A DNA stretch of 64,000 nt from Enteractinococcus coprophilus. Lineage in GTDB: Bacteria; Actinomycetota; Actinomycetes; Actinomycetales; Micrococcaceae. Shown here piece by piece: positions 1 through 64,000 of the stretch. The notes under the pieces were generated by a model that had not been told where the DNA came from, ran no database searches, and saw nothing but the letters and a program-made list of their open reading frames with translations. The translations under genes were made by a program, and so were the position numbers. Location of the stretch: the NCBI RefSeq assembly GCF_006716305.1, contig NZ_VFOU01000001.1, positions 930,001-994,000 on the forward strand, in the 5' to 3' direction. Each line of letters starts with the position of its first letter. Position 1 is the stretch's first letter.

Positions 1-1
1 C

Positions 2-67
2 GTGAACTGGGACGACCTGATTGAAGGCTACAAAGTCCGCGGGCTGACGCTGTATGTAACAAACTAA
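2..67 (+). CDS. C-terminal end of a truncated protein
   Basis: Twenty-one sense codons are open from the window edge to a TAA at 65-67, ending in LTLYVTN. The frame continues beyond the left edge, so only the C-terminus is present. The tail is too short to assign a family. It is included because the codon choice (NWDDLIEGYKVRG) looks like real protein and because no other frame accounts for the edge. Function unknown. Confidence 0.45.
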   Translation: MNWDDLIEGYKVRGLTLYVTN

Positions 68-93
68 TCGACCTGGGTGTTGCGCCGCCGTCG

Positions 94-139
94 CGCTTTG
101 TGGACGACCCTTGCTCTCGTGGCCCTTTTCCACAAAGCG
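94..139. repeat. 11-bp inverted repeat upstream of the HNH gene
   Basis: CGCTTTGTGGA at 94-104 is repeated as its exact reverse complement TCCACAAAGCG at 129-139, with 24 bases between the arms. It lies between the stop of the partial gene and the start of the DUF222-HNH gene. There is no T-run after it, so it is more likely an operator or cruciform-type repeat than an intrinsic terminator. Its role is not known. Confidence 0.55.
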
Positions 140-185
140 TCTCGAGCGAATTCTAGACGGCGTCGCAGCATTTTAGGGTGGTGGC

Positions 186-1538
186 ATGACGACGACTTCA
201 ACCACCGCAGACGACCCAGTCCTCGACGAGATCGACCGGCAGATAACTCGACTTGAGCAGGTCCAAACCGAGAGTGCTGCGATCGATCGGATCCGGAAAA
301 CCGAACGGCTCATCGGGCGGCTGGAATCCGTCCAACTATGGGACACTACCGCACTGAAAACACTGCGCCTAACACGCGAAACCCGCGGCAACATCCCAAA
401 AGCTCACCGAGGCAAGGGCCTCGGTGGGGAAGTCGCACTGGCCCGGTCCGTGTCACCGGCGCGTGGAAAACAACACCTCGAATTGGCTGACACGCTGTCC
501 GCAGATATGCGCCACACGTCAGCCGCACTGGCTGACGGGCACATCCGAGCAGAGCACGCTCAGGCTGTTGCCAAGGAGACTTCAGAGCTGTCAGCCTTAC
601 AGCGGCGCAAAGTCGATGCCGCAATGAAAGATCGTTATGGGACCGCTGGTCCACGAGAATTAGCCAATGAGGCTCGAGCACATGCACAGCGCTTGAATCC
701 GCGCGCCGCGGCGGATCGATTCGCCAAGGCCAAAGACCACCGCAGGGTGACCACTCAACCAGCAGGTGATGGCCTATCCAAGCTCATTGCGATTGGCCCG
801 ACCGCCGATGTTGTCGCGGCCGAACAAAGTTTGCGGCAGTGGGCTAAAACCCAAGTCGCCAAAGGCAAGACCCAAGACAAAGACGGCAAGAAACGAACTC
901 GAGACCAGCTGATGTTCGATGAGCTGCTCCAACGGATTGCCGGGCAATCCGATGCCCCAGCGGTGAAGGTCGAAATCTTGTTGGCGATGACTCCGGAGAC
1001 TCTGCTGGCTCAGGGAGCTGACCCGGCGTGGCTCGTCGGTCACGGCCCCATTCCCGCTCCGGTCGCTCGAGGGTGGTTGGCAGATGCAGACCTGAGCGTT
1101 TACCTCCGGCGCGTGTTCACTGACCCGCAGGCTCAGCAGATCCTCGGTTTAGAATCGCAAGCCAGAAGATTTCCCGGTGGTGTCCGCAAGATGGTGTTGC
1201 TTCGAGACAACTCGTGTCGTACCCCATTTTGTGAAGCACCTATCGTTGATACGGATCATATCGTCCCGCATCGAGACGTGGGCGCATCGAACTGGAAGAA
1301 TGCTTCTGGACTGTGCGCAGCGTGTAATCAAACGAAAGAAAACCGGGGGTGGCGCCACGAAGGTGATGCTTCAACTCTCCACGTCATCACCCCCACGGGT
1401 CACAGATATACGAACAAGGCTGGGCCGCTTATCCCAGGTGCAGAACCCCAACGAGCACACGACCCGAAACCACCCGATGGCAATCATGCCAACGATGATG
1501 CATCTCTAGAACGACTTCCGCCAGGGCCATCGCCCTAA
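186..1538 (+). CDS. DUF222 / 13E12-type HNH endonuclease domain protein
   Basis: A 450-residue protein of the actinobacterial DUF222-HNH (13E12 repeat) family. The N-terminal two thirds is an alpha-helical, charged DUF222-like region. The C-terminal HNH nuclease fold has the cysteine pair CRTPFC near residue 345, the DHIVPH metal site, and CAACNQTKENRGW with the second cysteine pair. ATG 186 is preceded by an AGGGTGG ribosome site. Family members are multicopy in actinobacterial genomes and their biological role is unclear; a homing or restriction-like nuclease role is inferred from the HNH fold only. A strong terminator follows at 1588. A second, divergent family member lies at the right edge of the window (62932-64000). 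Confidence 0.85.
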   Translation: MTTTSTTADDPVLDEIDRQITRLEQVQTESAAIDRIRKTERLIGRLESVQLWDTTALKTLRLTRETRGNIPKAHRGKGLGGEVALARSVSPARGKQHLELADTLSADMRHTSAALADGHIRAEHAQAVAKETSELSALQRRKVDAAMKDRYGTAGPRELANEARAHAQRLNPRAAADRFAKAKDHRRVTTQPAGDGLSKLIAIGPTADVVAAEQSLRQWAKTQVAKGKTQDKDGKKRTRDQLMFDELLQRIAGQSDAPAVKVEILLAMTPETLLAQGADPAWLVGHGPIPAPVARGWLADADLSVYLRRVFTDPQAQQILGLESQARRFPGGVRKMVLLRDNSCRTPFCEAPIVDTDHIVPHRDVGASNWKNASGLCAACNQTKENRGWRHEGDASTLHVITPTGHRYTNKAGPLIPGAEPQRAHDPKPPDGNHANDDASLERLPPGPSP

Positions 1539-1587
1539 GTTCGCGGTGCTACTTCGGCACGTCGTCGTACACGGCGGCCGAGAAGAC

Positions 1588-1635
1588 AGCGGCGTTACCC
1601 CGTCATAGCGGCGGGGTAACGCCGCTGCCCTTTTT
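1588..1635. terminator. Intrinsic terminator between convergent genes
   Basis: A 15-bp perfect stem (AGCGGCGTTACCCCG with CGGGGTAACGCCGCT) with a 9-base loop is followed by GCCCTTTTTC. It sits between the convergent HNH gene (+) and the pyrimidine dimer glycosylase gene (-). The T-run serves the plus strand; the minus strand has only a weak counterpart. Confidence 0.85.
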
Positions 1636-1637
1636 CA

Positions 1638-2108
1638 TCACGGAGAGGTTCGTGTTCCGGGGCGTTCCCACGATTCGATCGTGCCCGCTACAGGTACAAA
1701 TAACGGGTGCACCGGGATGAGCTGTTCGGTGGCCTCGAGGATTTCTGCACGCTCGGCCAGGAACTCTGGCGAGCGCTGAAAGAGCTTGGCTCGCAGATGA
1801 GATAGTTCAAATCCCAGCTGACCGAAGGTCACTGGGATGACGGCCGGATCTGTATCAGCAGGACTGTGAACGATTCGCGTGGCATCGAAACGATAGCCTC
1901 GGTCCACGGCTTCGGCGTGCAGCCCCGCTAAGTATGCGCCGATCGCTAGCTCCGGCTGCGGATGGGATTTGAACCGCTCCAGTTGCGGGTGCGCGGTATA
2001 TCCGCGCGTGCGTCCCAAGAGCACAGCCTGAGCTAACAGGGCCTCGCGCCAGCACGCGACCAAACCCTGCCGATCCAATAACGAGGGATGCAGCGACCAT
2101 AGACGCAT
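1638..2108 (-). CDS. Pyrimidine dimer DNA glycosylase (endonuclease V-like)
   Basis: A 156-residue protein whose N-terminus MRLWSLHPSLLDRQGLVACW and following WREALLAQ match the Pyr_excise family (PF03013). These relatives of phage T4 endonuclease V excise UV-induced cyclobutane pyrimidine dimers and nick the abasic site. The glutamate in WREALL is in the position expected for the family's catalytic acid. No signal peptide or membrane segment is present, so it is cytoplasmic. It starts two bases after the hemH stop and probably shares its transcript. The link to haem synthesis may simply be co-transcription. Family call is firm; activity is inferred. Confidence 0.8.
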   Translation of the reverse strand: MRLWSLHPSLLDRQGLVACWREALLAQAVLLGRTRGYTAHPQLERFKSHPQPELAIGAYLAGLHAEAVDRGYRFDATRIVHSPADTDPAVIPVTFGQLGFELSHLRAKLFQRSPEFLAERAEILEATEQLIPVHPLFVPVAGTIESWERPGTRTSP

Positions 2109-2110
2109 GC

Positions 2111-3328
2111 TTAAGGCACCAATCCGGCAGCTGCAGGGCTAAATCCGCGGCGCACGTTTTCACAACAGCCCGGTCGGCACACGTCAAACCACGGACCAAG
2201 ATCCGTCATCGCAGATCGATCTCCAGCCGGAACCGCGGCGACGCGTTCCTGGATAAGATCTACTAGGCCGGTTACAAACTCAGGATGAACCCCCGGGGTT
2301 TGGGTCCGTGTGGCTAGTAGGCCAGCATCTTCGGCGGCTTCGATCGCTTCTTCATCGAGATCCCACAGCACTTCCATATGATCGCTCAAAAAGCCCAGCG
2401 GCACAATCGCCACGGCTTTGATGCCCTCGGCGGGCAGCTCAGCGATCCGATCGCACACATCCGGTTCCAACCACGGCTGGGAGGCCGGGCCGGAACGGGA
2501 TTGATATACCAGTTCCCACTGGGTCTCGCCCCATGCAGGAACGGCTGCGCGCAACTGCTCCATAATGACTCCGCCCACCGCACGGTGCTGTGCAGCATAC
2601 GCTCCGCCTTCACCCAGGGTGAGCTCTTCCGGACCGGAGCGGGCTGCATCGGTCATCGGGATGGAGTGCGTTGCAAATAACACGCGCACTTCCTCGGGGG
2701 CCAAGCCCTGGGCCGAGAAGTCACGAAGTGCTGCCTCGACGCCCTCGCGAAACGGTGTGACAAACCCGGGGTGATCGAAGAACTGTCGGACCTTATCGAT
2801 GGTGACTTTGCCGGCCAAGCCGGTATCGATCAGGGCGCGGGCGAAATCCTCGCGATACTGGCGACAGCTCGAATACGAAGAATACGCACTGGTGGCAATG
2901 GCCAACAAGCGAGTATGCCCATTATCTGCAGCCTGCTGAACGGTGTCTTCTAGATATGGCGCCCAGTTGCGGTTGCCCCAGTAGACCGGCAGGTCGATAC
3001 CGCGGTCGCGTAATTGGGCTTCGATCGAGGCGCGGAGCTGTTTGTTGTGTTCATTAATTGGGCTGACCCCACCAAAATGCCGGTAGTGGGTAGCGACTTC
3101 TTCTAACCGTTCATCCGGAATGCCGCGCCCGGCGGTCACATTGCGAAGAAAAGGGATGACGTCTTCTTGGCCTTCCGGTCCGCCAAAGCCGGTTAACAGG
3201 ATCGCGTCATAATCTTGTGGGGTGGTCACATACGCTGCCTCGGTGTTCGAGGCCGGTGAAGCAAACGGCACAGGATCGTTCTCGGAATGCAGGTTGTCGA
3301 TGGGTTCGTGTTGGCTGGTCTCAGACAT
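2111..3328 (-). CDS. hemH: Ferrochelatase (coproporphyrin III ferrochelatase type)
   Basis: A 405-residue ferrochelatase that inserts Fe2+ into the porphyrin near the end of haem synthesis; in actinobacteria the substrate is coproporphyrin III (CpfC). After a variable 38-residue acidic N-terminus comes the core starting DAILLTGFGGPEG, and the metal-site motif FATHSIPM. One cysteine in SSYSSCRQYRED and a C-terminal CRPGCC cluster match the four ligands of the [2Fe-2S] cluster known from mycobacterial ferrochelatase. A ribosome site AAGGGG precedes the ATG. The gene is divergent from a MarR regulator 132 bases away, and a protoglobin lies just beyond that, giving a small haem-related neighbourhood. 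Confidence 0.93.
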   Translation of the reverse strand: MSETSQHEPIDNLHSENDPVPFASPASNTEAAYVTTPQDYDAILLTGFGGPEGQEDVIPFLRNVTAGRGIPDERLEEVATHYRHFGGVSPINEHNKQLRASIEAQLRDRGIDLPVYWGNRNWAPYLEDTVQQAADNGHTRLLAIATSAYSSYSSCRQYREDFARALIDTGLAGKVTIDKVRQFFDHPGFVTPFREGVEAALRDFSAQGLAPEEVRVLFATHSIPMTDAARSGPEELTLGEGGAYAAQHRAVGGVIMEQLRAAVPAWGETQWELVYQSRSGPASQPWLEPDVCDRIAELPAEGIKAVAIVPLGFLSDHMEVLWDLDEEAIEAAEDAGLLATRTQTPGVHPEFVTGLVDLIQERVAAVPAGDRSAMTDLGPWFDVCRPGCCENVRRGFSPAAAGLVP

Positions 3329-3460
3329 TGGGTCCCCTTGTGAACATGGTTGGTCGGATGTCAGCGGCTGGGGTGCACTGTAGTATGGAAGGCACAGTAC
3401 AGAACACCCCTGTCCGATCGAAGCGACTGAATAATTTAGTTAGAACGGCTAATAGTTTCC

Positions 3461-4036
3461 TTGGCTAACAATACTCGTAAGACCCCCGCGACGTCTAATG
3501 GTCGAAGCTCACGAGAGCTTTCCATGCTGGACCCGCGTGTTATGGACCCGACCCAAGAGCTCATCTCCCGGGATGATTACACGGTTGAAGACCTCGACCA
3601 GATTGTTGAGGTCATGGAAGCGATGCGCAGGTGGCGCACGGTCGAGCGTAAACTCAACGACGCGTCGCGCCAGTACATGCAACTGGGCGAGAATGACATG
3701 CGCGCGGTGCGGTACATGATTGCCATGCAGCGTAACGGGACACTTGCGACCCCCAGCGACGTCGCACGTCACCTAGGGATTACGACCGCCTCGGTCTCAA
3801 AAATGGTAGACCGACTGGTGGCCGGCAATCACGTGGAGCGCCTGCCGCACCCGCAAGACCGTCGCAGTACGGCACTGCAAGTCACCGAAGAAACCCAAGC
3901 AATTGCGCGGCAGTCGGTAGGGCACAACCATGCATTGCGGTTTCATGCGATCGGAAGCCTGTCTGCAGACGAGCGCACAGCCGTCATCAAATTCTTTGAC
4001 GCCTTCGCCGCCACGGGCGAACCAGGCGCTCAGTAA
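3461..4036 (+). CDS. MarR family transcriptional regulator
   Basis: A MarR-type winged-helix repressor of 191 residues from a TTG start (a later ATG at 3523 is possible, 170 residues). The DNA-binding core runs from about residue 75, with recognition-helix sequence TPSDVARHLGITTASVSKMV followed by the wing LPHPQDRRSTALQVTE. No effector-sensing cysteine is obvious. Divergent transcription from hemH suggests it may regulate haem synthesis or the downstream protoglobin, but the target is inferred from position only. There is no good Shine-Dalgarno before the TTG; TAATAG at 3450-3455 could be a -10 close to the start. Confidence 0.85.
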   Translation: MANNTRKTPATSNGRSSRELSMLDPRVMDPTQELISRDDYTVEDLDQIVEVMEAMRRWRTVERKLNDASRQYMQLGENDMRAVRYMIAMQRNGTLATPSDVARHLGITTASVSKMVDRLVAGNHVERLPHPQDRRSTALQVTEETQAIARQSVGHNHALRFHAIGSLSADERTAVIKFFDAFAATGEPGAQ

Positions 4037-4137
4037 CGGTCCTGGCGCTGTGAGTGCCGGTTGCATGTGCCAGGAGATTCGTTAGCCTGGGGGTAGGTGT
4101 GTGCGTCACGCCACATCTTGCGACTTCGGAGGCTGAG

Positions 4138-4728
4138 ATGACTACGAGTACAAATCCCGCCGGCTACACCTACGACCAAGAGCTGCCACCTTCTCCCGTG
4201 AGCCGCCAACGGCTCGATGAGCTGTTGACCGATGTCATGTGGGCTGAAGAAGACGTGCCCGCGCTGCGTCGGGCAGGTGAAATCCTGGCCCCGCGCGTAG
4301 CTGAGATCCTGGATATCTGGTACGACTTCATCGGCTCGACCCCGCACCTGGTTGCAGTTTTTCACGGCCCCGACGGCGAACCGGATGCCAACTATCTGGC
4401 GCGGGTTCGTGGCCGTTTTGAACAATGGGTGCTCGATGTGTGTGAGCGGCACTTTGATGACCGCTGGTTGGCCTATCAGGAAGAAATCGCGCTGCGGCAC
4501 CACACGACCAAAAAGAACCAGACCGACGGCGTCGATTCCCCGGCCACGCACGTGCCGATGGCCGATATGTTGGCGCTGGTGGTTCCCGTAACGCTTTCCA
4601 TCCGCCCGTTCCTGGAAGAAGGCGCAACCGCCGACGACGATGTGGAGGCCATGAATCAAGCCTGGTTCAAAGCCGTCACCGTGACCCTGGTGCTGTGGTC
4701 GCGGCCGTATGCCGGACAGCTGTGGTGA
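4138..4728 (+). CDS. Protoglobin-like haem protein
   Basis: From ATG 4138, with CGGAGG six bases upstream, this encodes 196 residues of the protoglobin family (PF11563), a single-domain relative of globin-coupled sensors. Family features seen are the N-terminal GYTYDQELPPSP stretch, the helix WYDFIGSTPHL and the helix VLDVCERHFDDRW, whose histidine is in the position of the proximal haem ligand. Protoglobins bind O2, CO and NO; the physiological role here is not known. It has no output domain, so it is a stand-alone globin. Proximity to hemH and the MarR regulator suggests co-regulation with haem supply. Confidence 0.8.
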   Translation: MTTSTNPAGYTYDQELPPSPVSRQRLDELLTDVMWAEEDVPALRRAGEILAPRVAEILDIWYDFIGSTPHLVAVFHGPDGEPDANYLARVRGRFEQWVLDVCERHFDDRWLAYQEEIALRHHTTKKNQTDGVDSPATHVPMADMLALVVPVTLSIRPFLEEGATADDDVEAMNQAWFKAVTVTLVLWSRPYAGQLW

Positions 4729-4821
4729 GTGCGCTACTCGCAGGCGTTATCTAGCACCAAGTGCGTAGGGAGTGCTTTAGTCTTATCGACACTATCGTTT
4801 TGACAAGGAAGCTTCCGCACC

Positions 4822-5568
4822 GTGATTCTTGGCATTTTGCTGCTCAGTTTTGTCGCTACCGCTCTGCAGCGGCTCACCGGGCTGGGCTTTGCCATGCTTA
4901 CCGCTCCATTTGCGGTCGTAGCCCTCGGAACACACCAGGGCATTATGCTCATTACAGCACTTGCGGTGATTGCCTCGCTCTTTATGCTGCCGAGCATGTG
5001 GCGGGACATTGATTGGTCCAGAGTCGCCTGGATCGGTATTCCCGCAGCGTTATCAGTGGTGCCAGCTGCCTGGTTGGGCACCCATATTGACGGTGCCATG
5101 ATTTACCTGCTGGTCGGGATCTTAGTGATCATCGGGCTCAGCGTGGCTCTTCTCATGCGTGGCTCCGGGGAGCCAATCACGAACCGAGGGGCGCAGATGC
5201 TCACCGGAGTAGGCGCCGGGGCCGGCAGTGTCCTGGCCGGTATCGGCGGGCCGGCCGTCACAATTTTTGGGGTATTGTCTCGCTGGCCGGTGGCCTCCTT
5301 TGCGGCCACGTTGCAACCCATCTGGGTGATGACAGCCTCCGCCACCCTGACCGGACGCTCTTGGTTTATGGGCTCGACCCTGCCCGAGCTGACCTGGTGG
5401 ATGTGGTTAGTAGCCGCCGTGGGCATCGCCGTAGGTATGTGGGCTGGTCAACGCGCCCTGGGCAAAGTCAACGACCGGGTAGTGTTCGGCATCGTCGTTG
5501 TGCTAGCCATGGTCGGTGCGGTCTTGTCCGTGATTACCGGGATCAATCAGCTACTGTCAGCAGACTAG
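4822..5568 (+). CDS. TauE/SafE family membrane transporter
   Basis: A 248-residue integral membrane protein with about seven to eight hydrophobic helices, of the TauE/SafE (DUF81) family of sulfite or organosulfonate exporters. The two half-repeats typical of the family are visible, each starting near a glycine-rich patch (RLTGLGFAML near residue 15; GVGAGAGSVLAGIGGPAVT near residue 132). GTG 4822 is used, with AAGGAAG upstream. The substrate cannot be told from sequence. It stands alone between the protoglobin and the FUSC gene on the same strand. Confidence 0.85.
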   Translation: MILGILLLSFVATALQRLTGLGFAMLTAPFAVVALGTHQGIMLITALAVIASLFMLPSMWRDIDWSRVAWIGIPAALSVVPAAWLGTHIDGAMIYLLVGILVIIGLSVALLMRGSGEPITNRGAQMLTGVGAGAGSVLAGIGGPAVTIFGVLSRWPVASFAATLQPIWVMTASATLTGRSWFMGSTLPELTWWMWLVAAVGIAVGMWAGQRALGKVNDRVVFGIVVVLAMVGAVLSVITGINQLLSAD

Positions 5569-5650
5569 ATTTGGGCTACAGTAGCAGGTTCACTTTGACT
5601 ACAGTTGTGGCAGATCTTGCCGCTAGCGGTGTCAAGGAAAGGACCGTGTC

Positions 5651-6808
5651 ATGTCATCCGATCCGCGTGATCAGTCATCCACCGACGAGGCCACCGCCGA
5701 TCACCTAGAGGACCGGCCTGAATCCCTGGGCACCCGGATCCTCCGTCTGCTCAAAGACCCCGAAACCACCGGCGATTTGCTGTTGGCCGTCAAGGCAGTC
5801 ATCGCCGCGACCAGTGCGTGGGCCCTTTCCGTCGGTGTGTTGGGCACCGACGTCGCCTTCATGGCCCCGTGGACAGCGTTGCTGACCGTGCACGCGACCG
5901 TGCACCGCTCGCTGTCACGCGGTGCACAAACCGCGATCTCCACCGCGGTTGGGATGGGGCTGGCATTTGTAATTATGCACTTCCTCGGGGTGAACATCTG
6001 GACATTCGCTCTGGCGCTGTTCATTGGGCTCATGGGCGCCCGGCTATCGTGGATTCGAGACGAAGGCGTGGCCATTGCCACAACCGCAATTTTTATTTTC
6101 ACGTCCGATGACCCAATGTTTGCCGACCGGTTTATCGAGCTGGTGCTGGGTGTGAGTGTCGGCATTGTGGTCAATATGCTCGTGCTACCACCGCTGCGTG
6201 ACCGGCAGGCCGCCCGTTACGTCGACAGTATTAACCGGCGTATGGGTGCGGTCTTGGTTGACATGGCCGAAGAATTTTCGGAGACCTGGGGCATGGAGCG
6301 GGCGGATGCCTGGATGGAAGAAACCGAGTCGATGAGCGATGAGTTGAACTCGGCGTGGAGGATGGTCAAGCTGGCCCGGGAGTCCCGGCGGGAGAACCCG
6401 CGGCGCTTGCTGCGTCGCAAGTTTTACGACAAAGACCACGACATCGACTACGATCAGGTGCTCAGCCACATCGATGAGGGCATCTCGCATCTACGCAATT
6501 TGACCCGCACAATGCGCGAAGCCACCTGGGCGATCAATTCCTGGGATGAACAATTCCGCGAAGGCTGGGTGCGCATCACGTGCGAGCTAGGGGAGGCCAT
6601 TGCCGATCCCGACGGCGACGTCGCAGCCCAACACGAGCGCCTTGATGATTTGGTGACCACCATGTCACGGGCTGATGAATTACCACATATCCAATGGCCT
6701 GTTTACGGGTCGATGCTGGCAAGTCTGCGCCACATCATCCATATCTTTTCGGATGTCACATCAGATCGCGAATCCCGGGACCCCGGCGACGAAGCCACCG
6801 CGGACTAA
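5651..6808 (+). CDS. FUSC family membrane protein (aromatic acid exporter-like)
   Basis: A 385-residue protein with a short charged N-terminus, six or so hydrophobic helices between residues 35 and 185, then a long charged cytoplasmic region (residues 190-385) rich in Arg, Glu and Asp. This is the layout of the FUSC/aromatic acid exporter family (ArAE, DUF939-like). Substrate unknown. AAGGAAAGGA precedes the ATG. Its stop codon overlaps that of the convergent patatin gene by four bases (6805-6808), leaving no room for a terminator between the two genes. Confidence 0.75.
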   Translation: MSSDPRDQSSTDEATADHLEDRPESLGTRILRLLKDPETTGDLLLAVKAVIAATSAWALSVGVLGTDVAFMAPWTALLTVHATVHRSLSRGAQTAISTAVGMGLAFVIMHFLGVNIWTFALALFIGLMGARLSWIRDEGVAIATTAIFIFTSDDPMFADRFIELVLGVSVGIVVNMLVLPPLRDRQAARYVDSINRRMGAVLVDMAEEFSETWGMERADAWMEETESMSDELNSAWRMVKLARESRRENPRRLLRRKFYDKDHDIDYDQVLSHIDEGISHLRNLTRTMREATWAINSWDEQFREGWVRITCELGEAIADPDGDVAAQHERLDDLVTTMSRADELPHIQWPVYGSMLASLRHIIHIFSDVTSDRESRDPGDEATAD

Positions 6809-7689
6809 AGCCCCAAAAACTCCTTGATCGCCGGCATCTCACGGCGGGCTTGCTCCAGGCCGCACCGGTGGGCCGCGTTGAGTTTGGCGACATTGCGCTC
6901 GCCGTTGGCCACCGGCATAACTTCGGGAACGAACAGGTAGGCGTTGCCTTCGGCCTCAAGTTCAAAGAGTTTCTCTCGGGTTTGGTTGTATCGCCACCAG
7001 CGAGTGAGTAGCGCATCGGCGACAGCCGGATATTTGCGGAAGTAGGTGCGATAAAATGTTGGGAACTTTTCCGGCTCTTTGCGATATTCACGTTCCCGCG
7101 TCAGCACGACGAGGAAACGGTCATACCCTAAGCCCTGGGCCACGCTGATTGGTACTCCGCCGTCGGTGCCGAGAGCGCCGTCGACATAGGTTCGCCCGTC
7201 AATGTTGACCGGCGGCATCACAATGGGCATGGTCGACGACGCACGGACGCGCCGCATCAGATCGGGTAACTCGGGCGCGTCATTACGACCCCACCACACA
7301 GTGGCACCGGAGTGGATATCAAAACCACCGATCCGAAAATCCGCAGGGTTCTGTTGGAACGCATTCCAGTCATATGCCAGGGGCATGCCAGGCAGGCCAG
7401 CGCGTTCATAAATATACTCAGCGTGAAAAAGGCCCTTACCGCGCAGGAAAGTCCGCCAGTCGCCAAAGTCCGGGTCGGCGGCGAAATCCGTAAAAGACGC
7501 GCGGGCTCGCGGAGCGTCGAGGGATAGATAGTTCGCGGTGTTGGACGCCCCAGCTGAAATGCCCGCCACGAAAGGTGCGTGAATGTCCTCTTCTAACAGC
7601 GCGACGACCATCCCAGAGGTATAGGAGGCTCGCATGCCGCCGCCTTCGAACAGTAGGGCGGTCTGCTGCAGCAAAGTGGTATATGGCAT
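6805..7689 (-). CDS. Patatin-like phospholipase (RssA/YjjU type)
   Basis: A 294-residue patatin-family serine hydrolase. The oxyanion-hole glycine-rich motif EGGGMRASY is at residues 15-23, the nucleophile elbow GISAGAS near residue 43, and the catalytic aspartate in DGGVPI near residue 176, so the Ser-Asp dyad is intact. No signal peptide is present, which suggests a cytoplasmic or membrane-associated lipid acyl hydrolase. YjjU-like homologues have poorly known substrates. It is transcribed alone, convergent with the FUSC gene. Confidence 0.88.
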   Translation of the reverse strand: MPYTTLLQQTALLFEGGGMRASYTSGMVVALLEEDIHAPFVAGISAGASNTANYLSLDAPRARASFTDFAADPDFGDWRTFLRGKGLFHAEYIYERAGLPGMPLAYDWNAFQQNPADFRIGGFDIHSGATVWWGRNDAPELPDLMRRVRASSTMPIVMPPVNIDGRTYVDGALGTDGGVPISVAQGLGYDRFLVVLTREREYRKEPEKFPTFYRTYFRKYPAVADALLTRWWRYNQTREKLFELEAEGNAYLFVPEVMPVANGERNVAKLNAAHRCGLEQARREMPAIKEFLGL

Positions 7690-8200
7690 ACTTTCAGCTT
7701 AGGACACCCGCCTTGCCACTCGATACGTTTGGCAGCGACTGGGGATTTGCGGCCAGATTCTTTGACAAAGTCCGCTGTTGTTTTCTGCTGTCCAACAATC
7801 TCGTTGCTACGACCACGTGGAAATTCGCTAGGGCCAGCGCTCAAGAGCTCAGCGGTATTATGGTGTCCGGTCGACTACCAACCGGCCACCCATAACTGAC
7901 ATTGGAGTCACGTCGGAATCTTTCACAGGCAAGCCCTGGCCTTATGATATTCCGCACGGTAGCCCTAGTGATGACATGATTTAGGCTGGTCATATCCAGA
8001 CATCTAGTGTCCGGCGGAGCAACTTGGCCGAACTTATGTGAGGTATATCGTGTTAGTGCTTGTTCTTTGGTGTTCAACTGAACAAGTTAGCGAATTCTCC
8101 CGTTGTGACGGGTTCGCGTATGTGGAAAAGTCTAGGCTCTAAGGGCTTGCTGAGTTAGGATAACGATAAGACCGTACACGCTTGAAATTGAGGAGCCACG
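7690..8200. other. 511-base intergenic region with a 14-bp palindrome
   Basis: No convincing gene is visible on either strand; short open frames here lack ribosome sites and family resemblance. The stretch holds the upstream region of the patatin gene at its left end and of the HTH gene at its right end. The only clear structure is the palindrome at 8071-8084 and a surrounding inverted repeat at 8059-8086. GAGGAG before ATG 8201 is the ribosome site of the HTH gene. Confidence 0.6.
8059..8086. promoter_or_regulatory. Palindromic candidate operator upstream of the HTH gene
   Basis: TGTTCA-AC-TGAACA at 8071-8084 is a perfect palindrome with a two-base spacer. It sits inside a second inverted repeat, CTTGTTC (8059-8065) with GAACAAG (8080-8086). 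It lies 117 bases upstream of the HTH gene start. The order GTTC...GAAC is the opposite of the LexA box GAAC...GTTC, so it is not an SOS box. It could be bound by the HTH protein or another dimeric regulator; that is inference. Confidence 0.4.
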
Positions 8201-8395
8201 ATGATTGAGGCCTGGATGTCTGCCGACGACATTGCCGAACACCTTGGTGTTACGAAGCACACGATTTACGGGTGGATCAATGACCGCTCCATGCCAGCAC
8301 ACAAGATCGGCCGTTTATGGAAGTTCAAGGCTTCCGAAGTCGACGAGTGGGTGCGCACCGGCGGTGCCGCTGTGGTGGAAGAAGACGAAGACTAA
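8201..8395 (+). CDS. BldC/excisionase-type helix-turn-helix protein
   Basis: A 64-residue protein consisting almost only of a MerR/excisionase-like winged HTH. Helix 1-2 is WMSADDIAEHLGVTKHTIYG, the wing runs through MPAHKIGRLWKF, and the end is an acidic tail EEDED. This architecture matches BldC-like and SinI-free excisionase-family DNA-binding proteins common in actinobacteria. There is no integrase nearby, so a phage excisionase role is unlikely; a housekeeping or developmental DNA-binding role is more plausible. It is monocistronic, with GAGGAG before the ATG and a strong bidirectional terminator directly after. Confidence 0.85.
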   Translation: MIEAWMSADDIAEHLGVTKHTIYGWINDRSMPAHKIGRLWKFKASEVDEWVRTGGAAVVEEDED

Positions 8396-8405
8396 TTTTG
8401 ACAAG

Positions 8406-8448
8406 AAAAATCCTGGTTTGTGCCCCGTGGCACAAACCAGGATTTTTT
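8406..8448. terminator. Strong bidirectional terminator
   Basis: A near-perfect 19-bp stem (AAAAATCCTGGTTTGTGCC with GGCACAAACCAGGATTTTT) and a four-base loop CCGT. A-run on the left and T-run on the right let it serve both the HTH gene (+) and the convergent membrane-anchored protein gene (-). Confidence 0.92.
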
Positions 8449-8453
8449 ATGCG

Positions 8454-9011
8454 CTAGTTATTGCTCAGTGGCTGAGGCGTTGGGTTGGTCCAAGGATCTT
8501 CGACCGGCTGGGAGAGACGCCAAACGGCGTACGTAGCACCCGCAGCGGCGACAGTGATACCAAGAACCAAGAGACCGCGACCGGATTTCTTCTGCTTCTT
8601 TTTCTTGGACTGCTTCTTCAGCTGCTTTTCAGCTTCTTTTGCCCACTGCTCGGCGGCCTTGAGCAGTTTGCGACTGGACTTCTTGTCACCGGTGACACGA
8701 GTGATGGCATCAGTGACGAACGCTGGCAGTTCAGCAGCCTTGATGGCTTTTGCGCTCCCGGCGGCAACTGGTGCCAGCTGCCCGGCAGCAGAGGGAATAT
8801 AGTCATCTTGGACTTTGTGTTGGAAGTTTGATGCAGCGTCGCCGACTTTATGCGCGGCGTCGGCAAACTTTCGTGAAGCAGCGTCAACGACCGGTGCGGC
8901 GCGATCAGCGGAATCTTGCCACATGTGTTCTGCCCATTCGCGGACGTGCTCTGCGGCGCCAGACACGGTATCTCCCAGCGTTGGTGCTTTGGACTTAGAA
9001 CGTCCCAACAT
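8454..9011 (-). CDS. Uncharacterised single-pass membrane protein, Ala/Lys-rich
   Basis: A 185-residue protein without a recognised family. It has a long amphipathic alanine-rich helical region (residues 10-120), a lysine block KKQSKKKKQKKSGRG near residue 133, one hydrophobic segment (LLVLGITVAAAGATYAVWRL, about 147-167) and a short Pro-rich tail. The lysine block next to the membrane segment suggests the long N-terminal part is cytoplasmic. Similar Ala-rich proteins are common near the origin region in Micrococcaceae. Function unknown. It ends at the bidirectional terminator and is divergent from ppiA. Confidence 0.75.
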   Translation of the reverse strand: MLGRSKSKAPTLGDTVSGAAEHVREWAEHMWQDSADRAAPVVDAASRKFADAAHKVGDAASNFQHKVQDDYIPSAAGQLAPVAAGSAKAIKAAELPAFVTDAITRVTGDKKSSRKLLKAAEQWAKEAEKQLKKQSKKKKQKKSGRGLLVLGITVAAAGATYAVWRLSQPVEDPWTNPTPQPLSNN

Positions 9012-9181
9012 AAATTACCTCCATAATAGGGATTGACTACCCCTAGGTTACGCCCTCGCGCCCTCGGTTGCCACGATCTGGCCGCGATATTCGGCATTTC
9101 TTTAGGCTGGGCGCGTAGCATTTTCAACTCGCGTTGACTCAAGACTGGGTGAACCAGTCAGTTGATGGAAGAATAGCGCTC

Positions 9182-9712
9182 ATGAGTATTGCTACACATA
9201 AAGCTGTCATCAAAACCAACCGCGGCGACGTCGTCGTCGAACTCTTCGGCAACCACGCCCCGAAGACCGTGGAAAACTTCGTTGGCCTGGCCAACGGCAC
9301 CAAAGATTGGACCGACCCGGCTACCGGTGAGGCGAAGTCCGGTGTCCCACTGTACGACGACACCATTTTCCACCGCATCATCTCAGACTTCATGATTCAG
9401 GGCGGTGACCCACTGGGTCGCGGCATCGGCGGACCGGGCTACCAGTTCGAAGATGAATTCCACCCAGAACTAGACTTCAACGAACCCTATAAACTGGCCA
9501 TGGCAAACGCCGGCCCAGGAACCAACGGTTCCCAGTTCTTCATCACCTCGGTTGCCACCCCGTGGCTGCAGAACCGCCACACCATTTTCGGTGAAGTCAC
9601 CGACGCCGACTCCCAGAAGATTGTCGACGACCTGAACAACGTCCCAACCGGTCCACAAGATCGTCCGGTCAACGATGTGATCATCGAGACCATCGAAATT
9701 ACTGAACTCTAA
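9182..9712 (+). CDS. ppiA: Peptidyl-prolyl cis-trans isomerase, cyclophilin type
   Basis: A 176-residue single-domain cyclophilin that speeds prolyl isomerisation in protein folding. Hallmarks are FHRIISDFMIQGGDPLGRG (catalytic Arg, Gln substrate site), GPGTNGSQFFIT, and WLQNRHTIFGEV. It starts at ATG 9182, since homologues begin close to the ATHKAVIKTNRGDVVVELFG strand; the upstream in-frame extension to 9134 does not resemble the family. There is no signal peptide, so it is cytosolic. It is followed 14 bases later by the rhomboid gene, the usual actinobacterial order. Confidence 0.95.
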   Translation: MSIATHKAVIKTNRGDVVVELFGNHAPKTVENFVGLANGTKDWTDPATGEAKSGVPLYDDTIFHRIISDFMIQGGDPLGRGIGGPGYQFEDEFHPELDFNEPYKLAMANAGPGTNGSQFFITSVATPWLQNRHTIFGEVTDADSQKIVDDLNNVPTGPQDRPVNDVIIETIEITEL

Positions 9713-9726
9713 GGACTATCTCGTCT

Positions 9727-10698
9727 ATGTCATCCGGTCCGACCTATGGTGCCTACCACGACTCCTCGGCAGAACAGCCGGTCTGTCCCAGACACCCGGA
9801 CCGGGTGACATATATCCGATGTCAACGCTGCAATCGTCCGGTGTGCACGGACTGCCAGCGCCCCTCGCCAGTCGGCGTGCTGTGCGTTGACTGCGTGAAA
9901 GAACACCAACGCTCAATTCCTCGAGAGCAACGCGCTCCACGCTTTACCGACCGGCGGGGCAATGCGATCCCGTTGGCCACCTACATCATCATTGGGCTGA
10001 CTGCCCTGGTGTACGGACTGCAGTGGGCAGGCCAACTCATCCCGGGCTTCCCGGATGTCTCCAACCTCTTGTTATATTCACCGCTGCATACTTCAGTCGC
10101 CGCCGTGGAATTCTCCCAGGTGACCGGCCAACAACTCTTCCAACCCTGGCGCATGCTGACCTCGGCGCTAGTGCATTCGATGGGCTCACCTTTACACCTG
10201 GTGTTGAATATGGCGGTGCTGTGGCTGATCGGTCGCCAGATTGAACAGTTTCTGGGCGCCGCCAAGTTTGTCGCCATCTACGTGCTGTCAGCAATCGGTG
10301 GAGCAGTCGCGGTCTTATTCTTAGCCGAACCAAACTCTGCTGTGGTGGGTGCTTCGGGTGCCGTCTACGGACTCTTCGCTGCCCTGTGGATGATCGGACG
10401 ACGGCTGGGGGCTGACACCCGCAGCATCACGATTTTGATCCTCATCAACTTCGCGTTTTCGTTTATTGGGGCAGGCATCTCATGGCAGGGCCATCTCGGT
10501 GGATTCCTCACCGGCCTCGCGGCCTCCACGCCGGTGGTCCTCGCAGACAAAAAGCTCGAGACCGGGGCAACGCCCGAACTTCGCAAACGCACCAACCGTC
10601 TCACATGGCTGGGACTGGGAGTTGTCGCAGTAGCCCTTGTGGCGCTGACCTTCATTGGTTCGCTGTTAATCGACACGCAGACCCTGCTCGGTCGCTAG
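9727..10698 (+). CDS. Rhomboid family intramembrane serine protease with zinc-ribbon N-terminus
   Basis: A 323-residue protein. Residues 18-60 contain four CxxC/CxxH-type pairs (CPRH, CQRC, CTDC, CVDC), a B-box-like zinc ribbon. A six-helix rhomboid domain follows: the active-site serine is in GASGAVYGLFAALW and the histidine in WQGHLGGFLTGL, so the Ser-His dyad is intact. A final helix closes the C-terminus. Substrates are unknown. The gene lies between ppiA and the DnaA-box-bearing intergenic region, as part of the conserved ppiA-rhomboid-crgA order. Confidence 0.92.
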   Translation: MSSGPTYGAYHDSSAEQPVCPRHPDRVTYIRCQRCNRPVCTDCQRPSPVGVLCVDCVKEHQRSIPREQRAPRFTDRRGNAIPLATYIIIGLTALVYGLQWAGQLIPGFPDVSNLLLYSPLHTSVAAVEFSQVTGQQLFQPWRMLTSALVHSMGSPLHLVLNMAVLWLIGRQIEQFLGAAKFVAIYVLSAIGGAVAVLFLAEPNSAVVGASGAVYGLFAALWMIGRRLGADTRSITILILINFAFSFIGAGISWQGHLGGFLTGLAASTPVVLADKKLETGATPELRKRTNRLTWLGLGVVAVALVALTFIGSLLIDTQTLLGR

Positions 10699-10702
10699 AG
10701 TT

Positions 10703-10834
10703 TGTGGACAACTGCTGAGTTAACCACAGTTTTCCCACACGGTCTCCACAGGTTATCCACACAAATTGTGGATAACTCTCGCATGTTTAATGACCCCCGG
10801 TAGTTATCCACAGGTTTATTCACAATGTGGAGAA
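10703..10834. promoter_or_regulatory. Cluster of DnaA boxes between the rhomboid gene and crgA
   Basis: Three perfect TTATCCACA boxes lie at 10753-10761 (+), 10767-10775 (-) and 10804-10812 (+). One-mismatch boxes lie at 10703-10711 (-, TTGTCCACA), 10816-10824 (+, TTATTCACA) and 10826-10834 (-, TTCTCCACA). Further weak matches (TTTCCCACA) flank the cluster. No AT-rich unwinding element is evident and dnaA/dnaN are not in the window, so it is not called an origin. It may titrate DnaA or regulate crgA. Confidence 0.75.
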
Positions 10835-10870
10835 TCACATGTGTGTAACTTGGGGATAGGTGTGGGAAAC

Positions 10871-11140
10871 TTACCGCCAACGGGTCATCATAACGAACCC
10901 AATCATCGCCAGCCCGAAGCCGATCACGATATTCCAACCACCAATACCCGGGATTGGCCACTGACCGCCGGGGGCGAGGTAGAACACCATGATCCACACC
11001 AAGCCAAGGATCAACAGACCAAACATGATGGCCTTATACCAAGTTGGTAGTGGCTCCGGCTGATTGTCAACCGCCATGAGCGCGGCGTCCAATTCAGAAT
11101 GCTGGTTGCGAGGCTTACGGGGCTTCTTCGATGATGCCAA
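10871..11140 (-). CDS. crgA: Cell division protein CrgA
   Basis: An 89-residue protein with a basic N-terminus (KKPRKPRNQ) and two transmembrane helices (about residues 36-54 and 69-86) around the loop FYLAPGGQWPIPGIGGWN. This is the signature of CrgA (UPF0233), the actinobacterial septum protein that interacts with FtsZ and FtsI/PBP partners and affects Z-ring timing and septal peptidoglycan synthesis. It is divergent from the sortase gene and its 3' end faces the DnaA-box cluster, which therefore lies downstream of crgA and of the rhomboid gene. Confidence 0.93.
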   Translation of the reverse strand: MASSKKPRKPRNQHSELDAALMAVDNQPEPLPTWYKAIMFGLLILGLVWIMVFYLAPGGQWPIPGIGGWNIVIGFGLAMIGFVMMTRWR

Positions 11141-11185
11141 TGGGAATCCTGTTCAAAGGGGAGCGTATACTAACGACAGTATTCT

Positions 11186-11202
11186 ACGTGTCCCCAACAC
11201 GT
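11186..11202. promoter_or_regulatory. Inverted repeat in the crgA / sortase divergent promoter region
   Basis: ACGTGT (11186-11191) and ACACGT (11197-11202) form a perfect 6-bp inverted repeat around CCCCA. It sits in the 96-base region between the divergent crgA and sortase genes, where both promoters must lie, so it is a candidate operator. No known regulator is matched. Confidence 0.35.
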
Positions 11203-11236
11203 GCCGCAGTGTATCTTGACTTGAAGGATCTGCCGA

Positions 11237-12088
11237 ATGTCAGATGCCGGTGTACAACCGCTCACGCGCCGAGCAGCGCGCCAACACTCCACCCCTCGAA
11301 AGCGTCGCAAACGACCACCGCGCTTAACCTTCCTAGGAGTCCTGGGCGAGCTGTTGATAACCGCTGGTGTCTTCGTCTTGTTGTTCGTGGTCTGGGAGCT
11401 CTACTGGACCAACCTCGGAGCCAACCGCGAAGCCCAGGCCCATCGCGACACGATGACCGAATCGTTTTCGGAACACTACACCGGTTTTGACGGCAACGGA
11501 GCAGACCCCGCCGTCCCGGGCATACCGGGGGAGGCTTGGGGCCTGTTGTATGTGCCACGCTTTGGTCCCGATTACTCGGTCCCGGTCCTGGACGGTACCG
11601 GAGACGAGATCGACTCGGCTGTCCTCGGCCGCTATGACAGCTCCTCGGCACCGGGTGAAGAGGGCAATCTCGGGCTGGCCGGCCACCGCCAAACCTACGG
11701 CGCGGTGTTGTGGGATATGGATACATTGCAAGAGGGCGACCGCATGTATCTGCAAACCGCCAACGGCTGGTGGGTTTATGAAACCCGCCAGGTCCACATC
11801 GTCGACCCTTCGGCCGTGGAAGTCTTGGATCCTAACCCGCTGGATCCGGGTGGCCCGGCCGATGGTCAGTGGTTGACCTTGACTACTTGCCACCCGCCCT
11901 ACACCGTGCTGGAACGCATGATCACTCACGCCGAGCAGGTCGACTTCATCCCGCTGGCCGATGGGCCGCCGGATGAGATCGCCGACGCCGTCTACGCAGC
12001 CGACCTAGAGCCTGCGCCGCAAGCCGCGATGGGCATCCTAGAACATCACGACGCCGTCAGCAGTTACGACCCGAACGAGGAGGCCTAA
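11237..12088 (+). CDS. Class E sortase
   Basis: A 283-residue membrane-anchored transpeptidase: a basic N-terminus (residues 1-30), one transmembrane segment (about 33-55), and an extracellular sortase domain. Catalytic residues seen are His in GHRQTYGAVLWDMD, Cys in TLTTCHPPY and Arg in ERMITHAE. Class E sortases anchor LAXTG-type surface proteins to peptidoglycan. The C-terminal tail is acidic. It lies in the usual position between crgA and the Ser/Thr kinase block. A small membrane-protein gene follows after one base. Confidence 0.92.
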   Translation: MSDAGVQPLTRRAARQHSTPRKRRKRPPRLTFLGVLGELLITAGVFVLLFVVWELYWTNLGANREAQAHRDTMTESFSEHYTGFDGNGADPAVPGIPGEAWGLLYVPRFGPDYSVPVLDGTGDEIDSAVLGRYDSSSAPGEEGNLGLAGHRQTYGAVLWDMDTLQEGDRMYLQTANGWWVYETRQVHIVDPSAVEVLDPNPLDPGGPADGQWLTLTTCHPPYTVLERMITHAEQVDFIPLADGPPDEIADAVYAADLEPAPQAAMGILEHHDAVSSYDPNEEA

Positions 12089-12089
12089 A

Positions 12090-12251
12090 ATGTACGCCTG
12101 GTTCTTCCACTTCCTGCCGGGACCCACCTGGCTCCGCTGGCTCCTCGTGCTCGCCCTAGTGGCCGGAGTCGTGGTCGTGCTCATGGAGTTCGTCTACCCG
12201 TGGATCGCAGAATTCGGTTTCTTCTCTGATGCCACGCTGGACGTCGAATAA
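12090..12251 (+). CDS. Small single-pass membrane protein after the sortase gene
   Basis: A 53-residue open frame whose ATG is one base after the sortase stop, so it is translationally coupled. The product is MYAWFFHFLPGPTWLRW, then a hydrophobic helix (LLVLALVAGVVVVLMEFV, about residues 18-36), then an acidic C-terminus ending LDVE. Small proteins of this kind often follow the class E sortase gene in Micrococcales. Function is unknown; a sortase partner role is inferred from coupling only. Confidence 0.75.
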   Translation: MYAWFFHFLPGPTWLRWLLVLALVAGVVVVLMEFVYPWIAEFGFFSDATLDVE

Positions 12252-12266
12252 GTCTCACAGCAGGTC

Positions 12267-12280
12267 TTTCAGATTTGAAG
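12267..12280. promoter_or_regulatory. TTCAAATTTGAA-like half-palindrome upstream of the LLM oxidoreductase
   Basis: TTCAGATTTGAA at 12268-12279 differs by one base from the perfect palindrome TTCAAATTTGAA seen in front of the FMN reductase gene at 33384. It lies 36 bases upstream of the oxidoreductase start, where an operator would be expected. Confidence 0.35.
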
Positions 12281-12314
12281 GAATGTTTTTGGGCTCGGCG
12301 AGGTTGCAGCTGTT

Positions 12315-13409
12315 ATGACTCATTCTGTGCCAACACCTAATCCATCCAATCACCTTGCCACCTCGTTAGATGACGGCGTCGTCGAATTTGGGCTCCACAC
12401 GTTTGGAGACATCACCCAAGACCTCGAGGGGACCCGCGTGCTGAGTCATCCCGAGGTGCTGCGCAATGTCGTGGCCGAGGGGGTGTTGGCCGACCAGGTC
12501 GGTGTGGACGTCATTGGTGTCGGTGAGCACCACCGTCCCGACTACTCAGTCTCGGCACCCGACGTCGTCCTGACCGGCATTGGTGCGCAAACCGAACGCA
12601 TCAAACTCATCTCTGCTGTGACCGTGTTGTCTTCCGACGACCCGGTTCGCGTCCATCAGCGCTTCGCGACCCTCGACGGCATTACCTCCGGGCGCGCCGA
12701 AGTCTCGCTGGGGCGGGGTTCGTTTATCGAATCGTTTCCGCTATTCGGTTACGACCTGCAAGACTACGAAATCCTATTCGAAGAAAAACTCGAACTCTTC
12801 GACAAAATCCGGCGCGAAGAACCCGTCACCTGGTCCGGGAGCACCCGTGCTGCCCTGGAGAACTTTTCGATCTTCCCCACCACCGCCCATGAACACGGTC
12901 TGCCCACTTGGGTTGCCGTGGGTGGTTCACCACAGTCCGTCGTCCGTGCTGCCAAATACGGGATGGGCTTAGAACTCGCCATCATCGGGGGTGCACCCCA
13001 GCGCTTTGCTCCACTGGCCAACCTGTTCCATAAACAGATTGAACAAAACGGCTTTGACCCGCGCCGCATCGCCGTGCACTCCCATGGCTATGTCGCCGAG
13101 ACGGACGAGGACGCCATGGAGCAGTACTATCCATACTGGCATCACGTGACCGCGGCCCTCGGCGCTGAACGTGGCTGGCCTGCCCCAACGCCCGAGCAAT
13201 TTGCGCAAGAAGTGCGTCACGGTGCGCTGCACTTGGGGTCGCCTGAGACTGTGGCCCGGAAGATCGCCAATACGGTGCAGACGTTGGGCGCGACCCGTTT
13301 CGGTATGAAGTATGGCAACGGTCGCCTGCCGCATGAACTGATGATGCACTCGATCCAGCTGTACGGTACCAAAGTCATTCCGATGGTCCGCGAGCTGCTC
13401 GCAGGGTAG
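12315..13409 (+). CDS. LLM-class flavin-dependent oxidoreductase
   Basis: A 364-residue bacterial-luciferase-fold (LLM class) monooxygenase or oxidoreductase. Family features are VGEHHRPDYSVSAPDVVLT, the AEVSLGRGSFIESFPLFGYD segment after SGR, and GSPETVARKI near the C-terminus. Proteins of this subgroup resemble the corynebacterial CE1758 type, which is typically paired with a small FMN reductase; such a reductase is encoded at 32783 in this window. Substrate unknown. It is monocistronic and ends at a strong terminator. Confidence 0.85.
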   Translation: MTHSVPTPNPSNHLATSLDDGVVEFGLHTFGDITQDLEGTRVLSHPEVLRNVVAEGVLADQVGVDVIGVGEHHRPDYSVSAPDVVLTGIGAQTERIKLISAVTVLSSDDPVRVHQRFATLDGITSGRAEVSLGRGSFIESFPLFGYDLQDYEILFEEKLELFDKIRREEPVTWSGSTRAALENFSIFPTTAHEHGLPTWVAVGGSPQSVVRAAKYGMGLELAIIGGAPQRFAPLANLFHKQIEQNGFDPRRIAVHSHGYVAETDEDAMEQYYPYWHHVTAALGAERGWPAPTPEQFAQEVRHGALHLGSPETVARKIANTVQTLGATRFGMKYGNGRLPHELMMHSIQLYGTKVIPMVRELLAG

Positions 13410-13450
13410 ACGCCATCCCCGCCTTCTTCGGTAGCGGAGAAAGAATAAGA

Positions 13451-13489
13451 AAAATCGCCTGCAGCTTGGGAACTGCAGGCGATTTTTTC
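13451..13489. terminator. Bidirectional terminator between LLM oxidoreductase and pknB
   Basis: The stem AAAAATCGCCTGCAG with CTGCAGGCGATTTTT encloses the loop CTTGGGAA. The flanking A and T runs make it functional for the oxidoreductase gene (+) and for the end of the long kinase/cell-wall operon (-). Confidence 0.92.
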
Positions 13490-13506
13490 AGTTGGTCTAG
13501 AACTGG

Positions 13507-15477
13507 CTAGTCACTGCCCCAACCGCGACCTCGGTTCCAGTCACGATCGCGACCGCGGTCATCACCGGGTACCCAGTCTGGACGGCCTCCGGCTTCGCTG
13601 TTCTCGCCGTCCTCATCCGCTTCCGGTGATGGAGAATCAGACTCTTCTTCACTTTCATCGCTGCTTGGTGAGGGAGAGGACTCTTCTGGCTCCGGTTCTG
13701 GTTCGGGGACTGGCACAGCAAGCGTAAGGGAGATTTCGCTGCCTTGAGCTACTGATTTTCCACCTTCCAATGACTGCTGAGCCACGTGGTTTTCACGATA
13801 TTCGTCGGTCTCGATAGGCTCGGGAGCTATTGTGACCCTCAGACCTAGGTCATTACCCTCGAGAATGTTGCGGGCTTCCTGTTCCGACATCCCGCGGACG
13901 TCGGGAACTTCGACCTCGCCGGAGGAGATCTTCAGCGCAACAGTCGAACCGTAGGCTACGGTCGAGCCGAGGGCCGGGTTGGTGTCGACGAGACGGTCGC
14001 GCGGGATCGTCGCCGAGTTCACATAGGTCACGTCCGAGACGGTGAGCCCAAGTTCCTCGAGCGTATCGCGCACGGTAGCTTCTGAGGCGCCGCGAAGCGA
14101 GTCAGGGATCTCGACTTCGTCGGGGCCCAACGAAATGTTCAGGGTGATCTCGTCGTAGCGCTGCATGACGGTCCCGGCAGCCGGCGAGGTGCCGATAGCG
14201 CGGTCGCGCTCGACGTCGTCGCTATGGTCGTATTCTAGGATTGGGCGCAGCCCGGCGGTCGTCAGGGCGTTCTGCGCCTCGGTTTCTGGCATGCCGGAAA
14301 CATCTGGCACATCGACCTGGTTTTCTTCGATCCGGCGCTGTTCGGCCTCATTCCAGAAGTACCAGCCGGCAGCTGCGCCACCGCCCAACAACAAAATGAC
14401 CAGCAGGGCGATCAGCCAGCCGCGGCGTTTCTTCCGCGGGCGTTGGCCGTTGACGGCGTCCATGTGGCCGGTCATCTCATAGGACTCGGGGAGCTCTTCA
14501 CGCGGGGTGAAGATCGAGTCGTCCTGCGCTGAGATCGAGGACATCGCCTGGGTCGGATCGGCCTCAGCGGGGATTACGGCCGGTGGGATGACCGTGGTGG
14601 AATCATCTTCGGTGACGCCAATACCGTCGTAGTGGGCCGAGCGCAACGCGGTGAGGAATTCTTTGCCGGACTGGAACCGTGCTTCAGTATCTTTTGCTAG
14701 CGCCTTGGTCAACACCGATGTCAGCGCCGGCGTGATATCCGGGTTCAGGCTGGTGGGCGACGGCGGTTCTTCCCGGACGTGCTGGTAGGCAACGGCCACG
14801 GGGGAGTCACCAACGAACGGTGGGCGACCAGTCAGGAGCTCGAACAAAACACACCCAACTGAGTAGAGGTCGGAGCGGGAGTCGACGGTTTCCCCTCGGG
14901 CCTGCTCGGGGGATAGGTACTGGGCGGTGCCAACCACGGCTTGGGTCTGGGTCATGGTCGCAGAGGAGTCGGAGAGGGCTCGGGCGATACCGAAGTCCAT
15001 GACCTTGATGGCGCCGGTTTCATCGACCATAACGTTGCCGGGTTTGATGTCGCGGTGGACAATGTGGTTTTCGTGCGAGTACGCAACCGCCCCCAGGATA
15101 CCTTCGGTCCATTCAACGGCTTGGTCAATCGTCACGTCGCCTTTGCGCAGCAGGGCGCGCAGGGTGTCGCCGTCGACGTACTCCATGACCATGTAGGGCA
15201 GGGACAGCCCGGCGTGTTCACCGTTGGGTGGCAGCTCCTCTTCGCCGGTATCAAAGACGGCGACAATGTTCGGGTGGTTCAGCGCGGCCGAGGAGTGTGC
15301 CTCGCGGCGGAACCTGGTTTGGAACTGCGGGTCGCGTGCGAGGTCCGGGCGCATCATTTTGATAGCGACGGTCCGGCCCAGGCGGGTGTCGTGACCGATG
15401 TAAACATCGGCCATGCCGCCGCGGCCGATGAGCTCGCCGACTTCATAACGACCATTGATAATGCGTTGTTGGGACAC
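13507..15477 (-). CDS. pknB: PASTA-domain Ser/Thr protein kinase PknB
   Basis: A 656-residue membrane kinase. The N-terminal kinase domain has the G-loop GRGGMADV, catalytic Lys40 in VAIKMM, HRDIKPGN at 141-148 and DFGIARA. After a linker come a basic stretch KKRRG, one transmembrane helix (about 352-372) and three extracellular PASTA repeats (VDVPDVSGM..., VEIPDSLRG..., VEVPDVRGM...), which bind muropeptides or lipid II. Mycobacterial PknB has four PASTA repeats, so this one is shorter by one. The tail is Ser/Glu/Pro-rich and ends in an Arg-Gly/Asp-rich segment RDRDWNRGRGWGSD. It is the last gene of the fhaA-to-pknB operon, 96 bases after pknA. Confidence 0.95.
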   Translation of the reverse strand: MSQQRIINGRYEVGELIGRGGMADVYIGHDTRLGRTVAIKMMRPDLARDPQFQTRFRREAHSSAALNHPNIVAVFDTGEEELPPNGEHAGLSLPYMVMEYVDGDTLRALLRKGDVTIDQAVEWTEGILGAVAYSHENHIVHRDIKPGNVMVDETGAIKVMDFGIARALSDSSATMTQTQAVVGTAQYLSPEQARGETVDSRSDLYSVGCVLFELLTGRPPFVGDSPVAVAYQHVREEPPSPTSLNPDITPALTSVLTKALAKDTEARFQSGKEFLTALRSAHYDGIGVTEDDSTTVIPPAVIPAEADPTQAMSSISAQDDSIFTPREELPESYEMTGHMDAVNGQRPRKKRRGWLIALLVILLLGGGAAAGWYFWNEAEQRRIEENQVDVPDVSGMPETEAQNALTTAGLRPILEYDHSDDVERDRAIGTSPAAGTVMQRYDEITLNISLGPDEVEIPDSLRGASEATVRDTLEELGLTVSDVTYVNSATIPRDRLVDTNPALGSTVAYGSTVALKISSGEVEVPDVRGMSEQEARNILEGNDLGLRVTIAPEPIETDEYRENHVAQQSLEGGKSVAQGSEISLTLAVPVPEPEPEPEESSPSPSSDESEEESDSPSPEADEDGENSEAGGRPDWVPGDDRGRDRDWNRGRGWGSD

Positions 15478-15573
15478 GGTTTTCCTTAGCGGGCGTTATG
15501 CCGCGGCGTGCTCGTCACGGGCGGATGTGCTGCCCAGTGGAGGTGGTGTTGGAGTTTCATGTGAGTTTTCGTT

Positions 15574-17367
15574 TCATGGGTTTGTGTTATTGGACTGTTC
15601 CGGAGGCCTATTGTTGAGCTGCGCGCCGTTGTTGCCTCCAGGATTCTGGGCATTATCTCCGGTGCCGTCTGGATTACCACCGGTGTCTGTCTCATCTGTT
15701 TGATCATCAGTGCCGTCAGTGTTGTCGCCATTTCCAGGATCGGTCTGATCGGTTCCGGTATCCGGTGGCGTAGTAACTGGCTGCGGCTGTTGTGGTTGCT
15801 GTGTGGGTTGTTGGCGGGTCGGCTGCGGTGCAGGTTGCTGTGGTTGCTGCTGTGTCGGCTCCGGCTGTGGAGCCGGCTGCTGGGGCTCTTGCTGCGTGGG
15901 TTCTGGAGCTGGCTCCGGCGCGCTACCCTCACCATTGGAGTAGCTCACGCGAATCTCGGAGCCTTCTTCGACCTCACCGGTCGGGTTCAGGGCCAACACG
16001 GTGCCGGCGGGCTCTTCGTCGTCGCGCTCCACACGGTTGACCGTAAAGCCAAGCTCTTCGAGTTCTTCTTCGACCTCATCAATATCGCGACCTACGTAGT
16101 CGTCGGCGTCGATGGCAACGGTCGCAACAGTTTCCGTCGGCTCCGGCTGGGGTTCCTCATCGGATCCCAACGAAGCAACCCACAGGCCGATTCCGGTGAG
16201 GGCTGCGAGAATGACGACGGCGATGACGGGCCAGAACCACGGACTGCGTTTCTTTTTGTCTTGGTCAGCGTATTCTTCGAATTCGGCGGCGCCCTCTTCC
16301 GGGAGCGCGCTGGAGCCCAACCCGTCGGACTGAGCGGACAGCGCCATGCCATCATGTGGTGTCACCGGCAGGGCAGTGGTGGCATCCGAGACGCTTTCGG
16401 CTGGTACATCCGACATGACCTGGGTTGCGTCGGGGTCGTGAGCGCTATTGAACTGCTGGGTGCTGATGAGCTGGGTCGCATCCGAATCGAAATCACCGGC
16501 GGTGATAAACGGTAGCATGCCCGGCACTGCGTTCACGGCGGCTTGGGTATCTTGGCGGCGCAGTGCTTCGGCGGCGGTGGCCAGTTTGTCGGCGTCGGCC
16601 GGACGATCTTCGGCCTCCTTGGACAGCATCGACATGATCAAGGCACGGACCGGTTCCGGAATCGAATCCGGCAGGGACGGCGGATCGTCGTTGACCTGGG
16701 CCAGAGCAATCGCGATCTGGGATTCACCGGTGAAGGGTCGGTGCCCCGCGAGACATTCGTAGCCGATAATACCTAGCGAGTAGATGTCGGAGGCGCCGGT
16801 GGCCTGCTGGCCGGTGGCCTGTTCTGGGGCAAGGTACTGCGCGGTTCCCATGACCTGGCCGGTGGCGGTTAGCGGAACCTGGTCGGCGAGGCGGGCAATC
16901 CCGAAGTCGGTAACTTTGACGCGGTTTTTCGCGTCGATAATCAGGTTGCCGGGTTTCACGTCGCGGTGGACGAGACCTTGTGCGTGTGCGGCGGATAGCG
17001 CACGGGCCGTCTGGGCAATGATCGACAGGGTGCGATCGGGAGAGAGGACCTTTTCGCGGTCCAGAATGGCGCTGAGTGGATCACCGGGGACCAGCTCCAT
17101 GACCAAATAGCCGGAGCCTTCTTCTTCACCGTAGTCAAAGACATTGGCCACACCCGGATGGTTCAGCAGGGCGGTGTGCTGAGCTTCGGCCCGGAAGCGG
17201 CGCAGGAAGTTAGGATCCCCCGTGTATTCTTCCTTTAAGATCTTAATGGCGATGATCCGACCTAGGACGGTGTCGCGTGCCTTCCACACTTCACCCATGC
17301 CGCCGATGGCAATCCGATCAGTCAGCTCGTATCGGCCACCCAGCGTCATTCCCGATATTGGTCTCAC
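15574..17367 (-). CDS. pknA: Ser/Thr protein kinase PknA with one PASTA-like repeat
   Basis: A 597-residue kinase controlling cell shape and wall synthesis together with PknB. The kinase domain has Lys42 in IAIKILKEE, HRDVKPGN at 134-141 and DFGIARL. A long linker precedes a transmembrane helix (about residues 380-398) and one divergent PASTA-like repeat (DDYVGRDIDEVEEELEELGF...). The last 110 residues are a low-complexity Pro/Gln then Asp/Thr/Asn tail. The start overlaps the pbpA stop by four bases (ATGA), showing translational coupling. Confidence 0.94.
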   Translation of the reverse strand: MRPISGMTLGGRYELTDRIAIGGMGEVWKARDTVLGRIIAIKILKEEYTGDPNFLRRFRAEAQHTALLNHPGVANVFDYGEEEGSGYLVMELVPGDPLSAILDREKVLSPDRTLSIIAQTARALSAAHAQGLVHRDVKPGNLIIDAKNRVKVTDFGIARLADQVPLTATGQVMGTAQYLAPEQATGQQATGASDIYSLGIIGYECLAGHRPFTGESQIAIALAQVNDDPPSLPDSIPEPVRALIMSMLSKEAEDRPADADKLATAAEALRRQDTQAAVNAVPGMLPFITAGDFDSDATQLISTQQFNSAHDPDATQVMSDVPAESVSDATTALPVTPHDGMALSAQSDGLGSSALPEEGAAEFEEYADQDKKKRSPWFWPVIAVVILAALTGIGLWVASLGSDEEPQPEPTETVATVAIDADDYVGRDIDEVEEELEELGFTVNRVERDDEEPAGTVLALNPTGEVEEGSEIRVSYSNGEGSAPEPAPEPTQQEPQQPAPQPEPTQQQPQQPAPQPTRQQPTQQPQQPQPVTTPPDTGTDQTDPGNGDNTDGTDDQTDETDTGGNPDGTGDNAQNPGGNNGAQLNNRPPEQSNNTNP

Positions 17368-18812
17368 TGTTCGACCACCGCCTCCACAATTTTCTTCAGG
17401 TTCTTCGCGGTGAGCTGGCTGCCCACCGAGTAATCCGTTTCTTCATACACCAGGGTTACGGCCACCTGGGGATCATCCGCCGGAGCAAAGCCGGTGATCC
17501 ATGAGTTCACCTTGCCGGTGGTGCCGATATCTGCGGTACCGGTCTTGGCCGCAATCGGAATGGATGACCGGGCCGGCATCGCGGTGCCCGACTGGACCAC
17601 CTCGAGCATCATCTCGGTCATCTGGTCAGCAATTTCAGGCGTGATCGCTTCCGAATACACTTCCGGCTGGGGTTCCTCTAAGACGTTGAGATCCGGTCCG
17701 CGCACCGTGTCGACCATCTGCGGGTGCATGACCGTGCCATCATTGGCGATGCCAGCAGCGACCATGTTCATTTGCAGGGCAGAAGCGCGGACGTCGACCT
17801 GTCCGAGCACCGACTGTGCCAGGGTGGCCTGGGGGATCTCTTCTGTCGGGAAGTGCGAAGCGTTGACTGACAGCGGGATGGTGATCGAACTGTCGTTGAA
17901 GCCAAACCGTTCGGCAACATCACGGATGGCATCCTGACCCAGATCCATCGCGGCCTGCGAGAACGGTGTGTTACAAGACTGGGCGAAAATCCAGCTCAGT
18001 TCAGCAGAACCGCGTCGATCACAGATACCCCCGCGGAAGTTAGAGATCGTATTATTCGTCTGCGGTAGGGGTAACTCGTTGGGCACTGAGACCTGGCCGG
18101 TTGGCGAGTATTCTCCGGATTCCAACATCGCGATTGCATCGATAAGTTTGAATGTTGAACCCGGTTGCGGAATGTTATATGTCGGTGGGTTCTGATACGG
18201 CGAGACACCCTTGCCCGTGATTTTCTCCATATTTTCGGATGCCTGTGTCGTAGAGTGCACGGCCAGCAGGTTGGTGTCATAGTTCGGACGCGAGGCCATC
18301 GCCAAAATCCGTCCGGTAGCTGGTTCCGACACCACCACAGAGGCCTTCATCCCTTCGGGCAACGCCGAATACGCCACGCGTTGGGCTTCCGGGTCGATCG
18401 TCAACTCGACCGATGCCCCAGGATTATCCGCCCCGGTGAAGGTCTGGCGGATGCGTTCGATAAATAGGTCGTCGGCGGTACCCGACAGCCAACCGTTGAG
18501 GCGTTGTTCCAGCCCGGTTTGGCCGTAGGCCAACGAGTAGAAGCCGGTGATTCCGGAATATAGCTCCGGGTCGTGATAGACCCGCTGGTAGTCAAAGCTT
18601 GAGGAATCACTGGGCACGGATTCGACGATCGGTTCGCCCCCGACCAGGATCGGACCGCGTGGGCCACCGAATTGCTTATACAGCTCACGAGAGTTGGCCT
18701 CGTGGGTGCGCAGATCATCGGCGGCAACGACTTGGATGTAGCTGGCAGCGCCAATGAGTACTAAGAACGCGGCGACGACGGCGTACCAGGCGTAGCGGAT
18801 GGATTCATTCAC
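17364..18812 (-). CDS. pbpA: Penicillin-binding protein, transpeptidase (PbpA)
   Basis: A 482-residue class B penicillin-binding protein with one N-terminal membrane anchor (about residues 9-28). The transpeptidase motifs are intact: SxxK in GSTFKLID, SxN in AQSCNTPF and KTG in AAKTGTADIG. It cross-links peptidoglycan together with the adjacent SEDS glycosyltransferase, as PBP2/RodA pairs do. It overlaps both neighbours by one to four bases within the operon. Confidence 0.95.
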   Translation of the reverse strand: MNESIRYAWYAVVAAFLVLIGAASYIQVVAADDLRTHEANSRELYKQFGGPRGPILVGGEPIVESVPSDSSSFDYQRVYHDPELYSGITGFYSLAYGQTGLEQRLNGWLSGTADDLFIERIRQTFTGADNPGASVELTIDPEAQRVAYSALPEGMKASVVVSEPATGRILAMASRPNYDTNLLAVHSTTQASENMEKITGKGVSPYQNPPTYNIPQPGSTFKLIDAIAMLESGEYSPTGQVSVPNELPLPQTNNTISNFRGGICDRRGSAELSWIFAQSCNTPFSQAAMDLGQDAIRDVAERFGFNDSSITIPLSVNASHFPTEEIPQATLAQSVLGQVDVRASALQMNMVAAGIANDGTVMHPQMVDTVRGPDLNVLEEPQPEVYSEAITPEIADQMTEMMLEVVQSGTAMPARSSIPIAAKTGTADIGTTGKVNSWITGFAPADDPQVAVTLVYEETDYSVGSQLTAKNLKKIVEAVVEQ

Positions 18813-20233
18813 TAGCGCTCACCCGCCTCTAGGGGTTGTCCCGGCACCGCGGCACCACCACCGGCCCCGGAAGCATTCACCATGGGGCCAGCGAGCATCG
18901 GTCGGTTGGCAGTATGCGAAATTAATAACACGAGTCCGATAATCATCCAGTTTGCTAACAGGGAGGACCCGCCGGCGGCCATAAACGGCGTCGTCAGGCC
19001 GGTCAGTGGGATGACACGCAAGACACCACCGACAACGACGAACATCTGGATAGCCATGGCACAGCCCAGCCCGGCGGCCAGTAGTTTACCGAAGGCATCG
19101 CGGGCTGACAGGCCGATACGCATGATGCGAGTGACCAGGATGAAAAAGATCAGCAGGATGGCGGCCAGACCGACGAGTCCGAGTTCTTCGCCGAACGAGG
19201 CAATGATCATATCCGAGTTGGCCGCGAACACCAGATCCGGGCGGCCTTCACCTAGCCCGGATCCAAACAGCCCGCCGGAAGCCAGGCCGAAGAGGCCCTG
19301 GACGACCTGGTGAGAGCCATGTTCGGCATAGATCATGTCCATGTCGAAGGCATTGAGCCACCCGTCAATGCGGGCTTCAACGTGGGGGAATAGGTTAACC
19401 GCGATGACGCCCCCGGCGCCCACGGCGACTAGACCTAAGATGATCCACGACAGCCGGGAGGTTGCCAGGTAAATCATGGCCATGAATAGGCCGAAGAACA
19501 ACACGGCTGAACCAAGGTCGCGCTGGAAGACCAGCACCCCCATGGCGACCAGCCAAGCGACGACCAGCGGGCCGAGGTCTTGGACGCGCGGGAACGCCAG
19601 CGGACCGAGCTTTCGCCCGGCCAGCAGAATCAGGTCACGGTTGGCGCTGAGGTAGGAAGCAAAGAAAATGGCCAGGGTCAGTTTGGCGACTTCACCCGGC
19701 TGGAAGGAGCCGATGCCCAGGTTGACCCAAATCCGGGCACCATAGATTTCGACGCCGATGAAGGGCAGAAACGGCAAGATCAGTAGGATCGCTGAGGCCA
19801 GCAACCACACGTAGGTAAACCGGCGCATGTGCCGGTAGTCGATGATGAACCAGACGATCGCCATCGAAATGATGATCGACAGGGCGGTCCATAACAGTTG
19901 GTTATTGGCCAAGTTGGTGCCCGGCGGCACCAGATCGAGCCGGTGGATCATGGCCAGGCCCAGCCCGTTGAGTGTTAACGCCAACGGCATGATGTACTGG
20001 TCGGCAAAGGGTGCGCGCAAGCGCAGCACAATGTGGAAGGCAATCGCCAGGGCAAACATGACCCCCAGCTGGATCCAGTACTGCGCGTCCAGCGTCTGAT
20101 CCATGCCGAGACCGGAGAGCATGTAGGCGCCCGAGCCGATGACCACGGCCATCACCATTAACAATATTTCGGTGATGCGCAGGGGTTTTTTGACCGGCTG
20201 CTCGGTCTCGACGGAGTCGATCGTGTTTGTCAT
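18812..20233 (-). CDS. rodA: SEDS-family peptidoglycan polymerase (RodA/FtsW)
   Basis: A 473-residue protein with about ten membrane helices of the SEDS family. Signature segments are GARIWVNLGIGSFQPGEVAK (family motif with the ...FQPGE core), FQRDLGSAVLFFGLFMAM and GLTTPFMAAGGSSLLANW. SEDS proteins polymerise glycan strands from lipid II and work with a cognate class B PBP; pbpA directly downstream is that partner. The start codon abuts the pstP stop with no gap. Confidence 0.95.
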   Translation of the reverse strand: MTNTIDSVETEQPVKKPLRITEILLMVMAVVIGSGAYMLSGLGMDQTLDAQYWIQLGVMFALAIAFHIVLRLRAPFADQYIMPLALTLNGLGLAMIHRLDLVPPGTNLANNQLLWTALSIIISMAIVWFIIDYRHMRRFTYVWLLASAILLILPFLPFIGVEIYGARIWVNLGIGSFQPGEVAKLTLAIFFASYLSANRDLILLAGRKLGPLAFPRVQDLGPLVVAWLVAMGVLVFQRDLGSAVLFFGLFMAMIYLATSRLSWIILGLVAVGAGGVIAVNLFPHVEARIDGWLNAFDMDMIYAEHGSHQVVQGLFGLASGGLFGSGLGEGRPDLVFAANSDMIIASFGEELGLVGLAAILLIFFILVTRIMRIGLSARDAFGKLLAAGLGCAMAIQMFVVVGGVLRVIPLTGLTTPFMAAGGSSLLANWMIIGLVLLISHTANRPMLAGPMVNASGAGGGAAVPGQPLEAGER

Positions 20234-21676
20234 TTAGGGGTTGCCTCCTGTTGCGCCGGCGGTGGCTCCGGCTATTGAGGCGGATGCGGTGACGCCGTTG
20301 GCGGCCAAGGGGATGGAATCATCGGGCTGATCGGATGGTGAGACCGGCGGGGCCTCGGGGATCAGCGCAGCTTCCAAATCTACCAAGATTTCTCGGGCAT
20401 GGTTCAGGTCCTGGGCAGGTAGCCCGGCTTCAATACGCTGACGGCTGTATCCCGGTAGCCGAGACAACGGAATCTCGGTCGACTCTTCAACCGAAGACAG
20501 TTCAAGCGGCCCAAATGATTGCGGAACACCCTGGAAGATTGCGACGTGATCATCGGTTGTTCCCACATAGTATTGGCCGCGAATCCACAGGAAACCCACA
20601 GCTAACGACGTCGCAAATAAAATCAAAAAGACTCCGAGCATGGTCAGCAACGGCCAAGAGCGCCGCTCGGATGGGACCGCATCGTCCTCGAGTTCTGTTG
20701 GTTGCTGGGTTGCGTCGGCTTCGGAGGCCCCGTGTAGCAGGGCTGCGGCACGCTTTTGGGACGACGAGCGCGTCACGATTGGGATCTGGTCGGTGTCAGT
20801 GGCCAGGGCTGCGGCCCCCACGAGCAGGTGCGGGCGTGATCCGAGATCGGCGCGCAGGAGCGCGGCGGAAACTTTCTCGCCCTCGGTTGCGTTGGAAACC
20901 TGCAGCGCAGATTCAGTCAGCTCATCAGTTTTGGGGTTGTCATCGACGGTGACCTCGGCTGCCACGGTCTCAAAGACCACGATCGTGACATTATCGGGTG
21001 CACCACGCGCCAGGGTTTCCTCAACCAGGTCACGGCAAATGTCATCTAATGCCTTGTCGGCGCGCAATAGGCGCTCAATGGTCGCATCGTCGACAACAGC
21101 ATTGAGACCGTCAGAGCACAGCAGCCAGCGTTCCCCGGGTGCGGTTTCAAATGAGGTGACGTCTAGTTCGGGGGAAGCATCGACGTCGCCCAGCACGCGC
21201 ATCAGGACATTTTTGTGCGGATGGGATTCGGCGTCCTCGGGGCTGAGGCGGCCTTCATCAATCAGGCGCTGCACAAAGGTGTGATCGGCCGAGAGCTGTT
21301 CGAAGACGGCGTCTTTGATCCGGTAGGCGCGCGAATCGCCGATATGGGCCATGTGGAGGACGTCATCATCGACTAGCACGGCGGTGCACGTGGTGCCCAT
21401 CCCGGCGAGTTTCGGGTTGTCGTGCACCAGGTCGTTGAGGATCAGGTTGGCCGACTGGATTTCATCAGGCAGGATGGTGTCAGGATCGGGGTGATCATTT
21501 CGATCCAAGGGAGCCAGGTCTAGGACCACTGAAGCTGAAGCGACATCGCCACCGACGTGCCCGCCCATGCCGTCAGCCACTACTGCAAGGTAGCGGCCCA
21601 CATAGGCAGAGTCGTCGTTTTTGGAGCGCACTCGTCCCACGTCAGAGCGCGCGGCGAAGTTCAGCTGCAGGGCCAT
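20234..21676 (-). CDS. pstP: PP2C-family protein phosphatase PstP
   Basis: A 480-residue PP2C-type Ser/Thr phosphatase, the counterpart of the kinases in this operon. The catalytic domain has RSKNDDSAYVG, VADGMGGHVGGD and HIGDSRAYR, LCSDGLNAVV and GAPDNVTIVVFE, so the metal-binding aspartates are all present. One transmembrane helix (about residues 350-372) is followed by an extracellular C-terminal region with no recognised domain. It is separated from fhaB by two bases. Confidence 0.94.
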   Translation of the reverse strand: MALQLNFAARSDVGRVRSKNDDSAYVGRYLAVVADGMGGHVGGDVASASVVLDLAPLDRNDHPDPDTILPDEIQSANLILNDLVHDNPKLAGMGTTCTAVLVDDDVLHMAHIGDSRAYRIKDAVFEQLSADHTFVQRLIDEGRLSPEDAESHPHKNVLMRVLGDVDASPELDVTSFETAPGERWLLCSDGLNAVVDDATIERLLRADKALDDICRDLVEETLARGAPDNVTIVVFETVAAEVTVDDNPKTDELTESALQVSNATEGEKVSAALLRADLGSRPHLLVGAAALATDTDQIPIVTRSSSQKRAAALLHGASEADATQQPTELEDDAVPSERRSWPLLTMLGVFLILFATSLAVGFLWIRGQYYVGTTDDHVAIFQGVPQSFGPLELSSVEESTEIPLSRLPGYSRQRIEAGLPAQDLNHAREILVDLEAALIPEAPPVSPSDQPDDSIPLAANGVTASASIAGATAGATGGNP

Positions 21677-21678
21677 GG

Positions 21679-22158
21679 TTATGCCTTCAGCTCCATCACG
21701 GTTTTCCCAATGCGCACTGGCACACCCGGATCAATGGCCATGGTGCGGGTGAGCTGGTTACCTTGGACAAAGGTGCCGTTGGTGGAACCGAGGTCTTCTA
21801 AGAACCAGCGACTGCCCTGCGGGAAGAGTCTGGCGTGCCGCCCGGAAGCATAATCATCTTCCAGTACAAGTCCCGCGTCTTGGGCTCGGCCGATCAACAG
21901 GGGTTGGCCGCCCAATTGAATCGTGCGTCCGGCGAGCGGGCCTTCGGTAATGGCCAATTGGGTGGCCAGTGCTCGCGTGGGCGGTGGGGGAGTATCGGTG
22001 CTGACCGATGACGCGGTTTCGTCTTTTTTCTTGCGGGTCAGGCGTGCCGGGCGGGCAATCTGTAGGGAACGGCCCTGGGAGGTGATCACAGAGAACACAA
22101 AAATCCACAGGAGGGCGAGCAGCCCAAATCGCAGCGCAGTTATCGCCAATTCGCTCAC
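21679..22158 (-). CDS. fhaB: FHA-domain protein FhaB (FipA-like)
   Basis: A 159-residue protein with an N-terminal hydrophobic anchor (LLALLWIFVFSVITSQ, about 12-28) and a C-terminal FHA domain (about 80-155): GQPLLIGRAQDAGLVLEDDY, SGRHARLF and LGSTNGTFVQG. It binds phosphothreonine on kinase substrates; in mycobacteria FhaB/FipA links FtsZ and FtsQ. It is in the expected position between fhaA and pstP. Confidence 0.93.
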   Translation of the reverse strand: MSELAITALRFGLLALLWIFVFSVITSQGRSLQIARPARLTRKKKDETASSVSTDTPPPPTRALATQLAITEGPLAGRTIQLGGQPLLIGRAQDAGLVLEDDYASGRHARLFPQGSRWFLEDLGSTNGTFVQGNQLTRTMAIDPGVPVRIGKTVMELKA

Positions 22159-22161
22159 GGG

Positions 22162-22956
22162 CTACCTCCGGGGCTGGGTCGTCGTATCTGGGGCGAGTCG
22201 GAAAGTGATGGTTGTCCGACCGGCGGTAATAATATCACCGTGGTGCAAATCTACCGAGTTTCCCGCTTTCTGCCCGTTGACATAAAACCCATTGGTTGAC
22301 CCCAGATCTACAGCACTCACGCGATCGCCTGCGACCCGAATTTCCAAGTGTCGGCGCGACATTCCCGGATCACCCACCGTGATATCGGCATCCGCGGAGC
22401 GACCGATGATGGCTGCCGCCGAGTTGATAGCATAGCGGGTCCCCTCAATTTCGACGACGGGTCGCCAACTGGTGCGATCTACCTGCGCGCCTGGGTCGGT
22501 CATTTCGGCAGGCGGCTGGACTACCGGAGAGCTGACCTGTTTATTCGGTGTGTAGGTAATGGGCTGACCAGGCTCGAGATCTTCTGCAGCCTCGGAGCTT
22601 GAGGTGATCTCCATGTCGCCGCGATCGACCGCCTCATCAGCTACAAAGGTCACACGCACGGGGCCCGAGAGAGAATACCCTTGAACCGAGGCGTGCCGGA
22701 TTGCTTCATCGCAGAGTTCTTCGGCTAACGCCCGGCCCCATTGTTGGACCTGTGGGAAGTCTTCTTCTGAAAAGGCAATGGAGTACACGTTGGGCACTAG
22801 GGTGCGTTCTTGAGAGATGGTGACGGCGCGATGGTCCATTTCGGTGCGCATCGCATTGGTGACTTCTACCGGTTTAATGCGCTTGGAACCGCCGGCCGAG
22901 AAGATTTTCCGCACGCTGCGTTCCAGAAGGTTCTCTAGACCATCTAAGATGCCCAC
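22162..22956 (-). CDS. fhaA: FHA-domain protein FhaA with DUF3662 N-terminus
   Basis: 264 residues from the GTG at 22956, chosen because AGGAG lies seven bases upstream and homologues start with GILDGLENLLERSV. The N-terminal DUF3662 domain (residues 1-125) is followed by a linker and a C-terminal FHA domain with AIIGRSADADITV, MSRRHLEIRV and DLGSTNGFYVNG. It is the first gene of the operon, so its promoter should lie in the 235 bases upstream towards the tRNA-Leu gene. FhaA is known to bind phosphorylated MurJ/MviN in mycobacteria. Confidence 0.93.
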   Translation of the reverse strand: MGILDGLENLLERSVRKIFSAGGSKRIKPVEVTNAMRTEMDHRAVTISQERTLVPNVYSIAFSEEDFPQVQQWGRALAEELCDEAIRHASVQGYSLSGPVRVTFVADEAVDRGDMEITSSSEAAEDLEPGQPITYTPNKQVSSPVVQPPAEMTDPGAQVDRTSWRPVVEIEGTRYAINSAAAIIGRSADADITVGDPGMSRRHLEIRVAGDRVSAVDLGSTNGFYVNGQKAGNSVDLHHGDIITAGRTTITFRLAPDTTTQPRR

Positions 22957-23125
22957 TCGGCACTCCTTCCAACGTGTTCGTTGCAACTCGGCAGTAAATA
23001 TCCCACAGTAGTTTGGGGCCGAGTATTTGTCACATGCAGTTACATTTTCTCATATCACACCGCGCAATACACGAAGCGCATAGTCAACCCTGAAATGTGG
23101 GTACAGGGGGAATGTCGATTAGCAT

Positions 23126-23154
23126 TTGCAGGGTTCTTGTGTTTATACTATAGA
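23126..23154 (+). promoter_or_regulatory. Candidate promoter of tRNA-Leu
   Basis: TTGCAG at 23126-23131 and TATAGA at 23149-23154 are spaced by 17 bases, with TATACT overlapping at 23144-23149. They lie 37 bases before the tRNA. This is a plausible housekeeping-sigma promoter. Confidence 0.5.
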
Positions 23155-23191
23155 TCGTGCTTACAGCCGATGCTGTAAAAACAAGTCACTC

Positions 23192-23275
<84 letters not shown>

Positions 23276-23284
23276 CAGCACACA

Positions 23285-23330
23285 AACAACCTCTGACATG
23301 GAGAAATCCGGTCAGGGGTTGTTTTGTTTT
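23285..23330. terminator. Terminator after tRNA-Leu
   Basis: The stem ACAACCTCTGAC with GTCAGGGGTTGT (one G-T pair) is followed by TTTGTTTTC. It ends the tRNA transcript and may also serve the convergent ABC permease gene. Confidence 0.8.
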
Positions 23331-23366
23331 CTCTTTACACTGGCCTTTGTAGGGCACTTGGGTGAA

Positions 23367-24101
23367 TCAGGGCGTTTTGCGTCGCAGAGTAAGCGATGCT
23401 AGTACCAGGGCGGCGAGCGCAAACGCCCCAACCACGCCGAGCGGTATGAACAGGTCAGCGCCACTATCGCCAGCGGTCACAGCATTGATCGCATCGATCG
23501 CATAGCTCAGCGGTAGCCAGTCAGAAATTGTCTCGAGTGCATCTGGCATATCTTCACGCGGCATGAACAGGCCGCCCAGGATGATTTGCGGAAAGACGAA
23601 CAGCGGCATAAATTGCACCGCTTGAAACTCGGTGCGGGCAAACGCACTGGCGAACAGTCCCAGGGCGGTGCCGAGGATGGCATCGACGACAGCGACCAAG
23701 CCGAGCTGCCACACTGGTCCCTCGACGGACAGTCCGCACAGGACCACCGCGAAGGTCACGGTAACGACCGCCTGCAGGGTGGCCATGAACCCGAAGGCTA
23801 CACCGTAACCGATGATGAAGTCGGGTTTGTTCATCGTCGTCGACATGAGCCGCTCGAGCGTGCCCGAGCGACGTTCCCGCAGTGTCGTGATGGAGGTGAT
23901 CACAAACATTAAAATAAAGGGAAATAAGGCCAGCAGTGGGCCGCCATAGCGATCGAAGACTCCGGGTTGGGTATCAAAGAGCCAGGCGAAGAGCCCGACC
24001 AACAGGCTGGGTGCAACGAGAAGGAGCACGATGGAGCGGGGATCGTGACTGAGCTGCTTGAGGACGCGTGCGGTGGTTGCCAGGGTGCGATTCGGACTCA
24101 T
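23367..24101 (-). CDS. ABC-2 type exporter permease
   Basis: A 244-residue permease with six hydrophobic helices. The cytoplasmic loop TTLRERRSGTLERLMSTTM is the conserved ABC-2 family signature that contacts the ATPase. FPQIILGGLFMP is the usual late helix-turn. It overlaps the upstream ATPase gene by four bases, forming a DrrAB-like drug or lipid exporter. Substrate unknown. Confidence 0.9.
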   Translation of the reverse strand: MSPNRTLATTARVLKQLSHDPRSIVLLLVAPSLLVGLFAWLFDTQPGVFDRYGGPLLALFPFILMFVITSITTLRERRSGTLERLMSTTMNKPDFIIGYGVAFGFMATLQAVVTVTFAVVLCGLSVEGPVWQLGLVAVVDAILGTALGLFASAFARTEFQAVQFMPLFVFPQIILGGLFMPREDMPDALETISDWLPLSYAIDAINAVTAGDSGADLFIPLGVVGAFALAALVLASLTLRRKTP

Positions 24102-24895
24102 GATGACTCCTGCTGCGCGGCATGTTTGCCATGACCTGGTTCCAAGCGTTGTTCGGAGCGTGCAATGAGCTCAAGAAATGCAGCATCGGGGTTGGTGGTG
24201 CCGGTGTCCTTCAGCAGGCCGGTCGGGGTCGTGTCGGCGATGATTTTTCCTTCGCGCATCAACAGCAGTCGATCACAGTGCAGAGCTTCGTCCATGACGT
24301 GACTGGTAACCAAAACCGTGATGCCGCGCTGTGCAAGACTACGAAACAGCATCCAGAGTTCTTGCCGCAGTGTCGGATCGAGACCGACTGTTGGCTCATC
24401 AAGGACGATGAGTTCGGGGTCACCAAGCAGGGCCACTGCAAGGGATACTCGGCTGCGTTGCCCGCCACTAAGATTCGCCACTAAACTACGTAGGTTTGAT
24501 GTCATACCCACCTCGTGTGCCACCCGCTCGGTTGCCTCGCGGTCGGCGCCAACGATGCGGGCGAAGTAGTTCAGATTTTGTCGCACGGTGAGATCGTCAT
24601 ATACGGATGCCGTCTGGGTGTCGTAGGCGACGAGACTGCGTAGTGCACGCGCACCGGCCGGTTCGCCGAGGACCTCGACGGTGCCGCCGTGAATTTTTTG
24701 CACTCCAACGACGGCACGCATCAGTGTGGTTTTGCCACAACCTGATGGACCGAGCAGCCCGGTGATCTGGCCGCGAGGAATCTGCAGACTGAGCCCATCA
24801 AAGACCACCGTGCGACCACGTCGAATAAAAAGGTCGCGGATTGTGACCGCTGGTGAGTCGTGCCCCTGCGCAGCATTGCCCGAAACTGACGCCAT
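24098..24895 (-). CDS. ABC transporter ATP-binding protein
   Basis: 265 residues from ATG 24895; an in-frame extension to 25015 would run into the cyclase gene and lacks family similarity. Walker A is GPSGCGKTTLMRAV, the ABC signature is NLSGGQRSRVSLAVALL, Walker B is LIVLDEPTVGLDP, and the H-loop is VTSHVMDEA. Together with the permease it forms an exporter resembling daunorubicin DrrA-type proteins. It sits 79 bases after the cyclase gene on the same strand and may share its transcript. Confidence 0.92.
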   Translation of the reverse strand: MASVSGNAAQGHDSPAVTIRDLFIRRGRTVVFDGLSLQIPRGQITGLLGPSGCGKTTLMRAVVGVQKIHGGTVEVLGEPAGARALRSLVAYDTQTASVYDDLTVRQNLNYFARIVGADREATERVAHEVGMTSNLRSLVANLSGGQRSRVSLAVALLGDPELIVLDEPTVGLDPTLRQELWMLFRSLAQRGITVLVTSHVMDEALHCDRLLLMREGKIIADTTPTGLLKDTGTTNPDAAFLELIARSEQRLEPGHGKHAAQQESS

Positions 24896-24974
24896 AGAGC
24901 CATTATCCCACCATGTGACCTGGCACTCAACGGGGTGAAAGGCACTCTCGCGCCCTGAGGTTAAGGCACTGCGG

Positions 24975-25613
24975 TCAGGGTGTCCAGGCGACTGCGCGGA
25001 CTGGAGACCCATCAAGGCCTTCCAAGGGCAGTGGCAGCATACTCATCTGCACCCGATCGGGAAGGGCGGTAAGGTTCCGGAGGTTCTCGACGATGATGCC
25101 ACCGCGACTCAGCCAGAACTGGTGCACTTCGAAGGTGCTGTCATGGTGAACGGTTGGATCGGGACTCAACGTATCGACACCCAAGGTGCGGGCGCCACGC
25201 TGCCAGAAGAGTTCGGCAAGGTCTACCTCTATATATGGGTGACGCTCGCGCAACGGGGAATGAAAGTGCTGATCCCAACCGGTCGCAAGGCATACGATGC
25301 TCGGCAGCTGATCCGGAATATGCGCGAGATCTTCGAGCCTGACGAGTTGCTCGGCTGTTGCTGCGGTGGCAAGTTGCAGGATTACTGCGGGCCCTTGGAG
25401 GAGCGTGAAATCTAATTGATCAACGGTCTGACCTCCGGGCGCAGCGTGTGACGGGGCGTCCAAGTGTGTGCCGGTGTGCGTGCCCAGATGAAGCTCGGTG
25501 ACTTCTACACCGTTATCAGCGGTGGTTAGCGCCGATTCGAACCGCACCTGAGGGTCGCCCGGATAGACCGGCATGCCAGACCGAATGGGGTGACTGAGGT
25601 CAAACAGCTTCAT
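24975..25613 (-). CDS. Cyclase family / kynurenine-formamidase-like metal hydrolase
   Basis: 212 residues from ATG 25613, which begins MKLFDLSHPIRSGMPVYPGD as in the cyclase family (PF04199). The Zn site is intact: HLGTHTGTHLDAPSH near residues 48-62, plus a C-terminal VHQFWLSRGGIIVENL. Family members hydrolyse N-formylkynurenine, cyclic imides or similar amide substrates; the actual substrate is unknown. The ATG is preceded by AGGA, but that AGGA lies in the arm of a perfect 8-bp hairpin (25619-25643), which may hide it. Confidence 0.85.
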   Translation of the reverse strand: MKLFDLSHPIRSGMPVYPGDPQVRFESALTTADNGVEVTELHLGTHTGTHLDAPSHAAPGGQTVDQLDFTLLQGPAVILQLATAATAEQLVRLEDLAHIPDQLPSIVCLATGWDQHFHSPLRERHPYIEVDLAELFWQRGARTLGVDTLSPDPTVHHDSTFEVHQFWLSRGGIIVENLRNLTALPDRVQMSMLPLPLEGLDGSPVRAVAWTP

Positions 25614-25614
25614 C

Positions 25615-25887
25615 GTGAAGCATCCTAAATGAGCGAGGATGCTCAGCGCAACGCTGTGACAAATGCTGCCTCTCATGCTGACCGAAGCGTCATCGTTGGT
25701 TGGCGGTTGGTGATGGCTCAGCCAGACCGGTGTGTTGATCTCCGCCATTGTGATGCCAGCAGGATTCTTCTTCTCAGCGATAGGGAGGGCGAACCGAACC
25801 AAAGAAGTCGATTGTACTGCTGTGGCTCGGGCGGTATTTCTCGTCGCAGGGCTTGCAGCCTGTGCGGTCGGGTTACTGCTGAGCTAG
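25615..25887 (+). pseudogene. Decayed remnant of a small membrane-protein gene
   Basis: In one frame the plus strand reads RMLSATL, stop, QMLPLMLTEASSLVGGW, stop, WLSQTGVLISAIVMPAGFF, SAIGR, and ends AVARAVFLVAGLAACAVGLLLS before TAG 25885. The tail, with IVMPAGFF and a final hydrophobic helix, resembles the C-terminal half of small actinobacterial membrane proteins of unknown function. TGA codons interrupt the frame at 25630, 25657 and 25711, and no N-terminal half is present. It is read as a decayed gene; family identity is a personal impression and not searched. Confidence 0.45.
25619..25643. promoter_or_regulatory. Hairpin overlapping the cyclase ribosome site
   Basis: AGCATCCT (25619-25626) and AGGATGCT (25636-25643) form a perfect 8-bp stem with a 9-base loop. 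On the minus strand, the AGGA of the arm nearest the cyclase start is the only Shine-Dalgarno-like sequence, ten bases from the ATG. A stem here would mask it. Confidence 0.45.
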
Positions 25888-26017
25888 GTTCCAAGATCCA
25901 GGAGATGACAGGATAAGTCCCAGGTGCTTTGGGGAGGACTAACTCGCCAGCTAGGCTGCAGACAACAATTCTGCCGCCGTAAGGCCACCAAAGACTATCG
26001 AAAGGACACCATCGACG

Positions 26018-27007
26018 TTGTCTGTACCGCTGAGCATTCTCGATCTTGTCTCTATTTCCGAAGGCTCCACTGCACGCGATGCGATTGCTGCTTCGATGGC
26101 TTCGGCTACACTCGCAGACGACCTTGGCTATCGGCGCCTGTGGTTTGCCGAACACCACAACACGCCAAATCTCGCCGCGAGTTCCACTGCACTATTGATT
26201 TCCCAGGCTGCAAACGTCACAGAAACTATTCGGGTCGGTTCCGGTGGTGTCATGCTGCCAAACCATGCACCTCTGATGGTCGCAGAACAATACGGCACGT
26301 TAGCCAATATGCACGGCGAGCGTATAGATCTTGGGCTAGGGAGAGCGCCTGGCACCGATATGATGACCGCACAGGCCCTAAGTAGATCATCTGCCGAACC
26401 TCAAGCATTTGCCCAACATATTTATGACCTGCAGGGTTGGTTTAGCGAGACTGGCACCGCGCATAGCGTGCCGATCGTATCGGCGGTTTCTGCCGACATG
26501 AATGTTCCCATCTGGGTGTTGGGCTCGACCGTAAACGGTGCGTCGATCGCCGGACAGCTTGGGCTACCCTTTTCCGTGGCATCGCATTTTGCGCCTGATC
26601 AGGTGGAACAAGCCATCCAGGTGTACCGGGAAGCGTTCACCACTGAAGCACCAACCGCCCAGATTGAGCAACCATATGTTATGGCAGGCATCAATGTGAT
26701 GGTCGCTGAAACCGATGCTGAAGCTGAACGCGAGTTTACTGTGGTCCAGCAAATGTTCCAGGATATTCAGACCGGGCAGCGCCGATTGCTGCAACCGCCC
26801 GTGGAGCCACACCAGATCACCGGCCTGGGTGCACCAGAGCATTCGATGCTGCGCATCAAAGCTGTGGGTTCACCGCAGACAGTGAAGACACAATTGGACG
26901 ACTTCGTTGAACGGACTGGTGCTGATGAGCTCATCACGGTGACTTACGCTTATGACCCAGCTGTTCGTGACCGCTCATACGAGCTGCTGGCAGAAGCCTG
27001 GTTCTAA
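26018..27007 (+). CDS. LLM-class flavin-dependent oxidoreductase
   Basis: A 329-residue luciferase-like oxidoreductase from a TTG start (AAAGGA lies 13 bases upstream). The family core LADDLGYRRLWFAEHHN is near residue 45, with IRVGSGGVMLPNHAPL and GLGRAPGTD. It belongs to the YhbW-like group, whose substrates are largely unknown. The pyridoxamine-oxidase-like gene follows 46 bases later on the same strand, so the two probably form a flavin-dependent pair. Confidence 0.88.
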   Translation: MSVPLSILDLVSISEGSTARDAIAASMASATLADDLGYRRLWFAEHHNTPNLAASSTALLISQAANVTETIRVGSGGVMLPNHAPLMVAEQYGTLANMHGERIDLGLGRAPGTDMMTAQALSRSSAEPQAFAQHIYDLQGWFSETGTAHSVPIVSAVSADMNVPIWVLGSTVNGASIAGQLGLPFSVASHFAPDQVEQAIQVYREAFTTEAPTAQIEQPYVMAGINVMVAETDAEAEREFTVVQQMFQDIQTGQRRLLQPPVEPHQITGLGAPEHSMLRIKAVGSPQTVKTQLDDFVERTGADELITVTYAYDPAVRDRSYELLAEAWF

Positions 27008-27053
27008 TGGCAGACTGATGAACTCAGCGCGTTCGAAATTCTAGGTGAACACG

Positions 27054-27614
27054 ATGGCGGATGCAGCAGATCTCCTTGAAACCATCCGGCACGCCCTGAG
27101 CGATGCGGCAACCTCACCGGGCAATGGTTTCACGCTCATGAATGTCGCGACTATCGGTCGGGATGGTGGTCCGAGAGCTCGGTTTGTGATCCTGCGTGAC
27201 TTTTCGCGCTCGCCGGACTGCATAGGTTTTGCCACGCATGCCCAGTCCGAGAAAGTCGTTGAAATTCGCGCGAATCCAAGAATCGCAGCAACGTGTTATG
27301 ACCGGGAAAGTTCCGTGCAATTGCGCCTTGAAGGAGTCGCGACTGTCATCGAGGATGACGCGGAGCGATGGCACGCCTGGCAGCGGCTGGCGCCGCATAG
27401 TCGGCAACAATACGTTTCACAGGTAGTGCCGGGCGAACCGCTTGAAGACCCAAAGAATCTTCCGGCCGACCCGTCGACTGCGTATCAACGGTTCGCCTGG
27501 ATCAGGCTTGAACTGCGGCACCTGGAGCGGTTAGACCTCAGTGCCGACCCACACCAACGCTGGCAATTTGCCCGGAAGGACAATGGCTGGATTGGTCACC
27601 GCATCGTCCCATAG
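27054..27614 (+). CDS. Pyridoxamine 5'-phosphate oxidase-like FMN-binding protein
   Basis: 186 residues from ATG 27054, preceded by AGGTG; GTG 27045 is an alternative. The split-barrel FMN-binding fold is visible as MNVATIGRDGGPRARFVILRD, the FATHAQSEKVVEI strand-helix, and the C-terminal RWQFARKDNGWIGHRIVP. PdxH proper keeps a longer conserved dimer interface, so this is called only PNPOx-like. It lies directly after the LLM oxidoreductase and may act on a related substrate. Confidence 0.8.
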   Translation: MADAADLLETIRHALSDAATSPGNGFTLMNVATIGRDGGPRARFVILRDFSRSPDCIGFATHAQSEKVVEIRANPRIAATCYDRESSVQLRLEGVATVIEDDAERWHAWQRLAPHSRQQYVSQVVPGEPLEDPKNLPADPSTAYQRFAWIRLELRHLERLDLSADPHQRWQFARKDNGWIGHRIVP

Positions 27615-27618
27615 TTGC

Positions 27619-27963
27619 TTATCTTTTGAGTGCCTTCACCATGCGTGCCGCAACCAAACCGGTGGCAGTAACCAACGGAACACAGACGGCCAGTAGAGCG
27701 ATTGGGTTGGGTTCAAATCGAGTGGCGCCGTTGCGAGTGACATAGGCGCCAACGGGTACGGACATTCCGCCACCCCCGCCGCCGCTTCCGCTATCGCCAG
27801 CATTTTCAGCATTGGTAGTGTCTCCTTCTCCGCCACCGAAACCGAAGCTGACGAGCGCGACCGGAATGATCGTGGCACCGTCCACCTCAATAGGCGTTCC
27901 GTAGGAATTTCTGACACCGATGTTCGTGATTTTTTCAGCCAATTGGACAGTAAGTGATTCCAT
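27619..27963 (-). CDS. GerW (YtfJ) family protein
   Basis: 114 residues. The N-terminal SYGTPIEVDGATIIPVALVSF and glycine-rich VSFGFGGGEG match the GerW/YtfJ family (PF09579). A Gly/Ser stretch SGSGGGGGGM precedes MSVPVGAYV, and the C-terminus has one hydrophobic helix (about 85-105). In Bacillus the homologue takes part in spore germination, but actinobacteria without endospores carry it as well, so no germination role is implied. It is convergent with the PNPOx gene, four bases between stops. Confidence 0.85.
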   Translation of the reverse strand: MESLTVQLAEKITNIGVRNSYGTPIEVDGATIIPVALVSFGFGGGEGDTTNAENAGDSGSGGGGGGMSVPVGAYVTRNGATRFEPNPIALLAVCVPLVTATGLVAARMVKALKR

Positions 27964-28211
27964 GAATTCAGCTTAATTGCTGGGTGACAGAAAATGCAGG
28001 GGGCAGAAGATTCTGATGACGAAAGTTTGACAGCTACAACGGGGCCAGGCCCGAATGTTCTTTCACTATAAAAGGCTCCAGTTTGAGTTGTCCGCAAGTC
28101 TCCAATTAGCGCGCCAAACCAGAGGTCGGACGCCGGATTTTCATCGGAGCAAATGCAGGCTTAAATCCCAGATCAACGAAACCTTAACGGCTGCCCACAC
28201 TTTCTTGAGTG

Positions 28212-29324
28212 CTAATCGTAGTAGTGCACTGTGGCTCGTAACTGGTCTGCGTAGTTATAGATCTCATCGAGCGTGTCGATGGGATACCGTGTCTCGTTTT
28301 TATCTTCGTCGAATAAACCGATGTATTTCTGAGACGTATTAAAGCGCAGTCTAGCAATGGGGCGACGATTGTTATCGTCAAGTAAGACACCAAAATAGCT
28401 TTTAGTATCGCGTTGAACGATCCGCTGAGGGGCTACCTCGCTGCATGTAATAGCGCGCACAATCTGAAATCCTTCGACTTCTTCTAACGTAGTGACGATA
28501 CCGTTGTCCTCCGCTGCGTCATCCATATTTTCAACTGCTGCCTCGGCAGCATGTTCGCTAGCTTCTGGCGAGGAGACTGACTGATCGTCGCTCTGAGGGG
28601 CTTGCCCGCCCAGCGCAGCTTTCAGCCGGTCGTTGACGCGGTCGTTCAGGAATTGTTTCCCCGCTTTTTCTACTAAAACGGAGAATTGTTCGCGTACTCG
28701 TTGGGTTATGGGGCCCTCATAAACGCGTCCGGTGAGGAATCGGATCCACTCGGCGTCGGGAGTTGCGAACTGTGCGGCTAGAACTCGTTTTAATTGGCCT
28801 ACATACTTTAATTCTTCGGCGGCGCTGATAATGGAGTCCAAGTCGAAAGCATCTTTTGTCAGCTTGCGAAGCTCCGGGATGAGAACCGTGTCGAGATCAG
28901 AAATCTTAATTTCTAAGAACGGTTTTTCATCCATCTTGTTGGGTGCTTCTAGGTCGGTGAAGAACTGGTATTCATCACCATTTGTTAGTACAGCAATACG
29001 AGCGTGCGCCACGGCGAAATAGCGGAACAGCTGCGACGCATGCTTGATGTCAAGGGGCGCCCCAATATGTTTGCACTCGATCAAAATTTGTACGTCACCG
29101 TCTTTTACGATGGCGTAGTCAATTTTTTCGCCTTTCTTAATCCCCACATCTGCGGTGAATTCTGGGACCACTTCGTTGGGATTGAAAACGTCATAGCCTA
29201 GAACCAGTGAAATGAACGGCATAACGAAGGCGTTTTTCGTGGCTTCTTCAGTTTCGATTGAATCCCGTTGCTGGATAATCTTGGTCGCGAGGCTGGACAG
29301 CCGTTCGGATATATCGGTAGACAT
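28212..29324 (-). CDS. Stand-alone type I restriction R-subunit N-terminal-like nuclease
   Basis: 370 residues from ATG 29324, with CAGGAG five bases upstream. Residues 20-110 match the HsdR N-terminal nuclease domain (PF13588-like): FVMPFISLVLGYDVFNP, VVPEFTADVG, then a PD-(D/E)xK core, KGEKIDYAI followed by QILIECKH (Asp...Glu-x-Lys). There is no helicase domain, methylase or specificity gene nearby. The C-terminal 90 residues carry a separate module with YFGVLLDDNNRRPIARLRF and KYIGLFDEDK that I do not recognise. The base composition is visibly AT-richer than its neighbours, suggesting transfer. Probably a solitary defence or DNA-processing gene; function unproven. Confidence 0.8.
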   Translation of the reverse strand: MSTDISERLSSLATKIIQQRDSIETEEATKNAFVMPFISLVLGYDVFNPNEVVPEFTADVGIKKGEKIDYAIVKDGDVQILIECKHIGAPLDIKHASQLFRYFAVAHARIAVLTNGDEYQFFTDLEAPNKMDEKPFLEIKISDLDTVLIPELRKLTKDAFDLDSIISAAEELKYVGQLKRVLAAQFATPDAEWIRFLTGRVYEGPITQRVREQFSVLVEKAGKQFLNDRVNDRLKAALGGQAPQSDDQSVSSPEASEHAAEAAVENMDDAAEDNGIVTTLEEVEGFQIVRAITCSEVAPQRIVQRDTKSYFGVLLDDNNRRPIARLRFNTSQKYIGLFDEDKNETRYPIDTLDEIYNYADQLRATVHYYD

Positions 29325-29758
29325 ATGCACTCCTGTGTTATAGCTCACATATGCCTGCGATCTTAGCTACTTCTGTCGTATTTGTTGATAAGTGCACTTC
29401 GCTTGAGAGAACATTTATTAAGAACCGAACACTAGGGCGTATGCGACTAACAAAGGTTCAACAGTGGTCTATTAGGTCAATCCGTGCTCGGAAAAGATGA
29501 TCAGCTTGCCCTAATTTCTTCATCCGAAACCACTCAAAGCTTAATGGTCTCGGCACGGGGTGAGCGTGAGCCTTCGGGGAAGAAGTCTGAGTGAGGGGAG
29601 AAATGGCCAAGTCAGTGGCGGGCACGAAAAGCTTTGTGCACAACCCGCGATCGCCATGATGCATACATGTCCTGCATAATGTACGGATCCCGGTGGCGAT
29701 TAGACGCTAGGGTTGGAATCTTGTAACTACCACCACAAATCTGTGACAAGGGCGTCAT
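29325..29758. other. 434-base AT-richer intergenic region
   Basis: No supportable gene. The short open frames on the minus strand lack ribosome sites and protein-like composition. The left end is the upstream region of the nuclease gene and the right end that of the YkvI-like gene. The composition matches the AT-richer nuclease gene, as if one transferred segment. No terminator or repeat of note is seen beyond a weak imperfect repeat of TGCAT near 29662-29684. Confidence 0.5.
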
Positions 29759-30844
29759 ATGAAAGATACGCTACGCATTGCCGGAGTGTACGTCGGCACC
29801 ATTACTGGGGCCGGGTATGCATCCGGCCAGGAGATCCTGCAGTTTTTCACCGGCTACGGCTGGTGGGGCATCATCGGCACCCTGGTGACGATGATTCTCT
29901 ATCCGGTGCTTGGCTACTACTTAGTCGTGCTGGGTAAACGGGTCAAAGCCTGGTCGCATAAGAGCGTCATTTACCATATTTGCGGCAAATATCTGGGCGT
30001 CGTCGTCGACATTCTGCTGGCGTTTTTTCTCTTCGGCGTTGGCGTCATCATGATCGCCGGCTCCGGTTCGCTGTTCCAGCAGCAATTCGGGATTCCACCG
30101 GTTGCCGGGTATGCCCTCATGACGCTGCTGGTGATTCTGGCGTTGTTGCTCAGCTTGCGCCGCGTGCTGAACGTTATCAGCATCCTCACGCCGCTGGCGT
30201 TCGGGTTGATCATCGTCCTTGCGGTGTATGCAGCCCTCACAGCGGACACCAGCGGAGTTGATTTGGAAGCGGTAGCTGCAACGCAAGAGGAGCTTGCCTC
30301 GCCACACTGGCTGCTGTCGGCCTTTTTGCATGTGTCCTTTAACGTCGCCATCACGGTAAGTATCCTGGCGATTATTGGGGCCACCGAGCGCAATTATCAG
30401 GCTGCTAAACGCGGCGTTGTCCTCGGCGGGATTCTGCTGGGCTTCATTGCGCTGTTGATCAACCTGGCGTTGTATTTGAATGTTGATGACCTGGTGGGCA
30501 CCGATATGCCGATGCTGGTCATCGCCACGGAGCTCCACCCGTGGATCGGGGCGGCCATGGCAGTGGTGCTGTTAGCCATGATCTTCAATACCGCAGTGCC
30601 CACGCTCTACACATTCACTGCACGCTTTTTCACCGTTGAAACCCGCAGCTTCCGAATTGCCGCTATCATCATTGGTATTGCCGCCTTTGGTTTTGGTTTC
30701 ATCGGGTTCACCAAGCTAGTCGGCACCGTGTACCCACTGTTGGGCTACGTGGGCTTTGTCATCTTTATCTCGATGGCAGTCAATCTGATTCGAACCAGAC
30801 GCCAGCCGGTTGCCACCGAACAGTACGCTTTCACGGACTCATGA
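29759..30844 (+). CDS. YkvI-like membrane transporter (APC superfamily)
   Basis: A 361-residue protein with about ten membrane helices. The N-terminus IAGVYVGTITGAGYASGQEI, with the unwound GAGYASG helix break typical of LeuT-fold transporters, matches the YkvI family of uncharacterised Gram-positive permeases. Substrate unknown. It is monocistronic, with 84 bases to the next gene. Confidence 0.8.
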   Translation: MKDTLRIAGVYVGTITGAGYASGQEILQFFTGYGWWGIIGTLVTMILYPVLGYYLVVLGKRVKAWSHKSVIYHICGKYLGVVVDILLAFFLFGVGVIMIAGSGSLFQQQFGIPPVAGYALMTLLVILALLLSLRRVLNVISILTPLAFGLIIVLAVYAALTADTSGVDLEAVAATQEELASPHWLLSAFLHVSFNVAITVSILAIIGATERNYQAAKRGVVLGGILLGFIALLINLALYLNVDDLVGTDMPMLVIATELHPWIGAAMAVVLLAMIFNTAVPTLYTFTARFFTVETRSFRIAAIIIGIAAFGFGFIGFTKLVGTVYPLLGYVGFVIFISMAVNLIRTRRQPVATEQYAFTDS

Positions 30845-30928
30845 TTTCTCATCGAACTCCCTGCCGTTAACAAGACGTCTGCGGTAATCTCAGTGATACA
30901 ACACTGAGGTGACTGAAAGGGAATTCCG

Positions 30929-31846
30929 ATGGTCACAGTTGTTGAAACCCGCGCCCTTACGAAACGCTACGGCCGACACGTAGCGGTCCAAAATATTGGC
31001 TTGCAGGTGCAACGCGGGTCGGTATTTGGTCTCATTGGACCCAACGGGGCTGGTAAAACCACTGTCTTGCGCATGCTCGTCGACATCATCCGGCCCACCG
31101 CAGGCGAATTATCCGTGCTGGGGGAGACCCCACGCCGAGCGGGAGCGGCGATGCGCCGACGCATCGGCTATCTGCCCGGCGATGTGAACCTGACCGATCG
31201 GGTTTCTGGGCGAATGTTTTTGCAGCACATAGCCCAGCTGAGCGGAGTCGTGGCCGAACACAAAATCGACCAGCTCGCCGAGCGGTTAGAGCTCGATATG
31301 ACGCGTCCGGTGCGCGATCTATCCAAGGGTAATAGACAAAAACTTGGGCTCATCCAGGCTTTCATGCATGAACCCGAGCTGTTGATCTTAGACGAGCCGA
31401 CGAGTGGTCTGGATCCGTTGATGCAACGCGAATTCTTGGCCATGGTGCGCGAAGCTTCCAGCGTGGGCCAAACCATCGTGCTCAGTTCACATATTTTGAG
31501 CGAGATTCAACATGCCGCCGACGACGTCGCAGTGCTGGCCCAGGGGCGACTGGTCGCACACGGCGATGTCGCCTCACTGCGCCTCACCAGCGTGGCCCGA
31601 CTCGGCGCGGTCATAGCCGACACCGATGCGCTCACTCTGCACACACGCATGCAAGCCTTGGAGCAACTGGAAGATGTGCATATCCACCCCACGCCAGACG
31701 ACCGCATCCACCGACTGACCGCAACAATCCGCGGCGATATGGATCCGGTAGTCAAAGCGCTGGCAACCTTCCAAATTCGTGATCTGACCGTGGAAGAGCC
31801 GGACCTAGAAGAGTCCATCATCGATCTGTACGCCCGAACGAAGTAG
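30929..31846 (+). CDS. ABC transporter ATP-binding protein
   Basis: A 305-residue ATPase. Walker A is GPNGAGKTTVLRML, the signature is DLSKGNRQKLGLIQAF (the K-for-G variant found in CcmA/NatA-type ATPases), Walker B is LLILDEPTSGLDP, and the H-loop is SSHILSEI. A C-terminal domain of about 80 residues follows. AAAGGGAAT precedes the ATG. It is paired with the permease five bases downstream. Confidence 0.93.
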   Translation: MVTVVETRALTKRYGRHVAVQNIGLQVQRGSVFGLIGPNGAGKTTVLRMLVDIIRPTAGELSVLGETPRRAGAAMRRRIGYLPGDVNLTDRVSGRMFLQHIAQLSGVVAEHKIDQLAERLELDMTRPVRDLSKGNRQKLGLIQAFMHEPELLILDEPTSGLDPLMQREFLAMVREASSVGQTIVLSSHILSEIQHAADDVAVLAQGRLVAHGDVASLRLTSVARLGAVIADTDALTLHTRMQALEQLEDVHIHPTPDDRIHRLTATIRGDMDPVVKALATFQIRDLTVEEPDLEESIIDLYARTK

Positions 31847-31851
31847 GACCG

Positions 31852-32679
31852 ATGACGCACGCAAACCCCCAGACAGCCGGACCAACTACTGTTGGTCGGG
31901 TTTTTCTTCGACTCGTGTTTGATGGCTGGCGCGGCATGTTCGGCTGGATCATCGGCATTGCGGCGGTCCTGGGACTATATCTACCGCTCTACCCATCAAT
32001 AGCCTCCGATCAGATGACCGAATTGATCAATAACCTACCAACCGAACTGGTTGAGGTGCTTGGTTATGAGGATGTTGTCACCGGCGCAGGCTATACCCAG
32101 GCCACCTTCTTTGGGCTCCTGGGCTATGTGCTCATCGCGATTGCTGCCACCGCCTGGGGTGCAGCCTTCATCGCTGGGACCGAAGAAACGGGTCGGTTGG
32201 AGCTCACCCTGGCGCACGCGGTGGGGCGTGTGCAATACGCTACCGAAAGCCTGGCGGCGCTGCTGGCAAAGCTCCTGATGCTGGCACTGGTGGTCTACTT
32301 AATGATTTGGGCATTGAATGACCCATCCGAACTCGACCTGTCTGCGGCCAATCTGCTGGCGGTGACGATCGCGTGGGCGAGTTTGGGATTACTCTCCGGT
32401 ACTGCAGCGTTAGCCGTGGGCGCTCTCAGTGGGCGCAGGCTGTGGGCTATTGCAGCCGGTGCCGGTGTTGCCGTGCTTGGTTATCTTTTCGACGCCGTCG
32501 GCAGCACAAACGATGACTTGCAATGGCTCTACGACCTCTCGCCCTACCACTGGGCCTACGGTAATAGCCCGTTAGCTCAAGGTTTTGACTGGGCAGGCCT
32601 GGCGTTGTTGTGGGGCCTGTGTGCTGTGTTCATTGCGCTGACGATCTACGGTCTGGCACGCAGGGACATTCTCGGGTAA
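31852..32679 (+). CDS. ABC-2 exporter permease (polyketide/antibiotic exporter-like)
   Basis: A 275-residue membrane protein with six helices, resembling ABC-2 permeases associated with antibiotic or polyether exporters. A segment with AGTEETGRLELTLAHAVGR (residues 108-126) is the typical cytoplasmic loop of this group. It probably works with the ATPase immediately upstream. Substrate unknown. Confidence 0.82.
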   Translation: MTHANPQTAGPTTVGRVFLRLVFDGWRGMFGWIIGIAAVLGLYLPLYPSIASDQMTELINNLPTELVEVLGYEDVVTGAGYTQATFFGLLGYVLIAIAATAWGAAFIAGTEETGRLELTLAHAVGRVQYATESLAALLAKLLMLALVVYLMIWALNDPSELDLSAANLLAVTIAWASLGLLSGTAALAVGALSGRRLWAIAAGAGVAVLGYLFDAVGSTNDDLQWLYDLSPYHWAYGNSPLAQGFDWAGLALLWGLCAVFIALTIYGLARRDILG

Positions 32680-32684
32680 AACGT

Positions 32685-32718
32685 CGGTGGGCCCGCCCAA
32701 TGCTGAGCGAGCCCACCT
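32685..32718. terminator. Weak hairpin after the ABC permease gene
   Basis: GGTGGGC and GCCCACC form a 7-bp stem around a 20-base loop. There is no T-run, so termination may be inefficient. It lies between convergent genes. Confidence 0.4.
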
Positions 32719-32782
32719 GACAATATGCGTGGATCAAGCGGTGCAGTTGTGCATGACGTGGCGTCACTGACCCGCTGGAAGG

Positions 32783-33352
32783 CTATGCGTTGACAGCTAC
32801 GCTGTCGGCGCGAACGGACTGCATTGCCCCAGCCCAGCTGATGAGTTGGTCAAACATTGGTTCAACCGAGGCTGCCTGCAGTTCGGTTGGTTTGAAGGCC
32901 GAGAAGTTTTCGAAGTCGGTGAATAAGGAGAACATGCCCTGTTTCTGTACGTGGGCGATCTGCAATTCCGACAGGATGCCGCGCAGGTGTTCAACGGCGC
33001 GGACGCCGAAGGCCGAGCCGTAACCGACGATCCCGGCGGCTTTGTTATTTACTTCGGTGTTCAGGTAGGTCAAAGCGTTAGCCAAAGCCGGGGTAACGGA
33101 GTGGTTATATTCACCGGTGACAAACACGTAGCCATCGAACTCAGCCATCTTGGCAGACCACGCTTGAGAGTGTGCCTTGGTGTTCTGGCCTGGCGCGACT
33201 TCGTCGAGGACGGGCAGGTTGTACTCGGCAATATCGACTACTTCGTATGCCGCGTCGCCGCGCTGCTGAGCGTAGTCAAGCAGCCAGTCAGCGACGCCAC
33301 GGTTGATGCGGCCTGGACGGGTGGAACCGGTAACGATCGCGATTTTCAGCAC
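32783..33352 (-). CDS. NADPH-dependent FMN reductase
   Basis: A 189-residue flavodoxin-fold reductase. The phosphate-binding loop GSTRPGRINRGVADW is near residue 9, the family motif PEYNHSVT-like segment reads TGEYNHSVTPALANAL, and GYGSAFGVRAVEHLR follows. Such enzymes supply reduced flavin or reduce quinones, azo compounds or chromate. It is divergent from a chromate transporter with a perfect 14-bp palindrome between them, so the two are probably co-regulated. Confidence 0.92.
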   Translation of the reverse strand: MLKIAIVTGSTRPGRINRGVADWLLDYAQQRGDAAYEVVDIAEYNLPVLDEVAPGQNTKAHSQAWSAKMAEFDGYVFVTGEYNHSVTPALANALTYLNTEVNNKAAGIVGYGSAFGVRAVEHLRGILSELQIAHVQKQGMFSLFTDFENFSAFKPTELQAASVEPMFDQLISWAGAMQSVRADSVAVNA

Positions 33353-33382
33353 GGATATCTCCTAGGATCAAAAACTCATGTA

Positions 33383-33396
33383 GTTCAAATTTGAAC
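33383..33396. promoter_or_regulatory. Perfect 14-bp palindrome in the FMN reductase / chrA divergent promoter
   Basis: GTTCAAATTTGAAC is a perfect palindrome, 31 bases upstream of the reductase start. MarR-family regulators often bind sites of this type. Related sequences lie upstream of the LLM oxidoreductase (12268) and yceI (41939). Confidence 0.55.
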
Positions 33397-33470
33397 AAAG
33401 CGTTCAGTTGAGTATGACATTACGAGTGGCTCGCGGCAAATTTCATTGTTCTCTGGGTGAAATTGCTACG

Positions 33471-34727
33471 GTGGTGGTGTCTGAAAGTTCCGATTCCGCA
33501 CTTGTTCTAAGGACCCCGTTGGCCAGTTCACGCCCGGTAGAAGTTTTTCGCACATTCCTCAAACTTGGCGTCACCTCTTTTGGTGGGCCGGTAGCGCATC
33601 TCGGGTATTTTCGCGATGAACTCGTCAGGCGTCGCAAATGGCTTACTGAACAGCACTACGGCCAGCTGGTCGCCTTGTGTCAGTTTCTGCCTGGTCCCGC
33701 ATCGAGTCAGGTCGGTTTCGCCCTGGGACTGCTGCGCGGCGGATATTGGGGTGGCCTGGCCGCCTGGATGGCATTCACCTTGCCATCTGCACTGTTGCTG
33801 GTCTTTTTTGCCATCGGTGCGGTAAATTTACACGGCGTGGTTGGTCAGGGCCTGATGATCGGCTTGAAGGCCGTCGCGGTTGCTGTCGTCGCGCATGCCG
33901 TATGGGGTATGGCCAAAGCTCTCACCCCGGATGTCCGAAGGGTGCTCATCGGGCTGGTTGCCGTAGGGCTCGCCCTGTTCTTGCCGGGAAACTTGGGGCA
34001 AATCGCAGCCATCATATTCGGTCTCGCGGCCGGGGTGGTGTGGTGTCGAAATATCCTCGGTTCCAGCGCGACACCCTTGACCGTAGTGGTTTCCAAACGT
34101 GTTGGCGTCATCTGTGCTGCGCTATTTGCGGCACTCATGATCGGGTTGCCCATCATCGCTGCGGTGATGCAAAACTCGTGGGTGAGCTTGACCGATGCGT
34201 TTTATCGTGCCGGGGCCCTCGTGTTCGGGGGCGGACACGTCGTGCTGCCACTGTTACAAGGGGAGCCTGCGGTGGCGGAAGCACTGACTCAGGACCAGTT
34301 CTTGGCTGGTTATGGCGCAGCTCAAGCTGTGCCCGGTCCACTCTTTACGTTTGCAGCCTACCTAGGGTTCGAGATGGGCACGGGGCCGACTGCCTGGATC
34401 AGTGCTGCGGTCGCACTGATCGCGATTTTCCTGCCCGGTATGTTACTGCTGCTGGCGGTCCTGCCGTTTTGGGGTCAACTCCAACAGAACTCGCTGGCCC
34501 GTGCTGGCGTGACAGGGGCAAATGCCGCCGTCGTCGGCATTCTGGCTGCTGCGCTGGTCCATCCGGTCATTACCTCCGGCATCACCGGGATCGCCCCTTT
34601 GATCATCGCGGTTGGCTGTTTTGTGCTACTTGTGTATGCCAAACTCCCCGCCTGGGCGGTGGTGATCATCGGCGCAGTCGGCGGCGTCATCGCTAGTGGT
34701 GTAGGCCTGGGCATCGGCTGGATCTAG
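33471..34727 (+). CDS. chrA: Chromate transporter (ChrA family, two-domain)
   Basis: About 418 residues from the GTG cluster at 33471-33479; TTG 33408 or ATG 33414 would add 20 residues without family similarity. Two CHR domains are visible: FLKLGVTSFGGPVAHLG and GQLVALCQFLPGPASSQVGFALG in the first half, GALVFGGGHVVLPLLQ and AAQAVPGPLFTFAAYLG in the second. ChrA proteins export chromate driven by the membrane potential. The divergent FMN reductase could reduce Cr(VI), giving a two-part chromate response; the substrate link is inference. Confidence 0.85.
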   Translation: MVVSESSDSALVLRTPLASSRPVEVFRTFLKLGVTSFGGPVAHLGYFRDELVRRRKWLTEQHYGQLVALCQFLPGPASSQVGFALGLLRGGYWGGLAAWMAFTLPSALLLVFFAIGAVNLHGVVGQGLMIGLKAVAVAVVAHAVWGMAKALTPDVRRVLIGLVAVGLALFLPGNLGQIAAIIFGLAAGVVWCRNILGSSATPLTVVVSKRVGVICAALFAALMIGLPIIAAVMQNSWVSLTDAFYRAGALVFGGGHVVLPLLQGEPAVAEALTQDQFLAGYGAAQAVPGPLFTFAAYLGFEMGTGPTAWISAAVALIAIFLPGMLLLLAVLPFWGQLQQNSLARAGVTGANAAVVGILAAALVHPVITSGITGIAPLIIAVGCFVLLVYAKLPAWAVVIIGAVGGVIASGVGLGIGWI

Positions 34728-34913
34728 TGGCTGAAAGCTTATCGTGCGGGCCTCGAATCGCTGATTTGGGGTTCGATAGCGTAGACTGCCAACAGCCAGC
34801 CGGACAGTAAACCTCTTTTCCGGTGCCGGCCAGTACCGCGTTGAGTGGCCTTTGTATAGCCGCTCCGCCTGTGCCAGGGCCGGGTCTTCCATTTACCCGG
34901 ACGGATTCATTTT

Positions 34914-36389
34914 TTGACATCTCTTCAATACGCCGCCACAACTGGCGGTCCATCCACCATGCCTTCTTCTGCAACCAATAGCTCAGCCAACGGATTCACC
35001 GAACTCGGTGTGCCGAGCAAATTGGTCGACGCACTCGCAGCACAAAGCATTACCTCGCCCACCCCGATCCAAGCCGCAACCCTGCCAGACTCGCTGGCCG
35101 GGCGCGACGTGTTAGGTCGCGGTCGTACCGGATCGGGCAAATCCATTGCCTTCATGCTGCCGACCACGGCCCGATTGAATAACGGTCGCACCGCAACGAG
35201 TCGCCACCCACGGTCGCTCGTCTTGGCGCCCACCAGGGAACTGGCGCTGCAACTTGCCGAGACGTTTGAACCGCTCGGTGCCGCAACCGGCCTGAAATCC
35301 GCCACCGTGTTTGGCGGCGTCGGACAGAACCCCCAGGTTAGGGCCCTGCGCCGCGGCGTCGACGTGCTGGTTGCTTGCCCGGGGCGTCTGCTCGATCTGA
35401 TCGGTCAAGGCCACGCCGACCTGTCAGAGATCGAAGTGCTCGTCATCGACGAGGCTGACCACATGGCTGACATGGGCTTCTTACCTCTGGTGCGACGCAT
35501 CCTCGATCAGGTGCCCGCCACAGCCCAAAAGATGCTGTTCTCCGCGACCCTCGATGCGGCCGTCAATGGCCTCGTGAAGCGCTACCTGAAAAATCCGGTC
35601 GTCCATGAGGCCGATTCGGCGGCCTCGCCGGTCGCCAAAATGGATCACCATGTCATCACCGTGGATTCCGATGACCGGCTTCGCACCCTGGCCAACCTGT
35701 GTGCCGCCGAGGGCCGAACCATTGTGTTTACCCGCACCAAACACGGTGCCAAACGCACCGCAAAGCAGCTTCGGCAACGCGGCGTGAGCGCTCTGGAACT
35801 CCACGGCAACCTGTCCCAGAATGCTCGCACCCGTAATCTGCAGGCCTTCCACGAAGGCACCGCCGGCACCTTGGTGGCCACCGATATCGCGGCCCGCGGG
35901 ATTCACGTCGACGATGTGTCACTGGTTGTTCATGCGGATCCGCCAGCCGAGCATAAGGCGTATCTGCACCGTTCAGGTCGAACAGCCCGCGCCGGCCAAG
36001 CCGGCACAGTCATCACGCTGAGCCTGCCGGATCTCACCGGTGAGGTTCGCAAACTGATGCGGGCAGCAAAGATTTCGCCAACGCTGCACGAAGACGGGGC
36101 GACGCGAGAACTGCTCGACGAATTAGTGCCAGGTCCACGCCAGTTCTTGGACGCTGTCGATCTCGAACGTCAGTTGGATCTTGTGACCCCGGCTCCACAG
36201 CCGCAACGCAATCAACGACCGCGTCGTACAGCTGACCGTGAGGACCACGGTCGAGGCGGGGCCGGCCAGCGTTCGCGGAATCGTCGTGGCCGTTCCCATG
36301 GCGACCAGAAGCCTTCGGGTCAACGCGCATCGTCCGGACGTCGTGGTGGCAACCGTCGTCGTAGCACCGACGGGCCGACGAGCCGCTAA
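34914..36389 (+). CDS. DEAD-box RNA helicase
   Basis: Up to 491 residues from TTG 34914 (ATG 34959 is equally likely, 476 residues). Motifs in order are the Q-motif SPTPIQ, motif I RTGSGKS, PTRELAL, PGRLLDLI, VIDEADHMADMGF, SAT, VFTRTKHGAK, VATDIAARGIHV and HRSGRTARAG. The last 90 residues are a basic, Arg/Gly-rich tail that probably binds RNA. Cold or ribosome-assembly roles are usual in the family. A terminator follows. Confidence 0.93.
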   Translation: MTSLQYAATTGGPSTMPSSATNSSANGFTELGVPSKLVDALAAQSITSPTPIQAATLPDSLAGRDVLGRGRTGSGKSIAFMLPTTARLNNGRTATSRHPRSLVLAPTRELALQLAETFEPLGAATGLKSATVFGGVGQNPQVRALRRGVDVLVACPGRLLDLIGQGHADLSEIEVLVIDEADHMADMGFLPLVRRILDQVPATAQKMLFSATLDAAVNGLVKRYLKNPVVHEADSAASPVAKMDHHVITVDSDDRLRTLANLCAAEGRTIVFTRTKHGAKRTAKQLRQRGVSALELHGNLSQNARTRNLQAFHEGTAGTLVATDIAARGIHVDDVSLVVHADPPAEHKAYLHRSGRTARAGQAGTVITLSLPDLTGEVRKLMRAAKISPTLHEDGATRELLDELVPGPRQFLDAVDLERQLDLVTPAPQPQRNQRPRRTADREDHGRGGAGQRSRNRRGRSHGDQKPSGQRASSGRRGGNRRRSTDGPTSR

Positions 36390-36401
36390 ACACTAAACGC
36401 G

Positions 36402-36450
36402 AAATGCGCCAGCCAAGGATGGATACATTCTCCACCTGGCTGGCGCATTT
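36402..36450. terminator. Terminator between the helicase and the LRV-domain gene
   Basis: The stem AAATGCGCCAGCCA with TGGCTGGCGCATTT is perfect over 14 bp, with a 21-base loop, and is followed by TGTTGTG. It serves the convergent genes on both sides. Confidence 0.8.
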
Positions 36451-36466
36451 TGTTGTGCTTTGACGT

Positions 36467-37777
36467 TTACTGCTGCGGTCCCGACGGGTAGCCGCCTGTT
36501 TGCTGACCGTAGCCGCCGTAGGGTGGGGTACCGGGATATTGGCCGTAGGGTGGCTGCTGCATCGGGGGCTGCTGGTACCCGAATTGCTGTGGCGCGTGCT
36601 GAGCCGGGGGAGTGCTCGGCCCCTGGCTCTGATCATTTGCATCGGAGGTTTTCGGCGCGGTGTAGATCATGATCCCGGCCAGCAGCACCAGCGACATGAA
36701 CAACATCCAAATCACGGAAAAACTGGTGTGTTGCAGGGTGAAGAATCCCAGGACGGCCGTAGTGCGGCCGATCATGGTGAAGGCGGCTCCGAAGCTCACC
36801 GCAATCAAGAAATAGCGCATCCAGGCTGAGGGCTTCAGTAACTGCAGAATCGACAGGGTTACGGTAGCCAAAAACAGTAGGAGGATCAGCCAGCCGCCCG
36901 AGGCCACGTGCGAGGTCATTGCCCGAGCCATGCCGCCGACGCTGGGACCAAAAAAGAAACCGAACAGCGTCATAAAGGCTGCCCCACCGGTGATGAACAG
37001 GCCCCAAGTTTTCGCGCTATTCAGATCGATCGGAGTGCGCTGCCGTGCACGCGGTTGGAACGCTTGCCCATAGGGCTGTTGCGGTCCAGTCGGTTGGCCG
37101 TAACCATAAGGCGGTTGCTGTGGCTGGTGTGGGTAGCCGTACGGTGGTTGGCCGTAGCCGGTCGAGGGCGGCGGGGATTGCTGCTGCGATTGGGACGCCG
37201 TCGACGAGCCGGTTCCGGGCCACCCCCAGAGCGGTTCACCGTATTGGGCCTGCTCAGAGGCAGCGCTCTGCTGGGCGGCATCCTGCGACTGCTCGGGGGT
37301 CGCCGTTTCGGCGGACGCCGCTTCATCTGCATGGGTTGGACCAGTGGGCTCTGGCATTGCCCACGGGTGCTCGGCTTGGCGAGGTTCTTCCATAGCGGCC
37401 GCGTCGTCGGTGTGGCCCGGCTCGGTCACACCGGGGTCTGCTTCGGCCTCATCATTGACCGGATCCGGTTCCGGGCCGTCAGCCTCGCCGTCGGTGGGGT
37501 CTAGCGTTGAGGTATCCGCCTCGTCAGTTTCCACGGCTGCAAAAACCTTGGTCGCATCATCGTTGGAAGCAGCAGGTTCAACCGTCTGGGTGACCCCCGC
37601 CGGAGCGGCCTGTTCTGCTTGACGATCCCGAATCCAACCGGCCAACCCTGGATACACATTTGGGTGGGCCAAAATATCGTCCCAGGCCTCGGGGTGGGTC
37701 TGGGCGAGTTCTTGGAGTCGGTGCGGGGAAATGGCCGGATCGGTCAGGTCGACCGGATCCTGAGGGGATTGCGTCAT
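36467..37777 (-). CDS. Membrane protein with variant leucine-rich-repeat N-terminus
   Basis: A 436-residue protein in four parts. Residues 1-55 are a variant leucine-rich-repeat (LRV) unit with DPAISPHRLQELAQTHPEAW and HPNVYPGLAGWI. Residues 60-190 are an acidic, disordered linker. Residues 190-250 are a Pro/Gln/Tyr/Gly-rich tract. Four membrane helices follow (about 270-390), and the C-terminus is a second PQY-rich tract ending GYPSGPQQ. Such proteins are common in Micrococcales but uncharacterised. It may act as an envelope scaffold; that is only a guess. Confidence 0.7.
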   Translation of the reverse strand: MTQSPQDPVDLTDPAISPHRLQELAQTHPEAWDDILAHPNVYPGLAGWIRDRQAEQAAPAGVTQTVEPAASNDDATKVFAAVETDEADTSTLDPTDGEADGPEPDPVNDEAEADPGVTEPGHTDDAAAMEEPRQAEHPWAMPEPTGPTHADEAASAETATPEQSQDAAQQSAASEQAQYGEPLWGWPGTGSSTASQSQQQSPPPSTGYGQPPYGYPHQPQQPPYGYGQPTGPQQPYGQAFQPRARQRTPIDLNSAKTWGLFITGGAAFMTLFGFFFGPSVGGMARAMTSHVASGGWLILLLFLATVTLSILQLLKPSAWMRYFLIAVSFGAAFTMIGRTTAVLGFFTLQHTSFSVIWMLFMSLVLLAGIMIYTAPKTSDANDQSQGPSTPPAQHAPQQFGYQQPPMQQPPYGQYPGTPPYGGYGQQTGGYPSGPQQ

Positions 37778-38033
37778 GCTGCGGGGGTCCTTTGAGGGTC
37801 ATCAAGGCGTGCCTGAGTTGTATTTCTTTACGGTGTCGCAGCGAACCTGGTGGGATGGAAACCTTCGACGCTGACACCGCATCCAAAGTCTAGCCGAGCA
37901 CAATAACGCGTCATACTGTAAGTAGTCACACACTTTAGGATAGATTTTGAGTCGCAACCGTGCGGATAACAGTTGCATATATTTGGGGGCGTCGCGAGGT
38001 GAACTCCGCCGCCGTATTGTATGAGTAGAACAT
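37778..38033. other. Divergent promoter region of the LRV protein and vanW genes
   Basis: This 256-base region separates the two divergent genes. No gene is seen. There is no Shine-Dalgarno before the vanW ATG; TATTGT at 38015-38020 lies 13 bases upstream and TATGAG at 38020-38025 eight bases, so the transcript could be leaderless. Confidence 0.4.
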
Positions 38034-40370
38034 ATGGCTGACGATAATAAACCACAGCATCTCGACCCATCGGACCACAGCGGTGACGAGACCACCACAC
38101 ACCATCGAACCACCACCGATGAGACTCGGGCGCTGCCGGAAATTTCCGACGAGGGCACCGAGAGCGCCAACGCGCCCCTTGACGACGTCGCGTCCGATGC
38201 ACAAGCTTCCCAGGACGCTGCACCGGATGAGGGCGCTGATGAACCTGTCGAGGACGCTCAGCCAGCCGAGACTGTGACCGAAGAGGTCGATCCCGAAACC
38301 CGCATGCTGCAACAAATCGCGGCGTTGAAATCTGGTGACCAGATTGCCGACGACGCTGCTTCGGAAGAGTCCGGAGATGAGCGTTCGGCCGCAGATGCCG
38401 ATTCGCCGGACATCGTGTCAGCGGATGCATCCGAGGACGACGCACAGGCTGAGGCGGTCCCGCACACCACGGTGTTCTATGATTCGCCAAGCAGCATCGA
38501 GGCGACCCAGCAGCCAGACCAGACCGAGACGATGCCGCCGATCGCGGTGGCTGCCGCGGGCGGATCGGCCGCCGGTCCCAACGAGCCAGCAGATACGGCC
38601 CGCAAGAAAAAACGCCGGTGGCCGTGGGTCCTGGTGGTTCTGATCGTGTTGCTTGGTGGCGGTTACGTGGCCGCCGCATTTGCGACCCAAGATGCCCTAC
38701 CAGCCACCCTGACGGTAGAAGGAGTCGATGTGTCTGGGCTGTCGGCCGAAGATGCTGCTCCCAGGTTGGAAGAGGCCTTTGCCGAACGCGCACAGCGCGA
38801 GATTTCCGTCGTCGTCCAAGACCACGAAGCCACTCTGATTCCCGCCGAATCCGGATATAGCTACGATGTCGAGGCAACTCTGGATGATCTGACAGCTCTG
38901 ACGTTCAACCCGGTGGAACTGTGGGCCCGCCTGTTTGGGGAAGCTCATGTGCCCGCCAGCAAATCGGTGGACGAGGAAACCTCCTCGGAGACGATAGCCG
39001 GGCTGGCCGAGCAGCTGACCTTTGACCCGACTGAAGGATCGGTGGTCTACGAGGGTGCGGAACTGGACTATACCGAGCCGGTTGACGGGTTCACCGTGGA
39101 CGACGAAGCGCTGGCCGAGCTGGTGGCCGCCGAATGGTTGGGCGAGGAAACCGAACTGACCGCGCCCGGTGAAGTCGAAGATCCTGCGATCTCGGGCGAA
39201 CAGTGGGAACAATTCGTTGCCGACACCGCTCAGCCGCTGGTTGAGGACAATTACACGGTGACCGCTGCTGACGCCACCACCGAGCTGACCCCGGCCCAAC
39301 TGGGTGCAGCAGCCGAAGTCCGGGTGGAAGGTGCCGCTGAGGAAACCGCGGCCACCGACGGACAAGAGACATCTCAGGAGGCCGAGACGTCTGAGGCCAC
39401 CGAGTCCGAGGATACGCAAGGTGTGCGCCCGGTGTTGATACTCGACGGCGAAGCACTGACCGACTCCCTGGCCGAAAATAATGCGGACTTTGAATCCACA
39501 AACCAGGACGCGACCGTGCGCTTGGCCGGGAGCGCGGGTTCTGGTCGTCCGGAAGTCGTTCCTGGTTCCACCGGCCGCGGCGTGGACGATGAACAAGTCG
39601 TGGATGAAATCCTGGCTGACCTGGCCGGGGAGCAGACCCGGTCCATCACCGTGGACTTACACGAGGTCAAACCGGAAGTCACCACCGAAGACGCCGAAGC
39701 CTGGGACGTCAACCACATCGAGGCCGAATATGCGACCCCCTACCCGCCCAATGACGGGCCACGCACCGCGAACCTGCGGATCGGTGCTGACCGGGTCAAT
39801 GGAACCGTGGTGATGCCCGGTGAAGAGTTCAACCTGGATGCCATCCTGGGCCCGATCACCGCGGCCAACGGCTACCACTCCTCAGGCGTAGTCGAATCCG
39901 GGGTCACCACCAACGCGATCGGCGGCGGGCTATCCCAGATTGCGACCATGGCCTATAACGCCGGCTTTTTGGGCGGCATGGAAATCGTCGAACACAAACC
40001 GCACTCGCGCTGGTTCGACCGCTACCCGCAGGGCCGCGAATCCACCTACTGGGAAGGCCAGATCAACGTCCGGTGGAAAAATGACACCGATGCACCCGTC
40101 ATTGTGGAAATGTGGTTAGCCAACAATCAGGTCCATACCCGGCTGTGGGGCTCGGACTACTACGACGTCTCCACGACCACATCGGAACCGTATAACCACA
40201 CGGCATCTCCGACCATCCGCAATTCCGACTCGCAATGTGTTGCCGAACGCGGCGGTCGGGAAGGTTTCACCGTCGACGTCCACCGCACCAAGACCCCACC
40301 GGATGGTTCACCGATCAAAGAATCCTGGCGCTGGGCCTACTCGGGCTGGCCAACTGTGATCTGTGAATAA
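38034..40370 (+). CDS. VanW family protein with peptidoglycan-binding domain
   Basis: A 778-residue protein. The first 190 residues are acidic and disordered. The stop-transfer KKKRRW is followed by a single membrane helix (about 200-220). An extracellular region carries two putative peptidoglycan-binding (PF12229-like) units and a Glu/Thr-rich linker, and the VanW domain covers about residues 585-770 with GEEFNLDAILGPITAANGYH, GGGLSQIATMAYNAGF and EHKPHSRWFDRYPQGRE. VanW is found in vancomycin-resistance clusters but its reaction is unknown. The stop overlaps the transglycosylase start by eight bases. Confidence 0.88.
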   Translation: MADDNKPQHLDPSDHSGDETTTHHRTTTDETRALPEISDEGTESANAPLDDVASDAQASQDAAPDEGADEPVEDAQPAETVTEEVDPETRMLQQIAALKSGDQIADDAASEESGDERSAADADSPDIVSADASEDDAQAEAVPHTTVFYDSPSSIEATQQPDQTETMPPIAVAAAGGSAAGPNEPADTARKKKRRWPWVLVVLIVLLGGGYVAAAFATQDALPATLTVEGVDVSGLSAEDAAPRLEEAFAERAQREISVVVQDHEATLIPAESGYSYDVEATLDDLTALTFNPVELWARLFGEAHVPASKSVDEETSSETIAGLAEQLTFDPTEGSVVYEGAELDYTEPVDGFTVDDEALAELVAAEWLGEETELTAPGEVEDPAISGEQWEQFVADTAQPLVEDNYTVTAADATTELTPAQLGAAAEVRVEGAAEETAATDGQETSQEAETSEATESEDTQGVRPVLILDGEALTDSLAENNADFESTNQDATVRLAGSAGSGRPEVVPGSTGRGVDDEQVVDEILADLAGEQTRSITVDLHEVKPEVTTEDAEAWDVNHIEAEYATPYPPNDGPRTANLRIGADRVNGTVVMPGEEFNLDAILGPITAANGYHSSGVVESGVTTNAIGGGLSQIATMAYNAGFLGGMEIVEHKPHSRWFDRYPQGRESTYWEGQINVRWKNDTDAPVIVEMWLANNQVHTRLWGSDYYDVSTTTSEPYNHTASPTIRNSDSQCVAERGGREGFTVDVHRTKTPPDGSPIKESWRWAYSGWPTVICE

Positions 40371-41133
40371 CTCACCGCGCCGCGGTCGTGCCCTGACCTG
40401 GGCGGTGGTGCTGTGTTGCGCGCTGGGGTTGCTTGCCGCCACCCCGGTGCTCGCGGCCTCCACCATCCTGCGCACCGAACTGCTGCCCCGCAGCTCGGTG
40501 CTGACCGGTAACCCACTGCGCGATGCCACGGTCGCCGAAGCACCCCAGCTCCCCGCCGAGGTTGTCACCGGCCTGCGCCTAGACCCGGTCTGGATCCAGG
40601 ACACCGCCGCGGCCACCGGCATCTCGGAGCGCGCCCTGTCGGCGTACACTGCCGCGGCTCTGACGATCCAACATGAGCACCCCAACTGCAACATCGGCTG
40701 GAACACCCTGGCGGCGATCGGGTATGTCGAAACCCGCCACGGCACCATCTACGGCTCGCACCTGAACGACGACGGCGTGGCCGTCCCGGCCATTACCGGT
40801 CCGGCGCTGGACGGCGAGCAGTTCAAAGGCATCCCCGATAGTGACAACGGCGAACTCGACGGCGACACCACCTGGGATCGGGCCGTCGGGCCGATGCAAT
40901 TCATCCCGCAAACCTGGGCCATCTACGGGCGCGATGGTAACGGCGATGGGATTGCCGACCCGCAACACATTGACGACGCCACACTGAGTGCTGCTGCCCT
41001 ACTGTGCGCCAGGGGCGGGGATCTGACCGAGCAAACCAATTGGATCCGCGCCGTGCACGCCTATAACCAAAGCATTGAGTACAACCACCAGGTTGTGGAC
41101 GCAGCCAATGCCTACGCGCGTGCCGCCCAGTAG
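40363..41133 (+). CDS. Lytic transglycosylase, secreted
   Basis: 256 residues from GTG 40363, inside the vanW gene end. A signal peptide is present (RRGRALTWAVVLCCALG core, cleavage near AAS at about residue 32). The SLT-like domain has the catalytic Glu in WNTLAAIGYVETRHG and the family GPMQFIPQTWAIYG, then RDGNGDGIADPQHIDDA. It cleaves the glycan strand of peptidoglycan. The eight-base overlap with the vanW gene suggests coupled synthesis and a shared wall-remodelling role. Confidence 0.9.
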   Translation: MNNSPRRGRALTWAVVLCCALGLLAATPVLAASTILRTELLPRSSVLTGNPLRDATVAEAPQLPAEVVTGLRLDPVWIQDTAAATGISERALSAYTAAALTIQHEHPNCNIGWNTLAAIGYVETRHGTIYGSHLNDDGVAVPAITGPALDGEQFKGIPDSDNGELDGDTTWDRAVGPMQFIPQTWAIYGRDGNGDGIADPQHIDDATLSAAALLCARGGDLTEQTNWIRAVHAYNQSIEYNHQVVDAANAYARAAQ

Positions 41134-41153
41134 TCTCGTGCTGACTTATCAGC

Positions 41154-41834
41154 CTATGACGACGTCGACACCGGGGTCACCCACACCGCATCGACTGCGG
41201 CCGGTCCCAGCGTGAGTTGAGCATCAGGTGCCACCAGGGTCACCGTGTCAGAAAACGGCGCACCCGCCGTCAGTTCCACCACGGTGCCGTGCGCGACGCC
41301 GTGGAAGGCAAAGTACTGCAGCAGCGCGGGATCGTCATCGGCAATGCGTTCGACCACCGCCGGCACACCCATGCCCAGTTTGGTCAGGGAGATGGCCGTT
41401 AATTCCTGCATGCTGCCATCGGCTAACGGAATTGGATCGCCGTGGGGATCCCGCTGCGGAAAGCCCAAGTACTCATCAATCTTGTCGATCATAAAATCCG
41501 ACACGGCATGCTCTAACACCTCGGCTTCGTCGTGCACCTGATCCCAGGTATAGCCAAGTGCTTGGACTAAAAACGTTTCGATCAACCGGTGACGGCGGAC
41601 CATATCCAGCGCGTGAGCTCGACCGATGTCGGTCAGCGTGATCGCGCTATAGGGTGCATGGTCGATCAATCCGGCCTCGCGCAGTCGCCGCAACGCATCC
41701 GAGGTTGTCGATAAAGTGACGCCAACCCGTTGGGCAATACTGGTGGCCGTGATCGGTTCATCGGACCACTCACCAGCCAGCCAGATGGCCTTCAAGTAGT
41801 CCTGTGTGGAATCCGAGAGTTGGTTGATCGTCAT
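41154..41834 (-). CDS. DtxR/MntR-family metal-dependent regulator
   Basis: 226 residues from ATG 41834, the start at which family members begin (MTINQLSDSTQDYLKAIW). The N-terminal winged HTH has SIAQRVGVTLSTTSDALRRL. The dimer and metal-binding domain contains HRLIETFL, DEAEVLEHAVSDFM and FPQRDPHGDPIP, and a C-terminal FeoA/SH3-like domain follows. Metal specificity (Mn or Fe) cannot be settled by eye. A 16-base inverted repeat 26 bases upstream may be its own operator. Confidence 0.9.
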   Translation of the reverse strand: MTINQLSDSTQDYLKAIWLAGEWSDEPITATSIAQRVGVTLSTTSDALRRLREAGLIDHAPYSAITLTDIGRAHALDMVRRHRLIETFLVQALGYTWDQVHDEAEVLEHAVSDFMIDKIDEYLGFPQRDPHGDPIPLADGSMQELTAISLTKLGMGVPAVVERIADDDPALLQYFAFHGVAHGTVVELTAGAPFSDTVTLVAPDAQLTLGPAAVDAVWVTPVSTSS

Positions 41835-41859
41835 AAATGTTAACGTACCAAGACCCTTG

Positions 41860-41875
41860 AGTTTCTGCGGAAACT
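41860..41875. promoter_or_regulatory. Inverted repeat upstream of the DtxR-family gene
   Basis: AGTTTC and GAAACT are separated by TGCG, a perfect 6-bp inverted repeat. It is flanked by two direct CTTGAG copies. It lies between the DtxR-family gene and yceI and could be the regulator's metal-dependent operator, but it does not match the classic DtxR box. Confidence 0.4.
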
Positions 41876-41938
41876 TGAGGCTTTTTGCGTCACAAGCCCA
41901 CCCGTTTGACGCCCAGGTGGGGCGGTGTGTTGGACAAG

Positions 41939-41958
41939 GTATTTCAAATCTGGAATAC
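41939..41958. promoter_or_regulatory. 20-bp near-palindrome upstream of yceI
   Basis: GTATTTCAAATCTGGAATAC is symmetric at 8 of 10 pairs and resembles the palindrome at 33383. It lies 90 bases upstream of the yceI start, in the position of a promoter-linked operator. Confidence 0.5.
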
Positions 41959-42047
41959 TTTTCTCGTGGAAGACGTTCTATGCAACAGCCGGTCTTCACC
42001 AGAGCTTGTGTCAAGACCACAACCCAAACTTTTTGGAGGAATACTTT

Positions 42048-42590
42048 ATGACTACTTTGACCCCAGGTAAATGGACACTCGACGCCTCGCACTCGGAAGC
42101 CATGTTCAGTGTTCGTCACGCCGGAATCTCCCGCGTTCGCGGTACATTCGAAGACTTCTCCGGTAGCGCTGAGTTCACCGAAAACCTCAACGGCTCGGTC
42201 ATCAACGCTGAAGTCCAGACCGCATCGGTCAACACCCGCAACGAAGGCCGCGACGAGCACCTGCGCTCTGCCGATTTCTTTGACGCCGAAAACCACCCGG
42301 TCCTGAAATTCGAATCGCTGAAAGTCACCGACTTTGACGGTGAAGACTTCAAACTGCACGGCAACTTGACCCTTCGCGGTGTCACCAAAGAAGTTGAATT
42401 CAAAGGCGAATTCGGTGGCCAGACCGTCGACGCATTCGGTGCAACCCGCGCAGGCTTCGAAGCCGAAACCGAAATCTCTCGTGAAGAATTCGGCTTGACC
42501 TGGAACGCTGCTCTTGAAGCCGGTGGTTTCCTGGTGTCCGACAAGGTCCGCATCACCCTGGACGTTTCCTTCACCAAAGACGAAGAGTAA
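42048..42590 (+). CDS. YceI family protein
   Basis: 180 residues from ATG 42048, with GGAGGA seven bases upstream. YceI is a lipocalin-like beta barrel that binds polyprenoid lipids: GKWTLDASHSEAMFSVRH at the start, then VRGTFEDFSGS, EHLRSADFFDAENHPVLKF and NLTLRGVTKEVEF are the family strands. There is no signal peptide, so this copy is cytosolic. Homologues are often controlled by MarR-type regulators, in line with the upstream palindrome. A terminator follows. Confidence 0.92.
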   Translation: MTTLTPGKWTLDASHSEAMFSVRHAGISRVRGTFEDFSGSAEFTENLNGSVINAEVQTASVNTRNEGRDEHLRSADFFDAENHPVLKFESLKVTDFDGEDFKLHGNLTLRGVTKEVEFKGEFGGQTVDAFGATRAGFEAETEISREEFGLTWNAALEAGGFLVSDKVRITLDVSFTKDEE

Positions 42591-42605
42591 ACCCTAGCTT
42601 TCAGC

Positions 42606-42646
42606 GCTGCCCGGTGATCCGTTTCGGATCGCCGGGCGGCGTTTTT
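42606..42646 (+). terminator. Terminator after yceI
   Basis: A long stem (GCTGCCCGGTGATCC with GGATCGCCGGGCGGC, one G-T pair) and loop GTTTC, then GTTTTTGCG. It ends yceI, and the next gene starts within 20 bases. Confidence 0.85.
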
Positions 42647-42663
42647 GCGTTAAAGTGAACACC

Positions 42664-43326
42664 ATGACCGATCAGGCCGTCGAAACACTGTTTCTTTCCA
42701 CTATCCCGGGCGCCACGCCCTCCAAATGGGTCCACCGCTTCAAAGCGCGCGGCTCCGACGTCACACTGGTGACCCAAGACGAACAGTCTCAGACCTTATT
42801 TTTACAGCCGCATGACCCGCCGCGTTATCTGCCGCAGCTGGGCTATCTGCGTTGGCGAGCCGATCAAACCTGGCAGGAACTCGTTGCAGCTGACGGTCTG
42901 GATCCAGACGACATCCACCTGGTGCGGCTCTACGAAGAGCACCCGGTCATCATGGTGTCCAAAGACCACCTACTGGCCGCTTGGACCGACGAGGACGGTG
43001 ACGTCGGTCCCGAGGATCTGGAAGGCGAAACCTTCTGGAACCCGGCCGACTACGCCTCCGAGCCAGTCGATGATCCGCTGGATGCGCCCGAAGAAGTGGC
43101 TGCGGGGGAGCGGATGGCCATTCAACTGGTCGCTACCGGTTCCGGTTACACACTGCTACCGGCATCGGTGGCGCGCATGTTTGGGCAAAAAGACGTCCTC
43201 GTGTTGCCGACAAACATCCACCCCGGCTGGGAAGTTGGCCTTGCCTGGCGCAGAGCTGCCGACTCCGACATGATTCAAGATTTTATTGGCGTGACCAAGG
43301 GCCGTCGACCGCGTTCCAGCAGATAG
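42664..43326 (+). CDS. LysR-type substrate-binding domain protein without HTH
   Basis: 220 residues from ATG 42664. The product has the periplasmic-binding-protein-like effector domain of LysR regulators: SKWVHRFKARGSDVTLVTQ, IMVSKDHLLAA, and VATGSGYTLLPASVARMFG. No N-terminal helix-turn-helix is present and none precedes it in another frame, so it cannot bind DNA on its own. Stand-alone effector domains of this type recur in actinobacteria with unknown roles. Confidence 0.75.
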   Translation: MTDQAVETLFLSTIPGATPSKWVHRFKARGSDVTLVTQDEQSQTLFLQPHDPPRYLPQLGYLRWRADQTWQELVAADGLDPDDIHLVRLYEEHPVIMVSKDHLLAAWTDEDGDVGPEDLEGETFWNPADYASEPVDDPLDAPEEVAAGERMAIQLVATGSGYTLLPASVARMFGQKDVLVLPTNIHPGWEVGLAWRRAADSDMIQDFIGVTKGRRPRSSR

Positions 43327-43339
43327 CCAGCGCTGAGAC

Positions 43340-44125
43340 TTATGCTCTGTCCAAGCCCGGCGTCGTAAGACCAAGAGTGATGAACTCACCAGAGGAGTCG
43401 CTGGTTTTGATGCCAACGATCCCCGGCCTATCACTTGGCACGACCTCGATGGCACCGCTTGACCACGCGTAGATCATTCCGCGCTGGCTCTCGCGCGGTT
43501 GGCCCTGCAAAATAGTCCCGAATAGGGTGTGCGACTTTTCCAGGTCCGCTGACTTCAATACCGTCGGCCCGATGTGCTGTGTGTGGCCCGGCTGAGTCTC
43601 CCAGATGTTCGTCCACCAGTCATGGTTTCTCGCCCCGTGAATATGCGGCATAGCTTGCACATCACGCTCATAGCTGGTGAGTAACTGCTGCGCTGATAGA
43701 TACTGACGATCGGAACTGGCCAGTTGGATAATGGTTCGATGTGTGGCATCAGGGCGGATAAACGCTTCCTGCCATGCGGGGTGGTCGTAGTGCTCATCGA
43801 CGACGCCGAAGCCATGCTCGCGTACGGCAACAACGACGTCGCGAAGATTTTGCACGGAAAAGGTGAGATGATGCGGACTCTCGCCACGTTTATCCAGGTA
43901 GTGACTTAGGAAACCGTCTCCGGTCGGCTCGATCAATTCAACTTTCGTCCCGTGGGCTTCTGATCCGATGTACATCATGAGGTATCGGAATGCGTCCAGG
44001 GATTCACCGGTGATGGGTGTCGCCCCAAAGTCCTGGCGAAGCTGGCGTGCGCTGGCCAATGCGTCGTGGACGGCGAACGACGTATGATCAAAATCGATGT
44101 GGGGTTGCTGGGCTTGAGACGTCAT
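43340..44125 (-). CDS. VOC (glyoxalase-like) family protein
   Basis: 261 residues from ATG 44125. Two beta-alpha-beta modules of the vicinal-oxygen-chelate type are seen, beginning PHIDFDHTSFAVHD and including HGTKVELIEPTGDGFLSHYL and HHLTFSVQNLRDVVVAV. The metal-ligand His residues in DFDHTSF and SPHHLTF and the Glu in VELIEP are consistent with a metal site. Its reaction is unknown. It is the second gene after the NCS2 permease, with a seven-base gap, so the permease may bring in its substrate. Confidence 0.8.
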   Translation of the reverse strand: MTSQAQQPHIDFDHTSFAVHDALASARQLRQDFGATPITGESLDAFRYLMMYIGSEAHGTKVELIEPTGDGFLSHYLDKRGESPHHLTFSVQNLRDVVVAVREHGFGVVDEHYDHPAWQEAFIRPDATHRTIIQLASSDRQYLSAQQLLTSYERDVQAMPHIHGARNHDWWTNIWETQPGHTQHIGPTVLKSADLEKSHTLFGTILQGQPRESQRGMIYAWSSGAIEVVPSDRPGIVGIKTSDSSGEFITLGLTTPGLDRA

Positions 44126-44132
44126 GACTGCC

Positions 44133-45467
44133 TCAGGCCAGGCGGCCGGGCTCGATGGGTGCTGGTTCATCGTCTTGGCGGTCGATCGGTTCGGTATCGC
44201 GCCAGCGAGCGATGGCCCACATGATGTGATAGATCCCCAGCACCGCAATGGTTCCCAGAGCGATGCCGCCGAACTGCATGCCACCGACTTCAATGACCGG
44301 ATCGGCGATGGCGATAATCAGGCCGGCCCCGGCGGCCATGAGGTTGATGGTGTTAGAGAAATCGACCTTGTTATTGACCCAGATGCGGGCACCCATGATC
44401 CCGATCATCCCGTAGAGAATGATGCCGGCTCCGGCGGCAACGCCCATCGGAATGGTGGCAATCAGTGCACCAAATTTCGGGAAGAATGCCAGGCACATCG
44501 CGACAATGCCGGCGACCCAGTAGGCGGCGGTTGAATAAATGCGCGATGAGGCCATAACCCCAATGTTCTCGGCATAGGTCGTCGTCCCAACACCACCGCC
44601 GGCACCCGAGAGCATGGTGGCGACGCCGTCGGCAATAATGGCTCGGCCGTTGTGCGGGTCAAGATCCGTGCGGGTCATCAGGCCCACGGTTCGCACATGG
44701 CCGATGTTTTCAGCGACTAGTACGAACACGACCGGCAGGAATAAAAACATTACGTCGAGGCGGAACTCGGGCGTGTGGAAGGCCGGCAGCCCGATCCAGG
44801 CGGCGTCGGCCACCGGTTGAAAGTCAATCTCATCCTGGGCCAGGGCCAGCAGATAGCCGACGATGATCCCAATCAAAATGGACAACCTTCCAAGGAAGCC
44901 TCGGAAGAGCACCGCGGCGATGATCACGGCCGCCGTCGTCCCAAAGGTAGTAAGTGGTACTTCTTGCATCCCGTCGGTGGTGGCCCCGGCCAGGTTCAGC
45001 CCGATCAGCGCGAGAATCGTACCCATCACGGCCGGTGGCATGACCGCGTGAATCCAACCGGTCCCCGCCCGGTGGACGATGAACCCGATGATGACCAGTG
45101 CCACGCCGGTGACGAGGATCCCACCGGAGGCTGCGGCCATGGAATGCATCGACGTTGCCGCGGTGAGCGGGGCAATGAACGCGAACGAGGAGCCGAGGTA
45201 GCTGGGCACTTTGCCCTGGGTGATCACCAGAAACAGCAGGGTACCGATCCCCGAGAAGAACAGTGCCGCCGTCGGAGGGAAACCGGTTAGCGCCGGCACT
45301 AGCACGGTTGCCCCAAACATCGCCATGACGTGTTGTAGGCCAATGCCGATGGTCTGCGGGGCTGCCATCCGTTCATCAGGCTTGACGACTTGGCCTGGGG
45401 TAATCGTTTTGCCATCACCGTGGATGTCCCAGGTCAGGCCGAAGCGTTTACGGAATGATGCTGCCAC
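44133..45467 (-). CDS. NCS2-family uracil/xanthine permease
   Basis: 444 residues from GTG 45467 (GAGCC upstream); an in-frame extension to 45764 would cross the divergent HAD gene. Family features are MAMFGATVLVPALTG, GTTTYAENIGVMASSR (the substrate-binding motif of UraA-type proteins) and GVAAGAGIILYGMIGIMGARIW. It has about 14 membrane segments. It imports uracil or purines, probably with a proton. It is divergent from the HAD gene and upstream of the VOC protein in one operon. Confidence 0.9.
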   Translation of the reverse strand: MAASFRKRFGLTWDIHGDGKTITPGQVVKPDERMAAPQTIGIGLQHVMAMFGATVLVPALTGFPPTAALFFSGIGTLLFLVITQGKVPSYLGSSFAFIAPLTAATSMHSMAAASGGILVTGVALVIIGFIVHRAGTGWIHAVMPPAVMGTILALIGLNLAGATTDGMQEVPLTTFGTTAAVIIAAVLFRGFLGRLSILIGIIVGYLLALAQDEIDFQPVADAAWIGLPAFHTPEFRLDVMFLFLPVVFVLVAENIGHVRTVGLMTRTDLDPHNGRAIIADGVATMLSGAGGGVGTTTYAENIGVMASSRIYSTAAYWVAGIVAMCLAFFPKFGALIATIPMGVAAGAGIILYGMIGIMGARIWVNNKVDFSNTINLMAAGAGLIIAIADPVIEVGGMQFGGIALGTIAVLGIYHIMWAIARWRDTEPIDRQDDEPAPIEPGRLA

Positions 45468-45575
45468 GGCAGGCTCCTCTATGCGCGGTATTCGTTGCCA
45501 GCAAGACTTTACCAATTTACCCCGCCTGCAGCACCAATTCGCGCTACCATTCAGGAATAAGGAAAGGAACCCTGC

Positions 45576-46529
45576 ATGCCAGAGTTTTTGGCGCCCCACG
45601 GTGCCGATGTGGAGCGCGACGACGTCGGCCACCCGCTGGTGCGGCCACAACTGATTGCCACCGACTTGGACGGGACCATCATCCCGTACTCCGAAACCCA
45701 CACCGGCTACGTTTCGCCGCGCACCCTGGACGCCTTTGCCGCCGCGATCGACGCCGGAATTCATGTCGCGTTTGTCACCGGGCGGCCGATGCGCTGGATG
45801 ACGGCGCTGACCCCCGTGCTGGGGTCCATGGGGCCGGCCATCGTGTCCAACGGCGCGATTATTTACGACATGAACACCGACAGGGTGTTAGAAGCCCACC
45901 CGATGGACCACAATCTGGTGGCCGATGTGACCAATGAACTGCGCAGCCTGTTTTCGGGTGCGATCTTTGGTGCCGAAACGCTGACCGGGTTAATCATGGA
46001 ACCCGAATTCATCGCTGCTTCCTCCCGGGCAGCAGCCCGCAAAGTCGACCTGGCGGCGGCCGCCACCAAAGAACCGACCGATACCGTGGCGGTGCGCTCA
46101 TCTCGCTGGATTGAAGTAAACCGGATCACCGATCGGCTGGCCGAACACCCCAAAGTCGTCAAACTGATGGTCAAGGTCAACGGCCACGACCCCGACGAGC
46201 TGCTCCTGGCCGTGCGCTCGCACTTTGGTTCGCTCGTCCAAGTCACCCACTCGGTGCCCGGGGTCGCGCTGTTAGAAATCTCCCGTGGCGACATCCACAA
46301 GGCTTCGACCCTGGCCGACTATGCCGCCAGCCTTGGCGTACACGCCAATGACGTCGTTGCCTTCGGAGATCAACGCAACGACGAACAAATGCTGCGTTGG
46401 GCCGGCACCGGCTATGCCGTGGAATCCGGCAACCCGGCGTTATTTGTCCAAGCCGACGTGGTTGCTCCGGCCTGTGATGACGACGGCGTCGCCAAGATGA
46501 TTGAACACTTACTGACCCTGCCCGAATAG
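45576..46529 (+). CDS. HAD-superfamily Cof-type hydrolase
   Basis: 317 residues, with AAAGGA before the ATG. The HAD motifs are DLDGTIIP (motif I, near residue 29), VTGRPM (II), the lysine in KVVKLMVK (III region) and FGDQRNDEQML (IV). The large cap places it among Cof/IIB phosphatases, which act on sugar phosphates, flavin or similar phosphoesters. Cytosolic. Monocistronic. Confidence 0.9.
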   Translation: MPEFLAPHGADVERDDVGHPLVRPQLIATDLDGTIIPYSETHTGYVSPRTLDAFAAAIDAGIHVAFVTGRPMRWMTALTPVLGSMGPAIVSNGAIIYDMNTDRVLEAHPMDHNLVADVTNELRSLFSGAIFGAETLTGLIMEPEFIAASSRAAARKVDLAAAATKEPTDTVAVRSSRWIEVNRITDRLAEHPKVVKLMVKVNGHDPDELLLAVRSHFGSLVQVTHSVPGVALLEISRGDIHKASTLADYAASLGVHANDVVAFGDQRNDEQMLRWAGTGYAVESGNPALFVQADVVAPACDDDGVAKMIEHLLTLPE

Positions 46530-46581
46530 CCAGCGCTCGATCACTTGGGCGTGGCGGGGCTGTCGCGCACGCAGGTGCCGC

Positions 46582-47319
46582 CTAGAACAATTCGGCGCAC
46601 TGCCGAGGTACACCGGTGGCAAAATAGCGACGCAGTGTCCTTTGCTGCTGGTCGGTGAGGTCTTCCGGCAGCACACACGAGGTCACATTATCAGGGGAGA
46701 CGTGGCGCAGTGATTTTGCCAAATCGGTAATCCGGCCCGTATCCAGTTGCGCATCGGCATCCACGTACGACGTCAACGTTGAAGCCAAGGTCTTGAGCTG
46801 CCCGGCGTCCTGCACTTTCAGTGTTTCCTGTAAGACCGACTGCCAGACGTCGTCGGCACTGAGCGCCGTCGGGTCAGTCAATACCGCGGCGGCCGCACCC
46901 GGAGCGGTTTCCAACTGCGTGAGAAACTCCAAATCCCACCGCATGACATGCTCCATGCGCGCACCCGTAAACGCTTCGACCTCACCGACCGTGCCGGCAA
47001 TGTCCTGAATATCCGTGACCGCCGTGAAATCGCGGGGAAAATTGACGATATCTACCCGACGTCGCCCATCGGCCAGATGGAACACCGACAGAGTTTGGTG
47101 CTCGCCGGCTGCCTCCCCGAAGACGAGAAAGTTCACCGGCCCGCGTGGGGCATCCGAGCCGTCTGGCCGCTGTGTCTCGGTGGGGAAGGGGTCTGTGATG
47201 ACGCCCAGGGGTTGGAAACTGGCACGCAGTGTCGAGATAGCAAACCATGCCGCACCGGCAAAAAGTGCCACCACAATACCCCAAACCCAGAATTTTGTGC
47301 GTCGCGAAGCTGCAGCCAT
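46582..47319 (-). CDS. Degenerate LytR-CpsA-Psr (LCP) family protein
   Basis: 245 residues with a basic N-terminus and one membrane helix (about 8-28), then a short LCP-like domain: PVNFLVFGEAAGEHQTLSVF and VDIVNFPRDF align with the LCP core. In active LCP proteins the first strand is followed by an R-x-D-T motif and later by a KINAAYAYGG segment. Here the first reads EHQT and the second is absent, so the polyprenyl-phosphate glycotransferase site is incomplete. Only the Arg of FPRD is kept. It is divergent from an ALDH-fold gene, 72 bases away. Confidence 0.6.
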   Translation of the reverse strand: MAAASRRTKFWVWGIVVALFAGAAWFAISTLRASFQPLGVITDPFPTETQRPDGSDAPRGPVNFLVFGEAAGEHQTLSVFHLADGRRRVDIVNFPRDFTAVTDIQDIAGTVGEVEAFTGARMEHVMRWDLEFLTQLETAPGAAAAVLTDPTALSADDVWQSVLQETLKVQDAGQLKTLASTLTSYVDADAQLDTGRITDLAKSLRHVSPDNVTSCVLPEDLTDQQQRTLRRYFATGVPRQCAELF

Positions 47320-47391
47320 GTTGCGAAGTCTACTCGAGCCCTTCCGCATGGCACTAATAGCTCAGCTTTGAAATATCGTACGGTTAGAGAC

Positions 47392-48813
47392 ATGACCACT
47401 GGCTCCCACGACACGTTATCCGCCCGGATAGTCGAGCTGAAAGCCTTCGCCGCAACCCGGGCCACCCATTCGCGCTCTTTCCGCATGGATCAGCTCAAAG
47501 GCCTACGCGAAGTTTTCGAAGACTATACCGAGGACATTCAGGACGCCCTGTGGCAGGACATTGGCAAATCAGCGGCCCAGACCGACCAAACCGAATTTGT
47601 TCCCGTCAAAGACGAAATCTCGTATGCCATGTTGCACCTGACCGACTGGATGGAACCCCAGCCCCGCTCCATCCCATACGGTCTGCGCCCCGGCAAGGCC
47701 ATGGTCAAACCCCGTCCGCTGGGTGTGGTGGGTATTGTCGGCCACTGGGCCCACCCGTTTTACACCCTGCTGGCTCCGCTGGTCGGCGCCGTCGCGGCCG
47801 GGAATTGCATGGTGCTAAAACCTTCGATGCATGCGCCACGCACCGCCAAACTGCTGGGCAGCATTCTGCCCGAATATCTTAACCCGCGCTCAATTGTCAC
47901 TGTCACCGGGGGAGCAGAGGCACTGGACGAACTCGTGGCCCAGCCGCTTGATCACCTGTTTTTCACCGGCTCCGAAAGCCTCGGACGACACGTCTACCAA
48001 CGGGCCGCCGCACAACTCACCCCGGTCACGCTGCAGCTGGGCGGCAAATCCCCGGTCATCGTCGTGGATGGTTCCGATTGGAAAACCATTGGCAGGCGCA
48101 TCGCCTACGGCAAGTTCACCAACGCCGGCCAGAGCCTGGTGAGCCCGGATTATCTAATCGCCGTGGGATACGACGTCGCTGCCAAAGTCCAACAAGGCGT
48201 GATCGATGCCATTGAAGAGTTCTACGGACCCAGCCCGGGCGAGTCGAAACAATTTGGTCGGATCATCACCGCGCAGCACACCCAGCGGCTCGTTGATCTC
48301 ATCCGTGCCACAACCAAGGGCGCGGTTGGTGCCACCCCCGCCCGACTCGTGCACGGTGGGAAATACAACATCGAATCTGCATTCTTGGCGCCAACCATTC
48401 TGGCCGATGTGCACCCGAACTCGGCGATCATGCAAGAACAAATCTTAGGCCCGGTCTTACCAATCCTGGTGGTCGACACCTACGATGAAGCCATAGAATT
48501 TGCGAACTCCAAACCTACCGCGCCGGCCGCCTACCTTTTTTCTGAACGACGTCGCATCCGTAAAGACTTCATGCACCGCATCAACGCCGGCGCCGCTGTC
48601 ATGAACGCCACCATTATTCAGACCGTGCTGCCCTCGCTACCGCATAACTTCACCGGCGGTGCAGGGTTTGGCACCTGGGGCGGTCATGAAAGTTTCCGGC
48701 TCTTCTCGCAATATCGCACACACTTCTATAAACCAACGCGCCTCGACACACTGCAAGCCGCCTACCCGCCGGACCCCACCTACGGGCAGCGGATGATTGA
48801 CCGACTCAAATAG
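47392..48813 (+). CDS. Aldehyde dehydrogenase-fold protein lacking catalytic residues
   Basis: 473 residues from ATG 47392; the in-frame extension to 46948 is not coding (it overlaps the LCP gene). It aligns well with class 3 ALDHs (KFTNAGQSLVSPDYL; QLTPVTLQLGGKSPV; ILGPVLPILVV). The catalytic Cys position is Leu249, the general-base Glu is Gln215, the oxyanion Asn of WNYP is Ala120 (HWAHP), and the NAD ribose-contact Glu of EIFGP is Gln350. All four are substituted, while the fold, the GKSP motif and the NAD-fold glycines remain. It is read as an intact pseudoenzyme and not a broken gene. Confidence 0.85.
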   Translation: MTTGSHDTLSARIVELKAFAATRATHSRSFRMDQLKGLREVFEDYTEDIQDALWQDIGKSAAQTDQTEFVPVKDEISYAMLHLTDWMEPQPRSIPYGLRPGKAMVKPRPLGVVGIVGHWAHPFYTLLAPLVGAVAAGNCMVLKPSMHAPRTAKLLGSILPEYLNPRSIVTVTGGAEALDELVAQPLDHLFFTGSESLGRHVYQRAAAQLTPVTLQLGGKSPVIVVDGSDWKTIGRRIAYGKFTNAGQSLVSPDYLIAVGYDVAAKVQQGVIDAIEEFYGPSPGESKQFGRIITAQHTQRLVDLIRATTKGAVGATPARLVHGGKYNIESAFLAPTILADVHPNSAIMQEQILGPVLPILVVDTYDEAIEFANSKPTAPAAYLFSERRRIRKDFMHRINAGAAVMNATIIQTVLPSLPHNFTGGAGFGTWGGHESFRLFSQYRTHFYKPTRLDTLQAAYPPDPTYGQRMIDRLK

Positions 48814-48869
48814 CGCCAAGACCGCACAGATGCTGCGCCAGACGGCTGCGGTATAGCCCGCGAAGGCAC

Positions 48870-49373
48870 TCAGGCGCGTTCCACGCGGTGCAGTTCCACT
48901 TCGATAGTGTTGCCGCTGATGCTAGCGGTCATCATGGTGCAGTGGGGTTGCCGCCGCCGATCGGTGGGAGAACCGGGATTCAACAGCCGCATGCCACCGG
49001 GTGACACAGTATCCCACGGGATATGCGAATGCCCGAAAATCAGCACATCGACGGATGGGAATGCCAGATCCGCCCGCTTCTCCCGCCCTTTGGCCTGACC
49101 GGTTTCATGTATGACTGCCAGGTGCAAATCCTCAACCGTAAAATACGCCACCTCGGGCAGCCTTTCCCGCAGCGTCGGGCCGTCATTATTGCCATACACG
49201 CCATGTAAGACTCGCGCGCGACTCTGGAGGAGCTCGTGGGTGTCGAGATCAATCCAGTCGCCAGCGTGCACAACAATATCGGCCGCATCGATGGCTTGAA
49301 GCACTGCATCCGACAGGCGCTTGGCTCTGGCCGGAATGTGGGTATCGGCTAGCAGTAAAAGGTTGGTGGCCAT
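48870..49373 (-). CDS. Metallophosphoesterase (YfcE/MJ0936-type)
   Basis: A 167-residue calcineurin-like phosphoesterase with the five metal-binding motifs: LLADTHIPA, VHAGDWID, GNNDG, VIHETGQAKGR and GHSHIPWD. YfcE-like enzymes hydrolyse phosphodiesters and small phosphomonoesters. Cytosolic. The gene is monocistronic; the space to the next gene on the right holds a single perfect DnaA box at 49476-49484. Confidence 0.92.
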   Translation of the reverse strand: MATNLLLLADTHIPARAKRLSDAVLQAIDAADIVVHAGDWIDLDTHELLQSRARVLHGVYGNNDGPTLRERLPEVAYFTVEDLHLAVIHETGQAKGREKRADLAFPSVDVLIFGHSHIPWDTVSPGGMRLLNPGSPTDRRRQPHCTMMTASISGNTIEVELHRVERA

Positions 49374-49475
49374 GTCCCCATTATGGCATTGCCAAGGTTG
49401 CCGTCACGGGTGTCCCGCGTTGACCACGTCGGCCAAGGACCAACCCGGAGGTCTGAGTTTTAGGTGCACAGGAAG

Positions 49476-49484
49476 TTATCCACA
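49476..49484 (+). promoter_or_regulatory. Single DnaA box
   Basis: TTATCCACA, a perfect match, lies in the 198 bases between the phosphoesterase and lipoprotein genes. Alone it has little weight; it is listed because the same box clusters at 10703-10834. Confidence 0.4.
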
Positions 49485-49571
49485 ATTCGGACGTGCGCTC
49501 GCCCGTAGGCACCGTTTGGGCCATACGTTGGGAGATAGTCCTAGACCGTCACCCACATGAAAGAGGCAGTG

Positions 49572-50210
49572 ATGACCACCCCAAAGACCAAACTTTCGCT
49601 TATGCTCGGCACGATCGGTATCGCAGTAGCGCTCAGCGGTTGTTCGGCCAGTGAAGCCGATGAGGCCCGCGGTGAGTCATCGCCGAGTGAGCCTGCGGAG
49701 ACTGCAGAATATGTTGCAGCTTCCGCTGAAGGACCGGCAGAAAATGTCCCCGCGCCGGTGGTGCCAGATGCGGTCAAAGAGCATAGTGCTGACGGCGCCC
49801 GGGCGACGATTGAATACTTTTGGGAGGCCGTGGATTACGGACGTCTCACCGGAAACACCGAGCCGATCGAGCAGGTAACCCACTACGTGTGCGAATCATG
49901 TAACCAACTGATTTACAAGTGGGAACAGATTTATGAGGACGGCGCCTGGGCCGTGCTCGACGGCGAAACCAGCATCAAAATCGGCGAGGTGCAACAAAAC
50001 TACACCGAGGAGACCGACGAAGAGTGGACCGCCGTGCTGTTCAAAATGGACGAACCTTCAAGTGAGTTCTATCAAGACGGCGTGCTCAATGAAGATGCGA
50101 GCACCGAAGGCGGCGAATCTGCTGGGTGGTGGGTCGAGATGGTCTACGACGAAGACGACGGCCAGTGGGTCATCGACTGGCTAGACATTGATCCAGCCTT
50201 CGACGAATGA
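49572..50210 (+). CDS. DUF6318 family lipoprotein
   Basis: 212 residues from ATG 49572, with GAGG five bases upstream; ATG 49557 is an alternative. The signal peptide ends in the lipobox LSGC (VALSGCSAS), so the mature cysteine would be lipid-modified and the protein anchored outside. An acidic linker follows, then a compact domain with ATIEYFWEAVDYGRLTGNTE and CESCNQLIYKWEQIYEDGA, matching the DUF6318 group. Function unknown. Confidence 0.85.
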   Translation: MTTPKTKLSLMLGTIGIAVALSGCSASEADEARGESSPSEPAETAEYVAASAEGPAENVPAPVVPDAVKEHSADGARATIEYFWEAVDYGRLTGNTEPIEQVTHYVCESCNQLIYKWEQIYEDGAWAVLDGETSIKIGEVQQNYTEETDEEWTAVLFKMDEPSSEFYQDGVLNEDASTEGGESAGWWVEMVYDEDDGQWVIDWLDIDPAFDE

Positions 50211-50223
50211 TCGCGGTTACCCA

Positions 50224-50673
50224 CTAGCGGGTGGGTAACCGGTCACGATCATAGGTAATGTCCGTATACCCGTGTGGTTGAGGTTTGCCATCCTCACCCA
50301 GGGATACAAAAACGATTTTGTCGATACTGAGTATGACGTTGCGGGTAATCATGTTGCGCACCACGGCACGCATCGTCAACGAAGTACGACCAAAATGTGT
50401 GGCCTTGAGCCCCATTTCGATCATGTCACCCTGTACAGCAGAGGCGACGAAATTGATCTCGGACATCATTTTGGTCACCGCACGATGGTTCCCCATCTGC
50501 AGCATCGCATAAATCGCGGCCTCTTCGTCGACCCAGCGCAGCAACGCACCACCGAACAGGGTCCCGTTAGCATTCAGATCCTCCGGCTTGACCCATTTTC
50601 GGGTGTGAAAGTTCATGCCGTCATCGAGCACACTAAATTGTTGGGTTTTGGGATGAATTGCTTGATCACTCAT
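50224..50673 (-). CDS. Acyl-CoA thioesterase (hotdog fold)
   Basis: 149 residues from the ATG at 50673. A single hotdog domain: RKWVKPEDLNANGTLFGGALLRWVDEEAA contains the catalytic Asp/Glu-bearing helix (here WVDEEA). The strand MIEMGLKATHFGRTSLTM follows. It resembles BFIT/YciA-like acyl-CoA hydrolases, which release CoA from fatty acyl-CoA. Convergent with the lipoprotein gene. Confidence 0.88.
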   Translation of the reverse strand: MSDQAIHPKTQQFSVLDDGMNFHTRKWVKPEDLNANGTLFGGALLRWVDEEAAIYAMLQMGNHRAVTKMMSEINFVASAVQGDMIEMGLKATHFGRTSLTMRAVVRNMITRNVILSIDKIVFVSLGEDGKPQPHGYTDITYDRDRLPTR

Positions 50674-50744
50674 ACCCCAAACTGTAGTGTGAGGCACAAC
50701 CTGCCGCGATAACGCTGCTCACAGTTGCGCTGCCGGGTGCAGGA

Positions 50745-52157
50745 TTACTCTGCGGGCGTGGTCGGCCTGTTAGCGGCCACCAGCGCTTCGAGTCGAGCAC
50801 CCAGACGAAGTAACTTATCCTCGGTCCCGGCACGGCCAATGGCTTGGATCGACCACGACATGCCGTCCTCATCGTCCTTGACCGGAATCGAAATGGCCGG
50901 CAACCCCATGACGTTGATCATTGAGGTATACGGCGTGAACTTGCACTGGTACTCATAGTCATCTTGGGCTGCCATCGCCGAGAACGTGCCCACTGGTGGC
51001 GGGGTAAATGCCAACACCGGAGTCACGATAATATCGTAGGCCTCAAACTGACGACGCGTATCGGCGGCCCAATCGGAGAGTTCAGCAACCGCCGTCTCAT
51101 ACTGTGCCTCGGTGCGCTCGCGAGCCTGTTGCAAGAAGTCCTTGGCCAGGGCTTCCATCCGCTCCTCAGCACCCTCAGGCAGCGGGATCCGCGTCAGGCC
51201 TTGCGTCCAGACCGTCTGGAAATTCTTGTGGTAGCCGGGTCGGTAGGAGAAACTCATCTCCTCAATCGACAACCCCTCTTTACTCAACAACGTCACCGCC
51301 AGGGTTAATGCCTGAACCGCTGATTGTGACAGCGTAATATCCAAATCTGGTTGGAAGGGTGAGGCGGTGGTATAGCCAATTGATACATCACACGCCGACT
51401 CTCGTCCCTGTTGGGCAGCGGTCAGGTATCGACCGTTGGTCTGGGTCGGGTCCACAAGCGCATCCATTAACAAGGCGGCGTCTTCCACCGTGCGAGCAAG
51501 TGGACCGGTGACTCCCAGGTTGGTGACCTCGTCGTTCTGCTCGTCGGTGGGGATTGTTCCGCGCCCAGGTTTCAGCCCCACGATGCCGGTGGCAGCGGCA
51601 GGAATCCGAATTGACCCGCCACCATCGGTGCCGGGCGCAACCGGTAACATCCCGGCGGCAACCGCGGCCGCAGCCCCACCAGAGGAACCACCCGCAGTCA
51701 GTTCCGGATTGCGTGGATTCCGTGCGGGCTCAGAAATTGCGTTATCTGAATGGCTGGACAGCGCAAACTCGGGCACGGTCGTCTTGCCTACCTGCACCGC
51801 ACCGGCGGTGTTCAAGTTCAAGGAGATCGGATCATCTTCGGCCTGCGGCTCGGTATCGGCAAACAGCCTGGACCCAAACGTGGTGACCATTCCGGCCACA
51901 TTCACCGTGTCTTTCACCGCCAGCGGTAAACCATGCAGCGGCCCGACCACACCGGTGGCAGCATACACGTGGTCCAACTCATCTGCTCGTGCCAGCGCGG
52001 CGTCGTCCTGCACCGCCATAAAAGCACCCAGATCGGTGTGCTGATGGATCACGGAAAGATAATGTTCGGTGACTTGACGAGCGGTATAGGTACCAGCGGC
52101 AACCGCATCCCGCAGCTGGCGAGCGGAAAGCGAACCGAAAACGTGATGTTCAGTCAT
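50745..52157 (-). CDS. Amidase
   Basis: 470 residues from ATG 52157; the longer frame to 52241 lacks similarity. The amidase-signature Ser-cisSer-Lys triad is present: Lys in LAVKDTVNVAG, the two serines in TAGGSSGGAAAAVAAG, and the cis-Ser loop TDGGGSIRIPAAATG. It belongs to the GatA-like amidase superfamily, but not to GatA itself, since no gatC/gatB neighbours exist. It hydrolyses an unidentified amide. Divergent from the rhodanese gene. Confidence 0.9.
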   Translation of the reverse strand: MTEHHVFGSLSARQLRDAVAAGTYTARQVTEHYLSVIHQHTDLGAFMAVQDDAALARADELDHVYAATGVVGPLHGLPLAVKDTVNVAGMVTTFGSRLFADTEPQAEDDPISLNLNTAGAVQVGKTTVPEFALSSHSDNAISEPARNPRNPELTAGGSSGGAAAAVAAGMLPVAPGTDGGGSIRIPAAATGIVGLKPGRGTIPTDEQNDEVTNLGVTGPLARTVEDAALLMDALVDPTQTNGRYLTAAQQGRESACDVSIGYTTASPFQPDLDITLSQSAVQALTLAVTLLSKEGLSIEEMSFSYRPGYHKNFQTVWTQGLTRIPLPEGAEERMEALAKDFLQQARERTEAQYETAVAELSDWAADTRRQFEAYDIIVTPVLAFTPPPVGTFSAMAAQDDYEYQCKFTPYTSMINVMGLPAISIPVKDDEDGMSWSIQAIGRAGTEDKLLRLGARLEALVAANRPTTPAE

Positions 52158-52239
52158 GGATTCCACTGTATACGCCCACGGTGGCAATCGGGCGGCTTTT
52201 ACTAGCAGCCGCGCGTTTTTTTGGTTTACCATAAGCCCC

Positions 52240-52566
52240 ATGAACGACTTTGAAACTCTGACCGTAGATCAAGTACCCGACGACGCTCACATTCTGGACG
52301 TACGCGACCCGTATGAATTCGACGCCGGCCACATCCCGGGCGCCATCAACATCCCACTAGACCAATTACCGCTGCGCATCGAAGAACTCGACCCCGACAC
52401 CGACTACTACGTCATCTGCCGGACCGGGGGCCGCTCCGCAAGGGCCACCCCGTACATGGAAATGCACGGGTACTCGGCCGTCAACGTTGCCGGCGGGTGC
52501 GGGGCCTGGCTCGAGGCAGATAAACCACTGGTCTCTGAAACCGGGCACGAACCGATCGTGCGCTAA
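52240..52566 (+). CDS. Rhodanese-domain protein
   Basis: 108 residues: a single rhodanese domain with ILDVRDPYEFDAGHIPGAIN and an active-site loop CRTGGRSARA. Such small proteins handle persulfide sulfur. ATG 52240 is chosen as the family start; an in-frame extension to 52156 overlaps the amidase gene region. The pheA gene follows after 40 bases. Confidence 0.92.
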   Translation: MNDFETLTVDQVPDDAHILDVRDPYEFDAGHIPGAINIPLDQLPLRIEELDPDTDYYVICRTGGRSARATPYMEMHGYSAVNVAGGCGAWLEADKPLVSETGHEPIVR

Positions 52567-52592
52567 AAGCGCGCGCCGTGGTACGGGGTGCG

Positions 52593-52598
52593 TAAGAT
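52593..52598 (+). promoter_or_regulatory. -10 of a probable leaderless pheA transcript
   Basis: TAAGAT lies eight bases before the pheA ATG and no Shine-Dalgarno is present in between. This spacing fits a transcript that starts at or near the ATG, which is common in actinobacteria. Confidence 0.5.
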
Positions 52599-52606
52599 AA
52601 GCAATC

Positions 52607-53533
52607 ATGAAGTCGTTTGCGTATCTTGGCCCCGAGGGCACATTCACCGAAGCTGCTCTCAACAGGGTGCCCGAAGCTCAAGGGGCCGACCAGGTCCCAC
52701 TGGGCTCGGTCATCACCGCGTTGAATCAGGTACGTACCGGCGAGGTCGATGCCGCCGTCGTCCCGATGGAAAACTCGGTAGAAGGTGGGGTCACCGCAAC
52801 CCTGGATGCCATTGCCTCGGGTGATGCGCTGCATATTATTCGCGAAGTGCTGGTGCCCATCTCGTTTATGCTGGTGGGCCGACCCGACGGGCCGCGCGAA
52901 CTGTCCGAGCTGCACAGCGTTGCCACGCACACCCACGCCTGGGCGCAGGTGCGCATCTGGGCCGAAGCCAATATCCCCAACGCCGCCTACGTCCAAGCCG
53001 CCTCGACCGCAGCCGGAGCGCACGGATTACTAGACGAGGCAACATCCTATGACGCCGCAGTGTGCGCCCCACACCTAGCGAAGAAACTTGGCCTGCCGAT
53101 TTTGGCCGAGGGTATCGAAGACACCGAAGGGGCCGTTACTCGATTTGTGGTCGTGGCCCGAGCAGGGAGTCTTCCGGAACCCACCGGATCGGATAAAACC
53201 TCCCTGGTGGTCCCACTGCCAGAAGACCGCCCCGGTGCGCTGGTACAAATCATGAACCAGTTCTCCACGCGCGGGGTCAACCTGTCGCGCATCGAATCTC
53301 GCCCCACCGGTGAGTACCTGGGCAAATACTTCTTCTCGATTGACCTTGAAGGTCACCTAGCCGATGAACGCGTCTCCGCCGCGTTGGCCGCTCTGTACCG
53401 GATGTTCCCGGGGGTGCGCTTTTTAGGTTCGTATCCACGCGCCGAAGGCGTGCCCTATGTGATCCCCGAATACACCACCGATGAAGCATATCAGCGTGGC
53501 CGCGCCTGGGTGCGCAGCATTTTAGACCGCTAG
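52607..53533 (+). CDS. pheA: Prephenate dehydratase
   Basis: 308 residues. The prephenate dehydratase domain (1-185) starts YLGPEGTFTEAALNRVP and has VPMENSVEGGVTATL and the conserved TRFVVVAR. An ACT domain (about 205-285, LVVPLPEDRPGALVQIMNQF and ESRPT) gives phenylalanine feedback control. It converts prephenate to phenylpyruvate. The order pheA, diacylglycerol kinase, serS is typical of Arthrobacter-like genomes. Confidence 0.95.
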   Translation: MKSFAYLGPEGTFTEAALNRVPEAQGADQVPLGSVITALNQVRTGEVDAAVVPMENSVEGGVTATLDAIASGDALHIIREVLVPISFMLVGRPDGPRELSELHSVATHTHAWAQVRIWAEANIPNAAYVQAASTAAGAHGLLDEATSYDAAVCAPHLAKKLGLPILAEGIEDTEGAVTRFVVVARAGSLPEPTGSDKTSLVVPLPEDRPGALVQIMNQFSTRGVNLSRIESRPTGEYLGKYFFSIDLEGHLADERVSAALAALYRMFPGVRFLGSYPRAEGVPYVIPEYTTDEAYQRGRAWVRSILDR

Positions 53534-53563
53534 CGCGCTGCCGCCCCGTTCGGTGCAGGGGGA

Positions 53564-54673
53564 TTACTGATCAGTTGGCGGCGGAGCGGGCACCCGCACC
53601 TGTAATGATCGCGGAATGGCCTCGGCCATAATCTCTTTGGTCTTAGGGATCGGATCCCCATCAATTTGGGCCACCAGTGGCTCTTCGAACACCATCTTGC
53701 AGGTACGCGTTGGAAACGTCGTCACCCGCGTGGTTTTTTGTTTCGGGACCAGGGCGGCCGCGGCCACTTGAATCCAATCCACGAGGTTGCGCGGATCTAA
53801 CAGCGCCACATCTAGTAGTCCGTCGTCGATGACGGCTTCGGGCACCATATTGAACCCTCCGGTGAGGATCCCGCAATTGGCAAGCATGGCTGAACGCACC
53901 CGATACCGTCTCGGTTCGCCGTCCTGAGCCGTGACCGTGACCGTGTGGTGTTTGCCGCGCAGCTTCCGCACGCCTGCCTCGGTGTAGGCCAGCCAACCCG
54001 CCGCAGCTTTCAGCCGATCTGAGGTGGAGTGCATGATCTCAGCATCGAATCCGGCCCCGGCAATCACCGTCGACACTAGATTATCCTGCGTATCATCCTC
54101 GTAGACCACGTCCAAGGAGACCACATCGATCGAACGTACCGTGCCGTTAAAAGCGATGTAAATGCATTCTTGAACGTCGTTGAACGGCAACTCCAGATTC
54201 CGGGCCAACAAATTGCCGGTGCCGGTGGGAATGATCGCCAGCTGCACATCGGTGTTGACTAATACCTTCGCTGCCGCGCGCACCGTGCCGTCACCTCCGG
54301 CAACCAAGACCAGCTGAGCGCCGTCGTCCACGGCCTGCTGCACGGCAGACAAACCGGAATCCTCCAGCGTTGTTTCATAAAATTTCGGCTCCGGCAGCCC
54401 AAAGAGTCGACATGCTTGAGCCACCAACGGCACCGCTTGGTCCGAAGCCGCCTTCGACGGGTTATAGACCAGAGCGACTCGATTTGGCACCCCTAATCTC
54501 GAGGCGACCTGCGGCAACTCATAAGCTTGAGATAACTGGTCCGATAGGTCCCGACTGACTGCCTCCGCACGGTGTGCGCGGTCGCGGGCTTTGCGCCAGG
54601 CCACCAGCGCGATGATTGCCCCAACCATGGCGCACACGGCTACCACCAGCAGCACAATCGTTAACGGGGTCAT
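53564..54673 (-). CDS. Diacylglycerol kinase-family lipid kinase
   Basis: 369 residues with an N-terminal membrane helix (about 4-24), then the DAGK catalytic domain: VALVYNPSKAAS, LVAGGDGTVRAAA (the ATP-binding GGDGT motif), and IPTGTGNLLARNLELP. The C-terminal beta domain follows. It phosphorylates diacylglycerol or a related lipid, recycling lipids of wall and teichoic-acid synthesis. The GGDGT and GTGN motifs are intact. Transcribed opposite to the flanking pheA and serS genes. Confidence 0.92.
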   Translation of the reverse strand: MTPLTIVLLVVAVCAMVGAIIALVAWRKARDRAHRAEAVSRDLSDQLSQAYELPQVASRLGVPNRVALVYNPSKAASDQAVPLVAQACRLFGLPEPKFYETTLEDSGLSAVQQAVDDGAQLVLVAGGDGTVRAAAKVLVNTDVQLAIIPTGTGNLLARNLELPFNDVQECIYIAFNGTVRSIDVVSLDVVYEDDTQDNLVSTVIAGAGFDAEIMHSTSDRLKAAAGWLAYTEAGVRKLRGKHHTVTVTAQDGEPRRYRVRSAMLANCGILTGGFNMVPEAVIDDGLLDVALLDPRNLVDWIQVAAAALVPKQKTTRVTTFPTRTCKMVFEEPLVAQIDGDPIPKTKEIMAEAIPRSLQVRVPAPPPTDQ

Positions 54674-54704
54674 GTCAACAAGTGTAGGTTACAGCCGGCT
54701 CGGG

Positions 54705-54710
54705 TAGGCT
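54705..54710 (+). promoter_or_regulatory. -10 of a probable leaderless serS transcript
   Basis: TAGGCT, a common actinobacterial -10, ends seven bases before GTG 54718. There is no Shine-Dalgarno in the interval, so the transcript probably starts at the GTG. Confidence 0.55.
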
Positions 54711-54717
54711 GAAGCAT

Positions 54718-55998
54718 GTGATTGACGTAAAGCATCTTGCCGAAAACCCTGAACTATACCGCGCCTCGCAGCGAGCTCGTGGAGCCGACGAGTCGCTGGT
54801 TGATCAGATCATCGCCGCTGACGCCGAACGCCGCGCCGCCCGGCAGGCTTTCGAGAACCTGCGCGCCGAGCAAAAAGTCTTCTCCAAGAAGATTGGCCCG
54901 GCCAAAGGCGACGAGAAAAAAGCCCTGCTGGACCAAGCTAAAGAGCTCGCGGCTAACGTGAAAGCTGCCGAAGCCGAAGCGGACACCAAAAACCAGCTGC
55001 TCGAAGACCTCAATAATGTGTTCCCCAACCTCATCATCGAAGGCATCCCTTCGGGTGGGGAAGAGAACTTTGCAGTACTCAAGACAGTAGGCGACGTCCC
55101 AGCATTTGATTTTCAGCCCCGCGATCACCTGGAACTGGGCGAAATGCTGGGCGCCATCGACATGGAACGCGGCGCCAAAGTCTCCGGCTCGCGCTTCTAC
55201 TTCCTCAAAGGCGTTGGCGCTCAGTTAGAGATGGCGCTCACCCAGATGGGGATGGCCCAAGCCGCTGAGGCCGGGTTTACTCCGATCATCACCCCCACCC
55301 TGGTACGCCCAGAAATCATGAACGGCACCGGGTTTAATGTCGAACACGACGACGAAATTTACCGGATCGAAAAAGACGATCTCTACCTGGTCGGCACCTC
55401 CGAAGTCGCGCTGGCCGGCTACTATGCTGACGAAATTATTGACCTGAGTGACGGGCCGGTTCGCTTCGCCGGATACTCGACCTGCTACCGTCGCGAAGCC
55501 GGCGCTGCCGGCAAAGACACCCGGGGCATCATCCGGGTCCACCAGTTCAATAAACTGGAAATGTTCATCTACACCACCCCGGAAGAGGCCGAAGCAGAAC
55601 ACGAACGCCTGCTGGCTTGGGAAGAAGAGATGCTCGCCAAAATCGAGGTCCCCTACCGGGTCATCGATACCGCCGCCGGCGACCTCGGCCCCTCGGCTGC
55701 ACGCAAATTTGACTGCGAAGCCTGGGTACCAACCCAAGACGCCTACCGCGAGCTCACCTCGACCTCTAACTGCACGACCTTCCAAGCCCGCCGCCACAAT
55801 GTGCGTGAACGCTTATACAACGACGACGGTTCCAGAGCCGGTACCCGGATTGCCGCGACACTTAACGGCACCCTGGCTACCACCCGCTGGCTGGTCGCTA
55901 TTTTGGAAAACCACCAAAATGAAGACGGCTCGGTCAACGTACCCAAAGCCCTGCAGCCCTACATGGGTGGCAAGACCGTGCTGGAGCCCATCGCCTAG
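54718..55998 (+). CDS. serS: Seryl-tRNA synthetase
   Basis: 426 residues. The N-terminal long coiled-coil arm (about 25-100, [12 protein letters not shown]) binds the long variable arm of tRNA-Ser. The class II catalytic core has motif 2, [20 protein letters not shown], and motif 3 [20 protein letters not shown]. It charges tRNA-Ser with serine. The GTG start is leaderless (see the -10 at 54705). Confidence 0.96.
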
Positions 55999-56028
55999 AA
56001 AGTACGACAACCACAAGCTTTCAATCCG

Positions 56029-56071
56029 CCCAACAGGCCGATTCTGGCATTCTCAGAATTGGACTGTTGGG
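56029..56071 (+). terminator. Long hairpin after serS
   Basis: CCCAACAG pairs with CTGTTGGG, and inside it GATTCTG with CAGAATT forms a second stem around GCATTCT. There is no T-run, so its role as a terminator is uncertain. Confidence 0.45.
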
Positions 56072-56179
56072 TGTTCGTGTCGGCTGGCCGCCAGGGAATA
56101 TGCGGGTGTTTACTGTCAAGTTCTGCCGAATTTGTCACTGGTTCATCACAGCGTTGCTCGACATGGTTGACTAGTGGGC

Positions 56180-56971
56180 ATGAAGAAAAAGATGGTCTGT
56201 TTAGACGTAGACGGCACGATCGTGGATTTCGATGGCCACATGTACCCAGAAGTGCGTGCCGAAATCATTAATGTCATGGAAGCCGGTCACCACGTGCTGA
56301 TCGCCACCGGCCGGGCTTTCCACGCTACCTTGCCCATTATTCGCGACATCGGCCTGCACTGCGGTTATTCAGTGTGTTCAAACGGTGGGGTCGCCTTGCG
56401 CTTGGACCCAGAACTCGACGAAGGCTTTGAGGTCGTTGCCCGCAGTACGTTCGACCCGTCATCGGTGTTAGAGAAACTGCGCGACCGCGTCCCGACAGCT
56501 CGATTCGCTATCGAGGACGACCAAGGTAACTACCTGTCTACCGAGCGTTTCCAAGACTTTAGCTTCGGCGTCCAAGCTACCGGTGTGACCTTCGAAGAAC
56601 TCCAGGAAACCACAGCAGTGCGTCTTGTGGTCTTCTCGCAGAGTGCTTCGACCCGCGAGTTCGCCTCTGCTATCGAATCCTTGGGATTGCAAGGCATCAC
56701 CTACTCCGTAGGGTATAACGCCTGGCTTGATGTGGCTGGTGCCGGCGTGACCAAAGCCTCTGGTCTTGAAGCTCTACGCCAGGTATTGCATGTTGATCGA
56801 GCGGATACTGTAGCCATCGGTGATGGCTTCAACGATGTTGAGATGCTGGAATGGGCGGGTCGAGGCGTGGCCATGGGCCAAGCACCAGCCGAAGTCAAAC
56901 ACGTGGCAGACGAAATCACCGGCACCGTCCACGAGGGCGGCCTGGCCACCGTGTTGCGCACCCTGCACTAA
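56180..56971 (+). CDS. HAD-superfamily Cof-type hydrolase
   Basis: 263 residues from ATG 56180 (GTG 56174 also possible). Motifs: LDVDGTIVDFDG (I), IATGRAF (II), the Lys in VTKASGLEAL (III) and IGDGFNDVEMLEWAG (IV). It is a Cof-type phosphatase of unknown substrate, unrelated in detail to the other HAD protein at 45576. It sits between serS and a SatD-like gene, the usual location. Confidence 0.92.
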   Translation: MKKKMVCLDVDGTIVDFDGHMYPEVRAEIINVMEAGHHVLIATGRAFHATLPIIRDIGLHCGYSVCSNGGVALRLDPELDEGFEVVARSTFDPSSVLEKLRDRVPTARFAIEDDQGNYLSTERFQDFSFGVQATGVTFEELQETTAVRLVVFSQSASTREFASAIESLGLQGITYSVGYNAWLDVAGAGVTKASGLEALRQVLHVDRADTVAIGDGFNDVEMLEWAGRGVAMGQAPAEVKHVADEITGTVHEGGLATVLRTLH

Positions 56972-57025
56972 AGGCCAGTGGTTGCTAAGAAAAACCCCGA
57001 GCCCAGCTAGTGGCGAGCGTTGACG

Positions 57026-57664
57026 CTATATCCCACTATTGGATTGGATGTTCACGGCGGCGTCGGTCTGATCTAACAGCAGGCTGACTGCACTACGCAC
57101 TTCGTGTTCGGTGTTATACAGCGATCGCTTGATGGCTTGCGATACCGCCTGCACCGTCATGCCAAGTTCGTGAGCCACCCGACGCTGTTGGCCGCGAACT
57201 CCCGGATCAAGTCGATCCAAGACCGCCCATTCAGCGTCCGAACGCCGAGACACGATATGCCCGAGTAGCTGCAAGACACTTTGGGCGTGTTTACCCAACT
57301 GGGTTTGTTCGACACCACGCGGGGGCTTGGCCGCTTCAACGCGCAACGGCACCAACTGGCCTTGTTTGGCAGCCAGAGCAACAGCCAAGTCGGCGGCTCG
57401 GACACCGGAGCCTGTCAGCTGATCTTCGTGCTCGGTTGCAGACCCCACGCCGATTCCCACATTCCACGTACCTAACCGCATCGCATACAACGCGGTTTCA
57501 ACGACCTGGGGGGCCGCAGAAAATACCTGGCAATACGCCATCGGATCTGGGGACCGAGAACCGGACAGTTCTACCCCGAGGTGCTGTTGAATATCCTGGT
57601 GAAATTCTGTGGCACGGCGTTCACTGGGTTCCACGGAACGCTGGGTCATGGTCACAACAAACAT
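57026..57664 (-). CDS. SatD-like protein with C-terminal HTH
   Basis: 212 residues from ATG 57664, with AAGGA upstream. The first 130 residues resemble the SatD family, with WNVGIGVGSATEHEDQLTG and GVRAADLAVALAAKQGQLVP. The C-terminal 60 residues form a helix-turn-helix, RRVAHELGMTVQAVSQAIKR. SatD homologues were first linked to acid tolerance in streptococci, but actinobacterial copies are uncharacterised. Possibly a DNA-binding sensor. Confidence 0.65.
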   Translation of the reverse strand: MFVVTMTQRSVEPSERRATEFHQDIQQHLGVELSGSRSPDPMAYCQVFSAAPQVVETALYAMRLGTWNVGIGVGSATEHEDQLTGSGVRAADLAVALAAKQGQLVPLRVEAAKPPRGVEQTQLGKHAQSVLQLLGHIVSRRSDAEWAVLDRLDPGVRGQQRRVAHELGMTVQAVSQAIKRSLYNTEHEVRSAVSLLLDQTDAAVNIQSNSGI

Positions 57665-57759
57665 ATGTCCATCCTTGCACGCAGACGGGATCGAAGGCGA
57701 GACAACTCAAGTGATTGTGGGTGACATAGGGCAGTGATGCTCGTTGTGGAAAACGACGA

Positions 57760-57789
57760 AACGCCGTAAGAAGGGATTCTCACGGCGTT
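57760..57789. terminator. Hairpin upstream of ppa end
   Basis: AACGCCGT and ACGGCGTT form an 8-bp stem, with an inner GAA/TTC pair around GGGA. It lies between the SatD-like gene and the pyrophosphatase gene end and may terminate the latter's transcript. Confidence 0.5.
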
Positions 57790-57890
57790 CGACGGCGTCT
57801 TCGACGCGCAGAAGTTTTTGAATTACCTTATGGCGAAATTGCTCAAAGCCTGGCAGTTTTCAATAGATACCAGCAGATTTTGGTGTTGTT

Positions 57891-58370
57891 TTAGCCGTTA
57901 AAGCGATCGATCGACGCTTGCAGTTCGGCCTCAGCGGCGGCCCGGTCTTTCCACCCTTCAGCTTTTACCCATTTGCCTGGTTCGAGATCCTTGTAGCGAG
58001 TAAAGAAGTGTTCGATCTCTTTGATCAAGAACTCGTTGATATCTTCGAGCTCTTGGATGTGATCAAAGCGCGGGTCGGCTGGGACACACAGCAGCTTGTC
58101 GTCACCGCCGCCGTCGTCGGTCATAGAAAACATGCCGATAGGGCGAGCTTCGACCACAACATTTGGCAACAGATCAAACCCAGGCAGGTAAACCAGCGCA
58201 TCCAAGGGGTCACCATCTTCACCCAGGGTGTTATCGAAAAACCCGTAGTGGGTTGGGTATTCCATGGAGGTAAACAGGATGCGATCCAGGTGTAACCGGC
58301 CGGTTTCTTCGTTAATTTCGTATTTGACGCGTGAACCGGCAGGGATCTCAATGGTGACGTCGTGCTGCAT
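57891..58370 (-). CDS. ppa: Inorganic pyrophosphatase (family I)
   Basis: 159 residues from ATG 58370 ([18 protein letters not shown]); the frame to 58424 adds unrelated residues. The family I active site is present: [24 protein letters not shown] with the metal-binding aspartates, and the Lys/Asp of [13 protein letters not shown]. It hydrolyses PPi to drive biosynthesis. Divergent from dacB with 165 bases between, in the conserved ppa/dacB arrangement. Confidence 0.95.
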
Positions 58371-58535
58371 TATTTCTCCATCTACTTGGCGGTAAGACTT
58401 GCCGCACCGAATGACTTGGGGCAAGCGTATGCTTGATCTAAGGTTATTACGTCCGCGGGTGAATAACCCAAAATGTGCTCAAAGGGTGCAGAACATTAAA
58501 CAGGCTAACGCGAAACCAGTTGTTCAGGTGAAACC

Positions 58536-60089
58536 ATGATGGCAGCGAAATCTTCTGGACGGCGTGCCAGAACCGCCGCCTCCGGGCGTCATCGCTGGTT
58601 ACCCTGGATCCTGGGACTCGTGCTTGGGCTCGTCGTCGGCGGTGGCATGACCTGGGTATATGCGCCACCCAATGCGGATGTCATCCGGGTGCAATCAGCC
58701 GAGTGGGTCCACCACATGCGTAACCTCGTCACCCCGGGGGCCAGCCCATCATCGACCAAAACCTCGGTCGATGACCCCAAGATTTATGCCCCCGTGCCCC
58801 TTGCCCTGCCGCCTGAAAACACCAGCGATCATGACCTTGTGGCCGATAACCTTGACCAACTGATCAACGTTAACGCGCCCATCCCGGAGCCAGGCCAGCT
58901 TGCTATCGCCCTGGACGAAGCAGTCGCGAGACTGACCCTGAACCACCGGATGCTCGTTGTCGATGCTGCTACCGGCCGTGCCTTATATGACACCGGGGGC
59001 CAGGATCCGATTGTGCCTGCTTCCACCCTGAAACTGTTCACTGCTATCAGCGCGTTGCATCACCTGGACACCCACCATCGATTTACTACCTCCGCGAGTT
59101 ATGATCCGACGCAGGGCGTGACCCTGATCGGCGGGGGAGACGGGCTGTTATCGAACGGTGCCAGCACCGGTGAAACTGTTGGTTATGCCGGGTTGGCAGA
59201 TTTAGCCAATGCCACGTGGGAGGCCATTGAACACGATGTGCCTCAAGGTGACGTCGTCGACGTCCGAGTGGATGTCTCCCGATACGCTGAGCCATTTGTT
59301 CACCCCAGCTGGACCGAAGGGTTGATGACCAGCGGTTGGGTTTCTCCCGTCTACCCGCTCAATACCTGGGGCGGATTTGTAGCCGACCCGCAACTCACCA
59401 GCGATGCAGTAGCCGACGGGGCCGCCTACGCCGGCGCCGCCTTCGCCCAGCGTTTGACCGAAGCAGCTACCCAAGCCGGATACGACGTCGAATTTTCCAA
59501 TGCTGGACGCACGATGGAACCCTCCGGGGCAGAACCGGTAGCCAGTGTGCGTTCCGCAACGCTGGGTGAACAGTTGCAATTTGCCATGAAACAATCCAAC
59601 AACATGCTGTTTGAGATGTTTGGTCGGGAAGCAGCACTTGCAGCCGAAGCAAGCCCAGACTTCAATGGTTCCACAACCACCACCCTCAACACGCTGCAAG
59701 AGCTGGGACTCAACGTCGAACACCTGCACTTTGTCGATAACAGTGGGCTATCACCAAACAGTCGAGCCACCCTGGACGCCACCGTGCAACTGTACGAACA
59801 CATGTTAACCGAAGAACCATACCGGCCAATTTTCCAAACCCTCACCATCGCTGGTTACGACGGGACAATGCGTAACCGGATGACTGAAGCACCATACTCG
59901 GGCGTGGTACGTTCTAAAACCGGCACGCTTGACATCGCAAGTTCCAACGCCGGGTCTACCGTCACCGCAGACGGCCGCACCCTATGGTTTGCCATCAACA
60001 CCACTGGCGCTGACGGAGATTATGCAGCAGCCCGAACAGAACAAGACCACCTTGCCGAGGTACTAACCGACTGCGGATGCAGCAAGTGA
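58536..60089 (+). CDS. dacB: D-alanyl-D-alanine carboxypeptidase / PBP4 (DacB-like)
   Basis: A 517-residue class C penicillin-binding protein. A basic N-terminus and one membrane helix (about 25-45) precede an extracellular domain. Motifs: SxxK in PASTLKLF, SxN in MKQSNNMLF, and KTG in VRSKTGTLD. It trims or cleaves D-Ala-D-Ala cross-bridges. A Shine-Dalgarno AGGTGA precedes the ATG. First gene of a possible dacB, metalloprotease, tilS, hpt run. Confidence 0.94.
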   Translation: MMAAKSSGRRARTAASGRHRWLPWILGLVLGLVVGGGMTWVYAPPNADVIRVQSAEWVHHMRNLVTPGASPSSTKTSVDDPKIYAPVPLALPPENTSDHDLVADNLDQLINVNAPIPEPGQLAIALDEAVARLTLNHRMLVVDAATGRALYDTGGQDPIVPASTLKLFTAISALHHLDTHHRFTTSASYDPTQGVTLIGGGDGLLSNGASTGETVGYAGLADLANATWEAIEHDVPQGDVVDVRVDVSRYAEPFVHPSWTEGLMTSGWVSPVYPLNTWGGFVADPQLTSDAVADGAAYAGAAFAQRLTEAATQAGYDVEFSNAGRTMEPSGAEPVASVRSATLGEQLQFAMKQSNNMLFEMFGREAALAAEASPDFNGSTTTTLNTLQELGLNVEHLHFVDNSGLSPNSRATLDATVQLYEHMLTEEPYRPIFQTLTIAGYDGTMRNRMTEAPYSGVVRSKTGTLDIASSNAGSTVTADGRTLWFAINTTGADGDYAAARTEQDHLAEVLTDCGCSK

Positions 60090-60137
60090 GTAACGACATC
60101 GTTGATCCAGTAGGGTTCAACATGAAGGGACACCGCC

Positions 60138-61160
60138 ATGCAAATTTTTAGTCAAAAGGTGGCAGCATCCACCGGACGCAACCTTGTGCCACCCGGACCC
60201 CGAGTTCCCGCCACCGACGCCATCATTGAAACCGAAGCGCTCCGCGCCGCTGCATACGCCGCCGCAGAGCACGTGGCGACTCTGAGTAAGCTCTCCGCCG
60301 TTGAACACTGGGCCAGTGAACCTATCGATGCCGACGTCGAAGTCCTCGTGGTGGATCGCCCCGGCTGGATCACCGCAAACTCGCACTCGCTTCAGGTCAT
60401 GCTCGAACCAGCATTTCAGCGGCTCAGCCAAGTCAGCGAAAGCCTGGTGAAAAGCCTCGGTTCAGACGCCACCGCAGGTTTCTCCGGCGCCCAAGTAGGT
60501 GCGGTGCTAGCATTCTTATCCACCAAGATTTTAGGCCAGTTTGAGCCCTACGCCGCCCAAGCTGCCGGTGGAGACGCTAAACCCCGACTGATGCTTGTGG
60601 CACCCAACGTCATGATGATCCGGGACGAACTCAAACTCGACCCCGAAGACTTCAGATTTTGGGTTAGCCTGCACGAACTGACACACGTGGCCCAATTCGC
60701 CCAGGCCCCGTGGCTGTCGCAGCACATCTTGGACATCGCAACCGACTTTTTGCTAACCAGTATCCTGCCGGAGTCCGAAAACCAGCTCACCGCGCCGCAG
60801 AAGGCTGCGAAAGCCAAGAAACTCGAATCCCAGATCACCGGGGTCATGTCACTGCTGGAAGGTCATGCCAACGTCATCATGGACGCCGTCGATCGGAAGC
60901 TGGTGCCCAGCGTGCGTGTGATCCGTAAGCGCTTCGACGAACGCTCAGCGAACCACAACTGGCTAGCGCACTTATTGCGCAAACTCTTTGGACTGGATGC
61001 CAAAGCAAAGCAGTACAAGCAGGGCCAAGCATTTGTTGCAGCGGTGATTGACCGCGTGGGGATGGAACAATTCAACATCGTCTGGGATGCACCAGAAAAT
61101 CTTCCGTCCATGGATGAACTGACCGATGCTGATGCTTGGGTTGCCCGCGTCTTCAAGTAG
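60138..61160 (+). CDS. Zinc-dependent metalloprotease of the F420-associated (DUF2342) family
   Basis: 340 residues, of the actinobacterial zincin family first annotated as coenzyme F420 biosynthesis-associated (PF10103). The zinc site HELTHVAQF (HExxH) is near residue 180, with the third ligand region EGHANVIMDAVD about 65 residues on. No signal peptide is visible. Role unknown; the link to F420 comes from co-occurrence only. It lies between dacB and tilS as in other actinobacteria. Confidence 0.9.
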   Translation: MQIFSQKVAASTGRNLVPPGPRVPATDAIIETEALRAAAYAAAEHVATLSKLSAVEHWASEPIDADVEVLVVDRPGWITANSHSLQVMLEPAFQRLSQVSESLVKSLGSDATAGFSGAQVGAVLAFLSTKILGQFEPYAAQAAGGDAKPRLMLVAPNVMMIRDELKLDPEDFRFWVSLHELTHVAQFAQAPWLSQHILDIATDFLLTSILPESENQLTAPQKAAKAKKLESQITGVMSLLEGHANVIMDAVDRKLVPSVRVIRKRFDERSANHNWLAHLLRKLFGLDAKAKQYKQGQAFVAAVIDRVGMEQFNIVWDAPENLPSMDELTDADAWVARVFK

Positions 61161-61168
61161 GCCATACT

Positions 61169-62287
61169 GTGAGCACTTCACCACCTGTTGACCCTCCACT
61201 GAGCGGACCGGACGCCTGGCCGCCAAGCAGTGCCTGGCCGGCTGCAGTCCATTCAGGTGTGAAGGCGCTAAGAGCCCTGGTGGACGGTTGGAGCGCATCG
61301 CAAGACCAACCTATCTTGGTGGGGGTTTCTGGTGGGGCAGATTCGATGGCTTTAGCGGCGCTCGCCGCTGAGACGCAACGCACTACTGGGCTGACATTCG
61401 GAGCATTGATTTTCGATCACCAGCTGCAAGAGATCACCGCACAGGTAGCCCACCAAGCTGCCCGCAGTTGTACGGTGATGGGTTTACAACCCGTTATGCT
61501 GCGGAAATTGACGGTAGTCTCCGGTAGGGATGGCCTTGAAGCGGCAGCTCGGCAGGCACGCTACGACGCGTTCGTACAGTGTGCCCACGAAATTCAAGCG
61601 GCAGGCGTATTAACAGCGCACACTGCTAACGACCAAGCCGAACAGGTGCTTTTAGGGCTTTCCCGGGGTTCCGGATTGCGCTCCATTGCGGGCATTCGTA
61701 AACAACGCACCCATGACGCACCCGGTTATGCGCCGGTACGCATCGGGCGACCGTTGCTGGAGCTGACCCGCGAAGCTACAGAACGTATTTGCGCTTGGGC
61801 CGGCATCCGGTATTTCGAAGATCCCATGAATCGAGATGACGCTATCGCCAGGATTCGGGTGCGGAGGCATCTGCTGCCGGCACTTGTGAATCCCAGCACT
61901 GGGCTGGGGCCGGGAGTGTTTTCCGGTTTGGTTACCACAGCAAGCTTGGCAGCCGATGATGCCGCAGTTTTAGAAGACATCGCCGATGCAACCTACCGCG
62001 AGCTAGTCATTGAAGAACCTCATCAGCTGAGCTTCTCGTTGAAAGCCCTGCAACGGTTGCCACCCGCTATCTTGCGACGGGTCATCGCTATTGCAGTACA
62101 ACATTTTGGGGCGCCTCAACCCAGTTTTGAGCGGTTAGCAGCCATCCAGGAACTGGTGTTCCCACCGCTGGGCAGGTCCTCGTCTTCCGGCCCGATCCAA
62201 TTGGAGGGCCATGTGAGTCTTTACCGCAAAAAAGGCGATGAAGAATATGCAAAACTATTAGTCATCCCCTCATACCCGAGGGACTAA
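61169..62287 (+). CDS. tilS: tRNA(Ile)-lysidine synthase
   Basis: 372 residues from GTG 61169, eight bases after the preceding stop. The N-type ATP pyrophosphatase P-loop SGGADSMALA is near residue 55, and HTANDQAEQVLLGLSRGSG follows. It converts C34 of the CAU-anticodon tRNA-Ile to lysidine so that AUA is read as isoleucine. The C-terminal domain is short compared with E. coli TilS, which is usual in actinobacteria. Confidence 0.93.
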   Translation: MSTSPPVDPPLSGPDAWPPSSAWPAAVHSGVKALRALVDGWSASQDQPILVGVSGGADSMALAALAAETQRTTGLTFGALIFDHQLQEITAQVAHQAARSCTVMGLQPVMLRKLTVVSGRDGLEAAARQARYDAFVQCAHEIQAAGVLTAHTANDQAEQVLLGLSRGSGLRSIAGIRKQRTHDAPGYAPVRIGRPLLELTREATERICAWAGIRYFEDPMNRDDAIARIRVRRHLLPALVNPSTGLGPGVFSGLVTTASLAADDAAVLEDIADATYRELVIEEPHQLSFSLKALQRLPPAILRRVIAIAVQHFGAPQPSFERLAAIQELVFPPLGRSSSSGPIQLEGHVSLYRKKGDEEYAKLLVIPSYPRD

Positions 62288-62309
62288 CCTGACCTAACGA
62301 GGAGTGACC

Positions 62310-62861
62310 ATGAAGGCCGAAGACGTTGCAGGCGATTTGGAGTCAGTATTACTGACTCGCGAAGAGATTGATGACATTGTCCAGGACCTGGCGGTGCAGA
62401 TCGATCGCGATTACGAAGGCAAAGATATTCTGCTGGTGGGCGTACTGAAAGGTGCGTTGATGATCATGGCGGATCTCTCTCGAGCGCTGCGCTCCAACGT
62501 CACCATCGATTTCATGGCCGTCTCCTCCTACGGGTCAGGAACCAAGTCTTCTGGCGTTGTCCGAATCCTGAAAGACCTTGAAGAAGATCTCATGGGACGC
62601 CATGTCCTGATTGTGGAAGATATCGTCGACTCGGGTCTGACCTTGTCTTGGTTGAAGACTAACTTGGAATCGCGTGGTCCTGCCTCCGTTGAGATTGTCA
62701 CGTTGTTCCGCAAACCTGAGGCACTTGCTGTCGACATTGATGTGAAATACATTGGGCGCGACATTCCCAACAAGTTTGTCGTTGGGTACGGTCTGGACTT
62801 CAGCCAGAAATATCGCAACCTGGATGTCTTGGCCACCTTGGCACCCCACGTCTACGAATAA
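62310..62861 (+). CDS. hpt: Hypoxanthine phosphoribosyltransferase
   Basis: 183 residues from ATG 62310, with GAGGAG upstream. The PRPP-binding loop is VLIVEDIVDSGLTLSWL, and VGVLKGALMIMADLSRAL and FVVGYGLDFSQKYRNL are family motifs. It salvages hypoxanthine and guanine to IMP and GMP. tilS-hpt is the conserved order; ftsH, usually next, is replaced here by an opposite-strand nuclease gene. Confidence 0.95.
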   Translation: MKAEDVAGDLESVLLTREEIDDIVQDLAVQIDRDYEGKDILLVGVLKGALMIMADLSRALRSNVTIDFMAVSSYGSGTKSSGVVRILKDLEEDLMGRHVLIVEDIVDSGLTLSWLKTNLESRGPASVEIVTLFRKPEALAVDIDVKYIGRDIPNKFVVGYGLDFSQKYRNLDVLATLAPHVYE

Positions 62862-62931
62862 AACAACTTTCTCGCGTTCCCGGTGATGCCGTTAGGTGTG
62901 GCACCACCGGGATGAGCGTGTCGGTGTGTGT

Positions 62932-64000
62932 TTATCCGCGATGCATATGATTCCGAATCCACTTTGCTTCTGGCGTCGAGGGATTCAGCAAGAATTCCGG
63001 AAACTGGTCGTCGTTCAGACGAACTAACACCTCGGACTCGTGGAGAATCGTGTGGTGGAAGCGGCATACCATCACAGCGTTTTCTAACGACGTCATCCCA
63101 CCGTTTTGCCAGTGCTGGATGTGATGCACTTCGGAGTACATGTGCGGCATTTGGCATCCGGGGTAGGCACATCCGCCGTCGCGCATAATCACCGCGCGAT
63201 GAATGCTCGTTGAAAATCCACGCTGGCTCCGCCCAACATCGAGGGGTTCGCCTTTGGAACCGAGCACCGCCGGGATAATGGATGCATCGCAGGCCATCAT
63301 GCGTAATTGCGCCCAGTCGAGTTCCATCGCATCATAGTCGTAGAGTTCCGGAAACGGTTTTCTTCCTTCAATCAAGGCAGCGATCTCATGTTGCACATTT
63401 GGGTCGTTAGAACCGAAATCTAGATACTCACCGGCTAGATCGGCGTATTGCAGGCCCACTGTCACTTTGGGAACCACATTGACCAAACGTCCTAGGCCAG
63501 GAATGACCACACCCGACGGCGTAATATCTTCCTCATGAGCCGTTGCTAAAGTCGCCTCGGCTGTCTGGTTGATGACGTCATGAGAATCCGCGGAGTGCTG
63601 ATTGATCTGATCTTGTGCACTGCCCGCCGGCAAGGTGGTGAGTACGATTCCGGTTTCTAAAATGTCTAACAGGAAATGCGACCACCTTTGGGCAGGTGTG
63701 CGGTTGTCATACAGCATGGGAATTTCGTATTCGTCATCTGCTGGTGTGATGCGTTGTGCCCCAGATTTTGTTGAGCCGTCGGGATTCAGGTGGGTTTCGT
63801 CGTTGATACGTGATATCTCATTGCGCAAGTTATTGACTTGTCTTCGCAATCGTTCTAATACGTTGCGATATTGCCATTTGGTGAGCACCCAGTCGAGCCG
63901 AATATGATTATCGCCCAGCGGGGAGATAAATCGTAGACCTTCCTCATACTGACGTTGCTTTGGGGTCAGTCGTGTCCCGGGTTTGGTGAATTGTCGGTTC
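62932..64000 (-). CDS. DUF222-HNH endonuclease, N-terminally truncated by window edge
   Basis: At least 356 residues; the frame is still open at 64000 (it reads TPKQRQYEEGLRF near the edge), so the N-terminus is outside. The central helical DUF222-like part (ending EGRKPFPELYDYDAMELDW) leads to the HNH domain: CAYPGCQMPHMYSEVHHIQHW, NGGMTSLENAVMVCRFHH. The Cys pairs and His-Asn-His set are complete. It is of the same family as the gene at 186-1538 but clearly a different paralogue. It faces hpt tail to tail, with 70 bases between. Confidence 0.9.
   Translation of the reverse strand, partial: NRQFTKPGTRLTPKQRQYEEGLRFISPLGDNHIRLDWVLTKWQYRNVLERLRRQVNNLRNEISRINDETHLNPDGSTKSGAQRITPADDEYEIPMLYDNRTPAQRWSHFLLDILETGIVLTTLPAGSAQDQINQHSADSHDVINQTAEATLATAHEEDITPSGVVIPGLGRLVNVVPKVTVGLQYADLAGEYLDFGSNDPNVQHEIAALIEGRKPFPELYDYDAMELDWAQLRMMACDASIIPAVLGSKGEPLDVGRSQRGFSTSIHRAVIMRDGGCAYPGCQMPHMYSEVHHIQHWQNGGMTSLENAVMVCRFHHTILHESEVLVRLNDDQFPEFLLNPSTPEAKWIRNHMHRG

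Follow-up and report, generated by a model that had tools for sequence, protein, structure and literature searches.

The window, a 64,000-nucleotide stretch of the Enteractinococcus coprophilus genome, carries a gene whose product we interpret as a lineage-specific pseudoenzyme of the class 3 aldehyde dehydrogenases (ALDH3) with a binding or regulatory role; we put the probability of this reading at roughly 0.6. Judged from its sequence, the protein is very probably conserved and without aldehyde dehydrogenase activity. Its catalytic machinery has been stripped, yet it is under strong selection, which suggests that the ALDH fold has been put to a new, non-catalytic use, next to what looks like a similarly stripped cell-wall enzyme. 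The features are listed in Table 1; we refer to the protein as the dead ALDH3, after its missing residues.

Table 1. Features of the dead ALDH3 locus, numbered from the first base of the window.
Feature	Position	Strand	Remarks
LCP-like membrane protein without LCP catalytic blocks	46582-47319	-	co-conserved in the same seven genomes
Intergenic region of the two divergent genes	47320-47391	.	72 bases
Predicted ALDH3-fold pseudoenzyme	47392-48813	+	473 aa; Pfam match, ALDH3A1 alignment, structure model
A120, replacing the oxyanion Asn	47749-47751	+	codon gcc; A/T in 7/7 orthologues
M146, replacing the adenine-ribose Glu of KPSE	47827-47829	+	Met in 7/7 orthologues
Q215, replacing the general-base Glu	48034-48036	+	codon cag; Gln in 7/7 orthologues
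L249, replacing the catalytic Cys	48136-48138	+	codon ctg; L/M/I in 7/7 orthologues
Q350-I-L352, replacing E-I-F of EIFGP	48439-48447	+	Q350 codon caa, 48439-48441
H418-N-F420, replacing FGG of the PFGGVG loop	48643-48651	+	motif comparison

An ALDH3 fold without its catalytic residues

The original prediction, made from the DNA letters, was of an intact ALDH-fold protein, and this is borne out by a translation without stop or frameshift and by a Pfam Aldedh match of 5.9e-66. The best matches are the class 3 enzymes ALDH3A1/A2, and the protein nests among ALDH3 proteins in sequence and in fold. An AlphaFold model of the monomer has the ALDH3 fold (pLDDT 86, pTM 0.82), and Foldseek returned ALDH3A1 as its top PDB match (TM 0.88); together with the Pfam match, this places the protein in the ALDH superfamily. 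It scores 283 bits against the model for the benzaldehyde dehydrogenase MdlD (NF045701), below the curated cut-off of 550, and falls outside that family. The alignment with human ALDH3A1 (3sza), described beforehand as gap-free over the core, is so over a stretch reaching from ahead of the oxyanion Asn to beyond the Cys, and the Q215-L249 spacing of 34 residues does equal that of E209-C243; downstream of the catalytic core, however, there are a one-residue gap and an insertion of ∼ 10 residues (about 308-318). The model drops below pLDDT 50 at residues 411-428, the former active-site loop. We considered this disorder as a sign of remodelling and dropped the idea, since an active orthologue modelled with the same sequence set is similarly low at 425-433.

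Codons confirm the four substitutions first noted, Leu249, Gln215, Ala120 and Gln350, the last standing where the nicotinamide-ribose Glu would be. The losses extend to F352L, E146M (for the role of the adenine-ribose Glu in ALDHs, see PMC8160307), Y121H, T248S and PFGG to PHNF, the PFGGVG loop now reading PHNFTG. Across the seven orthologues of the genus, EIFGP has become Q[IV]LGP. Residues K143, G193-S194 and G198 are retained, as is the GGK/NAGQ scaffold flanking the former catalytic residues. The Cys, general-base Glu and oxyanion Asn that define a catalytic aldehyde dehydrogenase are therefore missing here, and equivalent losses are found in all seven genus genomes that hold the locus, so neither chance nor sequencing error can account for them. 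On these grounds the protein classifies as a pseudoenzyme, with a predicted lack of activity.

Distribution and origin of the loss

We examined nine Yaniella/Enteractinococcus genomes, and the dead state is present in 7/7 that hold the locus; Enteractinococcus helveticum and Yaniella species are the genus records named among the matches. An orthologous group with equivalent substitutions, as anticipated, thus exists, and its members are 79-92% identical. The two remaining genomes (G001 and G007) lack the ALDH locus, but their assemblies are incomplete and the adjacent HAD gene is also missing, which makes the absence uninformative. In 396 genomes at the level of the order and 396 at that of the phylum, nothing matched as well as the orthologues of the genus, and a scan of genome contigs gave four records, all from this genus.

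Homologues from other Micrococcaceae genera are 36-47% identical, share the fold and retain the full catalytic set; in 40/40 of those inspected, Asn, Glu, Cys and E[IL]FGP are intact. Many of them occupy the same slot, from uracil permease/HAD to amidase-rhodanese-pheA, with largely the same gene neighbours. Because active homologues share the slot and the dead state is genus-wide, the dead gene is most plausibly a positional orthologue whose catalytic function was lost without a change of slot. Homologues with Cys and Glu in related genera, which the original prediction would have counted against itself, do therefore exist, yet as positional orthologues outside the genus they indicate a derived loss and not a refutation. 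Recent duplication of an active slot ALDH3 is not supported, as the slot has the dead copy only and the genus's intact ALDH3 is only distantly paralogous to it.

A maximum-likelihood tree unites the dead sequences in one clade (100/100) and places this clade within the active slot ALDH3s (node 99/100). The clade's stem measures 1.3 changes per site and its tips 0.02-0.13. Six neighbouring genes from the same loci served to calibrate this stem: the stem/crown ratio is 5.4 for the dead ALDH3 versus 1.2-3.5 for the neighbours, and the ratio of outgroup distance to outgroup-outgroup distance is 1.66 versus 1.05-1.19. Within the clade dN/dS is 0.024-0.106, like that of neighbouring genes, with several dS values near saturation; closer pairs give 0.047 (G000-G006) and 0.024 (G005-G008). 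The dead clade has undergone a stem burst of change followed by strong constraint, and the relaxed selection (dN/dS near 1) named as contrary evidence was not seen.

The missing catalytic residues and the long stem might also be expected of a recent pseudogene that merely still reads open. This we consider very unlikely: dN/dS matches that of the neighbours, and seven genomes lack any stop or frameshift at a synonymous divergence of 0.8-1.8. We rejected a decaying pseudogene on the strength of dN/dS and conservation.

Eleven other ALDH-family genes were checked in the genome from which the window comes (L002-L012), and the Cys is kept in all. Two further ALDH-family matches there have one in-match stop each (TAA, TGA; G000:C3:429932-430966 and G000:C1:263479-264570), possibly natural gene ends.

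A second, active ALDH3 in the genus

Eight of the nine genus genomes encode a second, catalytically intact ALDH3, and every genome with the dead ALDH3 also has the active one. The two are about 31-35% identical and lie at unrelated loci. In other genera the best match of the second ALDH3 is usually the slot gene itself, so that the second gene looks like a gain at the level of the genus. In the E. coprophilus genome (L068:9115-10563, contig C4 of G000) it lies in a run with genes for hydantoinase/5-oxoprolinase subunits and for alanine-racemase-like and D-arabinono-lactone-oxidase-like proteins.

Constraint outside the catalytic motifs

The known ALDH motifs, fixed independently of the result, were used as segments for comparing conservation inside and outside the catalytic motifs. 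The odds ratio is 1.18 (P = 0.54) for the dead group, which comprises the seven orthologues in the collections searched; for six active ALDH3 groups, one of them the paralogue of these seven genomes, it is 2.5-3.6 (P = 5e-4 to 3e-6). The non-motif part of the dead group is as conserved as that of an active group of equal divergence. Since constraint has moved off the motifs, this pattern favours a function that depends on the fold as a whole, or on its surface, over a reaction concealed in the old pocket, and with the low dN/dS it lends support to the proposed selection for a non-catalytic role. At 43 positions a residue is fixed that is new to the dead group; no segment of the protein holds a significant cluster of them (lowest P = 0.12), and hence no docking surface is located. 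The catalytic motifs show no significant enrichment of replacements at positions conserved in active enzymes (16/31, P = 0.16), which indicates that the change is protein-wide.

A binding role and its alternatives

On the Yaniella/Enteractinococcus stem the slot ALDH3 lost every catalytic residue, after which the protein came under strong purifying selection with its predicted ALDH3 fold intact. The second ALDH3 gained by the genus may have taken over aldehyde oxidation and so freed the slot copy. The dead ALDH3 would now act as a binding protein, probably a dimer of the ALDH3 type; its surface, perhaps with a residual Rossmann pocket, could hold a partner or a nucleotide-like ligand, making it a scaffold or regulator. 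We favour binding mainly because of the shift of constraint off the motifs and onto the remainder of the protein, and give this binding or scaffold mechanism about even odds.

The old pocket could instead have been rebuilt for a chemistry that needs neither Cys nor Glu, as in histidinol dehydrogenase, which has a related fold. Several pocket replacements (Q215, Q350, L352, M146, S251 and W429-G430) are indeed invariant, His or Arg is present at 121, 200 and 418, and overall constraint is strong. However, conservation does not concentrate in the catalytic motifs. The position of the former nucleophile is L, M or I, His and Gln alternate at 121 and His and Arg at 418, and 419-420 are variable. 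No invariant residue presents itself as a new nucleophile or acid/base, and we regard a new enzyme as improbable.

Alternatively, the protein might signal redox state by still binding NAD(P)(H), perhaps with a preference altered by E146M and by the basic character of positions 147 and 150. K143, G193-S194 and G198 are kept in all seven orthologues, 147 is H or R and 150 is K or R, and loss of this acidic residue has been tied to NADP use in other ALDHs (PMC8160307). Gln could still hydrogen-bond ribose, which makes residual cofactor binding possible. Against a cofactor sensor, the nicotinamide-end contacts E350 and F352 and residues beside the GS turn have changed; a minority option in our view, it is rather unlikely. 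We also think it quite unlikely that the dead ALDH3 is a regulatory subunit that heterodimerizes with the active ALDH3 of the genus and tunes or stabilizes it. ALDH3s are dimers, the potential partner is encoded in every genome concerned, and the C-terminal tail residues K447, D452, T453 and P460 are invariant in dead and active sequences alike; inactive ALDH2 provides a precedent for regulation through hetero-oligomers (PMC10211241). The low identity of the two proteins speaks against such pairing, as do their unrelated loci, the active gene lying with 5-oxoprolinase/hydantoinase genes.

Comparison with known aldehyde dehydrogenases

The closest solved structures, human and rat ALDH3A1, human ALDH3A2 and Staphylococcus aureus AldH (TM 0.88-0.89, 33-35% identity), are active enzymes and, unlike the dead ALDH3, have the Asn-Glu-Cys-EIFGP residues. 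Non-catalytic ALDHs are already known. Human ALDH16A1 is likewise a superfamily member without any catalytic residue and is thought to be a binding protein (PMC10650815, PMC8160307), but this animal protein belongs to another ALDH family and has an extra C-terminal ALDH-like domain, which the 473-residue, single-domain protein lacks. Among bacteria, the second AldDH of GRM1 microcompartment loci has its catalytic Cys replaced by Ser or Pro, is paired with an active AldDH and has been put forward as a scaffold or regulator (PMC4207490). That protein differs in being encoded in microcompartment loci beside the active enzyme, whereas no microcompartment gene was recognized among the neighbours of the dead ALDH3, which has also lost more than the Cys. 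The present case is distinguished by its class (class 3), by a setting outside a recognized microcompartment locus, by a fuller loss and by its clear orthologous relation to active genes.

Few ALDH pseudoenzymes have been described from bacteria, and our search of the open-access literature found none of class 3. The locus offers a clean natural case of an enzyme turned into a predicted non-enzyme without leaving its slot: the change traces to the stem of one genus, active orthologues surround the dead clade in the tree, the genomes concerned also encode a probable replacement enzyme, and the move of constraint off the motifs can be measured. Its presence in the cultured strains Yaniella halotolerans DSM 15476 and Enteractinococcus helveticum makes deletion and biochemistry feasible.

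The divergent LCP-like neighbour

The neighbourhood comprises genes for a uracil permease, a HAD protein, the LCP-like protein, YfcE, a thioesterase, an amidase and pheA (some named by eye). The LCP-like gene, back to back with the ALDH gene, has a conserved start at 47319, although the reading frame can be extended to 47349. The description of this divergent neighbour as a degenerate LCP gene proved accurate: the protein gives no Pfam match above cut-off, PF03816 (LytR_cpsA_psr) included, its homology to genuine LCPs encoded elsewhere in the genome is shown by BLASTP (1e-10) and HHalign (97.6%), and the SDSR, RADT and VRSR...DYxRVxNQQ blocks are missing. It is a candidate second pseudoenzyme beside the dead ALDH3. 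The expected synteny also holds, as the gene is present in the same seven genomes, where the proteins are 52-84% identical and dN/dS (0.11-0.25) indicates purifying selection.

Two relatives with an active ALDH, inspected in detail, differ from this arrangement in having, by eye, a glycerophosphodiester-phosphodiesterase-like ORF (L059:8757-9725, L066:10755-11666) and not an LCP-like gene between HAD and ALDH. The LCP-like gene therefore probably entered the slot on the same stem as the ALDH loss. To find two stripped enzymes encoded side by side is striking, and the adjacent proteins may plausibly be linked in function. More specifically, the ALDH3 and LCP pseudoenzymes, with their origin in one genus, might form a functional pair: an LCP-like sensor anchored in the membrane would work with an ALDH-fold partner in the cytosol to control assembly of the cell envelope or to couple it to redox or aldehyde state, but we consider this a long shot. 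No paper combining pseudoenzymes with LytR-CpsA-Psr was found in the open-access literature.

The intergenic region contains no sigma-70 promoter match, no credible promoter and no Rfam family. A short block just upstream of the ALDH start (47370-47391), TCGTACGGT (or CGTACGGT), is kept in six of the seven genomes, and the region around it is otherwise variable. On the other side of the ALDH gene, a YfcE phosphodiesterase and a putative lipoprotein (48870-50210) are encoded between it and the thioesterase. This interval is variable, with 5-7 kb of other DNA in other species (L055, L056, L057).
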